Positions 1-64,000 of a stretch of DNA of 64,000 bases are shown here, one piece after another (within the stretch, counting starts at the first letter, position 1; each line of letters starts with the position of its first letter). The stretch comes from an uncultured Alphaproteobacteria bacterium. GTDB lineage: Bacteria > Pseudomonadota > Alphaproteobacteria > Micropepsales > Micropepsaceae. The notes below the pieces were generated by a model. It had not been told where the DNA came from. It made no database searches and saw only the letters and a list, made by a program, of their open reading frames with translations. The DNA is taken from positions 1-64,000 of the forward strand of contig CAIOYY010000088.1 in NCBI GenBank assembly GCA_903862715.1, written 5' to 3'. The position numbers and the translations under genes were made by a program.

Positions 1-2
1 AT

Positions 3-1343
3 AATGAAATCGCCTCCAACTATACCGACGAAACCGCCGATGAAATGGCGCAGCTCCAGGATAAGATAGATTCCCAGAATCTCTGGGATCTCGACTCGCA
101 GGTCGAGATGGCAATGGACGCACTGCGCTGTCCCGATCCCGAAGCGCAGGTCGATAAACTTTCGGGCGGCGAGAAGCGCCGGGTGGCGCTGTGCAAATTG
201 CTGCTCGAAGCGCCCGATCTTCTACTGCTCGACGAACCGACCAACCATCTCGATGCTGAGTCTGTTGCGTGGCTCGAGCGTACCTTGCGTGAGTACAAGG
301 GCACGGTGGTACTGATCACCCATGACCGTTACTTCCTCGACAATGTAACGGGCTGGATTCTCGAACTCGACCGCGGTCACGGCATTCCGCATGAAGGCAA
401 TTATTCAACCTGGCTCGCGGCGCAGGAGAAGCGCCTGGAAACCGAAAGCGAGCAGGAAGAAGCGCGTTACAAATCGCTTGCCCGTGAAAGTGAATGGATC
501 AAATCCTCCGCGCGCGCGCGTCAGGCCAAATCCAAGGCGCGTATCGCGTCTTACGAAGAGATGCTCGCCAAGTCGCAGGAAGCGCGTCAGACCACAGCGC
601 AGATTACGATTCCCGCTGGCCCCCGTCTCGGCTCTGTCGTTGTCGAGGCCGAAAACATGGGCAAGGCCTATGGCGACCGTCTGCTTTTTGAGGATTTCAA
701 TTTCCGCCTGCCGCCCGGCGGCATTGTCGGCGTCATCGGGCCCAATGGCGCGGGCAAAACGACCTTATTCCGCATCATGACCGGACAGGAGACGCTCGAC
801 ACCGGCACGATGCGGATCGGCGAAACCGTCACCATGGGGTATGTCGACCAGTCGCGCGATTCCTTGAATCCGAATGCGACAGTGTGGGAGGAAATCTCGG
901 AAAAGAAGGACGTGATCGAACTCGGCAAACGCACCATGCCGAGCCGCGCTTATGTCGGCGCCTTCAATTTCAAGGGCGGCGATCAGCAGAAGAAAGTCGG
1001 TCAGCTCTCGGGCGGTGAACGCAACCGCGTCCATCTGGCGAAGATGCTGAAATCGGGCGCGAATCTTTTACTGCTCGACGAACCGACCAATGACCTCGAC
1101 GTGGAAACCCTGCGCGCGCTTGAAAATGCGCTCGAAGATTTTGCCGGCTGCGCGATGATCATCAGCCATGACCGCTGGTTTTTGGACCGCATCGCGACCC
1201 ACATCCTCGCTTTTGAGGGCGATTCCCATGTCGAGTGGTTCGAGGGCAATTATCAGGACTATGAGGCAGATCGTAAGCGCCGTTTTGGAATCGACGCGGA
1301 AACGCCGCACAAGATCAAATACAAGCGCTTCATGCGGGCCTGA
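3..1343 (+). CDS. ettA: EttA, ABC-F translational throttle ATPase (5' end outside window)
   Basis: EttA is a cytoplasmic ABC-F protein that binds the ribosomal E site and couples translation to ATP level. The frame is open from base 3, so the gene enters from the left; about 446 residues are visible, roughly 110 short of the E. coli length. The visible part begins just inside the first ABC domain: signature LSGGEKRR, Walker [13 protein letters not shown], the linker with many charged residues, then a full second ABC domain with Walker [10 protein letters not shown], signature LSGGERNR and Walker [13 protein letters not shown]. The C-terminus [10 protein letters not shown] matches EttA rather than Uup or YheS. 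It converges with mlaC, 32 bp away. Confidence 0.95.
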
Positions 1344-1375
1344 ATGCTGCCCCGGAATGGGGAAATGGCAAACGC

Positions 1376-2065
1376 TTAGTTCGCCGCGCGCAATTGCTGC
1401 GCCTGCTGGCGGAGCGATGCCGACAGCGCCGGAACACTGCCATTGTTCTGCTGCAGGAACGAGGTGAAGTCTGCGCGCTGATTGATTGCAAGCCAGACGC
1501 CTTCGACCTGCATATCGGTGATGATCGGCGCGCCCTGCGCATCGTTGCGCACGCGGAACGCCGCGCGGATATTCGTGCCATTCGGATTGGCTGGATTCAC
1601 GACGACAGCATTCACGACCGAATCGTCAGGCCTGCCATCTTCGGAATCGACCACCCGCATCGTCTGGCCGGTATATTTGCCGAGGCGCACTTCATAGACC
1701 GTCACGGCATAGTCGGTGAACGCATCGACGAAATCGTTTACGTCCGCTTCGGACGCCCGATTCACATAAGGTCCGAGCGTGAAGGTGGCGATACGGCGAA
1801 TGTCGGTTAGCGACATCATGAAGGTGCGGAACTGGGCGCTGCGGTCGGCCGCGCTCAGCGTGGTGCTGTTGAGGATCTCATAGCCATCATCGATGGTCTT
1901 CTGGATGAAGGCTTCGGTTTCTGGAGAGGCCTTGACCGGCTGGGCCATGAAGGACACGCCGAGCATCATCGCGGCGGCGACCATCAGTGCGCACAGCACG
2001 CGAGGGACTCTGCGGATGGGGTGCGATGGGCGGAAGGCCAGATCGCGGCGATAGGTGGTCTTCAT
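1376..2065 (-). CDS. mlaC: MlaC/Ttg2D periplasmic phospholipid-binding protein
   Basis: MlaC shuttles phospholipids between the outer-membrane MlaA complex and the inner-membrane MlaFEDB ABC transporter. The protein of 229 residues has an N-terminal signal peptide (basic start, hydrophobic run LCALMVAAAMMLGVSF, cleavage near VKA-SP) and the conserved body with YEVRLGKYTGQ and an Asp-rich segment before it. The ATG at 2065 is chosen because GAGGA lies 7 nt upstream; an upstream in-frame start would add eight residues before the signal peptide. It follows mlaA on the same strand (127 bp gap). The transporter genes mlaFED are not in this window. Confidence 0.9.
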   Translation of the reverse strand: MKTTYRRDLAFRPSHPIRRVPRVLCALMVAAAMMLGVSFMAQPVKASPETEAFIQKTIDDGYEILNSTTLSAADRSAQFRTFMMSLTDIRRIATFTLGPYVNRASEADVNDFVDAFTDYAVTVYEVRLGKYTGQTMRVVDSEDGRPDDSVVNAVVVNPANPNGTNIRAAFRVRNDAQGAPIITDMQVEGVWLAINQRADFTSFLQQNNGSVPALSASLRQQAQQLRAAN

Positions 2066-2192
2066 GGGAAATTCCTCGGCGGCAATCAAATATCGGCACT
2101 ATGGTCTGCACTTATGGCAACATAATGCTTAACGCCGGGTCTAAGCCTTCGTTCCCGCTCGCCGCTTTTGTAAGGGCAGGGGGTGGGATGGA

Positions 2193-2924
2193 TCAGAAAT
2201 CCGGCAATTCCTCGATTTCGGCCATACCATTATTGATTTCGTTCTCCCGCGATTGGCGGTAAAGGCTGCGCGCCGCGCCGTAGAAGTCGGCCGATGTCCG
2301 TTCAACGTCGTCCAGCGTTTCAATATTGCGCGAGCGCAGGTCAATAATGTCCACGCCGGCCCTCACATAAGGCACGTAAGATTCATCGCCCCATTGGACG
2401 TAGCTGAGCGGGTCGAAAATACTGTCGATTCCACGCCCCACGAGATCGCGCGGATTGGACGGACCGAGAAGGGGGATCATCAGGTAGGGCCCTTCCCCCA
2501 CACCCCAGACCGCCAAAGTCTGCCCGAAATCCTCGGAATGGCCCTCATAGCCCCATTCCTCCGCTACCTCGAAAAGGCCGCCAAGGCCGATGCCCGTGTT
2601 GACGATGGCCCGTACGAACGTGACCCCGGCGCGGTCCGCTTCGCCCTGAAGAATATCATTGGCGAAAATGACCGGCGATTTGAGATTGTTGAGGAAATTA
2701 CGGACCATGTCGCGCACTTCAACGGGCAGGACATCCCGGTAGGCGGTGGCGACGGGTTTCGCCACCGCGCGGTCGACCGCCAGCGTGACATCGAATACTA
2801 CGCGGTTCGCCCCCTCGAAGGGATCATTATTGTCCTCGGCAAAGCCGTCTGCGCCCATCGTCGCGCAGCCCGCGAGCAGAAGCCCGGCCAGAAGAATCAC
2901 CCCGACATTCCGTTTTGTATGCAT
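2193..2924 (-). CDS. mlaA: MlaA/VacJ outer-membrane lipoprotein
   Basis: MlaA removes phospholipids from the outer leaflet of the outer membrane and passes them to MlaC. The N-terminus is a lipoprotein signal (LLLAGLLLAGC, lipidated Cys near residue 20), followed by the family body: DPFEGANRVVF, FLNNLKSPVIFANDILQGE, GEDFGQTLAVWGVGEGPYL-like segments and LLGPSNPRDLVG. A GTG at 2927 directly precedes the chosen ATG and has the better AGGA spacing, so the protein may be one residue longer. It heads an mlaA-mlaC unit and is divergent from the sahR-metF-metH operon. Confidence 0.92.
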   Translation of the reverse strand: MHTKRNVGVILLAGLLLAGCATMGADGFAEDNNDPFEGANRVVFDVTLAVDRAVAKPVATAYRDVLPVEVRDMVRNFLNNLKSPVIFANDILQGEADRAGVTFVRAIVNTGIGLGGLFEVAEEWGYEGHSEDFGQTLAVWGVGEGPYLMIPLLGPSNPRDLVGRGIDSIFDPLSYVQWGDESYVPYVRAGVDIIDLRSRNIETLDDVERTSADFYGAARSLYRQSRENEINNGMAEIEELPDF

Positions 2925-3117
2925 CACCGAATTGTCCTGCGGCCCATTCCGGCCTTCAGGCGCTACCCCTCAAACTCGCGGATAAATCGAATACGTTCCA
3001 AATCGCTTCGCAGGTGTAATTTAGCACATTCCTCCCGCGGGAAAGTGTCCGGGATATTGCGACGTCCAAGCTCCCTGCCAATAGCTTGGTTCCGGAATAA
3101 CTGTGCGGAGATTGCAT

Positions 3118-3145
3118 AATTATATAAAGATATGTTTATATTATT
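3118..3145. promoter_or_regulatory. 28-bp palindrome, candidate SahR operator
   Basis: The arms AATTATATAAA and TTTATATTATT surround a GATATG centre; only two of fourteen symmetric pairs fail (3121/3142 and 3129/3134). It is the most AT-rich patch in the divergent region between mlaA and the ArsR-methyltransferase gene and lies 58 bp before that gene's start. Position and symmetry fit autoregulation by the ArsR-family dimer; binding is inferred. Confidence 0.7.
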
Positions 3146-3202
3146 GCCCTAGGTTGAGGTGGGCTGCGGTCCCAGCTTGGCTTGGCCAGATGGACGGACG
3201 GA

Positions 3203-4201
3203 ATGGCGAAGGACACGGAATATCTGGTCGGTATGCTGCGCGCGGCCGGGGACATCACCCGGCTGCGCCTGCTCCTTTTGTTGCTCGAAGCCGAACTTAC
3301 GGTCAGCGAGCTCACCCAGATTCTGGGCCAGAGTCAGCCCCGGGTCAGCCGCCATCTCAAACTTCTGGGCGAGGCCGGGCTCCTCGATCGTTTCAAGGAA
3401 GGTACCTGGGTGTTCTACCGGGCGAATGACCGGCAGGAGGCGGGGGTGCTGTCCCGCGCGCTGGCCTCCCTGTCGGATCTCGCCGGTGACCCCCTACTGG
3501 CGTCCGACCGCCGTCGTCTTTCGGAAGTGCGCGAGGCGCGCGCGGGCGAGGCTTCGGCTTATTTCAAAGCCAATGCGCCTGATTGGGAGCGCCTGCGCTC
3601 GCTGCATGTGCCCGAACGCGACGTCGAAAATGCGATCCTGAAATTGCTGGGTCAGGGCGAAATGGAATCGGTGCTTGATGCAGGCACCGGCACCGGGCGC
3701 ATGCTCGAACTTCTTGCACCCCACATCGTGCGCGGCGTCGGCATCGACGCCAGTCCTGAAATGCTCAGCATTGCGCGCGACCGTCTTGCCAAATGGGGTC
3801 CGCGCTGTCAGGTCCGCCTCGGCGATGTCTATCGCCTTCCCTTTATCGAAAAGAGTTTCGACGCTGTGCTGTTTCATCAGGTTCTGCATTATCTCGACGA
3901 TCCGGCGGCGGCGCTGCGCGAAGCCCTGCGCGTGCTGCGTCCCGGCGGCCGCGTGCTCATTGCCGATTTCGCACCGCATGAACTGGAATTTTTGCGCACC
4001 GAACACGCCCATCGCCGCCTCGGTTTTTCCGAGCGTGAGGTCGCGGGGTGGTTCGCATCCGCGGGCCTGACGCTCCTCGCGCAGGAAGCGCTTGCCCCCA
4101 GCGGCGGCAACGAGAAACTGACCGTCATGGTCTGGCTGGCCCAGGCGCCGGGCGAAGCCCAGTCGGGTACCGGCGCTGGTAAAGTGGGAGAAGCCGCATG
4201 A
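3203..4201 (+). CDS. sahR: ArsR-family repressor fused to SAM-dependent methyltransferase domain (SahR type)
   Basis: An N-terminal ArsR winged-helix domain (about residues 1-90, recognition region ILGQSQPRVSRHLKLL) is fused to a class I methyltransferase domain with the SAM-binding motif VLDAGTGTGRM and GVGIDASPEML. Proteins of this architecture include SahR, which senses S-adenosylhomocysteine and controls methionine-cycle genes. No metal-binding Cys motif of ArsR/SmtB sensors is evident in the HTH. Here the gene overlaps metF (ATGA) and is coupled to metH, strongly supporting the SahR role. The ATG at 3203 sits behind GGACGGA; a TTG at 3182 would add seven residues. A palindrome upstream is the likely operator. 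Whether the second domain retains methyltransferase activity is not known. Confidence 0.85.
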   Translation: MAKDTEYLVGMLRAAGDITRLRLLLLLLEAELTVSELTQILGQSQPRVSRHLKLLGEAGLLDRFKEGTWVFYRANDRQEAGVLSRALASLSDLAGDPLLASDRRRLSEVREARAGEASAYFKANAPDWERLRSLHVPERDVENAILKLLGQGEMESVLDAGTGTGRMLELLAPHIVRGVGIDASPEMLSIARDRLAKWGPRCQVRLGDVYRLPFIEKSFDAVLFHQVLHYLDDPAAALREALRVLRPGGRVLIADFAPHELEFLRTEHAHRRLGFSEREVAGWFASAGLTLLAQEALAPSGGNEKLTVMVWLAQAPGEAQSGTGAGKVGEAA

Positions 4202-5091
4202 GCGACAATCCCTTCGCGGCGTCAGACGACAAGGTCGAGGTCTCGTTCGAATTTTTTCCGCCCAAGACGCCGGAAATGGAATTGCAACTGTGGAGCGCTA
4301 TCGAGCGCCTCGCGCCGCTCCAACCGGCGTTTGTGTCGGTGACCTATGGCGCGGGCGGCTCCACGCGCGGACGCACCCATGCCACCGTCAAGCGTATCGT
4401 CGATGAAACCGGCCTGAAACCTGCCGCGCATCTCACCTGTGTCGGGGCCACGCATGATGAAGTCGACAGCGTAATCCGTGATTACTGGGCGGCGGGCGTG
4501 CGCCATGTCGTTGCGCTTCGCGGCGATATGCCCGAACCCGATGCCGCCTATCGCGCCCACCCTCAGGGTTATCAGTCGACTGCTGAGCTCGTAGCGGGCA
4601 TTCGCGCGATTGCCGATTTTGAAGTCAGCGTCGGCGCTTATCCGGAGAAGCATCCCGATTCCGCGTCGCTTGATGCGGACATCGCGCTTCTCAAAAAGAA
4701 GGTCGATAGCGGCGCAACCCGCGCGATTACGCAATTCGTTTTTGACAATGACGCGATACCGCGTTTCCGCGACCGAGTGCTGAAAGCGGGAATCGATGTT
4801 CCCATCGTACCGGGCCTGATGCCGACGACCAATTTCAAGGGTATTCGCCGCATGGCCGAACGCTGCGGCGCGAGCGTGCCGTCCTGGCTTGCCGGACTCT
4901 ATGAGGGGCTTGATGACGATCTTGCGAGCCGCAAACTGATTGCGGGCGCGGTTCTCGCAGAACAGGTGCGTGTGCTGCGCGCCGAGGGCTTCTCGCAATT
5001 TCACTTTTACACCTTAAATCAGTCGGAACTCACTTTTGCCGTCTGTAATCTGCTGGGCATCAAACCCGTGAAAGAGTTGGTTAGCGTATGA
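4198..5091 (+). CDS. metF: 5,10-methylenetetrahydrofolate reductase MetF
   Basis: MetF reduces 5,10-methylene-THF to 5-methyl-THF with FAD, supplying the methyl group for MetH. The 297-residue protein has the family markers [21 protein letters not shown], the folate/flavin barrel segments HLTCVG and ALRGDMP, and ITQFVFDN. Length equals the bacterial family norm. Both ends overlap neighbours by 4 bp (sahR stop, metH start), so translation is probably coupled. Confidence 0.96.
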
Positions 5092-8000
5092 CGACGCGCA
5101 AGGAACGTCTCGAATGGCTGCATAGAACCGCGCGCGAACGCATTCTCGTGCTCGACGGCTCATGGGGCGTGATGATCCAGGGTTATGGACTCACCGAAAA
5201 GGATTTTCGGGGGACGCGGTTTCCTGATCACCCGTCCGATCTGAAGGGCAATAACGATCTTCTGGTGCTGACACGCCCCGATATCATTCGTGAAATCGGT
5301 AATGCCTATATTGAGGCCGGCGCCGATATCATCGAAACCAACACGTTCAATTCGACCACGATCAGCCAGGCCGATTACGGCCTCGAACATCTGGTCGTTG
5401 AACTGAACGAGGAAGCGGCGAAACTTGCCCGCGCGATCTGCGATGCCGCGTCGACCCCGGAGCGGCCCCGTCTCGTCGCGGGTGTTCTCGGCCCCACCAA
5501 TCGCACCGCATCGCTGTCACCCGATGTCAACGACCCGTCCTATCGCAATGTCTCCTACGACGCGCTGCGCGAGACCTATCGCGAAGCCACGCTGGCGCTG
5601 ATTCGTGGCGGCGCCGACATCATCATGATCGAGACGATCTTCGACGTGCTGAACGCGAAGGCGGCCATCTACGCCATTGAGGAAGCGTTCGAGATCTGCG
5701 GCGAGACCCTGCCCGTGTGGATTTCCGGCACGATCACCGATCTGTCGGGCCGTACGCTGACCGGACAGACGGTCGAAGCGTTTTGGCATTCCATGCGCCA
5801 TGTCAGCCCCTTCGCCATCGGGCTGAACTGCGCGCTCGGACCGAAAGAGCTTCGCCCCTACATCGCCGACCTCGCCAATGCGGCCGATACGTTGGTCAGC
5901 GCCCATCCTAATGCGGGTCTGCCCAACGCCTTTGGCGGCTATGATGAGACCCCGGAATCCATGGCCGCCTATGCGAAGGAATTCGCGCAAAGCGGGCTCG
6001 TCAATATTATCGGCGGCTGCTGCGGCACGCGCCCGGAACACATCCGCGCCATGGCGAAGGCGGTCGCCGGCATCGTTCCGCGCAAGCCCACCGAAAAACC
6101 GCGTTATCTTCGCCTGTCGGGGTTGGAGCCGTTCACGCTTACGCCGGAGACGAATTTCGTCAATGTCGGCGAACGCACCAACATCACGGGCTCGGCGCGA
6201 TTTCGCAAACTGATCAAGAACGGCGATTACGAAGCGGCGCTGGAAGTTGCCAAGCAGCAGGTCGAAAGCGGCGCACAGATTATCGACGTCAATATGGACG
6301 AAGGTCTGATTGATTCCGAAGCGGCCATGACGCGTTTCCTCAATCTGATCGCGGTTGAACCGGACATTGCGCGCGTTCCGGTCATGATCGATTCCTCCAA
6401 ATGGAGCGTGATCGAGGCAGGCCTGAAATGCGTACAGGGCAAACCTATCGTCAATTCCATCAGCCTGAAGGAAGGCGAGGACGCCTTCATCGCTTCGGCA
6501 AAGAAGGTGCTTCGCTACGGCGCGGCCGTGGTCGTGATGGCGTTCGACGAAACCGGGCAGGCCGATACGGCCGAGCGCAAATTCGATATCTGCCGCCGGG
6601 CCTATGACATATTGGTCGACCGGGTGGGCTTTCCCCCAGAAGACATCATTTTCGATCCGAATATTTTCGCGGTGGCGACCGGTATCGAAGAACACAATGA
6701 TTATGGCCGTGCCTTTCTGGATGCGACGGGGCGCATAAGGCAGGCTTTGCCTTACGCCCATATCTCCGGCGGCGTGTCGAACTTTTCCTTCTCGTTCCGC
6801 GGCAATGATGCGGTGCGCGAAGCCATGCATTCGGTGTTCCTGTATCACGCGATCCAGTCCGGAATGGACATGGGCATCGTCAATGCCGGTGCGCTGGTCG
6901 TCTATGAAGACATTCCGCTGGAACTCCGCGACGCCATCGAGGACGTGCTGCTCAATCGCCGCGCCGACGCCACCGAGCGCTTGCTCGAACTCGCGCAGAA
7001 GTACCGCAAGGATGGCGGCGCGGTCGAAGAACAGACGCTTGCATGGCGTCAGGAATCCGTCGAATCGCGTCTCTCTTATGCGCTCGTTCACGGCATCGCC
7101 GATTTCGTCACCGAAGACGTCGAAGAGGCGCGGCTGCAGGCAAAACGTCCGCTTGATGTCATTGAAGGTCCGCTGATGGCGGGCATGAGTATCGTCGGGG
7201 ATCTGTTCGGCGCCGGGAAAATGTTTCTGCCGCAGGTCGTGAAGTCAGCGCGCGTCATGAAAAAGGGTGTCGCGCATCTGCTGCCTTTCATGGAGGCGGA
7301 GAAGGAAGCGGGCGGGCGGCGCGAGGCGGCGGGTACGATCGTCATGGCGACCGTCAAGGGCGACGTGCATGACATCGGCAAAAACATTGTCGGTGTCGTA
7401 CTGCAATGCAACGGCTACGAAGTCGAAGATCTCGGCGTCATGGTCCCGGTATCGCGCATACTGGAAGTTGCGCGGGAAAAGAAGGCCGATGTCATCGGAC
7501 TTTCCGGGCTCATTACGCCGTCGCTCGACGAGATGTCCCATGTCGCCGCCGAAATGGAGCGAGAAGGATTCAACATTCCGCTGCTGATCGGTGGGGCGAC
7601 GACCTCGCGCGTCCACACGGCGGTGAAAATTCACCCCAATTACAAACGTGGCCAGACCGTCTATGTGACCGATGCCTCGCGGGCGGTCGGTGTTGTGTCG
7701 GCGCTTCTCAGCCGCGACACGAAAGACACCTATATCAGCGACATCAAGGAAGAATATCGCAAGATCGCGGAAACTCACGCCAATACCAAAAGCGGGCAGC
7801 GCCATGTCAGCCTCGGTCAGGCACGTGAAAACCGCTTCGTACCGGATTTTTCGTCCTATGTACCGCCGAAACCGCGCTTCCTTGGATTGCAGACATTCGA
7901 TCATTACGATCTTGGCGAGCTTGCCGAATTCATCGACTGGGGTCCGTTCTTTCAGGCCTGGGAAATGAGGGGCCCTTTCCCCGATATTCTGAACGATCCC

Positions 8001-8801
8001 CATGCGGGACCGGCGGCGCGTGCGCTGTTCGATGATGCGAAGGCGATGCTGAAAAGGATTGTCGATGAGAAATGGCTGACCGCGCGTGGCGTGATCGGCT
8101 TCTGGCCCGCTGCGTCCCGCAATGAGGATATTATTCTCTATACGGATGAAAGCCGCACCGCGGAATTGGCGACGCTTCACACGCTGCGCCAGCAGATGGC
8201 CCGTGACCGCAGCCGGTCCAATCTCGCGCTGGCCGATTTCGTGGCGCCTCAAACAAGTGGCGTGCCCGATTATGTCGGCGGCTTTGCCGTCACCACCGGC
8301 ATCGGCGAGGAAGCGATTGCCGAACGCTTCAAGGCCGACAAGGATGATTACAGCGCCATTCTTCTGTCGGCGCTGGCCGACCGTCTGGCGGAAGCCTTCG
8401 CCGAGCGCCTGCATCAGCGCGTGCGGCAGGATTATTGGGGCTATGCACCGGACGAGGCGCTTACAAATAACGAGCTGATCGCGGAGACCTATCGCGGCAT
8501 ACGCCCCGCGCCCGGTTATCCGGCGCAACCCGATCACACCGAGAAGGGCACGTTGTTCTCGCTTCTGGACGGTCAGAAAAATGCCGGGATCAAGCTCACC
8601 GAGAGCTACGCCATGTGGCCGGGCTCTGCCGTTTCGGGGCTGTATTTCAGCCATCCCGAGTCGCGTTATTTCGGCATAGGCAAGATCGAGCGCGATCAGG
8701 TGGTGGATTACGCGCGGCGCAAGGGCTGGACCATCGAGACCGCCGAACGCTGGCTGGCGCCTATCCTCAATTATGATCCGAGGACGAGCGAGGCGGCTTG
8801 A
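5088..8801 (+). CDS. metH: Cobalamin-dependent methionine synthase MetH (full length)
   Basis: MetH transfers a methyl group from 5-methyl-THF to homocysteine through B12. All four modules are present in 1,237 residues: the homocysteine domain with zinc ligands C248 (LNCALGP) and C311/C312 (GGCCGT); the pterin domain ([14 protein letters not shown], about 358-372, through about 640); the cobalamin domain with GDVHDIGKN, lower ligand H761; and the C-terminal AdoMet reactivation domain (about 900-1,237, including [19 protein letters not shown]). It is a single polypeptide, unlike the split MetH of some alphaproteobacteria. It is the last gene of the sahR-metF-metH operon. Confidence 0.97.
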
Positions 8802-9002
8802 GTTTCGCGGGCCGCATTCAACGAAGTGTTTATCGTACCTCCCCCAAATGCGGGGCCAGAACCATATAAAGGGCAGAGAGACCGGTCATGCGGCTCTCGC
8901 GCGGCGCGCGGCGGCGGACTACTATGCTTGATGCGGCAAAAGCCGTAACGGCATCCGCGACATGCCCGGCCCCCTCAGGGCCGCGAGTTCAGGTAGGAAA
9001 TA

Positions 9003-10043
9003 ATGAGTTCTTCGCGCGCGCTGAAATCTCTTTCCGCTGCCTTGGCGGCTGGCCTTGCGGCGTGTCTCGGGTCGGCCCCGGCCTTTGCGCAATCGGTCGC
9101 GGAATTTTATCGCGGCAAGGACCTCACCGTTTATATCGGCACCGCGCCGGGCGGGGGCTATGACAATTATGGCCGCCTCGTCGCGCGCCATATCAGCAAA
9201 CATCTTCCGGGCAATCCCACCCTCGTGCCGGTGAATATGGAAGGCGCAGGAAGCCTGAAGCTCGCCAACTGGCTTTATAACGCTGCGCCGCGCGATGGCA
9301 CTGCCATTGCGGTCCTCAATCGCGGCACAGCCTTCGAACCTTTGATTGGGCTTCGTGAACTCACCCGTTTCGATGCCACGCAATTCAAATGGATCGGAAC
9401 GCCGACCAACGACATGAGCGTTTGCGTCGCCTGGACGGCATCGGGCCTCGATCATTTCAATGATCTGTTTGAGCGCCCGCTTTATGTAGGGTCCACCGGC
9501 GGCGGCTCTGGCACGGACGTGTTCCCCAAAATCATCAACGGTACGCTCGGCACGCAGATGCGGATTGTCAGCGGCTATCCCGGCGGCAACGATATCGATT
9601 TTGCGATGGAGCGCGGCGAGGTCGATGGCCGCTGCAGCTGGTCGTGGTCAAGCATTCTTTCCGGCAAGAAGGAATGGCTCGATCAGGGGCTTATCACCCC
9701 GTTCCTACAGCTTTCGCTGGAGCACAATCCCGACCTGCCGAATGTCCCGAACATCATGGATCTGGCGCAGAATGAAGAACAGCTTCAGATTTTCCGCCTG
9801 ATGTTCGCCCGGGAAACGCTCGGCTATCCTTTCCTGGCGCCGCCGGGCATCCCGTCCGACCGCCTCGCTGCGCTGCGTGAAGGCTTCCGGGCGACCATGC
9901 ACGATCCCGACTTCGTCAGCGAAGTCGAACGTTCGCGCCTCACCGTCGATCCAGTCTATGGCGAAGAAATTCAGGAATTGGTCGTCGAGCTTTATGACAC
10001 CCCGGAAACGGTCATAGAAAAAACACGCGCGCTGTTAAGATAG
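9003..10043 (+). CDS. TctC/Bug-type periplasmic substrate-binding protein
   Basis: The 346-residue protein starts with a signal peptide (hydrophobic core to APAFA, cleavage before QSVAEF) and shows the tripartite tricarboxylate transporter receptor pattern: YIGTAPGGGYDNYGRL, near-invariant GAGSLKLANWLY, and AAPRDGTAIAVLNRG. Such proteins bind small carboxylates or related ligands and pass them to TctAB permeases. No tctA or tctB is in the window, so it is an orphan receptor or works with a distant permease; the ligand cannot be read from sequence. A small membrane-protein gene follows 25 bp downstream, but it does not resemble TctB clearly. Confidence 0.8.
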   Translation: MSSSRALKSLSAALAAGLAACLGSAPAFAQSVAEFYRGKDLTVYIGTAPGGGYDNYGRLVARHISKHLPGNPTLVPVNMEGAGSLKLANWLYNAAPRDGTAIAVLNRGTAFEPLIGLRELTRFDATQFKWIGTPTNDMSVCVAWTASGLDHFNDLFERPLYVGSTGGGSGTDVFPKIINGTLGTQMRIVSGYPGGNDIDFAMERGEVDGRCSWSWSSILSGKKEWLDQGLITPFLQLSLEHNPDLPNVPNIMDLAQNEEQLQIFRLMFARETLGYPFLAPPGIPSDRLAALREGFRATMHDPDFVSEVERSRLTVDPVYGEEIQELVVELYDTPETVIEKTRALLR

Positions 10044-10068
10044 CGATTGCAACCCACTGCCTGCCCCC

Positions 10069-10422
10069 ATGGAAACCACCTTGCGCGAAATCCTCGATGA
10101 TTCCCTCCGCTACTGGGAGCGGGGCCGACTTCTATATAATGCCGTGCTCACCGCCGTCGTCCTGTTCTGGCTGGTGATGGCCTGGCCTGGCATGCCGTCG
10201 GCCTGGCTTGCCCCGCTTGCGGGCGCGCTCTTCCTGCTCGCCATTATCGCAAATGTTTTTTACTGCGCGGCCTATATCGCCGATCTTCCGCTGCAATATT
10301 CCTCTTATCGTGGGGTCTGGCGGCGGTGGCGCTGGGTATTGTGGGTGGTAGGCACGCTTATTGCGGTGCTGCTCGCCAATTTCTGGGTCGCCGCTGAGAT
10401 TTTTCCCACTGACGATTTCTGA
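10069..10422 (+). CDS. Small hypothetical membrane protein
   Basis: I do not recognise this 117-residue protein. It has an amphipathic start (METTLREILDDSLRYWERGR), then three or four hydrophobic segments: about residues 24-38, 43-63 and 90-107, with a basic RRWRW patch before the last. It follows the TctC-type gene in the same direction after 25 bp and may share its transcript. No Shine-Dalgarno of note precedes the ATG. It ends exactly where the opposing SGNH hydrolase gene ends (adjacent stop codons). Confidence 0.65.
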   Translation: METTLREILDDSLRYWERGRLLYNAVLTAVVLFWLVMAWPGMPSAWLAPLAGALFLLAIIANVFYCAAYIADLPLQYSSYRGVWRRWRWVLWVVGTLIAVLLANFWVAAEIFPTDDF

Positions 10423-11019
10423 TCAGGGCGTCCACATCCGCCAGGGTGTCCAGGCGTCGATGCTCCGCGCCCACTCGGCATAACCTGTGGCAACCGGATG
10501 TACGCCATCGCCGTCGCGAACGGCGCGGGTCCAGACGGGCGAACCCTTCAGGGTTGTGAACGAGTCGAAATAGGAAATACCCAACGCGTTCGAAACGCCT
10601 GCAAGCCGCGCCGACATGTCGGCGATGCGCAGATTGCGCGCAGCGTCTTCTATCGGCGGCGGGCCGATCATCAGCACGGGCACCCACGCTTTTGCGGCGC
10701 TCAATACATCCCGCGCCTGTATCTCCGCCTGCTCCGGCGTAACGATACGCTTGCCGTCAACATCTTTGGTGTCATTGACGCCGAACTGGAAGACCAGACG
10801 ATTGTCCTGCCCCGCGACGTAACGGACATCCGCCTCGCGTCGCCAGCGCGCGAGAATTTCGGCGCTGGTGTTACCGCGAATGCCAAGATTGTAACAGGTG
10901 ATGTCGTGGCCGCGTTCTTCAGCGGCGCGTGCCATGCGTCCGGGCCAACCGAGAAACTCGGGATCACCGGTGCCGGCAACCAGGCTGTCGCCGATGAATG
11001 AAATGCGGAGTGACGCCAT
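10423..11019 (-). CDS. SGNH/GDSL-family hydrolase
   Basis: A 198-residue cytosolic (no signal peptide) member of the SGNH esterase/lipase superfamily. Block I is FIGDSLVAGTG with the nucleophile Ser, block II is NLGIRGNTSAEIL, block III is FQFGVND, and block V is DGVHP with the catalytic Asp-His pair. Substrate is unknown; relatives act on acyl esters or acetylated sugars. The ATG at 11019 is preferred, giving the family's start directly before the first strand; a longer frame adds five residues. Confidence 0.82.
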   Translation of the reverse strand: MASLRISFIGDSLVAGTGDPEFLGWPGRMARAAEERGHDITCYNLGIRGNTSAEILARWRREADVRYVAGQDNRLVFQFGVNDTKDVDGKRIVTPEQAEIQARDVLSAAKAWVPVLMIGPPPIEDAARNLRIADMSARLAGVSNALGISYFDSFTTLKGSPVWTRAVRDGDGVHPVATGYAEWARSIDAWTPWRMWTP

Positions 11020-11039
11020 GATGCAACCCGCCAAAGAAA

Positions 11040-11061
11040 AAGGCCGGTTTGCACCGGCCTT
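11040..11061 (-). terminator. Rho-independent terminator of the 25-residue peptide gene
   Basis: A perfect 9-bp stem (AAGGCCGGT with ACCGGCCTT) closes a TTGC loop. On the minus strand it is followed by TTTCTTT, completing a T-rich run. It sits between the stop of the small peptide gene and the SGNH hydrolase gene, so it separates their transcripts. Confidence 0.75.
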
Positions 11062-11085
11062 ATTTGTTGTCTCGTATCGGTTTCG

Positions 11086-11163
11086 TCAGATGACGCCGAT
11101 AACGATTGCCCCAAGGAATACGAAGACGAAACCTACGGTTAGAAATTGCAGCTCTCTCACCAT
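11086..11163 (-). CDS. 25-residue single-pass membrane peptide
   Basis: The reading frame starts MVRELQFL and continues as an uninterrupted hydrophobic stretch (TVGFVFVFLGAIVIGVI) to the stop. GGAG lies 7 nt before the ATG, and a strong terminator follows 24 bp after the stop, which together argue that this is a real monocistronic gene. The predicted product is one transmembrane helix with a charged N-terminus (Arg, Glu). Function is unknown; tiny membrane proteins of this size often modulate a larger membrane complex. The 244 bp upstream of it hold no other gene I can support; they are AT-richer than the surroundings and presumably contain its promoter. Confidence 0.6.
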   Translation of the reverse strand: MVRELQFLTVGFVFVFLGAIVIGVI

Positions 11164-11407
11164 GGCAAATCTCCACTTTCTCGGAAAGGCAAAGGAAGTC
11201 TGCCTCAAGGAGGGAAGTGCGCCAATAAGAATTTCGTTGCTTGGGAACAAAAATATTTTCACAGCGGAATATGTGGGCAATTGCTGTTGTGATGTCTTTG
11301 TCGCGTTTTGCGTTGCCTGAAATGGCGCCGTTGTGAAAAGACTTTGCGCAGCGCCGGTTTTCGGGGAAAAAGCCAAGTGGCAGTCTTGCATCAGTACCGT
11401 GTTGCAT

Positions 11408-12088
11408 TCACCACAGGATGTCTTTGCCCTCATAACTCATATAGCGACCATTATCGGAGGTTGTGAGCCTGGAAATCAGGTCCCGCATGGCGCCGACCGA
11501 GAATTCCGGTGTCAGGCGTCCGGTGGGGTTCATGTCCGTGATCACGACGCCGGGCGCGAGCATGACGATAATCAGCTTGGTGTCTTTCCAAAGAACCGAC
11601 AGGCCGTACATCGCGCTGTTGAGCGCCGCCTTCGATGCGCAATAGGCGATGCCGTCGCCGCGATGACGCGCATGCGAGCCGCGTCCGCTACTGATATTGA
11701 CGATCTTGCCGTCGCCCTTCTCCAGATTGGTGCGCAACGCGAGCGCCATGCGCACCGGTGCAATCGTGTTGGTGCGCAGGACGTCTTCGAAGGTTTCGCT
11801 GGTCGCGGGTTCGTAGATATGGAGGTCTCCGCCGATACCCGCATTGTTGACGAGGATGTCGAGAGATGCGCCGTTCAGCACATCCGCCAATGCGGCGATG
11901 TCACGCTCGATCGTAACGTCGAGTTTGTGAACGGTAAGATTTTCCTTTGCCGCCGCCAATGCGTTCAGCGCCTCCGCGCGCGCCGGATCGCGGCAGCCCG
12001 CATAAACACGGGCGCCGTCCAGCGCATATTGCCGCGCGAATTCGAAGCCGATGCCCTTATTGGCACCGGTAACGAGGACACTTGTCAT
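11408..12088 (-). CDS. Classical short-chain dehydrogenase/reductase
   Basis: A 226-residue NAD(P)-dependent oxidoreductase. The cofactor motif is TGANKGIG at residues 7-14, followed by the structural NNAG and the catalytic Ser (NISSGRG) and YCASK pair. The short C-terminus resembles the C-factor/CsgA-like SDR group (GPVVITDM-like loop APGVVITDMNPTG). Substrate is not deducible. It is divergent from the amidase gene, whose longer possible start would overlap it. Confidence 0.85.
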   Translation of the reverse strand: MTSVLVTGANKGIGFEFARQYALDGARVYAGCRDPARAEALNALAAAKENLTVHKLDVTIERDIAALADVLNGASLDILVNNAGIGGDLHIYEPATSETFEDVLRTNTIAPVRMALALRTNLEKGDGKIVNISSGRGSHARHRGDGIAYCASKAALNSAMYGLSVLWKDTKLIIVMLAPGVVITDMNPTGRLTPEFSVGAMRDLISRLTTSDNGRYMSYEGKDILW

Positions 12089-12185
12089 GGCCGAGTTCTT
12101 TCCGTCACTGTCTACGAAGCGCGAAATACTGGTTTACCGCCGCGCGCCGCACAAGCAACAAGGACGCCCTATCGGCGAGGCCCCC

Positions 12186-12875
12186 GTGATCGACGCCATT
12201 TCCTGTCCATCGCCGAATTACGATCTGCGTCCGGGGCCGGCCGATATTCTTCTGATACATTACACTGGCATGCAGACGGGAGCGGCGGCGGTCGCGCGGC
12301 TGTGCGATCCGGACGCACGGGTCAGTTCGCACTATACGGTCGACGAGGACGGGACGATCTATCGTCACGTCGCCGAAGAACACCGCGCCTGGCATGCCGG
12401 GGTCTCCTATTGGGCGGGGGCGACCGATATCAACGCCCGCGCCATCGGCATCGAAATCGTCAATCCGGGCCATGAATTCGGCTATCGCCCCTTTCCGGAG
12501 ATGCAGATCGACGCGGTGATCGCGCTGTCGAAGGATATTCTTTCGCGTCATCCCATCCCCCCCGAACGCGTCATCGGCCATTCCGATGTTGCGCCGGCGC
12601 GCAAAGCCGATCCGGGCGAGCTGTTCCCGTGGAAGCGTCTTGCGTCCGAAGGCATAGGTCTGTGGTCGGAGGCGCGCGATCTCGTTCTGCCGGGCTCTTT
12701 CGAGGCGGGGCTTCGGGTCTTCGGCTACGGCATGGAGCCCGAAGCCAACGCCACCATCGAACAGGCAACCATCGCTTTTCAGCGCCATTTCCGCCCCTCG
12801 CGGATCGACGGTATCGCCGATTCCGAGTGCCGGGCCATTCTTGCGGCCCTTCTGCACGCTCTCCCCCACGCTTGA
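12186..12875 (+). CDS. N-acetylmuramoyl-L-alanine amidase, AmpD-like, with peptidoglycan-binding tail
   Basis: The amidase_2 domain holds the zinc ligands and catalytic residues: LLIHYTGM (first His), SSHYTVDEDGTIYRHV, ARAIGIEIVNPG and IGHSDVAPARKADPG (second His and the Asp ligand). A short peptidoglycan-binding-1-like tail follows (FGYGMEPEANATIEQATIAF). The GTG at 12186 with GAGG 5 nt upstream gives a 229-residue protein without signal peptide, so a cytosolic muropeptide-recycling role like AmpD is likely. An ATG at 12087 would add 33 residues but overlaps the SDR gene. Directly upstream of rnpB. Confidence 0.85.
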   Translation: MIDAISCPSPNYDLRPGPADILLIHYTGMQTGAAAVARLCDPDARVSSHYTVDEDGTIYRHVAEEHRAWHAGVSYWAGATDINARAIGIEIVNPGHEFGYRPFPEMQIDAVIALSKDILSRHPIPPERVIGHSDVAPARKADPGELFPWKRLASEGIGLWSEARDLVLPGSFEAGLRVFGYGMEPEANATIEQATIAFQRHFRPSRIDGIADSECRAILAALLHALPHA

Positions 12876-12911
12876 CCTTTCGAGGCATCGCCCCGACATT
12901 CGGCCCTGCGT

Positions 12912-13289
12912 CAGATGGCCGGATGGCCGCTGGCCGTCTCTGCCTTCATCGGTGGTGCGGCTGGAGGAAAGTCCGGGCTCCACGGAAACACGGTGCCGGA
13001 TAACGTCCGGCGGGGGCGACCCCAGGGATAGCGCCACAGAGAACAAACCGCCTATGGGCCTTAACGGTCCAGGTAAGGGTGAAAAGGTGCGGTAAGAGCG
13101 CACCGCGGCTTCGGCAACGAAGGCGGCATGGCAAGCCCCACCGGGAGCAAGACCAAATAGGGATGGCAATTGGCGCGTTTCCGCGTCGTCGTCCGGGTAG
13201 GTCGCGAGAGGCGTTCCGTAAGGGGCGTCCCAGAGGAATGGTCATCCCTTCGGCAACGAAGGACAGAACCCGGCTTACAGGCCATCTGA
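12912..13289 (+). ncRNA. rnpB: RNase P RNA
   Basis: The catalytic RNA of RNase P, which cuts tRNA 5' leaders. The diagnostic P4-forming core GAGGAAAGTCCGGGCTCC starts at 12964 and its partner ACAGAACCCGGCTTACAG starts at 13263. The ends pair: CAGATGGCC at 12912 with GGCCATCTG at 13280. CGGCTTCGGCAACGAAG-type hairpins occur twice. Length, about 378 nt, fits bacterial A-type RNA; exact ends are estimates. Confidence 0.96.
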
Positions 13290-13309
13290 CGCTATTTATT
13301 CCGAATCGA

Positions 13310-13324
13310 GAACGAATATAGAAC
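13310..13324 (+). promoter_or_regulatory. LexA (SOS) box, GAAC-N7-GAAC
   Basis: GAACGAATATAGAAC is an exact match to the alphaproteobacterial LexA direct repeat (GTTC-N7-GTTC read on the other strand). TATAGA at 13317-13322 inside it could be a -10 element, so LexA would block initiation. The spacer resembles the box before uvrD (AATAnA). Chance matches to an eight-base pattern are expected about once or twice in a window of this size. Confidence 0.5.
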
Positions 13325-13354
13325 AGCAATATTAGCCGCTTGTTTACCGTGATT

Positions 13355-13370
13355 ACTGTAACGTTACGGT
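13355..13370. promoter_or_regulatory. Palindrome around GTAACGTTAC, operator-like
   Basis: A perfect 10-bp palindrome (13358-13367) extends to 16 bp with a single mismatched pair. A further copy of the half-site motif, ACCGT, lies at 13346-13350. It sits in the noncoding gap between rnpB and mraZ. The binding protein is unknown. Confidence 0.35.
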
Positions 13371-13448
13371 GTTTCTGCTTCGTTCTCGTGGAATCGGTCC
13401 CGAAGGCAAGATGAGACCAAATGTAGTGCCAGGGTAGAACAGCCAAGT

Positions 13449-13470
13449 GCATAGTTTTACTATGCTTTTT
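13449..13470 (+). terminator. Rho-independent terminator before the dcw promoter
   Basis: GCATAG and CTATGC pair over a TTTTA loop and are followed by five T. The stem is AT-rich and so modest. It would end transcripts from rnpB or from the LexA-box region before the dcw promoter, which starts 3 bp further on. Between rnpB and mraZ (13290-13602) I find no convincing protein gene. Confidence 0.55.
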
Positions 13471-13472
13471 CA

Positions 13473-13501
13473 TTGACCGTCTTTCTTTTCCCATGCTATC
13501 C
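13473..13501 (+). promoter_or_regulatory. Candidate dcw-cluster promoter
   Basis: TTGACC at 13473-13478 is a good -35; the -10 is most likely within TGCTATCC at 13494-13501 (15-17 bp spacing). It overlaps the MraZ boxes, consistent with MraZ autorepression of the cluster. Confidence 0.5.
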
Positions 13502-13514
13502 CATGTCATCCCAT
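13490..13514 (-). promoter_or_regulatory. Three MraZ-type TGGG boxes at 10-bp spacing
   Basis: CCCAT occurs at 13490, 13500 and 13510, i.e. ATGGG on the minus strand with exactly 5-nt spacers. MraZ is known to bind direct TGGGN repeats separated by 5 nt upstream of its own gene. The boxes overlap the -10 region of the candidate promoter and lie about 90 bp before mraZ. Confidence 0.75.
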
Positions 13515-13602
13515 ACGGCTGCTTCGGCAGGTCGCTCCCCTCCGGCGTTTCGCTGGAATCTCCAAAGCAGGGCGTGTGGGGTGCCGGGGGTACGCGTTGT
13601 CC

Positions 13603-14049
13603 GTGCAGCCATTCGTTTCGACCACGATCAACAAGCTCGACAGCAAGGGGCGGGTCAGCGTTCCTGCGCCTTTCCGGCAGATCCTGGCGCAGCAGAACAC
13701 GCATGGCATTTACTGCTTCCCGTCTTTCGTCACCCCGTCGCTCGAAGCTTTCGGCGAAACGTTAATTGCCGAATTCACCGAGCGTCTGAACGCGTTCGAT
13801 CCGTTCTTCAGCGAAGATCATGATGCACAGGCGCAGGCGGTGCTCGCCGCCAGCCGCCTCCTTCCTTTCGACGATGAAGGGCGCGTGCGCATTCCCGACG
13901 AGTTTCTCGCGCACACCGCCATCAAGGATCGCGTCACCTTTGTCGGCATGGGCCGCAAATTTCAGATATGGGATCCGGAAAATTTTGCGCCGATCGAACG
14001 TGAACGCATTGCGCGTGCGCGCGCCTCGCGTACCGGAGGCGCATCGTGA
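13603..14049 (+). CDS. mraZ: MraZ, transcriptional regulator of the dcw cluster
   Basis: MraZ is an AbrB-like DNA-binding protein with two SpoVT-like repeats that represses its own operon. Both repeats are visible: [16 protein letters not shown] near the start and [12 protein letters not shown] in the second half. The GTG at 13603 gives about 148 residues, matching the family N-terminus; a TTG at 13597 has the better-placed G-rich stretch and adds two residues. First gene of the cluster; overlaps rsmH by 4 bp. Confidence 0.93.
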
Positions 14050-15008
14050 ACGGCCACATCCCCGTCATGCTGGAAGAAGTGATGGCCGCGCTGAAACCGC
14101 GTAATGGCGCCATCTATGTTGACGGCACGTTTGGCGGAGGCGGTTACACGCGGGCGCTGTTGACGCGCGCCGAATGCGAAGTTGTCGCCATTGACCGCGA
14201 TCCTGCCGCGATCGCGCGCGGCGCGGTGCTGGCGAAAGAATTTGCCGGGCGCTTGCGCATTGTCGAAGGCACCTTCTCGGAACTTGATCGTCTGGCGGGC
14301 GGCATGGTCGATGGCGTCGCACTTGATCTCGGCGTGTCGTCTTTCCAGTTCGACGAAGCCGAACGCGGTTTTTCGTTTTCCAGCGACGGCCCGCTCGACA
14401 TGCGCATGAGCGGAAACGGCATGAGCGCCGCTGACACGATCAACACGCTTACCGAACAGGAGCTCGCAGATATTTTCTGGCGCTATGGCGAAGAGAAGAA
14501 ATCGCGCAGCATTGCGCGCGCGATTGTCGCTGCGCGCCCTATTTCCACAACGCGGGCGCTGGCCGAAATTGTCGAGCGCGCCGCCGGCCCCGGCGCCAAG
14601 CGCTTTGCGATTCATCCCGCGACGCGCACCTTTCAGGCGCTGCGCATTTATGTGAACGACGAACTCGCCGAACTCGAACGCGGGCTGGAAGCCGCCGAAC
14701 GGGTACTGAAGCCTTCCGGCGTTCTCGCGGTCGTTTCCTTTCATTCGCTCGAGGACCGCATCGTGAAGCGCTTCCTCACCGAGCGTTCGGGTCGCGCCGC
14801 GCGCGCCTCTCGCCATCAACCTATGGCCAGCGATAGCCGCAGCCCCACTTTCCACCTTGTCGATATGTCGCCTGTGGCGCCCGGCGCCGAAGAAGTCCGC
14901 ATGAACCCGCGCGCGCGGTCCGCACATTTGCGCGCCGCGGAACGCACGCCTGCTCCGGCCTGGAGCGGTTCGTCATCTTTCGCCGCCTCTGAGGGAGGGC
15001 ACGTATGA
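14046..15008 (+). CDS. rsmH: 16S rRNA m4C1402 methyltransferase RsmH
   Basis: RsmH (MraW) methylates N4 of C1402 in 16S rRNA using SAM. The 320-residue protein has HIPVMLEEV, the SAM motif [34 protein letters not shown], and the C-terminal [16 protein letters not shown] and family ending with [17 protein letters not shown] start, overlapping the mraZ stop. Member of the canonical mraZ-rsmH-ftsL-ftsI order. Confidence 0.97.
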
Positions 15009-15433
15009 TCCGCACTCTGAATTTCGCCTTCGTTTTTCTCGCCGGTTTCACCTGTCTCGCGGTGTACCGCGTCGCCGAGGAAGCGCGTATCTCCCAGGCG
15101 GATCTGCGCTCGACCAACGCAGCCATCGCAGAGGAAGAAAACCTCCTCGCGGTGCTCGGTGCCGAATGGGCGCGGGTCACGCAGCCGGCGCGCATTCAGG
15201 CGCTCGCTGCGCGCCATCTCCCGCTTTCCGATGTGCCGACAACGCAGTTGGCATCGCTGAGGCTGCTGCCGGAGCGCGCGCTCATTCCGGCGGACGAGCC
15301 CGCTTTCCGTACGGCAAGCATGCTGATCCCCGAGCCCGCACTGGAACCTGCGCCATTGCCCGCGCCGCTGCCGGTGCCCGCGCGTGATCCTTCGGTCCCG
15401 GCGTTCACGCTCGCTTCCTATCCCGGCATGTGA
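15005..15433 (+). CDS. ftsL: Cell division protein FtsL
   Basis: A 142-residue bitopic protein: one N-terminal transmembrane segment (about residues 5-21, [16 protein letters not shown]), then a short coiled-coil region ([28 protein letters not shown]) with the [13 protein letters not shown] motif typical of alphaproteobacterial FtsL. The C-terminal third is Pro/Ala rich ([11 protein letters not shown]). Assignment rests mainly on position between rsmH and ftsI, plus this topology. FtsL joins FtsQ and FtsB in the divisome. Confidence 0.85.
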
Positions 15434-15437
15434 GGCG

Positions 15438-17054
15438 ATGGATTCACATCCCGAGGCGACACAACTCGTTAAAAGCCGTATCTCGATTGCGGCCTTCTTA
15501 AGTGCGGCCGCTTTTGCAATTATCGGTGCTCGCCTCGTCGATCTGACCATTCTGAATGCCGATGGCCCCGCACAAATAGCCGTTGCGCAACCGGCCAATG
15601 GCGGCCGTGCCGATCTCGTCGATCGCAACGGCGTACTGATCGCGCGCGACCTTCCCGTGAGCGATCTCTACGCGACGCCCGCGTCCTTCTGGGATTCGAG
15701 CGAAGCCGCCACCGCTCTGTCCGGCGTTACGGGAACCAGCGAGGAGCGCTTGCGCGAGGTGTTCACTTCGGGGCGCAATTATGTGCTCGTCGCCCGCGCG
15801 CTCACCCCCGACAAGCGCGCCGAAGTGATGAGCCTTGGCCTTCCCGGTCTCGTCTTCGAGGATGGCTTCAAGCGCTATTACCCCAGCGGGCGCAGCGTCT
15901 CGCATGTCGTGGGGCAGGTTGATCCCGATGGCAATGGTGTTTCCGGCCTCGAACTCGGGTTGAACGATCTCGTGCGCAATTCGGACGAACCTGTGACGCT
16001 GTCGCTCGACATGCGCGTGCAGTTCGCGCTGCAATACGAAGTCGCACAGATCAAGGAATCCTTCCAGGCCATCGCCGCGGGCGGCATTGTACTCGATGTG
16101 CGCACCGGCGAAATCATCGCCATGGTGTCGCTTCCCGATTACGAACCGAACGCCCGCGGCCTCGGTCCCGGTGATTCCGTGCGCAACCGCATGACGCAGG
16201 ATGTCTACGAACTCGGCTCGATCTTCAAGATTTTCGCTTTTGCCGAAGCCGTTGAGGAGCAGACGATCACCCTCGACGAACGCTTCGTCATCGACCGTCC
16301 CTTGCGTTTCGGGCGCTACTCCATCGGCGACTATGGCGAGCACGGACATGATCTGTCGGCCGAACTCGTCTTCGCGGAATCTTCCAATATTGGTACGGCC
16401 CAGATCGGTCTTCGCTCCGGTGCCGAACGGCAGCGCGCCTTCCTCGATACGTTGGGTCTGCTGTCGCCGCTCAAGACCGAAATTCCGGAAATGGCCTCCC
16501 CTCTGACGCCGCGCCAATGGGGCGAAATCGAAACCGCCACCGTGTCTTACGGTCATGGCATTTCCGTCAATCCGCTCAGCTTCGTCGCGGCGGCGGCATC
16601 GACCGTAAATGGTGGGACAATGGTTACGCCGACCTTTCTGAAGTCTTCCGAGACCCAGCATGGCGAACGTGTTCTCTCGGAGCGCGCCAGCCAAATAATG
16701 CGCTATCTGATGCGTCTTGCTGTTACGGATGGCACGGGCGGCAAGGCCGACGTTCCGGGTTATGCCGTCGGCGGCAAAACGGGCACCGCGGAAAAGGCCA
16801 CCGCACGCGGTTATTCGCGCAATCTGCAGATAACGTCGTTTGCCGGAATTTTCCCCTCGCAGGACCCGAGATATCTCGTGTTCACAATGTTCGACGAACC
16901 CAAAGGCAACAAGGAAAGTTTCGGTTTCGCAACGGCGGGTTGGACCGCTGCACCGGCCACCGGGCGCGTGATCGCGCGGATCGCTCCGCTTCTTGGTGTG
17001 TCGATTGATCTTGCAGCGCTCACCCCTGCGGAAACGGCCTTGGCGACGCCGTGA
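15438..17054 (+). CDS. ftsI: Penicillin-binding protein 3, FtsI
   Basis: FtsI is the septal peptidoglycan transpeptidase. One N-terminal membrane anchor (about residues 14-37) is followed by the pedestal domain (RADLVDRNGVLIARD) and the transpeptidase domain with active-site S261-I-F-K264, SSN at 315-317 and KTGT at 447-450. The ATG at 15438, four bases after the ftsL stop and preceded by GAGGCG, gives 538 residues; the frame opens earlier inside ftsL but those starts would spoil the anchor. Confidence 0.96.
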   Translation: MDSHPEATQLVKSRISIAAFLSAAAFAIIGARLVDLTILNADGPAQIAVAQPANGGRADLVDRNGVLIARDLPVSDLYATPASFWDSSEAATALSGVTGTSEERLREVFTSGRNYVLVARALTPDKRAEVMSLGLPGLVFEDGFKRYYPSGRSVSHVVGQVDPDGNGVSGLELGLNDLVRNSDEPVTLSLDMRVQFALQYEVAQIKESFQAIAAGGIVLDVRTGEIIAMVSLPDYEPNARGLGPGDSVRNRMTQDVYELGSIFKIFAFAEAVEEQTITLDERFVIDRPLRFGRYSIGDYGEHGHDLSAELVFAESSNIGTAQIGLRSGAERQRAFLDTLGLLSPLKTEIPEMASPLTPRQWGEIETATVSYGHGISVNPLSFVAAAASTVNGGTMVTPTFLKSSETQHGERVLSERASQIMRYLMRLAVTDGTGGKADVPGYAVGGKTGTAEKATARGYSRNLQITSFAGIFPSQDPRYLVFTMFDEPKGNKESFGFATAGWTAAPATGRVIARIAPLLGVSIDLAALTPAETALATP

Positions 17055-17107
17055 GACCTCCATATTGGAACCATATTCGCGGGCATAATGAAGGGTGAGG
17101 AGTAGAC

Positions 17108-18556
17108 GTGGGCGTGGCAGAAAACCTGAAGGAATTTCGCGGCATTGCGGCTGACAGCCGCGATGTGCGTCCGGGATTTCTTTTTGCCGCGCTGCCCGGA
17201 ACAAAGACGGATGGCGCGCGGTTCATCGCCGATGCCATCGCGCGCGGCGCAGTCGCCGTAATGGGTCCGCCAGAAGCGGCGAATGACGTGCGCGCGCACA
17301 ATGTCGCGTTCATCTCTGACTCCAATCCTCGCCGCCGTCTTGCGCTGATGGCCGCCGAATTTTACGGCGCGCAACCCGAGACGATTGCCGCCGTCACCGG
17401 CACCAATGGCAAAACCTCGGTCGCCTCCTTTCTCCGCCAGATTTGGACGGCGCTGGGCGAAAAGGCGGCGAGCGTCGGGACACTCGGCATCGACGCCCCG
17501 TCCGGCCACGTCGCGCTCGGTCACACGACGCCCGATCCGGTCAAGCTCCATGCCGAACTCGCCAAACTGAAACAGGAAGGCGCGGAACATGTCGCCATCG
17601 AGGCCTCGAGCCATGGTCTCGACCAGTACCGTCTCGACGGATTGCGGATTTCGGCGGCGGGTTTCACCAACATCACCCGCGATCACATGGACTACCATCC
17701 GGACTTCGCGGATTATTTCGGCGCCAAAATGCGCCTCTTTGCGGATCTGCTTGCGCAAGGCGGCATTGCGGTCATCAATGCGGACGCCGAGCATGCGGAT
17801 GAAGTTCTCACCGTTGCGAAGGCCCGGGCCGGAAAAATATTTACCGTCGGCTTCGGTGGCGAAACGCTCCATGTCCAATTGCAGACGCCCTATGACAGCG
17901 GCCAGCATGTCGTGGTCCGCTACAATACGCATGATTACGCCATCGCCCTTCCGCTCGCGGGTGGATTTCAGATGTCGAATGCGCTGGTTGCGGCGGCGCT
18001 CGCCATTGGCCTTGGCGCCGACGCGAGAAACGTTTTCGCCGCGCTGGAACATCTGAAAGGCGCGCCAGGCCGTCTCGAGCGCGTGGCCTTCGCAAAGAGC
18101 GGCGCACCGATCTATGTCGATTACGCCCATACGCCCGATGCGATGGAAACGGTGCTGCGTGCGCTGCGTCCGCATGTGGCGGGAAAGCTTGTCATTCTGT
18201 TCGGCTGCGGCGGCGACCGCGACCGCGGCAAGCGTCCCTTAATGGGCAAAGCCGCCTGTCAGTTTGCCGATGTGGCCATTCTCACCGATGACAATCCCCG
18301 CAGCGAAGACGCGGGCGCCATCCGCGCCGAAGCCCGCGCGGGTTGTCCGGACGCGCTGGAAATTCCGGATCGCGCTTCCGCCATTCGCGCAGGCATCGAA
18401 ATTCTCGAGACCGGCGATGTGCTGGTGCTTGCCGGAAAGGGCCATGAAGAAGGTCAGATCATCGGCAGCACGGTGCTTCCCTTCTCGGATCGCGGCGAAG
18501 CGGTGAAAGCCGCCATCGCATTGGGCGGGCGTGCGGCGGAAGGAGCGCGCCCATGA
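17108..18556 (+). CDS. murE: UDP-MurNAc-tripeptide ligase MurE (meso-DAP adding)
   Basis: Adds meso-diaminopimelate to UDP-MurNAc-L-Ala-D-Glu. ATP-binding loop TGTNGKTS at residues 97-104, the carbamylated-Lys region and, near residue 395, the DNPR motif (DDNPRSED) that selects meso-DAP instead of lysine. GTG start with GAGGAG 5 nt upstream. 53 bp separate it from ftsI, the widest gap in this part of the cluster; it overlaps murF by 4 bp. Confidence 0.97.
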   Translation: MGVAENLKEFRGIAADSRDVRPGFLFAALPGTKTDGARFIADAIARGAVAVMGPPEAANDVRAHNVAFISDSNPRRRLALMAAEFYGAQPETIAAVTGTNGKTSVASFLRQIWTALGEKAASVGTLGIDAPSGHVALGHTTPDPVKLHAELAKLKQEGAEHVAIEASSHGLDQYRLDGLRISAAGFTNITRDHMDYHPDFADYFGAKMRLFADLLAQGGIAVINADAEHADEVLTVAKARAGKIFTVGFGGETLHVQLQTPYDSGQHVVVRYNTHDYAIALPLAGGFQMSNALVAAALAIGLGADARNVFAALEHLKGAPGRLERVAFAKSGAPIYVDYAHTPDAMETVLRALRPHVAGKLVILFGCGGDRDRGKRPLMGKAACQFADVAILTDDNPRSEDAGAIRAEARAGCPDALEIPDRASAIRAGIEILETGDVLVLAGKGHEEGQIIGSTVLPFSDRGEAVKAAIALGGRAAEGARP

Positions 18557-19947
18557 TGCCGCTATGGACATCTGACGAGATGGCGAAGGCGACGGGCGGC
18601 AATGCTCAGGGCGTATGGAATGTGAACGGCATCTCCATCGACACGCGCACCCTTGCGTCCGGCGATCTTTTTGTGGCGCTGAAGGGCGACAACCGCGACG
18701 GCCATGACTTTGTAACGGCGGCGCTGGAAAAAGGCGCAGGCGCGGCGCTGGTCAGTTCCGTTCCGGAAGGCATTTCGCCCCATGCGCCGCTGCTGGTTGT
18801 CGATGACACGCTGGACGCGCTGGTCGCCATGGGTCGCGCCGCGCGCGCGCGCAGCGCGGCGGGCATCGTTGCCGTCACGGGCAGTGCCGGAAAAACGACC
18901 ACCAAGGAAATGCTCCGCCTTGTATTGGGGCGTGAGGGCAAAATTTCCGCCTCGGCCGCCTCCTACAACAATCATTGGGGCGTTCCGTTGAGTCTGGCAC
19001 GCATGGAACGCGACGCCGCCTATGGCGTGTTCGAAATAGGCATGAATCACGAGGGCGAAATCCGCGCGCTGGTCGCTCAGGTGCGGCCCCATGTTGCGGT
19101 GGTGACCACCATCGCGCCTGCCCATCTTGAATATTTCGGCACGCTGGAGGCCATTGCCGACGCGAAAGCAGAAATCTTCGAGGGCCTGGAGCCTGGCGGC
19201 ACGGCCATTCTCCCCTACGACAATCCGCATTATGCACGCCTCGAAGCTCATGCGCGCGCGTGCGGCGTTACGAATATTCTGACCTTCGGCTCCCGTGACG
19301 GCGCCGATGCCCGCCTTCTTGCGGGCAAGCCCGATGGCGATCTGCAGATGATCACCGCCGATATTCGTGGCAAGCGCATGGTATTCGCCATCGGCGCGCA
19401 GGGTGCGCATATCGCCTCGAATGCCATGGCGGTTCTTCTTGCCGCCGAAGCGGTTGGCGTCGATGTGGTGCGCGCCAGCCAGGGCCTGTTCGGTTTCGCG
19501 CCGCTGAAAGGCCGCGGTGCGCGCCTGTTTGTGGGCGACATCGAGCTTATCGACGAAAGCTACAACGCCAACCCGGCTTCGGTGTCCGTCGCGCTTGGAC
19601 TGCTGCAGGGCGCACGGCCCAAAGCCGGTGGCCGCCGTATCGCGGTACTGGGCGACATGCTCGAGCTCGGTTCCAAGGGCGCGGATCTGCACCGCGCCAT
19701 AGCGAGCGATCCTGCTGCCGCCGCGACCGATTTCTTTTTCCTCTGCGGCCCGCAGATGCGCGCTCTATGGGAGGTGCTGCCCGTCTCCCGGCGCGGTGCC
19801 TATTCGGAACTTTCCTCCGGTCTTAACGAAGGACTGCTCTCGCTTCTGCGGCCGGGCGATGTGGTGTTGGTCAAAGGCTCCTTCGGGAGCCGCATGTCCG
19901 TTGTCGTCGAAGCGCTGAAAGCGCGCGACGCCGCGATGACGGATTGA
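18553..19947 (+). CDS. murF: UDP-MurNAc-tripeptide D-Ala-D-Ala ligase MurF
   Basis: Adds the D-Ala-D-Ala dipeptide to complete UDP-MurNAc-pentapeptide. The 464-residue Mur ligase has the N-terminal [16 protein letters not shown] fold, ATP loop [13 protein letters not shown], the motif [11 protein letters not shown], and C-terminal [12 protein letters not shown] and VLGDMLELG. Two tandem ATG codons at 18553 and 18556 are both possible starts. Confidence 0.97.
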
Positions 19948-19955
19948 GGGGGCAT

Positions 19956-21041
19956 ATGTTTTATTTTCTGGCCAATCTTTCCGACGACGCGCCGTTCTTC
20001 AATGTCTTCCGTTATCTCACGGTGCGTACGGGAAGCGCGGTGCTGACCGCGTTGGTCATCAGCTTCGTCATCGGCCCTTCGCTCATTCGCTGGCTGCGCC
20101 TGCGCCAGGGCAAGGGCCAGCCGATCCGCAGCGACGGCCCGCAGCGCCACATCGTCGAGAAGCAGGGCACACCGACCATGGGTGGGCTTCTCATTCTCAT
20201 TTCGCTCGTCGTGTCGACGCTTCTATGGGCCGACCTCTCAAACCAATATGTCTGGGCGGTACTGGCGGTCACGCTCGGCTTTGGCCTTCTCGGCTTCATC
20301 GACGATTACAAAAAAGTCCGCAAATATACCTCGGACGGCATCAGCGCGCGGGGCAAGCTTCTTTTTCAGTGCCTGCTCGCGGGCGGCGCCGTGTTCTGGA
20401 TGATGCAGTTGCAGATGCCGGAACTCGATGGCGCGCTGGCCGTGCCGTTCTTCAAGAACGTCCTGATCCAGCTGGGATGGGGTTTCCTGATTTTCGGCGC
20501 GCTGGTGATCGTCGGCGCGTCCAATGCGGTCAATCTCACCGACGGCCTCGATGGGCTCGCCATCGTGCCGGTGATGATCGCGGCGGCGACCTTCCTCCTG
20601 ATCGCCTATCTCGTCGGCAATGTCGTCTTTGCGGATTATCTGCAACTTCATTACGTCGCGGGAACGGGCGAACTGGCAATCCTGCTCGGGGCGCTGCTCG
20701 GCGCGGGGCTCGGCTTTCTCTGGTTCAATGCGCCGCCTGCCATGGTCTTTATGGGCGATACGGGCTCGCTGTCGCTGGGGGGCGTTCTCGGCGCGGTCGC
20801 GGTTGCGGTCAAACATGAGCTGGTCCTTGCGGTCGTGGGCGGCCTCTTCGTCATGGAAGCGGTCTCGGTGATCGTGCAGGTGGTCTCCTTCAAGCTTACC
20901 GGCAAGCGCGTCTTTCGCATGGCGCCGATCCACCATCATTTCGAACAGCTCGGCTGGCGCGAGCCGACCATCGTGATCCGCTTCTGGATCATCGCGGTCA
21001 TTCTCGCGCTGATCGGCCTGTCCACGTTGAAGCTGCGGTAA
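19956..21041 (+). CDS. mraY: Phospho-MurNAc-pentapeptide transferase MraY
   Basis: Integral membrane enzyme that links phospho-MurNAc-pentapeptide to undecaprenyl phosphate (lipid I). About ten transmembrane segments; motifs [17 protein letters not shown] (catalytic Asp pair), [25 protein letters not shown] and MAPIHHHFE. The ATG at 19956 is preceded by GAGGGGG; an upstream TTG in frame overlaps murF and is rejected. Confidence 0.97.
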
Positions 21042-21045
21042 CATC

Positions 21046-22464
21046 ATGATTGTCGCGGACAGCTTCAAAGGTCAGACCATCGGTATCCTCGGGCTCGCGC
21101 GCTCTGGGCTGTCGACGGCGCGCGCGGCTGTCGCGGGCGGTGCGGAAGTCTATGCCTGGGACGACAATGAAAAAGCCCGCGCGGAAGTGCCGGCGGGCGT
21201 CCGCGTCGCGCCATGGGGAAGCTGGCCGTGGCATGCCGTGAAAGCGGTTGTCTTAAGCCCCGGTATTCCGCTGACCCATCCCGTGCCCCATCCGATTGTC
21301 GCGCAGGCGAAACAGACGGGCGCCGAAATCATCGGCGACATCGATTTGTTCGCGCGCTTCATCCGGCCTGACCGCAATGCGCCGGGCCTCGCGCCGGTCA
21401 TCGCGATCACCGGCACCAATGGCAAATCGACGACGACGGCGCTGATCGGCCATATCCTGCAATCCTGTGGTTTCGATGCGCAGATCGGCGGCAATATCGG
21501 CAAGCCCGTGCTGGATCTCGCCGAGCCGAAGGCGAAAACAGTCTATGTGCTCGAGACTTCTTCGTATCAGATCGATCTCTCTCCGAGCCTCGTTCCCGAT
21601 GTATCGGTCCTGTCCAACATCACGCCCGATCACATCGACCGTCACGGTACGCTCGAAAATTATGCGAAGGTAAAAGCGGCGCTGATCGAGCGCACCGCCA
21701 AGGATGGCCACGCCGTCATCGGTACCGACGATCCGCATACCGCCGCGATCTATACGAAGCTCGCTTCCGCAGGCGGCGCCGAAACGGTCGCGGTGTCGGT
21801 CGGGCGCGTGCTGGGGCGCGGCATCTTTGTCAATGACGGCAAGCTTTATGACGCCTGGCGTCATCCCGCCGAGGAAATCGGCAGTCTCAAAGACGCGTCG
21901 CATCTGCCGGGCGCGCATAATTGGCAGAATGCGGCGCTCAGCTATGGCGCGTTGCGCCCGTTGGTGCGTGATCCCTATGCCATTCTGAAAGCCATTTCGC
22001 GCTTTCCGGGGCTCGCCCATCGCATCGAGGACGTCGGGCAGCTCGGCAAGGTCCGCTTCATCAATGATTCTAAGGCGACCAATGCCGATGCCGCCGCGCG
22101 TGCGCTTGCCTGCTACGACGATATTTTCTGGATCGCGGGCGGCAAGGCCAAGGAGGGCGGGATCGAAAGCCTCGAATCCTATTTCCCGCGCATCCGTAAA
22201 GCCTATCTGATCGGCGATGCCGCCGAGAACTTCGCCGCCACTCTGAACGGCAAAGTCCCGTTCCAGCATTGCGGGACGATGGACCACGCGCTTGCGGCCG
22301 CTGCCGCGGATGCCGCGGCGAGCGCCGCGCCGGTACCCGTAGTTCTTCTGTCGCCCGCCTGTGCGTCCTTCGATCAGTTCCGCGATTTCGAGCAGCGCGG
22401 CGATATCTTCCGCGAAGCCGTGCAGAAAATGACGGCTACCCAAAAGCGCGAGGCGCACGCATGA
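21046..22464 (+). CDS. murD: UDP-MurNAc-L-Ala-D-Glu ligase MurD
   Basis: Adds D-glutamate to UDP-MurNAc-L-Ala in the cytosol. N-terminal Rossmann segment ILGLARSGLSTARAA, ATP loop ITGTNGKSTTTALI, the SSYQIDLSP and NITPDHIDRHGT motifs, and FINDSKATNADAAARAL and LLSPACASFDQF at the C-terminus. 472 residues, slightly longer than E. coli MurD. Overlaps ftsW by 4 bp. Confidence 0.97.
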   Translation: MIVADSFKGQTIGILGLARSGLSTARAAVAGGAEVYAWDDNEKARAEVPAGVRVAPWGSWPWHAVKAVVLSPGIPLTHPVPHPIVAQAKQTGAEIIGDIDLFARFIRPDRNAPGLAPVIAITGTNGKSTTTALIGHILQSCGFDAQIGGNIGKPVLDLAEPKAKTVYVLETSSYQIDLSPSLVPDVSVLSNITPDHIDRHGTLENYAKVKAALIERTAKDGHAVIGTDDPHTAAIYTKLASAGGAETVAVSVGRVLGRGIFVNDGKLYDAWRHPAEEIGSLKDASHLPGAHNWQNAALSYGALRPLVRDPYAILKAISRFPGLAHRIEDVGQLGKVRFINDSKATNADAAARALACYDDIFWIAGGKAKEGGIESLESYFPRIRKAYLIGDAAENFAATLNGKVPFQHCGTMDHALAAAAADAAASAAPVPVVLLSPACASFDQFRDFEQRGDIFREAVQKMTATQKREAHA

Positions 22465-23585
22465 TGTATTCCCGCGCCGATAATTCCGGTTTTGCCCGCT
22501 GGTGGTGGACCATCGACCGCACGGCGTTGTTCGGCATTCTGTGCCTGATCGCTATCGGCCTCGTGCTCGCTTTTGCCGCCAGCCCTGCGGCCACCGGAGG
22601 CTCGCAGACCGCAGGCAATTTCACCTACGCGTTGCGCCAGTTTGCCTTCGCACTGGTCGCAGTCACGGTTCTGGTTGGTGCTTCGCTTCTCGATCCGAAG
22701 CAGATGCGCCTTATCGCGGCGACCATCTTCGCTCTGGCGCTGATCGGCGCCTGCTACGTTCTTCTCAGCAGCAGTAGCGTCAATGGCGCTAATCGCTGGG
22801 TTCAGATCGGAAGCTTCACGCTGCAGCCGTCCGAATTCCTGAAACCCGCTTTCGCCATTCTTGCCGCGGCCTTTCTGGCCGATAAGCTGAAGCATGGCTT
22901 CCCCGGCGAACTTGTAACGCTCGCGGTTCTCTCTCCTGCGGTGCTCATTCTGCTCTTGCAGCCCGATGTCGGGCAGACTGCGCTGCTCGTGATGCTCTGT
23001 GCCGTGATGCTGTTTTTCGGTGGCCTTCGCTATTACTGGATCGCGGCGCTCGCCGGCGGCGGCACGGCGCTCGCAACGCTTGCCTATTTCCTGCATCCGC
23101 ATGTACGTCAGCGCATCGCCGACTTCCTCGACCCCGCCACGCAAGGCTATCAGGTGGGCCTTGCGATGGATGCCTTTACGGCGGGCGGCATCATGGGCGT
23201 CGGCCCCGGCGCGGGCACGATCAAGTATCGTCTTCCCGATGCGCATACCGATTTCATCTTCGCCGTCGCGGGCGAGGAATTCGGTCTCGTGCTCTGCGCG
23301 CTGATTGCGGGATTGTTCGCGCTCGTCACGTTGCGCCTTCTGATGCGCGCCGCGCGGGCGCCCGAACCTTTCGCCCAATTGGCGGGGGCGGGGCTTGCTG
23401 TCGTTATCGGCCTTCAGGCCTTCATCAATATGGGTGTCTCGCTCAGCCTTCTGCCCGCAAAGGGCATGACGCTTCCTTTCGTCTCTTATGGCGGCTCATC
23501 GCAGCTTGCGGTCGCGCTTACGCTCGGCCTCGCGCTCGGCATTACGCGTCAGCGACCTCAGGTTCCGGGAGCATCGCACGGATGA
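22461..23585 (+). CDS. ftsW: Septal peptidoglycan polymerase FtsW
   Basis: SEDS-family glycosyltransferase that polymerises septal glycan with FtsI. The protein of about 374 residues has ten predicted membrane segments, the NGANRWVQIGSFTLQPSEF signature, the DAHTDFIFAVAGEEFG loop and C-terminal LPFVSYGGSSQLA. The frame is open far upstream inside murD; the tandem ATGs at 22461/22464 overlapping the murD stop are the correct starts. Confidence 0.96.
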   Translation: MMYSRADNSGFARWWWTIDRTALFGILCLIAIGLVLAFAASPAATGGSQTAGNFTYALRQFAFALVAVTVLVGASLLDPKQMRLIAATIFALALIGACYVLLSSSSVNGANRWVQIGSFTLQPSEFLKPAFAILAAAFLADKLKHGFPGELVTLAVLSPAVLILLLQPDVGQTALLVMLCAVMLFFGGLRYYWIAALAGGGTALATLAYFLHPHVRQRIADFLDPATQGYQVGLAMDAFTAGGIMGVGPGAGTIKYRLPDAHTDFIFAVAGEEFGLVLCALIAGLFALVTLRLLMRAARAPEPFAQLAGAGLAVVIGLQAFINMGVSLSLLPAKGMTLPFVSYGGSSQLAVALTLGLALGITRQRPQVPGASHG

Positions 23586-24679
23586 GCCGCGGCACATTCG
23601 TTCTGGCGGCAGGCGGCACGGGGGGGCATCTCTTCCCGGCGCAGGCGCTTGCGGGCGAATTGATGCGCCGCGGCCGGCGCGTGATCGTGATGACCGATGG
23701 GCGCGGGCATAATTACGCCTCGGCGTTTCCGGGTGCGGAAATCGCGACCGTTCCGGCTGCGACCATTGGCGGGCGTTCGCCCATTAAATGGATCACGTCC
23801 TGCGCCGTCATCATCGGGGGCATTTTCTCGGCCTTTCGCAAACTGCGCCGTCTTCATCCCGTCGCCGTCATCGGTTTCGGCGGCTATCCCAGCCTACCGG
23901 TGATGGTCGCCGCCTGGGCGGCGCGTGTCCCGAGCGCGCTTCATGAACAGAATGCGGTGCTCGGCCGGGTCAACCGGCTCGTCGCGCCCTTTGTCAGTAA
24001 GATCGCCGCCGCGTTTCCTTTCGCGCGCAAGGCTCCGAAGCATATCGAGCGGGTAAGCTTCATCGGCAATCCGGTGCGCGATCAGGTCATCGCCCTTCGC
24101 GGCGCGCCTTATATACCGCCGCAATCGGATGGCCCGATCCGCATTCTTATATTCGGCGGCAGCCAGGGCGCGCGCGCTTTATCCGAAATCGTTCCCGCCG
24201 CGCTGGAGCGTTTGAATCCTTCATTGCGCGCCCGGCTCGACGTCACACAGCAATGCCGCGCGGATGATCTCGAAAAGGTTGAAGCCTTTTATGCGAAAAC
24301 CGGCATCAAGGCAGAGGCCGCGAAATTTTTTTCCGACCTGCCGCGCCGCATGGCCGATTCCCATTTGATTATTTCACGCAGCGGCGCTTCCACTTTGGGT
24401 GAACTAACCGTAATAGGACGACCGGCGATTCTCATTCCCTATCCGTTCGCGATGGACGATCATCAGGCCGCGAATGCGGCGGTGCTGGCGAAGGCGAATG
24501 CCGCCTGGATGGTGCGTGAGAACGCACTCGACGCGACAAAGCTTAGCGAAATGCTGGAAAAGATTCTTTCTGACCCGAAGGGGCTCATCGATTGCGCGGC
24601 CAACGCGGCCGCTCTCGGGCACCCGGACGCCGCTTCGCGCTTGGCCGATATCGCGGAAGCCATGGAGGCGCGTATATGA
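23582..24679 (+). CDS. murG: Lipid II synthase MurG (GlcNAc transferase)
   Basis: Transfers GlcNAc onto lipid I at the inner face of the membrane. GT28 family, 365 residues: N-terminal [36 protein letters not shown], and C-terminal UDP-binding [10 protein letters not shown] and [25 protein letters not shown]. Overlaps both neighbours. Confidence 0.97.
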
Positions 24680-26100
24680 GCGGCGCCACACGCGTTCCTC
24701 TTTCCGTCGGCGCCATCCATTTCATCGGCATCGGCGGCATCGGCATGAGCGGCATCGCGGAAGTTATGCGCAATCTCGGCTATGCGGTGCAGGGTTCGGA
24801 TTCCTCCGACAGCGCCATCGTGAAACGCCTGCGCGACCTCGGTATCCCGGTTGAAATCGGCCACCGCGCCGAAAACCTCAGGGCTGCGCAGGTCGTCGTC
24901 TATTCCTCCGCCGTGAAGTCGGACAATCCGGAAATGGTCGCGGCCCGTGCCGATGGCCTTCCCATTGTGCGCCGCGCCGAAATGCTCGCCGAATTGATGC
25001 GCCTCAAGCGCTGTATCGCGATTGCAGGCACGCATGGCAAAACCACGACGACGACCATGGTCGCCGCTCTCCTCGATGGCGGCGGGCTCGATCCGACCGT
25101 GGTCAATGGCGGCATCATCAATGCCTATGGCACCAATGCACGCCTCGGCGCTGGCGACTGGATGGTGGTCGAGGCTGATGAATCCGATGGTACCTTCCTG
25201 AAACTTCCGGCGACCGTTGCGGTCGTCACCAATGTCGATCCCGAACATCTCGACCATTACGGCGATTTCGAACGCCTGCGGGTGGCCTTCCAGACCTTTG
25301 TCGAAAGCCTCCCCTTTTATGGCTTCGCGGCAATGTGCATCGACCATCCCGAAGTTCAGAGCCTTGTCGGGCGCATCCGCGACCGCCGCATCATCACCTA
25401 TGGCTTCAGTCCCCAGGCCGATGCGAGAGCGGTCAACGTGTCGTTCTTGGAAGGCGCGTCGCATTTCGATGCCGTGTTCCGCGACCGCCGCCGCCAGTCC
25501 GAGACGACGATTGCTGGCCTCAGCCTTCCGATGCCCGGTGAGCATAATGTCGGCAATCTCCTCGCCGCGATGGTGGTTGCGCGCGAGCTGGGGGTGGACG
25601 AGGCCGCGATACGCAAGGCCGTCGCCAATTTCCAGGGCGTCAAGCGCCGCTTCACGCGCGTCGGCGAATGGAACGGCACCGCCATCATCGACGATTACGG
25701 CCATCATCCGGTGGAAATCGCGGCGGTTTTGCGCGCGGCGCGTCAGGCCTTTTCGGGTCCCATCGTCGCCGTGGTGCAGCCTCACCGTTACACGCGCCTG
25801 CAAAGCCTGTTCGACCAGTTCTGCACCTGCCTCAATAATGCGGACACGGCCATTATCGCCCCCGTCTATGCCGCGGGCGAAGCGCCGATTGAGGGCAACA
25901 ACCGCGATGCGTTGATCGAAGGCGTGCGCGCCCACGGCCACAAGCAGGTGCTCGCCATCGACGGCCCCGAAGATCTCGCGCGTATCGTATCAACGCTGGC
26001 GAAGCCCGGCGGCGCGATCGTCTGTCTTGGTGCGGGCTCGATCACCTATTGGGCCGCAGGGTTGCAGGCCGCGCTGGAAAAAACGGCGAGCTCAACATGA
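24676..26100 (+). CDS. murC: UDP-MurNAc L-alanine ligase MurC
   Basis: Adds the first amino acid (L-Ala) to UDP-MurNAc. N-terminal [19 protein letters not shown] loop [21 protein letters not shown], and the histidine-rich [11 protein letters not shown] and [10 protein letters not shown] motifs. Start ATG 24676 overlaps the murG stop and has GGAGG 7-8 nt upstream; 474 residues. Confidence 0.97.
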
Positions 26101-27005
26101 TGGCTCTTACCGCCCAGGACACCCTTCCCCCGACGCGCGGCGCTTATGCCGAACACGCACCGCTGAAGGACGTGTTGTGGTTCCGCGCGGGCGGTGCCGC
26201 AGATATTCTCTTTCGCCCGGCCGATCTCGACGACCTCAAATCCTTCATGGCGTCACGTCCGAAAGATGTGCCGCTCACCGTGCTGGGTGTCGGGTCGAAT
26301 ATCCTGGTGCGGGATGGCGGCATTGAAGGCATCACGATCCGCCTTCCCAGCGCCTTCGGCCAGATCGAAAGCCTCGGCCCCACGCGCCTGCGCGCTGGTG
26401 CAGCGGCGCTCGATTCCGCAGTGGCGCGGGCCGCCCAGATGGCCGGCATCGGCGGGCTCGAATTCCTGCGCGGCATTCCGGGCACCATCGGCGGCGCGCT
26501 GAAAATGAATGCGGGCTGTTATGGCCGCGAGATGAAGGACATTCTTGTCGAGGCGCGCGCGATCGACGGCAATGGAAAGCTCGTCACCCTGACCGCCGCC
26601 GATATGGGTTTTACCTATCGTCACAGCGCGGTGCCGGAGGGGCTGATCTTTGTCGATGCCGTGGTTGAGGGCGCGCCGGACGATCCCGCCGCCATCAAGG
26701 CGCGCATGGAAAAACTCGTGGCCGAGCGCGAAGCGGCGCAGCCGATCCGCGCCAAGACCGGCGGCTCGACCTTTACCAATCCGCCCGGCCATAAGGCCTG
26801 GCAGCTGATCGATCAGGCGGGCTGCCGCGGACTTACGCGGGGCGAAGCGCAGGTTTCTGAAAAGCACTGCAACTTCCTGATCAATCTCGGCAATGCCAGC
26901 GCCGCCGATATCGAAGCCTTGGGCGAAGATGTTCGCGCGCGGGTCAAGGCCCATTCCGGCATCCAGCTCGAATGGGAAATCAAACGCGTGGGGCGCGAAG
27001 CATGA
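26097..27005 (+). CDS. murB: UDP-N-acetylenolpyruvoylglucosamine reductase MurB
   Basis: FAD enzyme reducing UDP-GlcNAc-enolpyruvate to UDP-MurNAc. The type II-like (shorter) 302-residue form: [43 protein letters not shown] and the C-terminal [18 protein letters not shown] with catalytic Ser, then [11 protein letters not shown]. Tandem ATGs at 26097 and 26100 overlap the murC stop. Confidence 0.96.
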
Positions 27006-27919
27006 CAGCGTTCAGACGCGTGGCCGTATTACTTGGGGGACGTTCGGCGGAACGCGAGGTCAGCCTTGTATCGGGCCGTGCCTGCGCCGCAGGCCTGCGC
27101 GAAGGCGGCTTCGAGGTCATCGAAATCGATGCGGGCGACGATCTGCCCGAGAAGCTCCGCGCGGCGAAGCCCGATGCGGCGTTCAATGCGCTGCATGGCC
27201 GCTGGGGCGAGGATGGCTGCGTGCAGGGCGTCCTCGAAATGATGCGCATTCCCTACACCCATTCCGGCGTACTCGCCTCTGCGCTCGCCATGCATAAAGA
27301 GCGCGCGAAAGCGGCGTTTCGAGCGGCGGGCGTGCCGGTGGTCAAAAGCATCGTCGTGCATCGCAAGGTCGCGTCCGAACGGCATCTGATGGAGCCACCC
27401 TATGTAGTCAAGCCGGTCAGTGAAGGCTCGAGCGTCGGCGTCTTTATCATTCGCCCCGGCGACAATCGCCCGCCCGGTGAGCTCGGTTCCGCCGACTGGA
27501 AGCTCAGCGACGAAGTCATGGTCGAGGAATATGTGCCCGGACGCGAGCTCACTGCCGCCGTGATGGGCGGAAAGGCGCTGGCCGTTACCGAGATTGTTCC
27601 GAAAACGCAATTCTACGATTACGACGCCAAATATGCCCCGGGCGGTTCCGAGCATGTGGTGCCCGCCGATCTATCGCCTGAAGTCACGCGTGAAGTGCTG
27701 CGCCTCGCCGAACTTGCCCATGTGGCACTGGGGTGCCGTGGCGTGTCGCGCACCGATTTTCGCTATGACGAAGCCACCGGCCGGATCATCGCGCTCGAAG
27801 TGAACACCCAGCCAGGCATGACGCCAACCTCATTGGTACCCGAACAGGCCGCCCATAAGGGGATGAGCTTCCCATCGCTGGTGCGCTGGATCGTGGAGGA
27901 CGCATCATGCGATCGGTAA
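27002..27919 (+). CDS. ddl: D-alanine--D-alanine ligase
   Basis: Joins two D-Ala for MurF. ATP-grasp enzyme of 305 residues: [48 protein letters not shown] and [18 protein letters not shown]. Overlaps the murB stop (4 bp) and ftsQ (13 bp). Confidence 0.97.
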
Positions 27920-28851
27920 AGCGCGCGGCAACTCCGAAAAAGCGCGGCGGCGCCCGTCAGACGGCCCCTTTGCGCAAGGTGCCCGTGCGGACCGCAGTGC
28001 GGGCCAAGGGCACAGGCCGTTCCAGCGGCACGCGCGGTGGCTTTCTCGGCCGGTTCCTCGGTGCCATTCCGGGCCTGTCGCTGCTGCGCCGTCCAATGTT
28101 GCTGCTGACCCTCCTTCTTCTTATCGGCGGGCTTGGGGCAGGACTCTTTGCCGGGGGCTATATCTCCGACACCATCGCGGATGCGCGCGCCCGGACGCTA
28201 GCGGCCTTTACTTCTGCGGGGTTCACGGTCGATGAAATCACGCTGGAGGGTAATGAACGCACCTCCGCGCAGGAGGTTTACGACTCCCTCGGTATCGAAA
28301 CCGGTATTTCCATCTTCGATGCCGACCCCACGACCGTCCGCGATAATCTTCTTGGCCTGCCCTGGGTCTCGGATGTGGTCGTGACCCGTCACTTCCCCGA
28401 TCTCGTCGCGATACGTCTGATCGAGAAGCGTCCCTTCGCGATGTGGCAGGTCGGCAGCGCCATTGTGGTGGTCGAGCGTTCCGGCGCGGTCATCGATGGC
28501 GCAGAACCGGATCCGTCGGCACATCTGCCGCTTCTGATCGGCCCCGGTGCGCCGGAAGTCGCAGCGCCACTTCTGGATGCGCTCGGAAATCAACGCGCCC
28601 TCGGCGCACGCCTGCAGGGGGTCGAACGAATCTCGGAACGGCGATGGGACCTCATCCTGGATCGTGGCGTACGCGTGCGTCTGCCGGAGGACGGATGGGA
28701 AGATCAGCTTGGGGAACTCGAACGTCTGATCGTGGAGCGGGGATTGCTCGAACGGGATCTCGAAATAATCGATCTCCGATTCCCTGACAGTTACATATTT
28801 CAGTTGCATAATGGTGATTCGCAGCCTGTGTCGCGGGAGACACCGGTTTGA
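27907..28851 (+). CDS. ftsQ: Cell division protein FtsQ
   Basis: Bitopic divisome protein. A long basic, Gly-rich cytoplasmic N-terminus (about 55 residues) precedes one membrane segment (about 63-85, [21 protein letters not shown]), a POTRA domain ([23 protein letters not shown]) and the periplasmic beta domain ([26 protein letters not shown]). 314 residues. Start overlaps the end of ddl. Confidence 0.93.
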
Positions 28852-28870
28852 GGCGGGCTTTGAGGAAATA

Positions 28871-30163
28871 ATGGGCGAGACGTTCCGTTTACGGACGAAT
28901 GGTGCGAAACCGGTACCGGTGCGCGGCGGCTTGGTTGCTGCGCTCGATATCGGCTCGTCCAAGGTCGCCTGCGTGATCGGCCGGACCGAAATGGGGGCTT
29001 TGCATGTGCTCGGCTCCGCGCTGCATGAATCGCAGGGCATCCGCTCCGGCGCGGTGATCAGCCTCGATCTCGCCGAGGAAGCGATCCGCGAAACCGTGGA
29101 AGTCGCCGAACAACTCGCCGATCAACGGCTGCAGGATGTCATCATCTCGGTGCAATGCGGTCAGCCGAAAAGCCTTTCCGCTTTGGCCGAACTTCCCATT
29201 GGTGGGGCGCTCGTTTCGGACGCGCACCTGCGCGAACTTCTGGTGCAGGGCAAAGCAGCCTGCCGTGAAGACGGATATGAAACCATTCAGGCCGCGCCTA
29301 CCGGCTATGTCGTCGATGATCTTCGCGGCGTGCGCGATCCGCGCGGCATGTTTGCGGAAAATCTCGGCGTCAATATTCACGCGGTAGCCGTCCGTTCCAG
29401 CCCACTGCACAATCTGCGGCTCGCTGTCGAACGCTGCCATCTCAGCATCTCGCGTCAGCTTTACGCGCCTTATGCCAGCGCGCTTTCCACACTGACCGCC
29501 GATGAAATGGCTTTGGGCTGCACGCTGATCGATATGGGTGCAGGCACCACCTCCATCGCCGTCTTCATGGACGACGCTTTGGTGCATGTGGATTCCATTC
29601 CGCTTGGCGGGCAGCACGTCACGTCCGACATAGCGCGCATTCTGTCCGCGCCGCTCTCCGCCGCCGAACGCATCAAATCCCTTTACGGTTCCGCGCTGGG
29701 CGATCTCGAAGTCGGCACCGACATGATCGAAATTCCGCAGATGGGCGAAGAAGGCGAAGACAGCAACCAGCCGGGCCATCGCGTGCGTCGTGCTTTGCTG
29801 ACCCGCATCATCCAGTCGCGCATGGAAGAAATTTTCAACGAAGTGCGCACGCGCCTTATGCGTTCGGGCTTCGACGTCGCGGCGGGGCGCCGTCTCGTTC
29901 TCACCGGCGGAGGCTGTCAGCTCGCCTCGACGCGCGAACTTGCGGGCCGCGTTCTGAACAAGCAGGTGCGCCTCGGACGTCCGCAAACTTTTCCGGGTCT
30001 CGCCGCCGCAACGGCAGGTCCCGCTTATGCAACGGCTCTGGGCCTTCTCATTTCGGGCGCGACGACACCCGCCGAAATGCATGCGCCCACCGCTAAAAGC
30101 ACGGCCGAACCGGGGAAGCGCGGCGGGCTTTCCCGCTGGCTCGGCGGCGGCCTGTTTCGCTGA
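28871..30163 (+). CDS. ftsA: Cell division protein FtsA
   Basis: Actin-like ATPase that tethers FtsZ to the membrane. Phosphate-binding segment AALDIGSSKVACVIG, the 1C domain, IDMGAGTTSIAVF (phosphate 2) and VLTGGGCQLAS (adenosine motif); the amphipathic C-terminal helix is KRGGLSRWLGGGLFR. The ATG at 28871 is preceded by GAGGAAATA; the frame extends into ftsQ but the earlier start is less likely. 430 residues. Confidence 0.95.
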   Translation: MGETFRLRTNGAKPVPVRGGLVAALDIGSSKVACVIGRTEMGALHVLGSALHESQGIRSGAVISLDLAEEAIRETVEVAEQLADQRLQDVIISVQCGQPKSLSALAELPIGGALVSDAHLRELLVQGKAACREDGYETIQAAPTGYVVDDLRGVRDPRGMFAENLGVNIHAVAVRSSPLHNLRLAVERCHLSISRQLYAPYASALSTLTADEMALGCTLIDMGAGTTSIAVFMDDALVHVDSIPLGGQHVTSDIARILSAPLSAAERIKSLYGSALGDLEVGTDMIEIPQMGEEGEDSNQPGHRVRRALLTRIIQSRMEEIFNEVRTRLMRSGFDVAAGRRLVLTGGGCQLASTRELAGRVLNKQVRLGRPQTFPGLAAATAGPAYATALGLLISGATTPAEMHAPTAKSTAEPGKRGGLSRWLGGGLFR

Positions 30164-30268
30164 TGGAGTGGAATGAAATGGATTGGACACATCGGATGAC
30201 ACGACGAAAGACGCCGGCATCCGCGGGGTATAAAAACGAACATCTCAGGCAAGATTATGGAGGTCGAT

Positions 30269-31909
30269 ATGCCGATTAACCTGCGGGCACCCGAAATCAC
30301 AGAACTGAAGCCGCGTATCACGGTTCTCGGCGTAGGTGGCGCTGGCGGCAATGCCGTCAACAATATGATCAATGCGAAGCTCGAAGGCGTAAGCTTCGTC
30401 GTCGCCAACACGGACGCACAGGCGCTCGCGCAATCCAAAGCCGACCGCCGTATCCAACTCGGCGCGCTTGTCACCGAAGGTCTCGGCGCGGGCGCGAAGC
30501 CCGATGTGGGACGGGCCGCCGCGGAAGAGACGCTCGAGGAAATCCTCGAACATCTCGCGGGCGCGCACATGATCTTCATCACCGCCGGCATGGGCGGCGG
30601 CACCGGAACCGGTGCGGCCCCCGTTATCGCCCGCGCGGTGCGCGAACTCGGTGTCCTCACGGTTGGCGTCGTGACCAAGCCCTTCCACTTTGAAGGCGAC
30701 CGGCGCATGAAGCTGGCCGATCGCGGCATCGAGGAATTGCAGAATTTTGTCGATACGCTGATCGTCATCCCGAACCAGAACCTGTTTCGGGTCGCCAATG
30801 AACGCACCACTTTCGCTCAGGCGTTCGCCATGGCGGACGAGGTGCTGCATTCGGGCGTACGCGGCATCACCGATCTGATCGTGATGCCGGGGCTCATCAA
30901 CCGCGACTTCGCCGACATCAAGACGGTCATGTCCGAGATGGGCAAGGCGATGATGGGCACAGGTGAAACCGATGGTGACAACCGTGCGTTGCGCGCGGCG
31001 GAAGCGGCGATTTCGAATCCGCTGCTCGACGAAGTGTCGATGAAGGGTGCCCGCGCGGTGCTCGTCAATGTCACCGGCGGTCCGGACATGATGCTGTTTG
31101 AAGTCGACGAGGCGGTGAATCGTATCCGCGCCGAAGTCGAATCCGACGCCAATATCCTGTTCGGCAGCGCGCTGTCGGAAAATATGGAAGGTCGTATCCG
31201 CGTCTCGGTGGTGGCGACTGGCATCGACGCCGAATCCTTCGCCCATATGACGCCGGACAATGTGAAGGTCTTGCATCCCGCCCATGCGCGTCAGCAGGCG
31301 CGCATGCAGCCGACCGCACCGCAGGCACCCGTCTATATCGAACCGGAAATCCGGACCAATCCGGTCCATGTGCAGGTCGATACGCTCGTGCAGGGTCTTG
31401 CGGCCGAATCGCTGGAAAATGCGGTTCGCGCGGCACAGGATCAGATCGCGCGCAGTGAGGACGCCATCGTCGATCTCGGCGGAGAAGATGCGCCGATCAT
31501 CGAACGTGAAGACCGCCGCGCGGTTCGCCGCGAGGCACCTGCGCCGCAGCCGGAACCGGCGCGCCGCAGCTGGCTGTTTGGCCGTCGCAAGCCGGAAGCC
31601 AAGCAGGAACCGTTGATGCAGGATTCACGCGATCGGGCGATGGCGCAAACCATCGGCCGCACGAAATCCACGCAAAACGCGGCCCCTAAGGTTTCCGTGA
31701 CCAAGCAGGCTCCGGTCATGCCCGGTACGAAACCGGCGCAGGAACACAAGCCGCGTAATGATGGCGATCTCTTCGGCGATGCTGGAGAGGACAAGCGCGC
31801 GGCGATTCCGGCTTTCCTGCGGGCGCAGGACAAGACGGGCGAAGCCGAGGAAAATGAACGTTTCGAAATTCCCGCCTTCCTGCGCAAACAGGCCGGTACA
31901 GGGAACTGA
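30269..31909 (+). CDS. ftsZ: Cell division GTPase FtsZ with duplicated C-terminal peptide
   Basis: Tubulin-like GTPase forming the Z ring. The GTPase core (about residues 15-320) has [13 protein letters not shown], the tubulin signature [15 protein letters not shown] and the T7-loop [11 protein letters not shown]. It is followed by a long, charged Pro/Gln-rich linker of about 190 residues. The conserved C-terminal peptide occurs twice: IPAFLRAQ at 513-520 and IPAFLRKQ at 534-541. GGAGG 5 nt before 30269 fixes this start; an ATG at 30257 would include the ribosome-binding site as coding sequence. A 105-bp gap after ftsA contains TATAAA at 30229 and may hold a separate ftsZ promoter. Confidence 0.97.
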
Positions 31910-32760
31910 TGACACGGCGGACATTCGCAAGGGAGACCGGCGCGACCGGTGTCGCTCTCCACGCGGGTGTCCCCGCCACCTTTACGTTACATCCAGCGGC
32001 GCCGGGCACGGGAATCGTGTTCCGGCGCTCTGATGTTTCGGCCCAGAATCCCATTCCCGCCTTGTGGTCGAATGTCGTGGAAACGCGGCTCGGGACGGTA
32101 ATCGAGGGCGCCGATGGCGCAAGCGTCGGCGTCGTCGAACATCTGATGGCCGCGCTGGCGGGCGCGGAAATCGACGATGGCGTGATCGCGGTCGATGGAC
32201 CCGAACCTCCCATCCTCGATGGCGATGCACTGTCCTTCCTGAAAATTGTCGACGAAGCCGGCGTGTCCGAACAGGAGGGCGGGCTCCCGCAGCTTCATGT
32301 CCGCCTTCCGGTGGAAGTTACCCACGGCAATGCGAGTTGCCGGCTTTTGCCCGCATCTTCGCTCGCTTTTCATTTTGAAATCGATTTCGACAGTCCTGCC
32401 ATCGGGCATCAGGAATTCGAACACGCCTTCTCGGCGGAAAGTTTCCGCGCCGACATCGCGCCCGCGCGTACCTTTGGTTTTCTGAAAGAAGCCGAAACCC
32501 TTCGGGCCATGGGCCTTGCCCGTGGCGCCGACCTCACCAACACCCTCGTCATCGATGGCGACGGACTCGCCAATCCGGGGCTTCGGCGGTTCACGGACGA
32601 ATTTGTCCGTCACAAAATCCTCGATGCGGTCGGCGATATGAAACTGGCCGGTCTGCCTTTGGTCGCCCGTTTCGAGGGGCGTCGCTCCAGCCATGCGCTG
32701 AACAATGCCCTTCTTCGGGCGCTGTTCGCCGACCCCGCCAATTACGAGATTCTGCCCTGA
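31909..32760 (+). CDS. lpxC: LpxC, UDP-3-O-acyl-GlcNAc deacetylase
   Basis: Zinc enzyme making the committed step of lipid A synthesis. The 283-residue protein keeps the metal and catalytic residues: H78 in VVEHLM, H235 and D239 in RHKILDAVGD, and H262 in SSHALNNALL, each three residues before the E. coli numbering. TGATG overlap with ftsZ. Last gene of the dcw run; a terminator follows about 150 bp later. The 32761-32914 stretch holds nothing else I can identify. Confidence 0.97.
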   Translation: MTRRTFARETGATGVALHAGVPATFTLHPAAPGTGIVFRRSDVSAQNPIPALWSNVVETRLGTVIEGADGASVGVVEHLMAALAGAEIDDGVIAVDGPEPPILDGDALSFLKIVDEAGVSEQEGGLPQLHVRLPVEVTHGNASCRLLPASSLAFHFEIDFDSPAIGHQEFEHAFSAESFRADIAPARTFGFLKEAETLRAMGLARGADLTNTLVIDGDGLANPGLRRFTDEFVRHKILDAVGDMKLAGLPLVARFEGRRSSHALNNALLRALFADPANYEILP

Positions 32761-32914
32761 ATCCGCTGCGGCGCCGCCCGGCCTCCGGCCAAGGTGCATG
32801 ACAGGCGCGTCATCTTTCACAAAAACCTCTGTTTTCACCGGTAAACACGCCTTCCCGGGATAGGTGCGCACAGGCTCTGGACCGCCGCCATGTCCCGGTG
32901 GCATAAAGAAAAAA

Positions 32915-32950
32915 GCCGCGCGGGCGATACCTTCCGCCCGCGGCCTTTTC
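32915..32950. terminator. Bidirectional terminator between lpxC and bamD
   Basis: A GC-rich stem (GCCG-CG-CGGGCG with CGCCCGCGGC, CG bulged) is followed by CTTTTC on the plus strand and by TTTTTTCTTT on the minus strand. It separates the dcw transcript from bamD, whose ribosome-binding site follows immediately. Confidence 0.75.
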
Positions 32951-32963
32951 GCCAGGAAGACGG

Positions 32964-33803
32964 ATGATGCATTTGCCTTGGACCAAGCCGACCCGTGCCC
33001 TTGTCGTAGCCGCGCTTCTTGCCGGAGGCCTTGGCCTTTCCGGTTGCGCCGACGAGGCGATCGGCCCCGCCGCCTATGTCGAGCGTCCGGTCGAGCAGAT
33101 CTATAACGACGCTTGGTCCTATGTGGAAAACGAGGAATGGATTGAAGCCGGGATTCAGTTCGGCGAAGTCGAACGCCAGCATCCCTATTCGGTCTGGGCC
33201 CGCCGCGCGCTGCTGATGTCCGCCTTCTCTTATTATATGGGCAACCGCTACGCCGAAGCGATCGACACCGCGAACACCTTCATCCAGCTTCATCCCGGCA
33301 ATCGTGACATTCCCTACGCCTATTATCTGAAGGCGGTTTCGCTCTACGAACAGATCGGCGACGTTCACCGTGATCAAGCCCGCACCAATGAAGCGCTGGT
33401 CGCGTTGCAGGATCTCGTTCAGCGTTATGCCGATACGGAATATGCGCGCGACGCCCGCCTGAAAATCGATCTCACGCGTGATCACCTTGCGGGCAAGGAA
33501 ATGACCGTCGGGCGGTTTTATCTCCGCACGGGCAATCCGCTCGCCGCGATCATCCGTTTCCGCACCGTTGTCGAATCCTATCAGACCACCAGCCACACGC
33601 CGGAAGCGCTGGAACGCCTGACGGAAGCCTATCTGACGCTCGGACTTGTGTCCGAAGCGCAGACTTCGGCCGCCGTGCTGGGCCATAACTATCCAGGCAG
33701 TCCTTGGTATGAAGATGCCTATGCGCTTCTGACCGATGAGGGCGTGGCACCGCGCGAAGATGACCAATCCTGGATCAGCCGGGCCTGGAACTCGGTATTC
33801 TGA
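32964..33803 (+). CDS. bamD: Outer membrane assembly lipoprotein BamD
   Basis: Essential lipoprotein of the BAM complex that folds outer-membrane beta-barrels. Lipoprotein signal with lipobox LSGC (Cys near residue 28), then TPR-like repeats: WSYVENEEWIEAGIQFGEVERQHPYS, AFSYYMGNRYAEAIDTANTFI, and RYADTEYARDARLKIDL. 279 residues, typical length. AGGAAG precedes the tandem ATG start. Confidence 0.95.
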   Translation: MMHLPWTKPTRALVVAALLAGGLGLSGCADEAIGPAAYVERPVEQIYNDAWSYVENEEWIEAGIQFGEVERQHPYSVWARRALLMSAFSYYMGNRYAEAIDTANTFIQLHPGNRDIPYAYYLKAVSLYEQIGDVHRDQARTNEALVALQDLVQRYADTEYARDARLKIDLTRDHLAGKEMTVGRFYLRTGNPLAAIIRFRTVVESYQTTSHTPEALERLTEAYLTLGLVSEAQTSAAVLGHNYPGSPWYEDAYALLTDEGVAPREDDQSWISRAWNSVF

Positions 33804-33819
33804 GCGATACGGGCATTCC

Positions 33820-37637
<3,818 letters not shown>

Positions 37638-37704
37638 GTCCTGTAACATTCGGGGTGTTTAATGCGGTCCAACGGGGGGCAACATCCAGGGCAGGACGCG
37701 CATC

Positions 37705-37908
37705 ATGAGCCAGATCACGATTTCCAATCTCGACGACCACATCCTTCAGGGCCTGAAGCAGATTGCGTGGCAGAACGGGCTTCCCTTCGATGAATCACTG
37801 CGACGTCTCTTGAGCGAGACCGTGTCGGCGCGCGCCGCACGCTCGCAGCAGCAAAGGCTCCGTTCGATGGCGGGCAATGCGTTCCGCCTTCCCGCTGAAA
37901 CCGATTAG
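37705..37908 (+). CDS. FitA-like ribbon-helix-helix protein, no toxin partner
   Basis: A 67-residue protein starting MSQITISNLDDHILQGLKQI, the ribbon-helix-helix pattern of FitA/VapB-type antitoxins, with a basic Gln/Arg-rich second half. These proteins normally precede a PIN-domain toxin, but the next gene is on the opposite strand and is an aminopeptidase. It is therefore an orphan antitoxin or a stand-alone regulator. The stop codon overlaps the opposing pepP stop region. Confidence 0.75.
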   Translation: MSQITISNLDDHILQGLKQIAWQNGLPFDESLRRLLSETVSARAARSQQQRLRSMAGNAFRLPAETD

Positions 37909-39731
37909 ATCGCGCGGGTCGCCTCGCCAAGCCAGCGCGAAGCGTCGGCATCGTCGGCAAGAAGCGGGGCAAGCGCTCCGTTTACGTCTGCGTGATAGGT
38001 GTTGAGCCAGGCTCTTTCGCCCGCGTCCAGAAGGGATGTGTCCACCAGCGCAAGATCGATGGGCGCGAGCGTGATGGTCTCGAAACCGAGGAGCTTGCGC
38101 TCCGCACCCGGCGGCGGTTCCAGCTCGCGCACGACGACAAGATTTTCAATCCGGATGCCGTAAGCGCCCGCTTTGTAATAGCCGGGCTCGTTCGAGCAGA
38201 TCATGCCCGCTTTCAGCGCCTGTCCCGCGCCGCGCGGCGAAATGCTTTGCGGTCCCTCATGCACCGACAGATAGGCGCCGACGCCATGGCCTGTGCCATG
38301 TCCGTAGTCGAGGCCGACCTCCCATAAAGGCCGCCGGGCAAAACCGTCGAGTTGCGCCCCCGTGGTGCCTTCGGGAAAGCGCGCCGTCGCCAGTGCGATA
38401 TGGCCTTTCAGCACGCGGGTGAAACGGTCGCGCATTTCCGCGCTCGGCGTTCCGATGGCGACCGTGCGGGTCACATCCGTCGTGCCGTCTTCATATTGTC
38501 CGCCGGAATCGATCAGGAACAACTCGCCGGTCTTCAGTTTGCGGTCGGTCTTTTCGGTCACGCGGTAATGCACCACCGCGCCATGCGCGCCCGCGCCGGA
38601 AATGGAATCGAAGCTCACATCGCGCAGCTTGCCGGTCGCGCGGCGAAATTCTTCAAGCTTCACCACCGTGTCGATTTCGCTCAAATGCCCCTTGGGCGCT
38701 TCCACCGACAGCCAGGCAAGAAAGCGCGTCAACGCCGCGCCGTCGCGCAGATGCGCCGCGCGCACGCCCGCAAGCTCCGTTTCATTCTTGCAGGCCTTGG
38801 GTAATTGGCAGGGATCGTCGCCGCGCACCACTTTCGCGCCGCCCGTTTCCAACGAATCGAACACAAAGCCGCTGGCGGTCGAAGGATCGACGAGAACGGT
38901 TTTGCCCTTCATCGCTTCCAGCGCGGTTCCGAATTCGGCGGGCGGCCTTAAACGCACCTGATTGCCGAAATGCGCGCGTAATTCGTCCGAAGCCTTGGCG
39001 TCGTCCAGAAACAGATCGACATCTCCGTTCTTTGCGAGGATCGCAAAGGACAGTGCGAAGGGCGTATGCGGCACGTCGGAGCCGCGCATGTTCAGAAGCC
39101 AGCAGATGGAATCGGGTAGGGTCAGAACCGTTGCGTCCGCGCCGCGCCTTGCCAGGGCATCGGCAATGCGTGCGCGTTTCTGTTCGGAGGTCTCCCCCGC
39201 GAGGCTCAACGGATGGATGATCGCTTTCGCCACTGGCGGCGGCGGTTGGTCCGCCCAGACAGCGTCCAGCACATTGTCCGCACACGGAGCAAGTTCGGAG
39301 CGCGCCGCATCCACGGTTTTCTGCAACCGTTCGATGCTGCCTTGCGTTTGCAGCTTCGGATCGTAGCCGAGTTTCGCGCCGGGTTTGAGATGTTCCGTCA
39401 GCCATTTCATCGGCCCGTCATTCGAAACATCCAGCGTCTCGAACAGGCTCGTGTCGGTCTGATCGCGCACCTGCAGCGTGTAACGCCCATCGACGAACAC
39501 CGCCGCTTTGTCGTCCAGCACGATGGCGAGGCCGGCCGAGCCGGTGAACCCTGTCAGCCAGGACAGCCGTTCGGCACGTTTGGGCACATATTCGCCCTGA
39601 TGCTCGTCGGCACGCGGTATGAGGAAACCGGCAAGCCCGCGCCGCTGCAGTTCGCTGCGCAGAAGCGCGAGTCGCGGTGCGACATGGGACGGATCACTTT
39701 GTTCGTCGAAAGTCTGGAAGGGCTTGTTCAT
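37905..39731 (-). CDS. Xaa-Pro aminopeptidase, M24B family
   Basis: Cleaves N-terminal residues before proline. The large 608-residue form has two N-terminal creatinase-like domains (FLIPRADEHQGEYVP, LTGFTGSAG) and a C-terminal pita-bread catalytic domain: FLIDSGGQYEDGTTDVTRT with the two Asp metal ligands, YGHGTGHGVGAYLSVHEGPQ with His, and SNEPGYYKAGAYGIRIEN with Glu. The ATG at 39731 is preferred over a TTG two codons upstream. It follows prmA by 9 bp. Confidence 0.94.
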   Translation of the reverse strand: MNKPFQTFDEQSDPSHVAPRLALLRSELQRRGLAGFLIPRADEHQGEYVPKRAERLSWLTGFTGSAGLAIVLDDKAAVFVDGRYTLQVRDQTDTSLFETLDVSNDGPMKWLTEHLKPGAKLGYDPKLQTQGSIERLQKTVDAARSELAPCADNVLDAVWADQPPPPVAKAIIHPLSLAGETSEQKRARIADALARRGADATVLTLPDSICWLLNMRGSDVPHTPFALSFAILAKNGDVDLFLDDAKASDELRAHFGNQVRLRPPAEFGTALEAMKGKTVLVDPSTASGFVFDSLETGGAKVVRGDDPCQLPKACKNETELAGVRAAHLRDGAALTRFLAWLSVEAPKGHLSEIDTVVKLEEFRRATGKLRDVSFDSISGAGAHGAVVHYRVTEKTDRKLKTGELFLIDSGGQYEDGTTDVTRTVAIGTPSAEMRDRFTRVLKGHIALATARFPEGTTGAQLDGFARRPLWEVGLDYGHGTGHGVGAYLSVHEGPQSISPRGAGQALKAGMICSNEPGYYKAGAYGIRIENLVVVRELEPPPGAERKLLGFETITLAPIDLALVDTSLLDAGERAWLNTYHADVNGALAPLLADDADASRWLGEATRAI

Positions 39732-39740
39732 CGACAAGCT

Positions 39741-40610
39741 TTAGCGCCCGCGCGCCGGTCTCTCAAGGATGAGGGCCGACCAGGAGGCCTGCCGCAGCAC
39801 ATGGCGAAACACCATGCCCTGCGAACGATAGAAGGACAGCACCAACCCTTCCTGCCAGTAGAGCAGGCCCGACAGCACCAGAGAACCGCCCGGCGCAATC
39901 ACCGAACAGATCTGTGGTGCGAGCCGCGTCAGTGGCCCCGCAAGAATATTGGCCAGCACCAGATCGAAGGGCGCACCTGCGCGGATGAAGGGATGGTCGA
40001 GCCCTTCCGCCACGCCGGATTTAATCAGCGGTCCGACCTCATTCAACTGCGCATTGCCGCGCGTCGTCTCGACCGCGACCGGGTCGATGTCGGTGGCGAG
40101 CACGGATTTGTGCCACAGCTTCGCTGCGGCAATCGCCAGAACGCCGGTGCCGCATCCGACATCCAGCGCGTTGCGATAGGCTCTGACGCGCGCAAGCCGG
40201 GTCAGAGCTTCGAGACACAGAGCGGTTGTTTCGTGATGACCGGTGCCGAAGGCGAGTCCGGCTTCAATGCGCATCGGAATAACGCCGGACGGCACCTTGC
40301 CGGAATCATGCGCGCCATAAACGAAGAAGCGTCCCGCGCGCACGGGCGGCAGGCCTTCCTGCGAGGTGCGTATCCAGTCCTGATCGGGCAGCGGCGCGGA
40401 CGCTACGGGAAGCCCGACGAGGTTGCTCAAGAAATTCACATCGGGTGGCGCATCATACAGCGCCTCGACAATCGAATTCGGCGCGAAGGGATCTTCGGCG
40501 ATCAGCACGGCCTGCGGCAAAGGCGGCGTGATTTCGAACAACGCCGCCACATCGGGCGCGCGTTCCTTCGGCAGCGTCACCGACGCTTTCCAGAGAGGGG
40601 GATTAATCAT
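39741..40610 (-). CDS. prmA: Ribosomal protein L11 methyltransferase PrmA
   Basis: SAM-dependent enzyme that methylates ribosomal protein L11. The catalytic half has GLAFGTGHHETTALCLEAL, the SAM motif ALDVGCGTGVLAIAAAKL and the NPPY-class motif as LVLANILAGPL. 289 residues. ATG start overlaps the uvrD stop by 4 bp, so the two are translationally coupled. Confidence 0.94.
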   Translation of the reverse strand: MINPPLWKASVTLPKERAPDVAALFEITPPLPQAVLIAEDPFAPNSIVEALYDAPPDVNFLSNLVGLPVASAPLPDQDWIRTSQEGLPPVRAGRFFVYGAHDSGKVPSGVIPMRIEAGLAFGTGHHETTALCLEALTRLARVRAYRNALDVGCGTGVLAIAAAKLWHKSVLATDIDPVAVETTRGNAQLNEVGPLIKSGVAEGLDHPFIRAGAPFDLVLANILAGPLTRLAPQICSVIAPGGSLVLSGLLYWQEGLVLSFYRSQGMVFRHVLRQASWSALILERPARGR

Positions 40611-42979
40611 GTCTTGCTTACAAACCCGTCCATCACGCGTTTTGAGCCGGCCTTCTCGAAATCGACGAGAAGCTTGTTGCCCTCGACCGACACGATGCGG
40701 CCATAACCGAATTTCTGATGGAACACACGCTCCCCCGCCGAGAATGCGGAGGAAGCGGTATCGCTGGCCACGACTTTCGCTTTGGCGTTGATCACCGGTC
40801 CGCGCGGCGACGTCCCGTTGCCCCAGCCGCCGCCACCACCACCGGAAGCGCGGCGCTCCTGCGCACGCCGCCAGCCGGGGCTGTCATAGGTCGAGCCTGC
40901 GCCCTGCTGCTGTCCGTAATTCTGCGCATTGTCGCGGAACGAACCGTATTGGCCGTGAAAGCCCTCATCGGCGACCGCGTCGATATTTGCCTGCGGCAAT
41001 TCATTGGCGAAGCGCGAAGGAAGGGCGCTCTGCCACAGCCCATGCACGCGCCGGTTCGACGCGAAACTGACAAAGGCGTGTTTGCGCGCGCGCGTCAGTC
41101 CGACATAGGCAAGGCGGCGCTCTTCTTCGAGGCCAGCGGTGCCTTTTTCATCCAGCGTCCGCTGCGACGGGAACAGCCCCTCCTCCCATCCAGGAAGAAA
41201 CACGACATCGAATTCCAGACCCTTCGCGGCGTGCAGCGTCATCAGGCTGAGCTTGTCATTGCCCGCCTGATCCGATTCCATCTCCATCACCAGCGAAACA
41301 TGCTCAAGGAAAGCGGGCAGGGATTCGAAACTCTCCATCGAGCGCACAAGCTCTTTGAGGTTGTCGAGGCGCCCGGCGGATTCCGGCGATTTGTCGGCCT
41401 TCAGCATGTCCGTATAACCGGATTCATCCAGCACCATTTCGGCCAGCTCGGTATGCGGGAGTGTCGGCACATTGTTGCGCCAGCGTGCAAATGCGTCGAT
41501 CAGCTCCGCCAGCGCCTTGCGCGCCTTGGGCGTGATTTCGTCGCTGGCGATCAGATCGGACGCGGCCGCGAGCATTGGAATCCCCTGCGCCCGCGCATGA
41601 TTATGCAGTGCCTGAATCGCGGCATCGCCCAAGCCCCGTTTCGGTTTGTTGACGATACGCTCGAACGCCAGATCGTCGTCGGGCTGCGCGATGATCCTTA
41701 AATACGCCAGCGCATCGCGGATTTCCTGACGCTCGTAAAAGCGTGGGCCGCCAACGACACGATAGGGAAGGCCGAGCGCCAGAAAACGGTCTTCGAATTC
41801 GCGCATCTGGAACGAGGCGCGCACCAGCACCGCCATCTGCGTAAAGGGTGTTCCCTGCCGGTGCAGATTTTCCGCCTGTCCCGCTACGCCGCGTGCTTCT
41901 TCCTCGGCGTCCCACAGTCCCTTCACTTCAACCTTGTCGCCATCATCGTCGCGTTCGGTCCACAAGGTTTTCCCGAGCCGGTCGCGGTTGGCGGCGATAA
42001 GGCCCGAAGCCGCCGCGAGAATATGCGGCGTCGAACGATAATTGCGTTCGAGGCGAACGACTTTCGCGCCGGGAAAATCGCGTTCGAAGCGCAGAATGTT
42101 TTCCACTTCCGCGCCGCGCCAGGCATAGATCGACTGATCATCATCGCCGACGACGCAGATGTTTCTCGTTTTAGCCGACAGAAGCCGCAGCCACAGATAT
42201 TGCGCGACATTCGTGTCCTGGTATTCGTCCACCAACATATAGGCAAAACGGTTCTGATATTCCTCGAGAATGCTCGCATTCGAGCGCAGCAGCGTGATCG
42301 GCTCCAGAAGCAGATCCCCGAAATCGACGGCGTTCAGCGCCTTCAGCCGGGCCTGATATTGCCGGTACAGATCGCGCGCCTTGCCGAAGGCAAAGCCCTG
42401 TCCATCGCTGTCCGAAACCTGTTCCGGCGTCAGCGCGCGGTTCTTCCAGCCATCGATCATCATGGCGAGGGTCCGCGCCGGCCAGCGCTTCTCGTCGATG
42501 TTTTCGGCGGCCAGCAATTGCTTCATCAGCCTTATCTGGTCGTCGGTATCTAGAATGGTGAAATTCGGTTTCAGCCCGGCGAGTTCCGCATGGCGGCGCA
42601 GCATCTTCGCGCCGATGGAATGAAACGTGCCGAGCCACTGCATGCCTTCGACCACGCCGCCGATCAGGCTGCCGATGCGCTCTTTCATTTCGCGCGCGGC
42701 CTTGTTGGTGAAGGTCACGGCTAGAATCCCCCACGGCGCGGCGCGGCGCGTGGCGAGAATATGGGCGAGGCGGGTAGTCAGCACCCGTGTCTTGCCGGTT
42801 CCGGCCCCCGCCAGCACCAGAACGGGGCCATCCACCGCCAGCACCGCTTCGCGCTGTTCGGCGTTCAGCCCCTTCAGATAGGCAGGTTCCGCCGCCGGGT
42901 TGCTCGCGGGACGAGGCTCGGGAGCGGATTCAAAGGCCGAATCCAGCGGATCGGAATAGGAATGAGAGGGCGTGGTCAC
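40607..42979 (-). CDS. uvrD: UvrD/PcrA-type DNA helicase II
   Basis: SF1A 3'-5' helicase of nucleotide excision and mismatch repair. Walker A AGAGTGKT near residue 60, motif Ia TFTNKAAREM, motif II VDEYQDTN, motif III GDDDQSIYAWRGA, motif IV RLERNYRS, motif V TLHAAKGLEFD and motif VI YVGLTRA. The C-terminal linker has a Gly run, then a UvrD Tudor-like domain (GERVFHQKFGYGRIVSVEG). 790 residues, GTG start. A near-consensus LexA box lies 34 bp upstream. Confidence 0.96.
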   Translation of the reverse strand: MTTPSHSYSDPLDSAFESAPEPRPASNPAAEPAYLKGLNAEQREAVLAVDGPVLVLAGAGTGKTRVLTTRLAHILATRRAAPWGILAVTFTNKAAREMKERIGSLIGGVVEGMQWLGTFHSIGAKMLRRHAELAGLKPNFTILDTDDQIRLMKQLLAAENIDEKRWPARTLAMMIDGWKNRALTPEQVSDSDGQGFAFGKARDLYRQYQARLKALNAVDFGDLLLEPITLLRSNASILEEYQNRFAYMLVDEYQDTNVAQYLWLRLLSAKTRNICVVGDDDQSIYAWRGAEVENILRFERDFPGAKVVRLERNYRSTPHILAAASGLIAANRDRLGKTLWTERDDDGDKVEVKGLWDAEEEARGVAGQAENLHRQGTPFTQMAVLVRASFQMREFEDRFLALGLPYRVVGGPRFYERQEIRDALAYLRIIAQPDDDLAFERIVNKPKRGLGDAAIQALHNHARAQGIPMLAAASDLIASDEITPKARKALAELIDAFARWRNNVPTLPHTELAEMVLDESGYTDMLKADKSPESAGRLDNLKELVRSMESFESLPAFLEHVSLVMEMESDQAGNDKLSLMTLHAAKGLEFDVVFLPGWEEGLFPSQRTLDEKGTAGLEEERRLAYVGLTRARKHAFVSFASNRRVHGLWQSALPSRFANELPQANIDAVADEGFHGQYGSFRDNAQNYGQQQGAGSTYDSPGWRRAQERRASGGGGGGWGNGTSPRGPVINAKAKVVASDTASSAFSAGERVFHQKFGYGRIVSVEGNKLLVDFEKAGSKRVMDGFVSKT

Positions 42980-43012
42980 GATTCGGATGGTTTAGCAGCG
43001 CAAAGCCGGTTT

Positions 43013-43027
43013 GTCCTGTATTTGTTC
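43013..43027 (-). promoter_or_regulatory. Near-consensus LexA box upstream of uvrD
   Basis: On the minus strand the site reads GAACAAATACAGGAC, one base from GAAC-N7-GAAC, and lies 34 bp before the uvrD start. uvrD is an SOS gene in many bacteria. The spacer resembles that of the perfect box at 13310. Confidence 0.5.
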
Positions 43028-43085
43028 CCGCTTGTGCCCGGCGGAAAAAGCGGGAATCAAGCGCAGCTTGGAACTTGGGGTAGCA

Positions 43086-44603
43086 ATGTCGGGAAATCTG
43101 TTTTCGCAGTTTTTGCAGGTGATGCCGGGCGCTGACCGGCCCTTTATCCGTACGTCCTCGGGGCGCACCGTCACCTATGGCGATGTCGTCGCCGTGTCCG
43201 GGCGGATGGCGAATGTTTTTGTGCAACTTGGGGTCGTGCCGGGCGACCGCGTCGCGGTTCAGGTCGAGAAAAGCCCCGAAGCGCTCCTTATCTATCTGGC
43301 CTGTTTGCGCGCGGGCGCAATCTATCTGCCGTTGAACAGCGCCTACACGCTGTCCGAACTCGAATATTTCGTCGGAGATGCCGAGCCCAGGCTTTTTATT
43401 TCCGCCCCCGAAAAGGCCGAACTGCTTCGCCCCATGACAGAGCGTCTGGGCGCCGCCGCCTTCGAAACGCTCGGGACCGACGGTGAAACCGGTTCGCTGA
43501 TGGAAAAGGCAGCAAAAGCCCCATCGGATTTTATCGATGTCGCCGTGAAGCAGACCGACCTCGCCGCTATCCTCTACACATCGGGAACCACGGGCCGTTC
43601 CAAGGGCGCGATGCTGAGCCATGGCAATCTCGGCTCCAACGCAGTGGCGCTGCGCGATACTTGGCGCTTCACGTCGAAAGATGTGCTGCTGCACGCGCTC
43701 CCCATTTTTCACACCCATGGGTTATTCGTTGCGTCCAATGTGGTCCTGTCTTCGGGCGCGTCGATGATCTTTCTGCCGAAGCTCGATCCCGATGAAATGT
43801 TCCGGCTGATGCCCGATGCCACGACCATGATGGGCGTGCCGACCTTTTACGTCCGCCTGTTGCAGGACAAGCGCCTGAACCGCGACACGACCCGGCATAT
43901 GCGTCTCTTTATTTCGGGCTCCGCGCCGCTTCTCGCCGATACCCACCGCGAATGGGCCGAGCGCACGGGTCATGCCATTCTCGAACGCTATGGCATGACC
44001 GAAACCAATATGAACACGTCAAATCCTTATGACGGCGCGCGCATTCCCGGTTCGGTCGGCCTGCCGCTTCCGGGCGTCTCGGTGCGCATCACCGATCCCG
44101 AAACCGGCGTAGCGCTGCCCGCGGGCGATATCGGCATGATCGAGGTCAAGGGACCCAATGTGTTTTCGGGTTATTGGCGCATGCCTGAGAAAACCAAGGC
44201 CGAATTTCGCGCCGACGGGTTCTTTATCACCGGCGATCTCGGGCAGATCGATCCTCGCGGCTATGTGTCGATTGTCGGGCGTGGCAAGGACCTGATCATT
44301 TCCGGCGGCTACAATGTCTATCCGAAGGAAGTGGAAACCGAGATCGACGCCATTCCGGGTGTCATCGAATCCGCCGTCATCGGCCTTGCCCATCGGGATT
44401 TCGGCGAGGGCGTCACGGCGGTCGTGGTGCTCAAAAAGGGCGCGGCCCTCACGGAAGCGGATATCATGGCGCTGCTCCGCGAGAAGCTCGCCAATTACAA
44501 GCTCCCGAAGCGCATCCTCTTTGTCGAGGATCTTCCGCGCAATACGATGTCCAAGGTACAGAAGAATATCTTACGCGAAACCTATCAGCATCTTTACGCC
44601 TAA
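43086..44603 (+). CDS. matB: Malonyl-CoA synthetase (MatB-type acyl-CoA ligase)
   Basis: ANL-superfamily enzyme of 505 residues activating a carboxylate with ATP and CoA. Motifs: AILYTSGTTGRSKGAMLSHG (P-loop), LERYGMTETNMNTSNPYDG, FITGDLGQIDPRGYVSIVGR and the catalytic Lys region LPRNTMSKVQKN. The combination PIFHTHGLFVASN and RYGMTETNMNTSNP resembles MatB rather than acetyl-CoA synthetases. The ATG at 43086 is preferred over an upstream start that lacks a ribosome-binding site. No malonyl-CoA decarboxylase is adjacent, so malonate use or malonyl-CoA supply is inferred. Confidence 0.85.
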   Translation: MSGNLFSQFLQVMPGADRPFIRTSSGRTVTYGDVVAVSGRMANVFVQLGVVPGDRVAVQVEKSPEALLIYLACLRAGAIYLPLNSAYTLSELEYFVGDAEPRLFISAPEKAELLRPMTERLGAAAFETLGTDGETGSLMEKAAKAPSDFIDVAVKQTDLAAILYTSGTTGRSKGAMLSHGNLGSNAVALRDTWRFTSKDVLLHALPIFHTHGLFVASNVVLSSGASMIFLPKLDPDEMFRLMPDATTMMGVPTFYVRLLQDKRLNRDTTRHMRLFISGSAPLLADTHREWAERTGHAILERYGMTETNMNTSNPYDGARIPGSVGLPLPGVSVRITDPETGVALPAGDIGMIEVKGPNVFSGYWRMPEKTKAEFRADGFFITGDLGQIDPRGYVSIVGRGKDLIISGGYNVYPKEVETEIDAIPGVIESAVIGLAHRDFGEGVTAVVVLKKGAALTEADIMALLREKLANYKLPKRILFVEDLPRNTMSKVQKNILRETYQHLYA

Positions 44604-44615
44604 GCGGGGCATGCG

Positions 44616-45044
44616 ATGAATCCGGACTGGATCGAAGCGGTAGTGGGAGGCGCGATGATCGGCGCTGCTGCTTCCGGGCTGTTGTTGGTCAATGGCCGCA
44701 TTGCGGGCATCAGCGGCATTCTCGGTAATGCGGTGCGCGGCATCGAGGGCACCTGGCGCTGGGCCTTTCTCGTCGGCCTCATCGCTGCGCCGCTTTGGTC
44801 GCCGCTTCTCGGTCTTCCCTTCGCCATCGCCCACCACCAGGCGGGCCTCATTCAGATTGCGGTCGCCGGTCTTCTTGTCGGTGTCGGAACGCAGATCGGT
44901 TCTGGCTGCACCAGCGGGCATGGCGTTTGCGGGATCGCCAATTTCTCGCTGCGTTCGCTCACCGCCACGGCCATTTTCATCGGTTTCGCGGCGCTCACCG
45001 TTTTCGTGCTGCGCCACCTTCTTCCCCGCATGGCGGGAGCCTGA
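44616..45044 (+). CDS. YeeE/YedE-family membrane protein, first half of a pair
   Basis: A 142-residue protein with about four transmembrane segments and the family motif [13 protein letters not shown], whose conserved Cys residues are implicated in thiosulfate/sulfur uptake by YeeE relatives. It is paired with the next gene (2 bp gap), giving the usual split YedE arrangement. A rhodanese or sulfur regulator is not nearby. Confidence 0.85.
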
Positions 45045-45046
45045 AG

Positions 45047-45502
45047 ATGCGCGAACTTCTAACGATCTTTGCCGCCGGTCTGTTCGGCCTTCTGTTCGGC
45101 CTTGGCCTAGTCACCTCGCATATGACCGACCCCGCGGTCGTTATCGGCTTTCTCGATTTCGCGGGAGATTGGGACCCGACGCTGCTGTTTGTCATGGCTG
45201 GTGCGGTCTGTGTCGCCACTCCGGCGTTTGTTTTCGCCCGTAACCGGCCGAAAGCGCTACTGGGGGAACCGATCATTCTTCCCGCGCGCAACCGCATCGA
45301 CCGCCCATTAATAGGGGGCGCGGCGATCTTCGGCATCGGCTGGGGCCTGGCGGGTATCTGTCCGGGTCCGGGCATCGCTTTGCTTGGCGCCGTCTATGGC
45401 GGAACCTTCGACAAAGGCGCACTCGTCTTTATGCCGGCGCTGATCGCGGGTATTTTCCTCTCGCGCTGGAGACCGTTGCGGAACGCGCTGGGCGCGTCCT
45501 GA
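45047..45502 (+). CDS. YeeE/YedE-family membrane protein, second half of the pair
   Basis: A 151-residue protein with about four membrane segments and the second half-motif GICPGPGI, matching the DUF6691/YeeE-YedE partner seen after the GSGCTSGHG protein. GGGAG lies 8 nt before the ATG at 45047; the frame opens earlier, within the previous gene, and that extension is rejected. Probable role: import of a reduced sulfur compound together with its neighbour. Confidence 0.82.
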
Positions 45503-45509
45503 TCGCGCG

Positions 45510-45686
45510 TTAGTCCTCGCGTTTCTTGCCTTCCAGATCGCGCAGGATTTTTTCCTTACGTTTCTTTTCAAGCTCGCGCAGCGCCTTGGGCGTCAGTGTT
45601 TTCGCGCGGTTCTCCGCGGCGCGCTGCTCCTTCGCCGCGCGTTCCTTGGCCTTCTTCGCCTGCTTCAGATTGACAATCTCGCCCAT
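45510..45686 (-). CDS. DUF4169-like small charged protein
   Basis: A 58-residue frame beginning MGEIVNLKQAKKAKERAAKE, followed by ENRAKTLTPKALRELEKKRK; strongly helical and rich in Lys, Arg, Glu and Ala. The start MGEIVNLrqarK is the hallmark of DUF4169 proteins, which in alphaproteobacteria occur near RHH_4, fumC and sspB genes, as here. The C-terminal half differs from the usual family ending. Function unknown. Confidence 0.75.
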   Translation of the reverse strand: MGEIVNLKQAKKAKERAAKEQRAAENRAKTLTPKALRELEKKRKEKILRDLEGKKRED

Positions 45687-45730
45687 GGCTCTTTTATCCT
45701 ATGGACGCATTGGAAATTCAAAGTAGAAAA

Positions 45731-46288
45731 ATGCGCGCTTTCCGGGTGTTGTCGCTGGCCGCCTTCACCGTTTTTACGGCATCCGCTGTCGCGCAACCGC
45801 TTGAGCCACTCGACGCCGATGTCGAGGACATCGTCTACGGCATCTGGGTCCAGGCGGGTGGTTCGCTGGGCGAGACGCTCTACGAAGCCGATTTCACGGA
45901 AGCGCTTCAGCGCTGTGCCTTCTCCATGTTCACGCTGGAGGACCCGCGCCTGCGCGCGCTGTTCCCGAGCACGGATCATGCGCGTGGCGATCTGTCGATT
46001 TTTCCCTATGAGGATGGCGCGTTGCTCGCGCTGGCAGATGGCGCCTATCCGGCCCCGAAGAAAATGTCCGCGCAGCAATTGCGCACGGACACGAGCCTTA
46101 TGCTCCGTCTTGTCAGCGACGCCTTCTGGGATGTCGACCGCCGCAACTGGGTGGAAATCAATTTCACCCGATTGAATTGGGGCGACGTCGTGGTCTCGGA
46201 AACAAACAGCGGCGCGCGCCGCTATAAAATGCTGATGGTCATGCGCCCCAGCGGCGAAACCGGGCTCTATGTGAAATGCGAGGAATGA
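45731..46288 (+). CDS. Secreted protein of unknown function
   Basis: Not recognised. From the ATG at 45731 the protein (185 residues) has a clean signal peptide (MRAFRVLSLAAFTVFTASAVA, cleavage before QPLEPL), then an acidic body with two Cys (RCAFSMF near residue 62; VKCEE at the extreme C-terminus) that could form a disulfide. An ATG at 45701 would add ten residues. It lies between the DUF4169-like and RHH_4 genes on the opposite strand and ends 4 bp from the latter. Confidence 0.7.
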   Translation: MRAFRVLSLAAFTVFTASAVAQPLEPLDADVEDIVYGIWVQAGGSLGETLYEADFTEALQRCAFSMFTLEDPRLRALFPSTDHARGDLSIFPYEDGALLALADGAYPAPKKMSAQQLRTDTSLMLRLVSDAFWDVDRRNWVEINFTRLNWGDVVVSETNSGARRYKMLMVMRPSGETGLYVKCEE

Positions 46289-46292
46289 GTCC

Positions 46293-46520
46293 CTAAAGCG
46301 GGCCGCTGTCTTCGCTCATCGCGCGCAGCAGCGCATACACACGAAGAGCGGAGGCGAGCGGGCGTTCGCCGCGCTTGGAATCGACCAACGCGATCAGCGC
46401 GACGAGATGCTTGCGTTCGCTCCGCGCCTGTTCTTCCAGCGCCGTCCAGAATTCCGGCTCCAGCGCGATGGAGGTGCGGTGCCCGGCAATCGAGAAAGAG
46501 CGTTTTTTCAACTGGGCCAT
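46293..46520 (-). CDS. Ribbon-helix-helix (RHH_4-like) protein
   Basis: A 75-residue protein. KKRSFSIAGHRTSIALEPEFW forms the strand and first helix, and WTALEEQARSERKHLVALI the second, matching the RHH_4 group of alphaproteobacterial DNA-binding proteins. It follows fumC by 27 bp on the same strand. Target genes are unknown. Confidence 0.82.
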   Translation of the reverse strand: MAQLKKRSFSIAGHRTSIALEPEFWTALEEQARSERKHLVALIALVDSKRGERPLASALRVYALLRAMSEDSGPL

Positions 46521-46547
46521 GTCGCTCTTTCTCCCCGCTGCCTATCG

Positions 46548-47939
46548 TCAGTTCGGTCCGATCATGTCTTCGGGCCGCACCGCCGCATCGAATTCCGCTT
46601 CCGTCACAAGGCCGAGCCGCACTGCTTCTTCACGCAGCGTGGTGCCGTTCTTGTGTGCGGTCTTGGCGATCTTGGCGGCATTGTCATAGCCGATCTTCGG
46701 CGCAAGCGCGGTCACCAGCATCAGCGAACGATCAACGCCCGCCTTGATATTGTCGAGCCGCGCCTCAATACCGATGACGCAATTATCGGTAAACGAGATC
46801 GCTGCGTCCGACATCAGTCGCACCGATTGCAGGAAATTATAGGCCATCACCGGATTATAGACGTTCAGCTCGAAATGACCCTGGCTGCCGGCAAACGTGA
46901 CCGCCGCGTTGTTGCCGAAGATCTGGACGCAGACCTGCGTCATCGCCTCGCACTGGGTCGGGTTCACTTTGCCCGGCATGATCGACGAGCCGGGTTCGTT
47001 TTCGGGCAGCGACAATTCGCCGAGACCGGCGCGCGGACCCGAGCCCAGCAAACGGATATCCTGCGCAATCTTGAACAGCGACGCCGCGACCGTATTGATC
47101 GCGCCATGTGAGAACACCATCGCGTCATGCGCGGCGAGCGCCTCAAATTTGTTCGGCGCGGAGGTGAATTTAAGTCCCGTGATCGCCGCGATTTTGTCGG
47201 CCACGGCTTCGGCAAAACCCTTGGGCGCGTTAAGCCCGGTGCCGACCGCGGTGCCGCCCTGAGCAAGTTCCATCAGACGCGGCAGCGTCTGCTCGATGCG
47301 CTCGATGCCGTTCTCTACCTGCCGCACATAGCCCGAAAATTCCTGGCCCAGCGTCAACGGCGTCGCATCCTGCGTGTGGGTACGGCCGATCTTGATGACG
47401 TTCTTCCATTGCTGCGCCTTGTCGTTCAGCGCGTTTCTGAGCTTTTGCAGCGCAGGAACCAGCCGGTGGACGATCTCCTCGACGCAGGCGATGTGCATCG
47501 CGGTCGGATAGGTGTCGTTCGACGACTGGCTCATATTCACATGGTCGTTCGGATGCACCGGCTTCTTCGAGCCCATCTCGCCGCCGAGAATTTCGATGGC
47601 GCGGTTCGAAATCACCTCATTGGCGTTCATGTTCGATTGTGTGCCCGAACCCGTCTGCCAGACGACCAGCGGAAAATGATCGTTCAGCTTGCCTTCGATC
47701 ACTTCCTGCGCGACGCGCACGATGACCGCGCCGATCTTCGGATCGAGCTGGCCGAGATCCATATTGGTTTCGGCGCAGGCGCGTTTGACGATGCCGAGGG
47801 CACGAACGATGGGGATCGGCTGCTTCTCCCAGCCGATCTTGAAATTGCCGAGGCTTCGCTGGGCCTGTGCACCCCAATAGCGGTCGGAGGCAACTTCGAT
47901 GGGGCCGAACGTGTCGGTCTCGATACGGGTCTTGGTCAT
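46548..47939 (-). CDS. fumC: Class II fumarate hydratase FumC
   Basis: Iron-independent TCA-cycle enzyme converting fumarate to malate. 463 residues with [55 protein letters not shown] and the superfamily signature [13 protein letters not shown]. Between sspB and the RHH_4 gene in one direction. Confidence 0.97.
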
Positions 47940-48021
47940 GGCGGGGTGGTCGTCCCTTGGAGTGTCGCAAAATGCCAGGGCCGTCCGGTGGGCCGGACGG
48001 CTTTCGCGGGGGACCTATAGC

Positions 48022-48534
48022 TTATTTTTTGCGGAATTTGTCGAGGCTGACGACCTGCGATTCACCGCTCGCGGTCTTGTTGGCGTCCGGCGGCGGGGCT
48101 TCGCCAGGCTTTTCGGGGGGCTGGACCAAAGTTGTGGGCTCCGGCGCCGTGCCGGGCAGGGCGGTCGCCACGCGCGGTGAGGCATTGCGGAACTGCAGCC
48201 CGAACTGGACGCCGGGATCGGCAAAGGCCGTCAGCGCCGAATAGGGAACGACCAGCGTCGCGGGCAGTTTCTGGAAGGTCAGCGTCACCTCGAACTTGTC
48301 CTCCGCCACTTTCAGATCCCAGAACTGGTTCTGCAGCACGATGGTCATTTCGTCGGGATAACGTTCTTTCAGATGGTCGGGAATTTCGACGCCCGGATCA
48401 TGCGTCTTGAACGTCAGATAAAAATGATGGCTGGCGACAAGGCCCTTTTTCAGCGCGTGATTCAAGGCTTCCCGCACCACGCCACGCAGCGCGTTGTCCG
48501 CCAAAGCTTCGTAACCGATGTAATCTTTTGCCAC
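48022..48534 (-). CDS. sspB: SspB, ClpXP adaptor for ssrA-tagged proteins
   Basis: SspB binds the ssrA degradation tag and delivers tagged proteins to ClpXP. The body KDYIGYEALADNALRGVVRE, FKTHDPGVEIPDHLKERYPDEM and VPYSALTAFADPGVQFGLQF matches alphaproteobacterial SspB; the flexible Pro-rich tail ends VVSLDKFRKK, the ClpX-binding (XB) element. The GTG at 48534 gives the family N-terminus (170 residues). An ATG at 48585 would add 17 residues; neither has a strong ribosome-binding site. It lies just downstream of ssrA on the same strand. Confidence 0.92.
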   Translation of the reverse strand: MAKDYIGYEALADNALRGVVREALNHALKKGLVASHHFYLTFKTHDPGVEIPDHLKERYPDEMTIVLQNQFWDLKVAEDKFEVTLTFQKLPATLVVPYSALTAFADPGVQFGLQFRNASPRVATALPGTAPEPTTLVQPPEKPGEAPPPDANKTASGESQVVSLDKFRKK

Positions 48535-48659
48535 TGGCGCAAGACTAAGGCGTGAGGGACCCGAGTCAATTGCGCTTCTTGCCATCGGCGAAGAAAAACC
48601 CTTGGAACTTCTTGCCTTCACCGCGTCAGGCACTGGTGAGTACGGTTGAGGAGGGTTGC

Positions 48660-48675
48660 GTTGCCCGGCGCTCCC
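48660..48675. repeat. 16-bp direct repeat, copy 1 (after ssrA)
   Basis: GTTGCCCGGCGCTCCC is identical to 48740-48755, exactly 80 bp away. This copy lies past or at the 3' end of the ssrA coding piece. On the minus strand it could form only a weak hairpin (GGAG with CTCC). Confidence 0.8.
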
Positions 48676-48679
48676 AAAG

Positions 48680-49015
48680 GTCCATCGGACCAAATCGGAG
48701 GAGCGCGATCTGCGCGGGTGGAATAGGTGGGGAGCTTCTGTTGCCCGGCGCTCCCCGAGCCGCGCTTACCTATTAGGCAGCGAGGGCCATTTCATTGTCG
48801 TTGGCACCTATACAGACAGCCCGATAACGGCGGATACCATACCGAGCGAAAGTACAACCTTTACACGTCCGTCGATCCTATTTCGCCCCCACAAACGCCC
48901 TCCGGAACGCATCCGAAGGGCATATGGTGGAGGCGCCGGGTACCGCCCCCGGGTCCGGGCCGCTTATTACGAAGCCGTTTATCGCCATAGTCCGCTAAGG
49001 TCGAAACCCTGCTGA
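48680..49015 (-). ncRNA. ssrA: tmRNA, two-piece (circularly permuted)
   Basis: tmRNA rescues stalled ribosomes. On the minus strand the acceptor piece comes first, ending CGCCTCC-ACCA at 48925; then a 34-nt loop (48924-48891 region) that is removed; then the coding piece starting GGGGGCGAAATAGGATCGAC at 48890. The 5' GGGGGCG pairs with CGCCTCC, including the G3-U70 pair required by alanyl-tRNA synthetase. The T arm has a CCGGG/CCCGG stem with loop GGCGGTA. The tag frame is 48805 to 48773: ANDNEMALAA then TAA TAG. A pseudoknot follows (AATAGGT/ACCTATT crossing GCGCGG/CCGCGC). Outer ends are estimates. Confidence 0.93.
48740..48755. repeat. 16-bp direct repeat, copy 2 (inside ssrA)
   Basis: Identical to 48660-48675. 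On the minus strand this copy is part of the hairpin GGGGAGC...GCTCCCC just after the tag reading frame of tmRNA. Confidence 0.8.
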
Positions 49016-49019
49016 CAGG

Positions 49020-49031
49020 CCCTATATAGGG
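49020..49031 (-). promoter_or_regulatory. Candidate -10 region of ssrA within a palindrome
   Basis: CCCTATATAGGG is a perfect 12-bp palindrome containing TATATA, placed a few bases before the predicted 5' end of the pre-tmRNA. The -35 (TTCATT about 17 bp further upstream) is poor. Confidence 0.4.
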
Positions 49032-49148
49032 GTTGGGGGTAAATAAATGAAGGAGCCCGACGAAAAGGATTTGAGAGCGTAAACTCTGCGCGGAATCGTT
49101 CTATTTTCCGCGAATGGGTCTCCATTCTCGCAACGCGTCGGTTAGTCC

Positions 49149-49943
49149 ATGCGCCAGTATCACGATCTCATGGGACGCGTGCTCAGCTCAGGGCTGGAAA
49201 AGCGCGACCGCACCGGAACCGGCACGCTGTCGGTGTTCGGCCATCAGATGCGCTTTGATCTTGAAGACGGCTTTCCGCTCGTCACCACCAAGAAGCTGCA
49301 TCTGAAATCGATCATCTATGAACTTCTCTGGTTTCTGCGCGGCGACACCAATGTACGCTGGCTGAACGAGCATGGCGTCACCATCTGGAACGAATGGGCG
49401 GATGAGAACGGCGAACTCGGGCCCGTCTATGGCCGTCAATGGCGGTCCTGGGCAACGATCGATGGCAAGGCCATCGATCAGATCGCTTGGCTGCAGAACG
49501 AAATCCTCCGCAATCCCGATTCCCGCCGTCTGATCGTCAGTGCCTGGAACCCGGCCGATATCGGCTACATGGCGCTGCCGCCTTGTCATTGTCTCTTTCA
49601 GTTTTATGTCGGCGACGGAAAGCTTTCCTGCCAGCTCTATCAGCGATCGGCCGATATCTTCCTCGGCGTGCCCTTCAACATCGCGTCCTATGCGCTTCTC
49701 ACTTTGATGCTGGCGCAGGTGACGGGCTTGAAGCCCGGCGAGTTCATTCACACCTTCGGCGACGCCCATCTCTATCTGAACCATCTCGATCAGGCGCAGG
49801 AGCAATTGTCGCGTAAACCCTTTGCGCTTCCCACGATGCGGATCAATCCGGCGGTGAAGGACATCTTCGGATTTTCCTTCGAGGATTTCACGCTCGAGAA
49901 TTACGAAGCCCATCCGCATATCAAGGCGAAGGTCGCGGTGTGA
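49149..49943 (+). CDS. thyA: Thymidylate synthase ThyA
   Basis: Methylates dUMP to dTMP with methylene-THF, producing dihydrofolate. 264 residues, exactly the E. coli length: [22 protein letters not shown], the nucleophile C146 in [26 protein letters not shown] and [10 protein letters not shown]. It precedes folA, the enzyme that recycles the dihydrofolate. Confidence 0.97.
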
Positions 49944-49995
49944 TTTATGCTCCGTAGACGGATTATTTTGCCCCTCTCCACCCTGCGTCTTGATT

Positions 49996-50046
49996 CTCCC
50001 TCCCCCGTTCTTGAGGGCAGAATGGCCCAACGGGCCAGGAGGGGGG
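49996..50046. repeat. Intergenic inverted repeat overlapping the folA ribosome-binding site
   Basis: Arms CTCCCTCCCCCGTT and AACGGGCCAGGAGGGGGG flank a 19-nt spacer; CCCGTT/AACGGG pairs perfectly and the outer CTCC/GGAG pair with internal mismatches. The right arm contains AGGAGG at 50037-50042, the Shine-Dalgarno of folA. Confidence 0.55.
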
Positions 50047-50047
50047 T

Positions 50048-50542
50048 GTGGTGAAACCGCGCCTCTCCCTCGTCGTTGCCGCGTCGGACAATGGCGTCAT
50101 CGGCAAAAACGGCGCGCTGCCCTGGCGCATTCCAGCCGATATGAAACGCTTCAAGGCGTTGACGCTCGGCCATCCCTGCATCATGGGCCGCAAAACCTGG
50201 GACTCGTTGCCGCGAAAGCCTCTCCCCGGCCGCACCAATATTGTCGTCACGCGCAATGCGGTTTTCGCGGCGGAAGGCGCGCGCGTCGCTCATTCGCTGC
50301 AACAGGCGCTCGACATCGCGCGCGAGGAAAGGCCCACCGAAATCATGGTCATCGGTGGCGAGGCGATCTACGCGGAAGCGCTCAACGGTGCAGACCGGAT
50401 CTATCTCACCAAAGTGGAAGGCGCCTTTGAGGGCGACGCGCTCTTTCCTGCGTTAAACGCGAAATGGCTTGAAGTGGCAAGCGAAGGCCCTTTCTCGGAA
50501 GGGCCCTTGCGCTACCGCTTCGTTACGCTGGAGCGTGCCTAG
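50048..50542 (+). CDS. folA: Dihydrofolate reductase
   Basis: NADPH-dependent reduction of dihydrofolate to THF; the target of trimethoprim. 164 residues: LVVAASDNGVIGKNGALPWRIPADMKRFK (catalytic acid in IPADMKRFK), CIMGRKTWDSLP, LPGRTNIVVTR and IMVIGGEAIYAEAL. Two adjacent GTG codons (50048, 50051) follow AGGAGG at 5 and 8 nt. Paired with thyA; converges with the H1-like gene, overlapping by 4 bp. Confidence 0.96.
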   Translation: MVKPRLSLVVAASDNGVIGKNGALPWRIPADMKRFKALTLGHPCIMGRKTWDSLPRKPLPGRTNIVVTRNAVFAAEGARVAHSLQQALDIAREERPTEIMVIGGEAIYAEALNGADRIYLTKVEGAFEGDALFPALNAKWLEVASEGPFSEGPLRYRFVTLERA

Positions 50543-50943
50543 CTCTTCCTGGCGCGCTTTTTCGCCGGCACCTTGCGTTTCGTGGTTGTCCTGCTGGCTT
50601 TGCGCTTCGCCGTTTTCTTGACCGCCTTACGCTTCACGGCTTTTTTCGCCGCAGGTTTCTTTTTTGCAACCGCCGGGCTTTTCTTTTTGGTGCTCTTGCG
50701 TGCTTTGCTTCTTGCGCTCGCTGCGCCGCCTTTGCGCCCGCCCTCGCGCGAAGGCTCCTTGTTTACGGTCTTGCCGCGGCCCGATCCGCGTGTCTTGCCG
50801 CCGCCGGTTTCCTTGTTGACGGTGGCCCAGGCGCGGGCTTCGGCTTCTTTCTCGGAAACACCCCTCTCTTTGTAGCCTTCCTCGATGTGTTCGGCCTGAC
50901 GTTTCTGCTTGTCGGTGTAACTCGATTTGTCGCCGCGCGGCAT
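50539..50943 (-). CDS. Histone H1-like basic protein
   Basis: A 134-residue protein in two parts. Residues 1-60 (MPRGDKSSYTDKQKRQAEHI, YKERGVSEKEAEARAWATVNKETGGG) match a conserved small bacterial protein often mis-annotated as a plasmid stabilization protein. Residues 75-134 are an Ala/Lys/Arg-rich tail (KKKPAAKKAVKRKAVKKTAK) like bacterial histone H1-type proteins, probably DNA- or RNA-binding. No operon partner is apparent. Confidence 0.8.
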   Translation of the reverse strand: MPRGDKSSYTDKQKRQAEHIEEGYKERGVSEKEAEARAWATVNKETGGGKTRGSGRGKTVNKEPSREGGRKGGAASARSKARKSTKKKSPAVAKKKPAAKKAVKRKAVKKTAKRKASRTTTKRKVPAKKRARKS

Positions 50944-51009
50944 GTGGTTCTCCCGAAGCCTGGGTCTCGCCCGTTGGCTTAAAGAACACGCAAAAGGCTT
51001 CGACGGTTC

Positions 51010-52137
51010 CTATTCGATGACGATCTTCGGCGCCGGTCGCGCCGAGGTTTCGAGTTTCGCCGCCACGCGTTTGGCCAGCGTCAGAAACGCATGCGCTTCC
51101 GGACTGTGCGGACGGGTGGCGACAATCGGCATCCCAGCGTCCGATGTCTCGCGGATCGCGGGCAGCAACGGAATTTCGCCCAGGAATTCGCAATCGAGTT
51201 CGGCTGCCGTGGCGCGTGCGCCGCCATGCCCGAAGATATGATGCTCGGTGCCGCAGGTCGGGCAGATGAAAAGGCTCATATTCTCGATGATGCCGAGCAC
51301 CGGCACTTCCGTCTTGCGAAACATCGCGAGGCCTTTGCGCGCATCGATCAGCGCAAGGTCCTGCGGCGTCGACACAATCACCGCGCCCGCCAGCGGCACG
51401 CGTTGCGCCAGCGTCAGCTGCGCGTCGCCGGTGCCGGGCGGCATGTCGACGACCAGAATATCCAGCGGCGCCCAGGCGACATCCGTCAGCATCTGTGTCA
51501 GTGCGCTCATCACCATGGGTCCACGCCAGATCATCGGCGTGTCCTGATCGACCAGAAAACCGATGGACATGGCTTTCAGGCCGAAGCGTTCGATGGGCTT
51601 CAATTTTTTGCCGTCGGTTTCCGGCTTTTCCCGGATGTCGAGCAGCCTTGGCACCGAGGGGCCATAGATGTCGGCGTCTAGTAGCCCGACCTTGTTCCCG
51701 AGCGCGGACAGCGCGAGCGCAAGGTTAACCGCCACGGTCGATTTGCCGACGCCGCCCTTGCCGCTGGCGACCGCGATAATGGAACGCACCCCCGGAACCC
51801 CGGTCTCGCGCGTCACCGGCGCATTAGCGTCGTGCCCGTGACCATGTTTATGTCCATGGCCCTGTCCTTGCGGCGGCGTATTGCGCTCGCGGTGCGCGGT
51901 CAGAACCGCCGTGACGGACAGAATGCCCGGCACCCCATTCACCGCCTCTTCGCAGGCTTTGCGCAACGGCTCGGAAGCGGGCCCCCGCGCGGCGGGCACC
52001 TCCACCGTGAAACTCACATGATTGTTACGCAGCGTCAGGCCGCTTATCAGCCCTGCTTCAACGACATTTTGTCCACTGGCGGGATCACGAACCCTTTTCA
52101 GTGCTTGGGTTATTTGATCTTCGTTCGGCCCAGCCAT
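51010..52137 (-). CDS. Mrp/ApbC/NBP35-type Fe-S cluster carrier ATPase
   Basis: A P-loop ATPase that carries Fe-S clusters. The N-terminal DUF59/MIP18-like domain (residues 1-85, ITQALKRVRDP) is joined by a His-Gly linker (GQGHGHKHGHGHDAN, residues 91-105) to the ATPase domain with deviant Walker A SGKGGVGKS (125-133), DADIYGPSVPRLL, VDMPPGTGD and the cluster-binding CPTC at 292-295. 375 residues. The His-rich linker could bind metal ions. Confidence 0.93.
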   Translation of the reverse strand: MAGPNEDQITQALKRVRDPASGQNVVEAGLISGLTLRNNHVSFTVEVPAARGPASEPLRKACEEAVNGVPGILSVTAVLTAHRERNTPPQGQGHGHKHGHGHDANAPVTRETGVPGVRSIIAVASGKGGVGKSTVAVNLALALSALGNKVGLLDADIYGPSVPRLLDIREKPETDGKKLKPIERFGLKAMSIGFLVDQDTPMIWRGPMVMSALTQMLTDVAWAPLDILVVDMPPGTGDAQLTLAQRVPLAGAVIVSTPQDLALIDARKGLAMFRKTEVPVLGIIENMSLFICPTCGTEHHIFGHGGARATAAELDCEFLGEIPLLPAIRETSDAGMPIVATRPHSPEAHAFLTLAKRVAAKLETSARPAPKIVIE

Positions 52138-52268
52138 CGGTTCGCCTTCATTGCACCTTAACAGAGAAGTTCATATATACGGGTGGCTCCCGCGAAACCA
52201 AGCAATCGCGGGCCTATTTTAGCGGCCGGTTGCCACGTATCGCCCGGCCAGATTCGTCGAGGAAGCAA

Positions 52269-53441
52269 ATGCCCTGGAACAACCAAACCGGTGGGCGGCC
52301 CGGCAATGGCGGACGCGGCCCGTGGGGCGGCCGCCCTTCCGGCGGACAGCCACCCGATCTTGAGGAGCTGTTCAAGCGCAGCCAGGAGAAACTTCGCGGC
52401 ATGCTGCCCGGCGGTTTCGGCCGCGGTGGCGCATTGATCGCGGTTCTGATCGTTGCGGTCGTCTGGCTGTTCTCCGGCATTTACGTCGTGCAGCCCGATC
52501 AGCAGGGCGTCGTGCTGCGCTTTGGCGCGGTCGTCGCGCAGACCGGCAATGGCCTGCATTATCATTTGCCCTGGCCGATCGAGACCGTCGAAACCCCGAG
52601 CGTCACGCGCGAAAACCAGATCAGCATCGGTTTCGTGCCCGCCGCCGACACCAATCAGCTTCGTCAGGTGCCCGAAGAAAGCCTAATGCTGACGGGCGAC
52701 GAGAACATCGTCGACATCAGCTTCACGGTATTCTGGGTCATCAAGGACGCGTCCGACTATCTCTTCAATGTCGAGAATCCCGGCAACCCGAATGCCGCGA
52801 TCAAGGAAGCGACAATCAAGGCCGTTTCCGAAGCCGCCATGCGTGAAATCGTCGGCCGCAACCAGATCGATACGGTGCTTACCGAAAACCGCGAAGGCAT
52901 TCAGGCCGATGTGCGCGATCTCGCGCAGACCGTGCTCGATTCCTATGGCGCGGGTGTGACGATCACCCGCGTACAGATGCAGCGCGCCGATCCGCCGTCG
53001 CAGGTGATCGATTCCTATCGTGACGTGCAGGCCGCGCGCACCGATCAGGAACGCATGCGCAATGAAGCCGAAGCCTATGCCAACCGCGTAATCCCGGAAG
53101 CACGCGGCGGCGCGGCCCGCATCATCCAGCAGGCAGAAGCCTATCGCGAACAGGTCGTCGCCGAGGCCGAAGGCGAAGCGCAGCGCTTCACCTCGATCCT
53201 GACCGAATATGAAAATGCGCCGGCCGTAACGCGCCAGCGCATCTATCTCGAAACCATGCAGCAGATCTTCGCCAATATGAACAAGGTTATCCTCGATACG
53301 CAGGATGGCGTCGCGCCCTATTTCCCCCTCCCTGCCATCACGCAGGGCGGCGGCACGATGCGGCCGGGCGTTGTTCCGCCTCTGGCGCCCGCGGCAGGGG
53401 CGAATCCTGGCGCGAATGTCAGCATTAATGGAGGCCAGTAA
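52269..53441 (+). CDS. hflK: HflK, membrane-protease modulator
   Basis: SPFH/band-7 protein that with HflC forms the cage around FtsH. 390 residues: Gly/Pro-rich cytoplasmic N-terminus (MPWNNQTGGRPGNGGRGPWG), one membrane segment (about 57-75), the SPFH domain (VQPDQQGVVLRFGAVV), and a long helical region (ARTDQERMRNEAEAYANRVI). The frame opens 168 bp earlier; MPWN is the family start. Overlaps hflC by 1 bp. Confidence 0.95.
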   Translation: MPWNNQTGGRPGNGGRGPWGGRPSGGQPPDLEELFKRSQEKLRGMLPGGFGRGGALIAVLIVAVVWLFSGIYVVQPDQQGVVLRFGAVVAQTGNGLHYHLPWPIETVETPSVTRENQISIGFVPAADTNQLRQVPEESLMLTGDENIVDISFTVFWVIKDASDYLFNVENPGNPNAAIKEATIKAVSEAAMREIVGRNQIDTVLTENREGIQADVRDLAQTVLDSYGAGVTITRVQMQRADPPSQVIDSYRDVQAARTDQERMRNEAEAYANRVIPEARGGAARIIQQAEAYREQVVAEAEGEAQRFTSILTEYENAPAVTRQRIYLETMQQIFANMNKVILDTQDGVAPYFPLPAITQGGGTMRPGVVPPLAPAAGANPGANVSINGGQ

Positions 53442-54304
53442 TGAAAAACTATCTCGGCTTTATCGCCGTTGGCGTTTTCGCCCTCCTCGCCTGGCTGTCC
53501 ACCGGTCTCTACACCGTGCATCAGACGGAACTCGCGCTGGTCATCCAGTTCGGTAATCCGCGCGCAGCCGTCACCGAGCCCGGGCTCCATATGAAAATGC
53601 CCTGGCCGATCCAGAATGTGCACAAGCTCGACAAGCGCGTGCTCAATCTCGATCTCCCTGAGGAAGAAGTCATCGCGCAGGATCTGAAGCGCCTTGTGGT
53701 CGATGCCTATGCGCGTTTCCAGATCACCGATCCCTTGCGCTTCTATCAAACGCTGACCGACACCAATATCGCGCGTACGCGTCTGCAGCCGATCCTCGGC
53801 TCCAATGTGCGCCGGATTCTGGGTTCGCAGACCTTTGCCGCCGTGCTGTCCGGTCAGCGTGCCGAATTGATGCGTGCGATCCGTGACGGCATGAACGCCG
53901 AAACGGCGAATTTCGGCATCAATGTTCTCGATGTCCGCATTCGCAGAGCCGACCTTCCGGCGGAAAACAGCGCCGCCATCTATAGCCGCATGCAGCAGGA
54001 ACGCGTCCGCGAAGCGGCCGAATTCCGAGCCCAGGGCGAACAGATTTCGCAGGAAATCCGCAGCCGCGCCGACCGCGACGTAACGGTGCTGCGCGCCGAG
54101 GCGACGCGGCAATCGGAGATCGTGCGCGGCGAGGGCGATGCCCAGAAGAACCGCATCTTCGCCGAAGCGTTCGGTGCGGACCCGGATTTCTTCGCTTTTT
54201 ACCGCTCCATGCGCGCCTATGAAGGCGCACTGGGCGGCGACAACACGACCATCGTCCTCTCGCCGGACAGCGATTTCTTCCGCTATTTCGACAACGCCCA
54301 ATGA
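53441..54304 (+). CDS. hflC: HflC, membrane-protease modulator
   Basis: Partner of HflK. 287 residues: N-terminal anchor (about 6-23), HQTELALVIQFGNPR, PGLHMKMPWPIQNVHKLDKR, and the helical EIRSRADRDVTVLRAEATRQ region, ending with the SPDSDFFRYF motif. TAATG overlap with hflK. The hflKC-degP order is typical of alphaproteobacteria. Confidence 0.95.
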   Translation: MKNYLGFIAVGVFALLAWLSTGLYTVHQTELALVIQFGNPRAAVTEPGLHMKMPWPIQNVHKLDKRVLNLDLPEEEVIAQDLKRLVVDAYARFQITDPLRFYQTLTDTNIARTRLQPILGSNVRRILGSQTFAAVLSGQRAELMRAIRDGMNAETANFGINVLDVRIRRADLPAENSAAIYSRMQQERVREAAEFRAQGEQISQEIRSRADRDVTVLRAEATRQSEIVRGEGDAQKNRIFAEAFGADPDFFAFYRSMRAYEGALGGDNTTIVLSPDSDFFRYFDNAQ

Positions 54305-54310
54305 TCGGCG

Positions 54311-54343
54311 CCCGGCCGGTGTCTTTTCGCATCGGCCGGGTTT
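54311..54343 (+). terminator. Terminator after hflKC
   Basis: CCCGGCCG and CGGCCGGG form a perfect 8-bp stem over a 14-nt loop, followed by TTTCGTC. It starts 6 bp after the hflC stop. Confidence 0.65.
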
Positions 54344-54447
54344 CGTCGAATTGAGCGGGCAGGCGCAAAAAAACTTCGCCTTTTGACAGCTTTGGGCCTT
54401 AAGTAGGCCGGAATTTACGTGATAATGAGACGTGCGGTGTTGCGTCG

Positions 54448-54475
54448 CCTGAGCGAAGCCACGTCGCTTCTCAGG
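54448..54475 (+). promoter_or_regulatory. Hairpin abutting the degP ribosome-binding site
   Basis: CCTGAG, a bulged CG, then AAGC pair with GCTT-CTCAGG over a CACGTC loop. The hairpin ends 1 nt before GAGGAA, the Shine-Dalgarno of degP. It could tune access of the ribosome; this is inference. Confidence 0.35.
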
Positions 54476-54489
54476 TGAGGAACGCATTC

Positions 54490-56004
54490 ATGCCGGACAT
54501 TCGCCAGAATTTCAGCCTTTCGCGGTCCAAGCCCAGCTTGCGCCTCAGGTCTGCGATTGCCGCGCTGGCGCTTGCATGGCCCGGCATCGCGTATGCCCAG
54601 CCCCAGATCGTGCCGCCCGCACCTCCGGGCGCCGAAACCACCCCCGCCGATTTCTCCGATCTGGCCGAGCGTCTGTCGTCGGCGGTCGTGAATATCTCCA
54701 CCTCGCAGACCTTGCGTCAGGACCCCGCGCGCGGGCCCCAGAACATTCCGCAATTGCCGGAAGATTCGCCGCTGCAGGATTTTTTCGATGAATTTCTCGA
54801 TCGCGGTGACGGCACGCCCCGCCGTATCACGTCGCTCGGCTCCGGATTCATCATCGACAATGAAGGCTATGTCGTCACCAACAACCACGTCATCGAAGGG
54901 GCCGACGAAATCTCTGTCATCCTGAATGACGGCGTGACGACGCTGCCTGCCGAGCTCATCGGCACCGACGAGAAAACCGATCTCGCGCTGCTGCGCGTCG
55001 ATTCCGCAACGCCGCTGCCCTCCGCGATATTCGGTGATTCCGACAGCGCGCGCGTTGGCCAATGGGTCGTCGCCATCGGCAATCCCTTCGGTCTCGGCGG
55101 CACCGTGACGGCGGGCATCATTTCCGCCCGCAACCGCTACATCAATGCGGGCGATTACGATGACTTCATCCAGACCGACGCCTCGATCAATCGCGGCAAT
55201 TCCGGCGGCCCGTTGTTCAACATGCGCGGCGAAGTGATCGGCGTGAATTCGGCGATCTATTCTCCGACCGGTGGCTCGGTCGGCATCGGCTTCGCCATCC
55301 CGTCCAATGAAGTGCGCCATGTCATCGCGCAATTGAAGGACACGGGTGTTGTCAGCCGCGGCATGATCGGGGTGCGCATCCAGAGCGTCAGCGCGGAAAT
55401 CGCCGCCAGTCTCGATCTTGCCAATACGCGCGGCGCGCTGGTTTCGGGCGTGACCGAGGGCGGCCCCGCCGCCGCCGCAGGCATCCAGGAAGGTGACGTC
55501 ATCATCAGTTTCGATGGCCGCGCCGTACAGGACGACCGGACGCTGCCGCGCATCGTCGCCGAAACCGAAGTTGGCACCCGCGTCCCGGTTGAGGTGGTGC
55601 GCAACGGCCAGACACGCACCCTTGAAGTCATGGTCGCGCGTCTTCCAGATGAAGTGGTGGCGGCGAACGACAATGATCCGCTGCCCGAAAGCAACGCCGC
55701 CGAAGATTCCTTCCGCCTTGGTCTGACGCTGGAGCCGCTGAATGATGACGCGCGCGCACGTTACGATCTCGACGCCCTTGTCGAAGGCGTTCTCGTCGTC
55801 GATGTCGATATTAACGGACCCCTGGGCGACAAGGTCATGCCGGGCGATGTTCTGGTCGAAGTCGCGCGTGAGGTGGTCCGGACCCCGGAAGATGTCGAAG
55901 CGAAAATCGACACGGAACTTGCGGCGGGACGTGGCGCGGTTCTGCTGCTCATCAGCCGCGACGGAGAGCAAAGCTATCTCGGCGTGCGCATCGCGCCGCG
56001 ATAA
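54490..56004 (+). CDS. degP: DegP/HtrA-type periplasmic serine protease
   Basis: Trypsin-like protease/chaperone with PDZ domains. Signal peptide to about residue 36 (core IAALALAWPGIAYA), then catalytic triad H133 (TNNHVIEG), D164 (KTDLALL) and S238 (RGNSGGPLF). PDZ1 at about 290-385 (SRGMIGVRIQSV) and a more divergent PDZ2 to the end (LGDKVMPGDVLVEV). 504 residues. The ATG at 54490 has GAGGAA 7 nt upstream; a GTG five codons earlier is rejected. Confidence 0.94.
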   Translation: MPDIRQNFSLSRSKPSLRLRSAIAALALAWPGIAYAQPQIVPPAPPGAETTPADFSDLAERLSSAVVNISTSQTLRQDPARGPQNIPQLPEDSPLQDFFDEFLDRGDGTPRRITSLGSGFIIDNEGYVVTNNHVIEGADEISVILNDGVTTLPAELIGTDEKTDLALLRVDSATPLPSAIFGDSDSARVGQWVVAIGNPFGLGGTVTAGIISARNRYINAGDYDDFIQTDASINRGNSGGPLFNMRGEVIGVNSAIYSPTGGSVGIGFAIPSNEVRHVIAQLKDTGVVSRGMIGVRIQSVSAEIAASLDLANTRGALVSGVTEGGPAAAAGIQEGDVIISFDGRAVQDDRTLPRIVAETEVGTRVPVEVVRNGQTRTLEVMVARLPDEVVAANDNDPLPESNAAEDSFRLGLTLEPLNDDARARYDLDALVEGVLVVDVDINGPLGDKVMPGDVLVEVAREVVRTPEDVEAKIDTELAAGRGAVLLLISRDGEQSYLGVRIAPR

Positions 56005-56016
56005 GCGCGATCGTTT

Positions 56017-56070
56017 CCTTTCCCCCTTGAGGGGGAAGGTGCCCCGGATTTGATCCCGGACGGAGGGGGA
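56017..56070. repeat. Intergenic palindromic element between degP and serB
   Basis: TTCCCCC-TTGA-GGGGGAA is a perfect hairpin, followed by a second imperfect one (CCGGATTTGATCCCGG) and GGAGGGGGA, which can pair back with the first arm. No T-run. It lies between convergent genes and resembles dispersed GC-rich intergenic repeats of alphaproteobacteria. Confidence 0.55.
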
Positions 56071-56973
56071 TTACCCCTTTACAAACTCGGCTTCACGATA
56101 GCCCTGCAGAAACAGCATTCCCGTCAGGTCGCCGTATGTAATCGCGGCGGCTGCCGCTTCGGCGACGACCGGCTTGGCATGATAGGCAACACCTAACCCT
56201 GCGCGCTGGATCATGCCGAGATCATTCGCGCCGTCGCCAATCGCCATGGTCTCGAACAGATCGAGCTCGCGCTCGGAAGCGGCGCGCTCTAAGGCTTCGA
56301 GTTTCGCGGCGCGGCCCAAAATGGGCTCGCCGACCTTGCCGGTCAGCGCATGGCCGTCATCGACCAGTGTATTGCCCTGTTGTCCGTCAAAACCCGCATC
56401 AGCCGCCACGCGCGAGGTGAAATAGGTGAAGCCGCCGGAGATCAGCAGGCAGTAGGCGCCGTTCGCCCGCATGGTGCGCAGCAGTACTTTGGCGCCGGGG
56501 TTCAATCGCACGCGCTCAGCATAGACGCGCGCCACCGATTCCAGAGGCAATCCCTTCAGAAGCGCCACGCGTTCGCGCAACGCGGATTCGAAATCCAGTT
56601 CGCCGCGCATCGCGCGCTCGGTGATCTCGGCCACTTTCGGCTTGATGCCCGCCATGTCGGCCAGCTCGTCGATGCATTCGCAGCCGATGATGGTCGAATC
56701 CATATCGGCGATCAGCAATTCCTTCTTGCGTCCTTCGGCCGGCACCACATTGATGTCGAGTTTCCAGCGCGTCGCCATTTCCTTGAACGCGGCGGCAACG
56801 GCGTCTGGCGGACCGTTGAACGGTATGTCCAGCGCGCGCGCGTCGGCCAGCCAGTCGACGTCGCCGCAATCGGCAAGCGTGCCGAGCGCCATGCGAATAC
56901 CTTCGCCATAGGCGGGGGAAAGCGTGTCCTTGCCGCCGACGGCGTTCAGCACATAGGAATAGTTGAGCGGCAC
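56071..56973 (-). CDS. serB: Phosphoserine phosphatase SerB
   Basis: HAD phosphatase for the last step of serine synthesis. A regulatory N-terminal region of about 85 residues precedes motif I IADMDSTIIGCECIDE, GELDFESALRERVALLKGL, motif II LISGGFTYFT and motif IV MAIGDGANDLGMIQRAGLG. 300 residues. GTG start; divergent from miaA with only 32 bp between them. Confidence 0.96.
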   Translation of the reverse strand: MPLNYSYVLNAVGGKDTLSPAYGEGIRMALGTLADCGDVDWLADARALDIPFNGPPDAVAAAFKEMATRWKLDINVVPAEGRKKELLIADMDSTIIGCECIDELADMAGIKPKVAEITERAMRGELDFESALRERVALLKGLPLESVARVYAERVRLNPGAKVLLRTMRANGAYCLLISGGFTYFTSRVAADAGFDGQQGNTLVDDGHALTGKVGEPILGRAAKLEALERAASERELDLFETMAIGDGANDLGMIQRAGLGVAYHAKPVVAEAAAAAITYGDLTGMLFLQGYREAEFVKG

Positions 56974-57005
56974 TTTATAAGTGTCTTTCTTTTGAAGGTT
57001 GCAGC

Positions 57006-57923
57006 ATGTCTTGGGACGCGGTGCTTATCGCAGGGCCGACCGCCAGCGGCAAGTCGGCTGCCGCTTTGGCGCTGGCCGAACAGCACAATGGCGCGGTGGT
57101 CAATGCCGATTCCATGCAGGTCTATGACGGCTTGCGCGTGCTGACGGCGCGCCCCTCCGCCGCCGACGAAGCCCGCGCGCCGCATGTTCTCTACGGTCAT
57201 GTCCCGGTGACGGCGCGCTATTCCGTGGGGCGCTATATCGACGATGCAGGCGCGGTGCTCAAAGGCCTTCGCGCCTCGGGCCGCCTGCCCATCTTCACCG
57301 GCGGCACCGGGCTCTATTTCCATGCGCTCACGCAAGGGCTCTCGCCCATCCCACCGGTCCCATCGGAGATCCGTGATGCGCAGCAGGCGCTGCTCGATGC
57401 GATGGGCGTCGCCGCCTTCTATGCGGAGTTCGCGGAGCGCGACCCCGAGGCCGCTTCCTCACTTAATCCCGGCGACAGCCAGCGGATATTGCGCGCGGCC
57501 TCTGTGCTCGCCGCGACGGGACGCTCGCTGAAGGCATGGCAGCAGACGCGCGAGCCCCCGCTTCTAGGCGAATCTCTTAATGTTGCGCGCTTCGTCATCG
57601 CGCCGCCCCGCGCCCTTCTGCACGACCGTATCGCCCGGCGTTTCAACGCGATGCTCAGCCAGGGCGTGCTGGACGAGGTGAGGGGGCTCACGGGGCTCGA
57701 TCCGACGCTTCCCGCCGCAAGGGCGCTGGGTGTCCCGCCGCTCCTTGCCCATCTGGCCGGAGACATCTCGCTCGATGCGGCGGTGGAGGCGGCGGTGACC
57801 GAAACCCGGCAATACGCCAAACGCCAGCTCACCTGGTTCCGGAAATACATGGCTGACTGGAAATGGCTCGAAATGGACGATTTACGAAATATTATTACGT
57901 TTATGGCAGAAAAAACTGCTTGA
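57006..57923 (+). CDS. miaA: tRNA dimethylallyltransferase MiaA
   Basis: Adds the isopentenyl group to A37 of UNN-reading tRNAs. P-loop IAGPTASGKSAAAL, VVNADSMQVYDGL, FTGGTGLYFHALTQGL and the C-terminal ARALGVPPLLAHL and YAKRQLTWFRK motifs. 305 residues. Upstream neighbour of the ilv genes. Confidence 0.96.
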   Translation: MSWDAVLIAGPTASGKSAAALALAEQHNGAVVNADSMQVYDGLRVLTARPSAADEARAPHVLYGHVPVTARYSVGRYIDDAGAVLKGLRASGRLPIFTGGTGLYFHALTQGLSPIPPVPSEIRDAQQALLDAMGVAAFYAEFAERDPEAASSLNPGDSQRILRAASVLAATGRSLKAWQQTREPPLLGESLNVARFVIAPPRALLHDRIARRFNAMLSQGVLDEVRGLTGLDPTLPAARALGVPPLLAHLAGDISLDAAVEAAVTETRQYAKRQLTWFRKYMADWKWLEMDDLRNIITFMAEKTA

Positions 57924-57983
57924 AATTGCTTGACGGCCTTTTGCGATGCACCTAGTTTCCCGGCCGAAACAGGCAGGAACGCC

Positions 57984-58034
57984 ATGAAACCGGGACAAAC
58001 CGTAGTAAACGCGCTGTACAAGGGCAGGGACTAA
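57984..58034 (+). CDS. Candidate ilvB leader peptide
   Basis: A 16-codon frame, MKPGQTVVNALYKGRD, starts with ATG behind AGGA (spacing 8). It contains tandem Val codons (GTA GTA) and one Leu codon. Its stop codon TAA is the loop of the hairpin AGGGAC-TAA-GTCCCT, and a terminator follows 30 bp later. That is the layout of ribosome-mediated attenuation by valine/leucine supply, although the regulatory codon run is short. Confidence 0.6.
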   Translation: MKPGQTVVNALYKGRD

Positions 58035-58048
58035 GTCCCTTTTCCCTT
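58020..58048 (+). promoter_or_regulatory. Leader hairpin over the leader-peptide stop
   Basis: AAGGG-C-AGGGAC pairs with GTCCCT-TTT-CCCTT, with TAA as the loop. A ribosome stalled at the Val or Leu codons would leave it free to form, whereas one at the stop would cover it; it would be the 1:2 stem in an attenuation model. Confidence 0.5.
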
Positions 58049-58064
58049 GTGCGGCAGCTTTCCG

Positions 58065-58090
58065 GGGGCGTGATGCGCCCCTTTTGTTTT
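58065..58090 (+). terminator. Attenuator-type terminator before ilvB
   Basis: GGGGCG-TGATG-CGCCCC forms a 6-bp stem followed by TTTTGTTTT. It lies after the candidate leader peptide and 63 bp before ilvB, so it would terminate transcription before the structural genes. Confidence 0.75.
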
Positions 58091-58153
58091 GCCCCCCGAT
58101 GTTGCTGACGCCGCCTCTAACGAACGACCTCTAGCCGACCGAAAGATCCGGGA

Positions 58154-59926
58154 ATGACCGATACCATCACCGAAACAACCGAAATGACCGGTTCCGAAAT
58201 CGTCATTCGCGCCCTGAAGGATCAGGGCGTGAATCACATTTTTGGTTATCCCGGCGGCGCGGTTCTGCCGATCTACGACACGCTGTTTCAGGACAATGAG
58301 CTCATGCATGTCCTGATGCGCCACGAACAGGGCGCGACCCATGCCGCCGAAGGCTATGCGCGCTCCACCGGCAAGCCCGGCGTCGTACTCGTGACCTCCG
58401 GCCCCGGCGCGACCAATGCCGTCACGGGGCTGACCGATGCGCTGATGGATTCGATTCCACTGGTCGTCATCACGGGGCAGGTCGCGACGCACCTCATCGG
58501 CAATGACGCGTTTCAGGAATGCGATACGGTCGGCATCACGCGTCCCTGCACCAAGCATAATTGGTTGGTGCGCGACGTGAACGATCTCGCGCGCATCCTG
58601 CATGAAGCCTTCTACATCGCGACGACCGGCCGTCCCGGTCCCGTCGTCGTCGATATCCCGAAGGACATCCAGTTCAAGAAGGTCATTTATCATCCGCCCG
58701 GACATATCCGTCATCGCACCTACCGCCCGAAGACCGAGCCCGATAGAGGCCCGATCGTCGAAGCGGTGAAGATGATGGCGGCGGCGAAACGCCCCGTCTT
58801 CTACACCGGCGGCGGCATCATCAATTCCGGCCCCGAGGCAAGCCGCTTGCTGCGCGAACTGGTCGAACTCACGGGCTTTCCCATCACCTCGACGCTGATG
58901 GGCCTTGGCGCCTATCCGGCTTCCGGTCCGGCCTGGCTCGGGCCTCTCGGCATGCATGGCACCTATGAAGCGAACCTCACCACCAATCGCTGCGATCTTC
59001 TGATCTGTCTCGGCGCGCGGTTCGATGACCGCGTCACCGGCCGCGTCGATGCCTTTTCACCGAGCTCGAAGAAAATCCATCTCGATATTGATCCCTCGCA
59101 GATCAACAAGAACATCCGCATTGATCTGCCGATCATCGGCGATGCGGCGCGCGCGCTTCGCGGCATCATCAATGAGTGGAAGGAAACGGGCGCCGCATCC
59201 GATCCGGAAGCGCTCGCCTCGTGGTGGGACCAGATCGCCGAATGGCGCGCGAAGAAGTCGCTGAACTTCAAGAATTCCGACACGGTCATCAAACCGCAAT
59301 ACGCCATTGATCGTCTTTATGAACTGACCAAGGACCGTGAAACCTACATTACGACCGAAGTCGGCCAGCATCAGATGTGGGCGATGCAGCGCTTCAAATT
59401 CGAGGAACCCAACCACTGGATGACCTCGGGCGGCCTCGGCACGATGGGCTATGGTTTGCCTGCCGCGCTCGGTGTGCAGATGGCGCATCCGAATGCGCTG
59501 GTCGTCGATATTGCGGGCGAAGCATCGGTCCAGATGACGATGCAGGAAATGTCGTCGGCGGTGCAGTTCGATCTGCCGATCAAGATTTTCATCCTGAACA
59601 ACAAATATATGGGCATGGTGCGCCAGTGGCAGCAATTGCTGCATGGCGGGCGCTACTCGCACTCTTATTCCGAGGCGCTGCCCGATTTCGTGAAGATGGC
59701 CGATGCCTTCGGCGCGGTCGGCATCCGCGCCACGACGCCGGACGAACTCGATGCGAAAATCATGGAAATGATCGACGTGAAGCGTCCCGTCTTGTTCGAT
59801 TGCCTCGTCGATCCGTATGAGAATTGCTACCCGATGATTCCCTCGGGCGCGGCGCACGACCAAATGATCCTGTCGGATTCGGAAGACGAACCGGAAGTCA
59901 CCGAAGCCGGAAAGATGCTGGTGTAG
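58154..59926 (+). CDS. ilvB: Acetolactate synthase, large catalytic subunit
   Basis: ThDP enzyme of the first common step of Val/Leu/Ile synthesis. 590 residues: FGYPGGAVLPIYDTL, the catalytic Glu in RHEQGATHAAEGYA, a central FAD domain and the C-terminal ThDP site (GEASVQM to LNNKYMGMVRQW). The usual Asp of the GD-A/G-S motif is Glu here, a conservative change. Followed directly by the small subunit gene ilvH (2 bp). Confidence 0.95.
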   Translation: MTDTITETTEMTGSEIVIRALKDQGVNHIFGYPGGAVLPIYDTLFQDNELMHVLMRHEQGATHAAEGYARSTGKPGVVLVTSGPGATNAVTGLTDALMDSIPLVVITGQVATHLIGNDAFQECDTVGITRPCTKHNWLVRDVNDLARILHEAFYIATTGRPGPVVVDIPKDIQFKKVIYHPPGHIRHRTYRPKTEPDRGPIVEAVKMMAAAKRPVFYTGGGIINSGPEASRLLRELVELTGFPITSTLMGLGAYPASGPAWLGPLGMHGTYEANLTTNRCDLLICLGARFDDRVTGRVDAFSPSSKKIHLDIDPSQINKNIRIDLPIIGDAARALRGIINEWKETGAASDPEALASWWDQIAEWRAKKSLNFKNSDTVIKPQYAIDRLYELTKDRETYITTEVGQHQMWAMQRFKFEEPNHWMTSGGLGTMGYGLPAALGVQMAHPNALVVDIAGEASVQMTMQEMSSAVQFDLPIKIFILNNKYMGMVRQWQQLLHGGRYSHSYSEALPDFVKMADAFGAVGIRATTPDELDAKIMEMIDVKRPVLFDCLVDPYENCYPMIPSGAAHDQMILSDSEDEPEVTEAGKMLV

Positions 59927-59928
59927 AA

Positions 59929-60435
59929 ATGGAAACGCGTATTCAACGGCACACTTTGTCTGTCCTCGTCGATAATGAACCGGGCGTGCTCGCCCGCGTC
60001 ATCGGCCTCTTCTCGGGCCGCGGCTACAATATCGAAAGCCTCACCGTCGCCGAGACCGACCGTACGGCGCATACTTCGCGCATTACGCTCGTCACGTCCG
60101 GCACGCCGCAGGTAATCGATCAGATTCAGGCGCAGCTTGGCCGTTTGATTCCCGTCCATCGCGTGATCGACATCACGATGGAAACGCCGGGCATCGAGCG
60201 CGAAATGGCTTTGGTGAAAGTCGCCGGCACGTCTGAGATGCGTTCGGAGGCCCTGCGTCACGCGCAGTCCTTCGGCGCCGAGCTGATCGACACCTCGGAC
60301 ACGAGCTATATTTTCGAAGTCGCCGACGCGCCGGGCAAGATTGATGCCTTTATCGATCTGATGCTGCCGCTGGGTTTCGTCGAAGTCAGTCGCACCGGTG
60401 TCGCCGCGATCACGCGCGGCGCTGAGGCGATGTGA
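59929..60435 (+). CDS. ilvH: Acetolactate synthase, small regulatory subunit
   Basis: ACT-domain subunit that confers valine feedback inhibition. HTLSVLVDNEPGVLARVIGLFSGRGYNIESL forms the ACT domain, and the C-terminal half starts near ETPGIEREMALVKV. 168 residues. The frame opens within ilvB; ATG 59929 directly after the ilvB stop is the real start. Confidence 0.95.
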   Translation: METRIQRHTLSVLVDNEPGVLARVIGLFSGRGYNIESLTVAETDRTAHTSRITLVTSGTPQVIDQIQAQLGRLIPVHRVIDITMETPGIEREMALVKVAGTSEMRSEALRHAQSFGAELIDTSDTSYIFEVADAPGKIDAFIDLMLPLGFVEVSRTGVAAITRGAEAM

Positions 60436-60436
60436 T

Positions 60437-61063
60437 GTGCGTCCCGAAACCTTCCTCGCGCTGATCTCGTTCGCCTTCGCATCGGCCTTCACGCCGGGGC
60501 CGAACAACATCATGCTCGCCGCCTCCGGCATGAATTTCGGTTTCGCGCGCAGCGCGCCGCATATGGCGGGAATCGTGGTCGGCTTCACGCTGGTGCTGCT
60601 GGCGGCGGGCTTCGGCGTCGGCGCTTTGTTCGCGGCCTTTCCGGCGGTGCAATGGGGGCTGAAAATTCTCGGCGCCGCCTATCTTCTGTGGCTCGCCTGG
60701 CGCATCGCGACCGCCGTCCCGGCCGAAGGCGAAGCGGCGCGCGCGTCCCGGCCCCTCAATTTTCTCGAGGCCGCTGCCTTTCAATGGATCAACCCCAAGG
60801 GGCTGGTCGCGATTTTCGGGGCCATGAGCCTTTTCATCACCCCCGGCCATGCTGCGGCGGATGTCATGGTCATTGCCGGCGTGTTTACCCTGACCAGCAT
60901 CGGCTCGGTCGTAACCTGGACCGCCTTCGGGACGGGCCTGAAGCGCCTCCTCCGCGCGCCGGGAAAAGTCAGAATTTTCAACATCGCGATGGCGCTGCTG
61001 CTGGTGGCGAGCATCGTGCCGATGGTGGTGCCCTTGGGTGGGCAACCGGCTCCGGCCGGGTAA
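60437..61063 (+). CDS. LysE/RhtB-family amino-acid exporter
   Basis: A 208-residue membrane protein with about six transmembrane segments and the family motif SAFTPGPNNIMLAASGMNFG near the N-terminus, plus FQWINPKGLVAIFGA. Relatives export amino acids or homoserine lactones. The GTG at 60437, one base after the ilvH stop and with GAGG upstream, is the start. Its place between ilvH and ilvC suggests export or overflow of a branched-chain amino acid or intermediate; this is inference. Confidence 0.85.
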   Translation: MRPETFLALISFAFASAFTPGPNNIMLAASGMNFGFARSAPHMAGIVVGFTLVLLAAGFGVGALFAAFPAVQWGLKILGAAYLLWLAWRIATAVPAEGEAARASRPLNFLEAAAFQWINPKGLVAIFGAMSLFITPGHAAADVMVIAGVFTLTSIGSVVTWTAFGTGLKRLLRAPGKVRIFNIAMALLLVASIVPMVVPLGGQPAPAG

Positions 61064-61082
61064 GGGCATGCCCGGGCCTTGA

Positions 61083-62165
<1,083 letters not shown>

Positions 62166-62195
62166 CCCCCCGTCAGGGCGTCCTTTACGGGCGTT

Positions 62196-62227
62196 GATCG
62201 GACCGGGGAAAATGCCCCGGCCCGATC
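62196..62227 (+). terminator. Strong hairpin after ilvC
   Basis: GATCGG-A-CCGGGG and CCCCGG-C-CCGATC pair perfectly except one A/C mismatch, with an AAAATG loop. The run after it is CTTGCG, so it lacks a canonical T-tract; it may stabilise the 3' end or act with Rho. Confidence 0.5.
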
Positions 62228-62406
62228 CTTGCGCCCTCTTGGCAAATCGGGGTAAATGCTGGGGATAAGTTGGAAAAGCGCTCGTTTTACGGGCGGTTAC
62301 CGCTATTCGTGGCGTCTCACGATCGGATCCGGAGCGGACGGAATTGGACATGGTTGGTACGCAGACAGACATGGGGTTTGAGGGGGCATCCGCCTTCCGG
62401 ACATCC

Positions 62407-62478
62407 ATGCGCGTTGCGGCCGTCATCGCCCGTCCGCGAGCTTCGCGCTGCGCGCTACTTCTCCTTAGCTGCCCTTAA
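62407..62478 (+). CDS. leuL: leuA leader peptide with four consecutive Leu codons
   Basis: A 23-residue frame begins MRVAAVIARPRASRC and ends ALLLLSCP; the Leu run is CTA CTT CTC CTT. An in-frame ATG at 62371 would make it 35 residues. Both starts have weak Shine-Dalgarno sequences. The stop codon lies inside one arm of a hairpin (62472-62518). Upstream, 62228-62370 shows no gene I can support. Leu-codon runs before leuA are the hallmark of leucine-responsive attenuation. Confidence 0.7.
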   Translation: MRVAAVIARPRASRCALLLLSCP

Positions 62479-62518
62479 GCGCCGTCATGTTCCTCTAGGG
62501 GGAACGGGCTCTTAAGGG
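62472..62518 (+). promoter_or_regulatory. leu leader RNA hairpin
   Basis: CCCTTAAG at 62472-62479 pairs with CTTAAGGG at 62511-62518; an inner stem GTTCC/GGAAC lies between. The left arm includes the leader stop codon, so ribosome position would control folding. No T-run follows, so termination, if any, is not classic intrinsic termination. Confidence 0.55.
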
Positions 62519-62576
62519 AACAGACGAGAGGAGAAACAGAGCACGCGCGAATAGCGCGAACCGAAGGATACGAGTC

Positions 62577-64000
62577 ATGACGACGGACATGAAACAACAC
62601 GCAAACACCAACGAACCGCACGACCGCGTGCGCATCTTCGACACCACGCTGCGCGATGGCGAACAATCGCCCGGCGCGGCGATGAATCTCGAACAGAAAC
62701 TGGAAGTCGCGGCGCTGCTCGACGAAATGGGCGTCGATATCATCGAAGCCGGATTTCCGATTGCCTCGAATGGCGACTTCGAAGCCGTGAACGAAATTTC
62801 CCGGCGCACGAAGAACGCCATCGTATGCGGCTTGGCGCGCGCGGGCTTCAAGGATATCGACCGCGCGGGCGAAGCATTGCGACCCGCCCGGCGCGGCCGC
62901 ATTCATACCTTTCTGTCCACCAGTCCCGTGCATATGAAGCACAAGCTGCAGATGGAACCGTCAGCTGTGCTGGAGGCAATCTCCGCTTCCGTAGCCCGCG
63001 CCCGTCAGCACACGGACGATGTGGAGTGGAGCGCGGAAGACGCGACACGCACTGTGCCGGATTTCCTGTGCAAAGCGGTCGAATTGGCTATCAAAGCCGG
63101 CGCCACAACGATCAATATTCCCGACACGGTGGGCTATGCCACGCCGCAGGAATATTTCGAATTGATGAAAATGCTGCACGAACGCGTACCCGGCGCCGAG
63201 AAGGTCATTTTCTCGACGCATTGCCACAACGATCTGGGTTTGGCAGTGGCGAATTCGCTGGCGGGGGTCCTGGGCGGCGCGCGTCAGATCGAATGCACGA
63301 TCAACGGAATCGGCGAACGTGCGGGCAATGCCGCTGTCGAGGAAATCGTCATGGCGCTGCGCGTGCGCAAGGATCGCATGCCGTTCACCACCGGTGTGAA
63401 GACCGAAATGATCGCGCGCGCGTCCAAGCTCGTTTCCAACGTCACGGGCTTTCCGGTGCAATACAACAAGGCCATCGTCGGCAAGAATGCTTTTGCGCAT
63501 GAATCCGGCATTCATCAGGACGGCATGCTGAAGAATGTCGAAACCTATGAGATCATGCGTCCCGAAGATGTTGGCGTGAAGGAAACCGCGCTGGTGCTCG
63601 GCAAACTGTCGGGCCGCCATGCGTTCCGGGACAAATTGCAAACGCTGGGTTACGAGCTGGGCGACAACGCCTTGCAGGACGCATTTCGCCGTTTCAAGGA
63701 TCTGGCCGACAAAAAGAAACATATCTTCGATGGAGACATTGTCGCGATCGTCGATGATAGTGTCATGCGTGATCATGAAACGATCCAGGTCGAATCGCTG
63801 AAAGTCATCTCCGGCAAGGGCCTGAAACCGTCGGCGGAGCTGACACTGTCGGTCGATGGAGAGATGCGCGCCTGTCTGGCGACGGGCGACGGACCGGTGG
63901 ATGCCATCTTCAATGCCATCCATCAGCTTTACCCGCATGAGGCCGCGCTGCAATTGTTCCAGGTCAGCGCCGTCACCGAAGGTACCGATGCCCAGGCCGA
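62577..64000 (+). CDS. leuA: 2-isopropylmalate synthase LeuA (3' end outside window)
   Basis: First committed step of leucine synthesis, condensing acetyl-CoA with 2-oxoisovalerate. The visible 474 residues start MTTDMKQHANTNEPHDRVRI, followed by the catalytic barrel with FDTTLRDGEQSPGAAMN, EAGFPIASNGDF, STHCHNDLGLAVANSLAG and NGIGERAGNAAVEEIVMAL, then the linker and the start of the regulatory allosteric domain. AAGGA lies 8 nt before the ATG; a second ATG four codons in is possible. The frame runs off the window end. Confidence 0.95.
   Translation, partial: MTTDMKQHANTNEPHDRVRIFDTTLRDGEQSPGAAMNLEQKLEVAALLDEMGVDIIEAGFPIASNGDFEAVNEISRRTKNAIVCGLARAGFKDIDRAGEALRPARRGRIHTFLSTSPVHMKHKLQMEPSAVLEAISASVARARQHTDDVEWSAEDATRTVPDFLCKAVELAIKAGATTINIPDTVGYATPQEYFELMKMLHERVPGAEKVIFSTHCHNDLGLAVANSLAGVLGGARQIECTINGIGERAGNAAVEEIVMALRVRKDRMPFTTGVKTEMIARASKLVSNVTGFPVQYNKAIVGKNAFAHESGIHQDGMLKNVETYEIMRPEDVGVKETALVLGKLSGRHAFRDKLQTLGYELGDNALQDAFRRFKDLADKKKHIFDGDIVAIVDDSVMRDHETIQVESLKVISGKGLKPSAELTLSVDGEMRACLATGDGPVDAIFNAIHQLYPHEAALQLFQVSAVTEGTDAQA

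Follow-up and report, generated by a model that had tools for sequence, protein, structure and literature searches.

The leuA gene of an alphaproteobacterial draft genome (2.6 Mb, 89% complete) is preceded by a leader that we interpret, with a probability of about 0.6, as a leucine-sensing translational attenuator conserved in the Alphaproteobacteria, with leucyl-tRNA as the sensed signal. Ribosomes would translate a leader open reading frame (ORF) that ends in a run of Leu codons. With leucyl-tRNA plentiful, they would get to a stop codon inside a hairpin and then leave; the leader freed of the ribosome would fold, with the hairpin acting as a clamp, and the Leu-codon segment would pair with purine-rich sequence ahead of leuA. 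For many species this partner would be the Shine-Dalgarno (SD) sequence itself, so that leuA translation would be lowered. With leucyl-tRNA scarce, the ribosome would stall on the Leu codons, cover the segment and leave the ribosome-binding region of leuA accessible; the hairpin in front of this ribosome could stay folded. The element would place a core biosynthetic gene under a cis-regulatory RNA that is widespread in a class with Caulobacter, Bradyrhizobium and the Acetobacteraceae among its members. Its mechanism would be terminator-free, and the leucine-sensing codons may double as the strand masking the region where leuA starts.

The window, by which we mean the whole 64,000-nucleotide stretch of DNA analyzed here, has the gene order ilvB, ilvH, ilvC (61149 to 62165), leader and leuA, with the enzymes confirmed by family models. 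The leuA gene (2-isopropylmalate synthase) runs on the plus strand, as do the leader features described below, from 62577 to 63998 and past the window end, and it matched NCBIfam models NF002087 (786.8 bits) and TIGR00973 (665.2 bits) above their cut-offs. The leader ORF called from the sequence (62350 to 62478; 42 codons, MVGTQTDMGFEGASAFRTSMRVAAVIARPRASRCALLLLSCP and a stop) has in-frame ATGs at 62371 and 62407 as alternative starts. The original prediction had placed a leucine leader peptide at 62371; the leader itself is supported, and its start is doubtful because leaders in the window's family are mostly about 40 to 42 codons long, a length that ATG 62350 fits better. The ORF ends GCG CTA CTT CTC CTT AGC TGC CCT TAA (peptide ending ALLLLSCP). 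Its four Leu codons (62455 to 62466; CTA at 62455, CTT at 62458, CTC at 62461 and CTT at 62464), the proposed sensor and outer-helix strand, are as had been described.

A hairpin follows at 62472 to 62518 (minimum free energy [MFE], −26.2 kcal/mol; z = −3.9; 0 of 200 shuffles equally stable), and the leader stop codon (TAA, 62476 to 62478) lies within its 5′ arm, as predicted. The absence of an intrinsic terminator also held: no T-run follows this hairpin (AACAGACGAG), a plus-strand scan of the leader-to-leuA interval found no terminator, and across relatives terminator-like structures occurred between hairpin and leuA in 3 of 178 loci (0.7 expected). Further downstream, a purine tract of the AGAGGAGA type (62528 to 62535) is predicted to form 8 bp with Leu-codon segment 62459 to 62466, enclosing the hairpin in an outer helix. 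Folding predicts that opening of the outer helix lets a small hairpin (CGCGC/GCGCG, 62544 to 62558) form, and a downstream alignment of family members has similar small hairpins. An SD-like GAAGGA (62563 to 62568) precedes leuA. Upstream of ilvB, a 16-codon ORF (MKPGQTVVNALYKGRD and a stop, 57984 to 58034) precedes a GC-rich hairpin that runs into T-rich sequence (58064 to 58082; terminator scan positive), so that the ilvB upstream region, unlike that of leuA, resembles a conventional attenuator.

The same leader ending and hairpin were found upstream of leuA in relatives. Two covariance models made in this analysis, R1 and R2 (the latter built from 105 diverse sequences), matched 86 and 129 of 385 alphaproteobacterial genomes, respectively, almost always in a single copy per genome. 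Of the 385 genomes, 193 carry an orthologous leuA, and by list comparison 120 of these 193 have an R2 match; the filters were strict, and about 27 of 40 R1-negative leuA upstream regions still show the element by eye. The gene directly downstream was leuA in 180 of 183 gathered loci, the available sequence of the other 3 ending 30 to 180 nt downstream of the element. In a phylum draw of 299 genomes, R1 matched 47, all from Alphaproteobacteria; 171 genomes that carry leuA but belong to other classes gave no match. Among the named carriers are Caulobacter vibrioides, Bradyrhizobium, Tardiphaga, Methylocystis, Roseibium, Asaia, Phenylobacterium and Novosphingobium, and the leader of L181 (Micropepsaceae, from a contig titled Rhizomicrobium) closely resembles those of the window's family. 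Within the class, no such leader was seen in the leuA upstream regions L240, L243, L247, L248, L250, L251, L253, L255, L258, L262, L264, L268 and L269. A different hairpin (CACTTCCT/AGGAAGTG) precedes leuA in L026/L240. In three loci (L059, at 1501 to 1579, L072 and L188), the same leader and hairpin stand before another leuA type, the L059 enzyme being PRK03739/TIGR00970-like and about 29% identical to the window's LeuA, which suggests that the leader was kept while the enzyme behind it was replaced. The element seems to be absent from Rfam and from the open literature that we searched: Rfam gave no family match, only chance snoRNA matches below the gathering score, and we found no paper on a leuA leader in Alphaproteobacteria, an earlier description elsewhere being possible (e.g., Vitreschak et al. 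2004).

The hairpin covaries. In a 28-sequence alignment (A2), it forms an 11-bp helix in which 97.1% of cells are paired and 8 pairs show double changes; in the 105-sequence alignment, it forms a 10-bp helix in which 96.0% of cells are paired and 8 of the 10 pairs show double changes. The latter helix has 86 double-change cells versus 22.6 after shuffling and performed better than every slid register. Furthermore, the pairs at the stop codon alternate between G-C and A-U, so that swaps among TGA, TAG and TAA are compensated on the 3′ arm, a pattern that shows selection on RNA structure across stop-codon identity. The leader ending and hairpin are beyond chance: well over 100 genomes share them, and the changes between genomes are compensatory.

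Codon use at the leader end, counted over 183 loci with the last Leu codon numbered 0, points to a translated leader. Codon −2 encodes Leu in 178 of 183 loci (CTT, 103; CTG, 43; CTC, 27; CTA, 5), and acceptance of any wobble base speaks for selection at the amino acid level and hence, we infer, for leader translation. Codon −1 is Leu in 92 loci, Arg (CGA) in 74 and Gly (GGG) in 11, codon 0 is CTT in 176 of 183 with A as the next base in 98%, and Leu is frequent further upstream (28 to 52% at codons −3 to −8). The conservation of the Leu run, by which the original prediction could be judged, thus held in relatives at codons −2 and 0. The residue that follows the last Leu differs among loci (S, I, T, R or M), Pro stands three codons past the last Leu in 167 of 183 loci, and the codon right after the Pro position is a stop in 146 and TGG in 31. 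The SCP tail, which had been called unusual, therefore follows a family rule of x-x-Pro-stop, because those codons make up the 5′ arm of the hairpin. CUUA (62464 to 62467 in the window) is about 97% invariant across the 183 loci, though CUC is synonymous and the next residue is variable. SD pairing explains neither this motif nor the CGA at codon −1. A competing short CUUA:URRG hairpin is pairable in 93% of cells, without covariation, and downstream AAGTC/TAAG, considered as a general CUUA partner, was not enriched.

We compared the Leu segment of each genome with the region upstream of its own leuA in 71 non-redundant genomes, exchanging partners within the same leader type and similar GC content, a design that reduces relatedness without removing it and that takes leuA starts as predicted from sequence. 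Against the 22 nt before the leuA start, the mean longest exact complement was 5.44 nt versus 4.78 nt with swapped partners (z = 4.6, 0 of 500 swaps), and against the whole hairpin-to-start stretch it was 6.10 versus 5.44 nt (z = 5.4, 0 of 500 swaps). Exact matches of at least 7 nt to the SD region were present in 25% of genomes versus 8% after swapping; in the genomes without such a match (about three quarters), pairing is weak or located elsewhere. Leader segments further upstream gave z values of 2.3, 1.1 and 1.6 against the SD region, the value of 2.3 being a weak excess in the segment just upstream (−32 to −8). These results, which are new here, indicate that at the level of primary sequence the Leu segment is complementary to the leuA SD region of its own genome beyond swapped partners.

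Individual loci illustrate the predicted pairing. The SD itself would be paired in L182 (TGCTCCTTA with TAAGGAGCA), L057 (TCCTTCGACT with AGTCGAAGGA) and L055 (GGTCCTTC with GAAGGACC). In the MFE fold of the window, Leu codons 62459 to 62466 pair with purine tract 62528 to 62535 around the hairpin, and helices like this outer helix appear in the family, where duplex energies were computed for 13 members. A relative, L005, has the codons GTT CTC ATC CTT and carries GATGAGAAC in place of AGGAGA, a 9-bp perfect match in which both outer-helix strands changed together (GTTCTCATC with GATGAGAAC). The outer helix was not recovered in the consensus fold of the window's family, because the downstream purine tract misaligns; its support comes from the duplex and swap tests and from the footprint folding described below.

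The distance from the A site to the front edge of the ribosome is usually about 12 to 15 nt. By this distance, a ribosome at Leu codon −2 would just touch the hairpin; at codon 0 it would open the first few pairs, and at the stop codon the whole 5′ arm. When we folded the leaders with a ribosome footprint at these three positions, the first 8 nt of the 5′ arm were 3%, 75% and 100% unpaired, respectively. Leucine limitation would therefore leave the hairpin folded, and no output would follow from that alone. A footprint on the Leu codons raised SD openness by >0.1 in 38 of 79 genomes and lowered it in 11 (P value = 1.4 × 10−4), while for a control footprint 30 nt upstream the counts were 15 up versus 8 down (P value = 0.21). 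A footprint on the leader stop codon also opened the SD (36 up, 8 down), so the models separate only released from resident ribosomes. In the window, the AGGAG at 62529 to 62533 was unpaired with a probability of 0.00 in the free leader, rising to 0.88 when a ribosome occupied the first Leu codon. This tract is not the proximal SD, the leuA start being about 45 nt further downstream; in folds of the full leader, the proximal GAAGGA barely changed (0.50 free, 0.48 stalled). In this genome, AGGAG may serve as a standby site, or the effect may be exerted through the small hairpin predicted at 62544 to 62558 upon opening of the outer helix. On these models, ribosome position may set mutually exclusive leader structures. 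Taken together, the SD complementarity and the opening by footprints support translational attenuation with the Leu codons as both sensor and SD-masking strand, and translation of leuA, one of three regulated steps named in the original prediction, is the one favored by the sequence comparisons and models. We infer that the ribosome stalls, that scarcity of leucyl-tRNA raises leuA expression, and that the output is translation rather than Rho-dependent termination or decay, to which Rho or decay may contribute.

Rho-dependent attenuation is the strongest rival, and we consider it rather unlikely as the main mechanism. With leucine present, the leader ribosome would leave, Rho would load onto the pyrimidine-rich, G-poor leader and transcription would end before leuA; a stalled ribosome and the folded hairpin would shield the RNA. 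The 60 nt of leader before CTTA (C, 0.37; T, 0.25; A, 0.10) and the A/C-rich sequence after the hairpin agree with this, but base composition is weak evidence in GC-rich genomes. That 175 of 178 loci have no intrinsic terminator and that the hairpin-to-start distance is short (median, 57.5 nt) would also suit Rho, which however does not predict the genome-specific complementarity between Leu codons and SD region. The same complementarity is left unexplained if the hairpin and a stalled ribosome guard the leuA message from RNases while free leader RNA is cleaved, an alternative that fits the stability and conservation of a hairpin close to the mRNA 5′ region and that we regard as improbable. 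Ribosome arrest by a regulatory nascent peptide (L-x-L-x-x-P-stop), or programmed frameshifting at CUU-A, could draw on the conserved C terminus and CUUA and on the Pro before the stop in most loci, but both seem highly improbable: the residue after the last Leu varies and TGG replaces the stop in 31 of 183 loci, and the +1 frame is open to leuA in 68 of 159 loci versus 55 of 162 for +2, a small difference. We had considered a +1 shift by analogy with Ty1/prfB sites and rejected it, since the +1 frame is not clearly favored as open to leuA. Classical attenuation with an intrinsic terminator is the least probable reading, even with a terminator-like hairpin followed by GGGGTTTTT (GGGGUUUUU) in the low-GC relative L105 (901 to 969, genome G192), unlike nearly all relatives, and a normal terminator-like hairpin at ilvB in the same window, because terminator-like structures are confined to the 3 of 178 loci noted above and a mean of 2.07 T follows in the 10 nt past the hairpin.

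Translational attenuation by a leucine leader shares features with several known systems. As in leader-peptide attenuators generally, a conserved short ORF containing several codons for the product of the pathway stands upstream of a biosynthetic gene. Leaders of the Escherichia coli leuL or Rfam Leu_leader type place Leu codons before leucine genes together with a competing antiterminator and a U-tract terminator; the leader described here shares the Leu codons and has neither the antiterminator nor the U-tract after the hairpin, nor an Rfam match. In TnaC- and MgtL-type leaders that work with Rho, output is set by ribosome position without an intrinsic terminator. Our element resembles them in being a terminator-less leader dependent on ribosome position, and differs in that the proposed signal is an amino acid biosynthetic product. 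In erm-type translational attenuators, a leader ribosome stalled by an antibiotic frees the downstream SD. The likeness lies in a stalled leader ribosome that frees an SD; here the stall would come from scarce charged tRNA, and the stall codons would themselves be the anti-SD strand.

The closest system in design is the predicted actinobacterial LEU element, in which a Leu leader upstream of leuA, without a terminator, pairs its Leu codons with the leuA SD in a base stem that encloses a conserved pseudoknot (Seliverstov et al. 2005, PMC1262725); its authors preferred a protein ligand, since mutating Leu codons in S. coelicolor had effects that did not fit classical attenuation. The two share a leader ORF with Leu codons upstream of leuA and the absence of a terminator, and a possible counterpart of the LEU base stem has class-wide statistical support here, the partner in the window being the distant AGGAG. 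They differ in that the LEU element has its pseudoknot and is actinobacterial, whereas the leader in the Alphaproteobacteria has a single hairpin that includes the leader stop codon, consensus folding, which is blind to pseudoknots, having given one hairpin only. On the basis of this hairpin and the other phylum, we do not class the alphaproteobacterial element as a LEU member. Somewhat more tentatively than the main reading, and at slightly less than even odds, we propose that a leuA translational attenuator with the Leu codons as sensor and anti-Shine-Dalgarno strand is ancestral in the Alphaproteobacteria, that its design arose independently of the actinobacterial LEU element or long before the two split, and that it has been kept even behind an unrelated leuA type.
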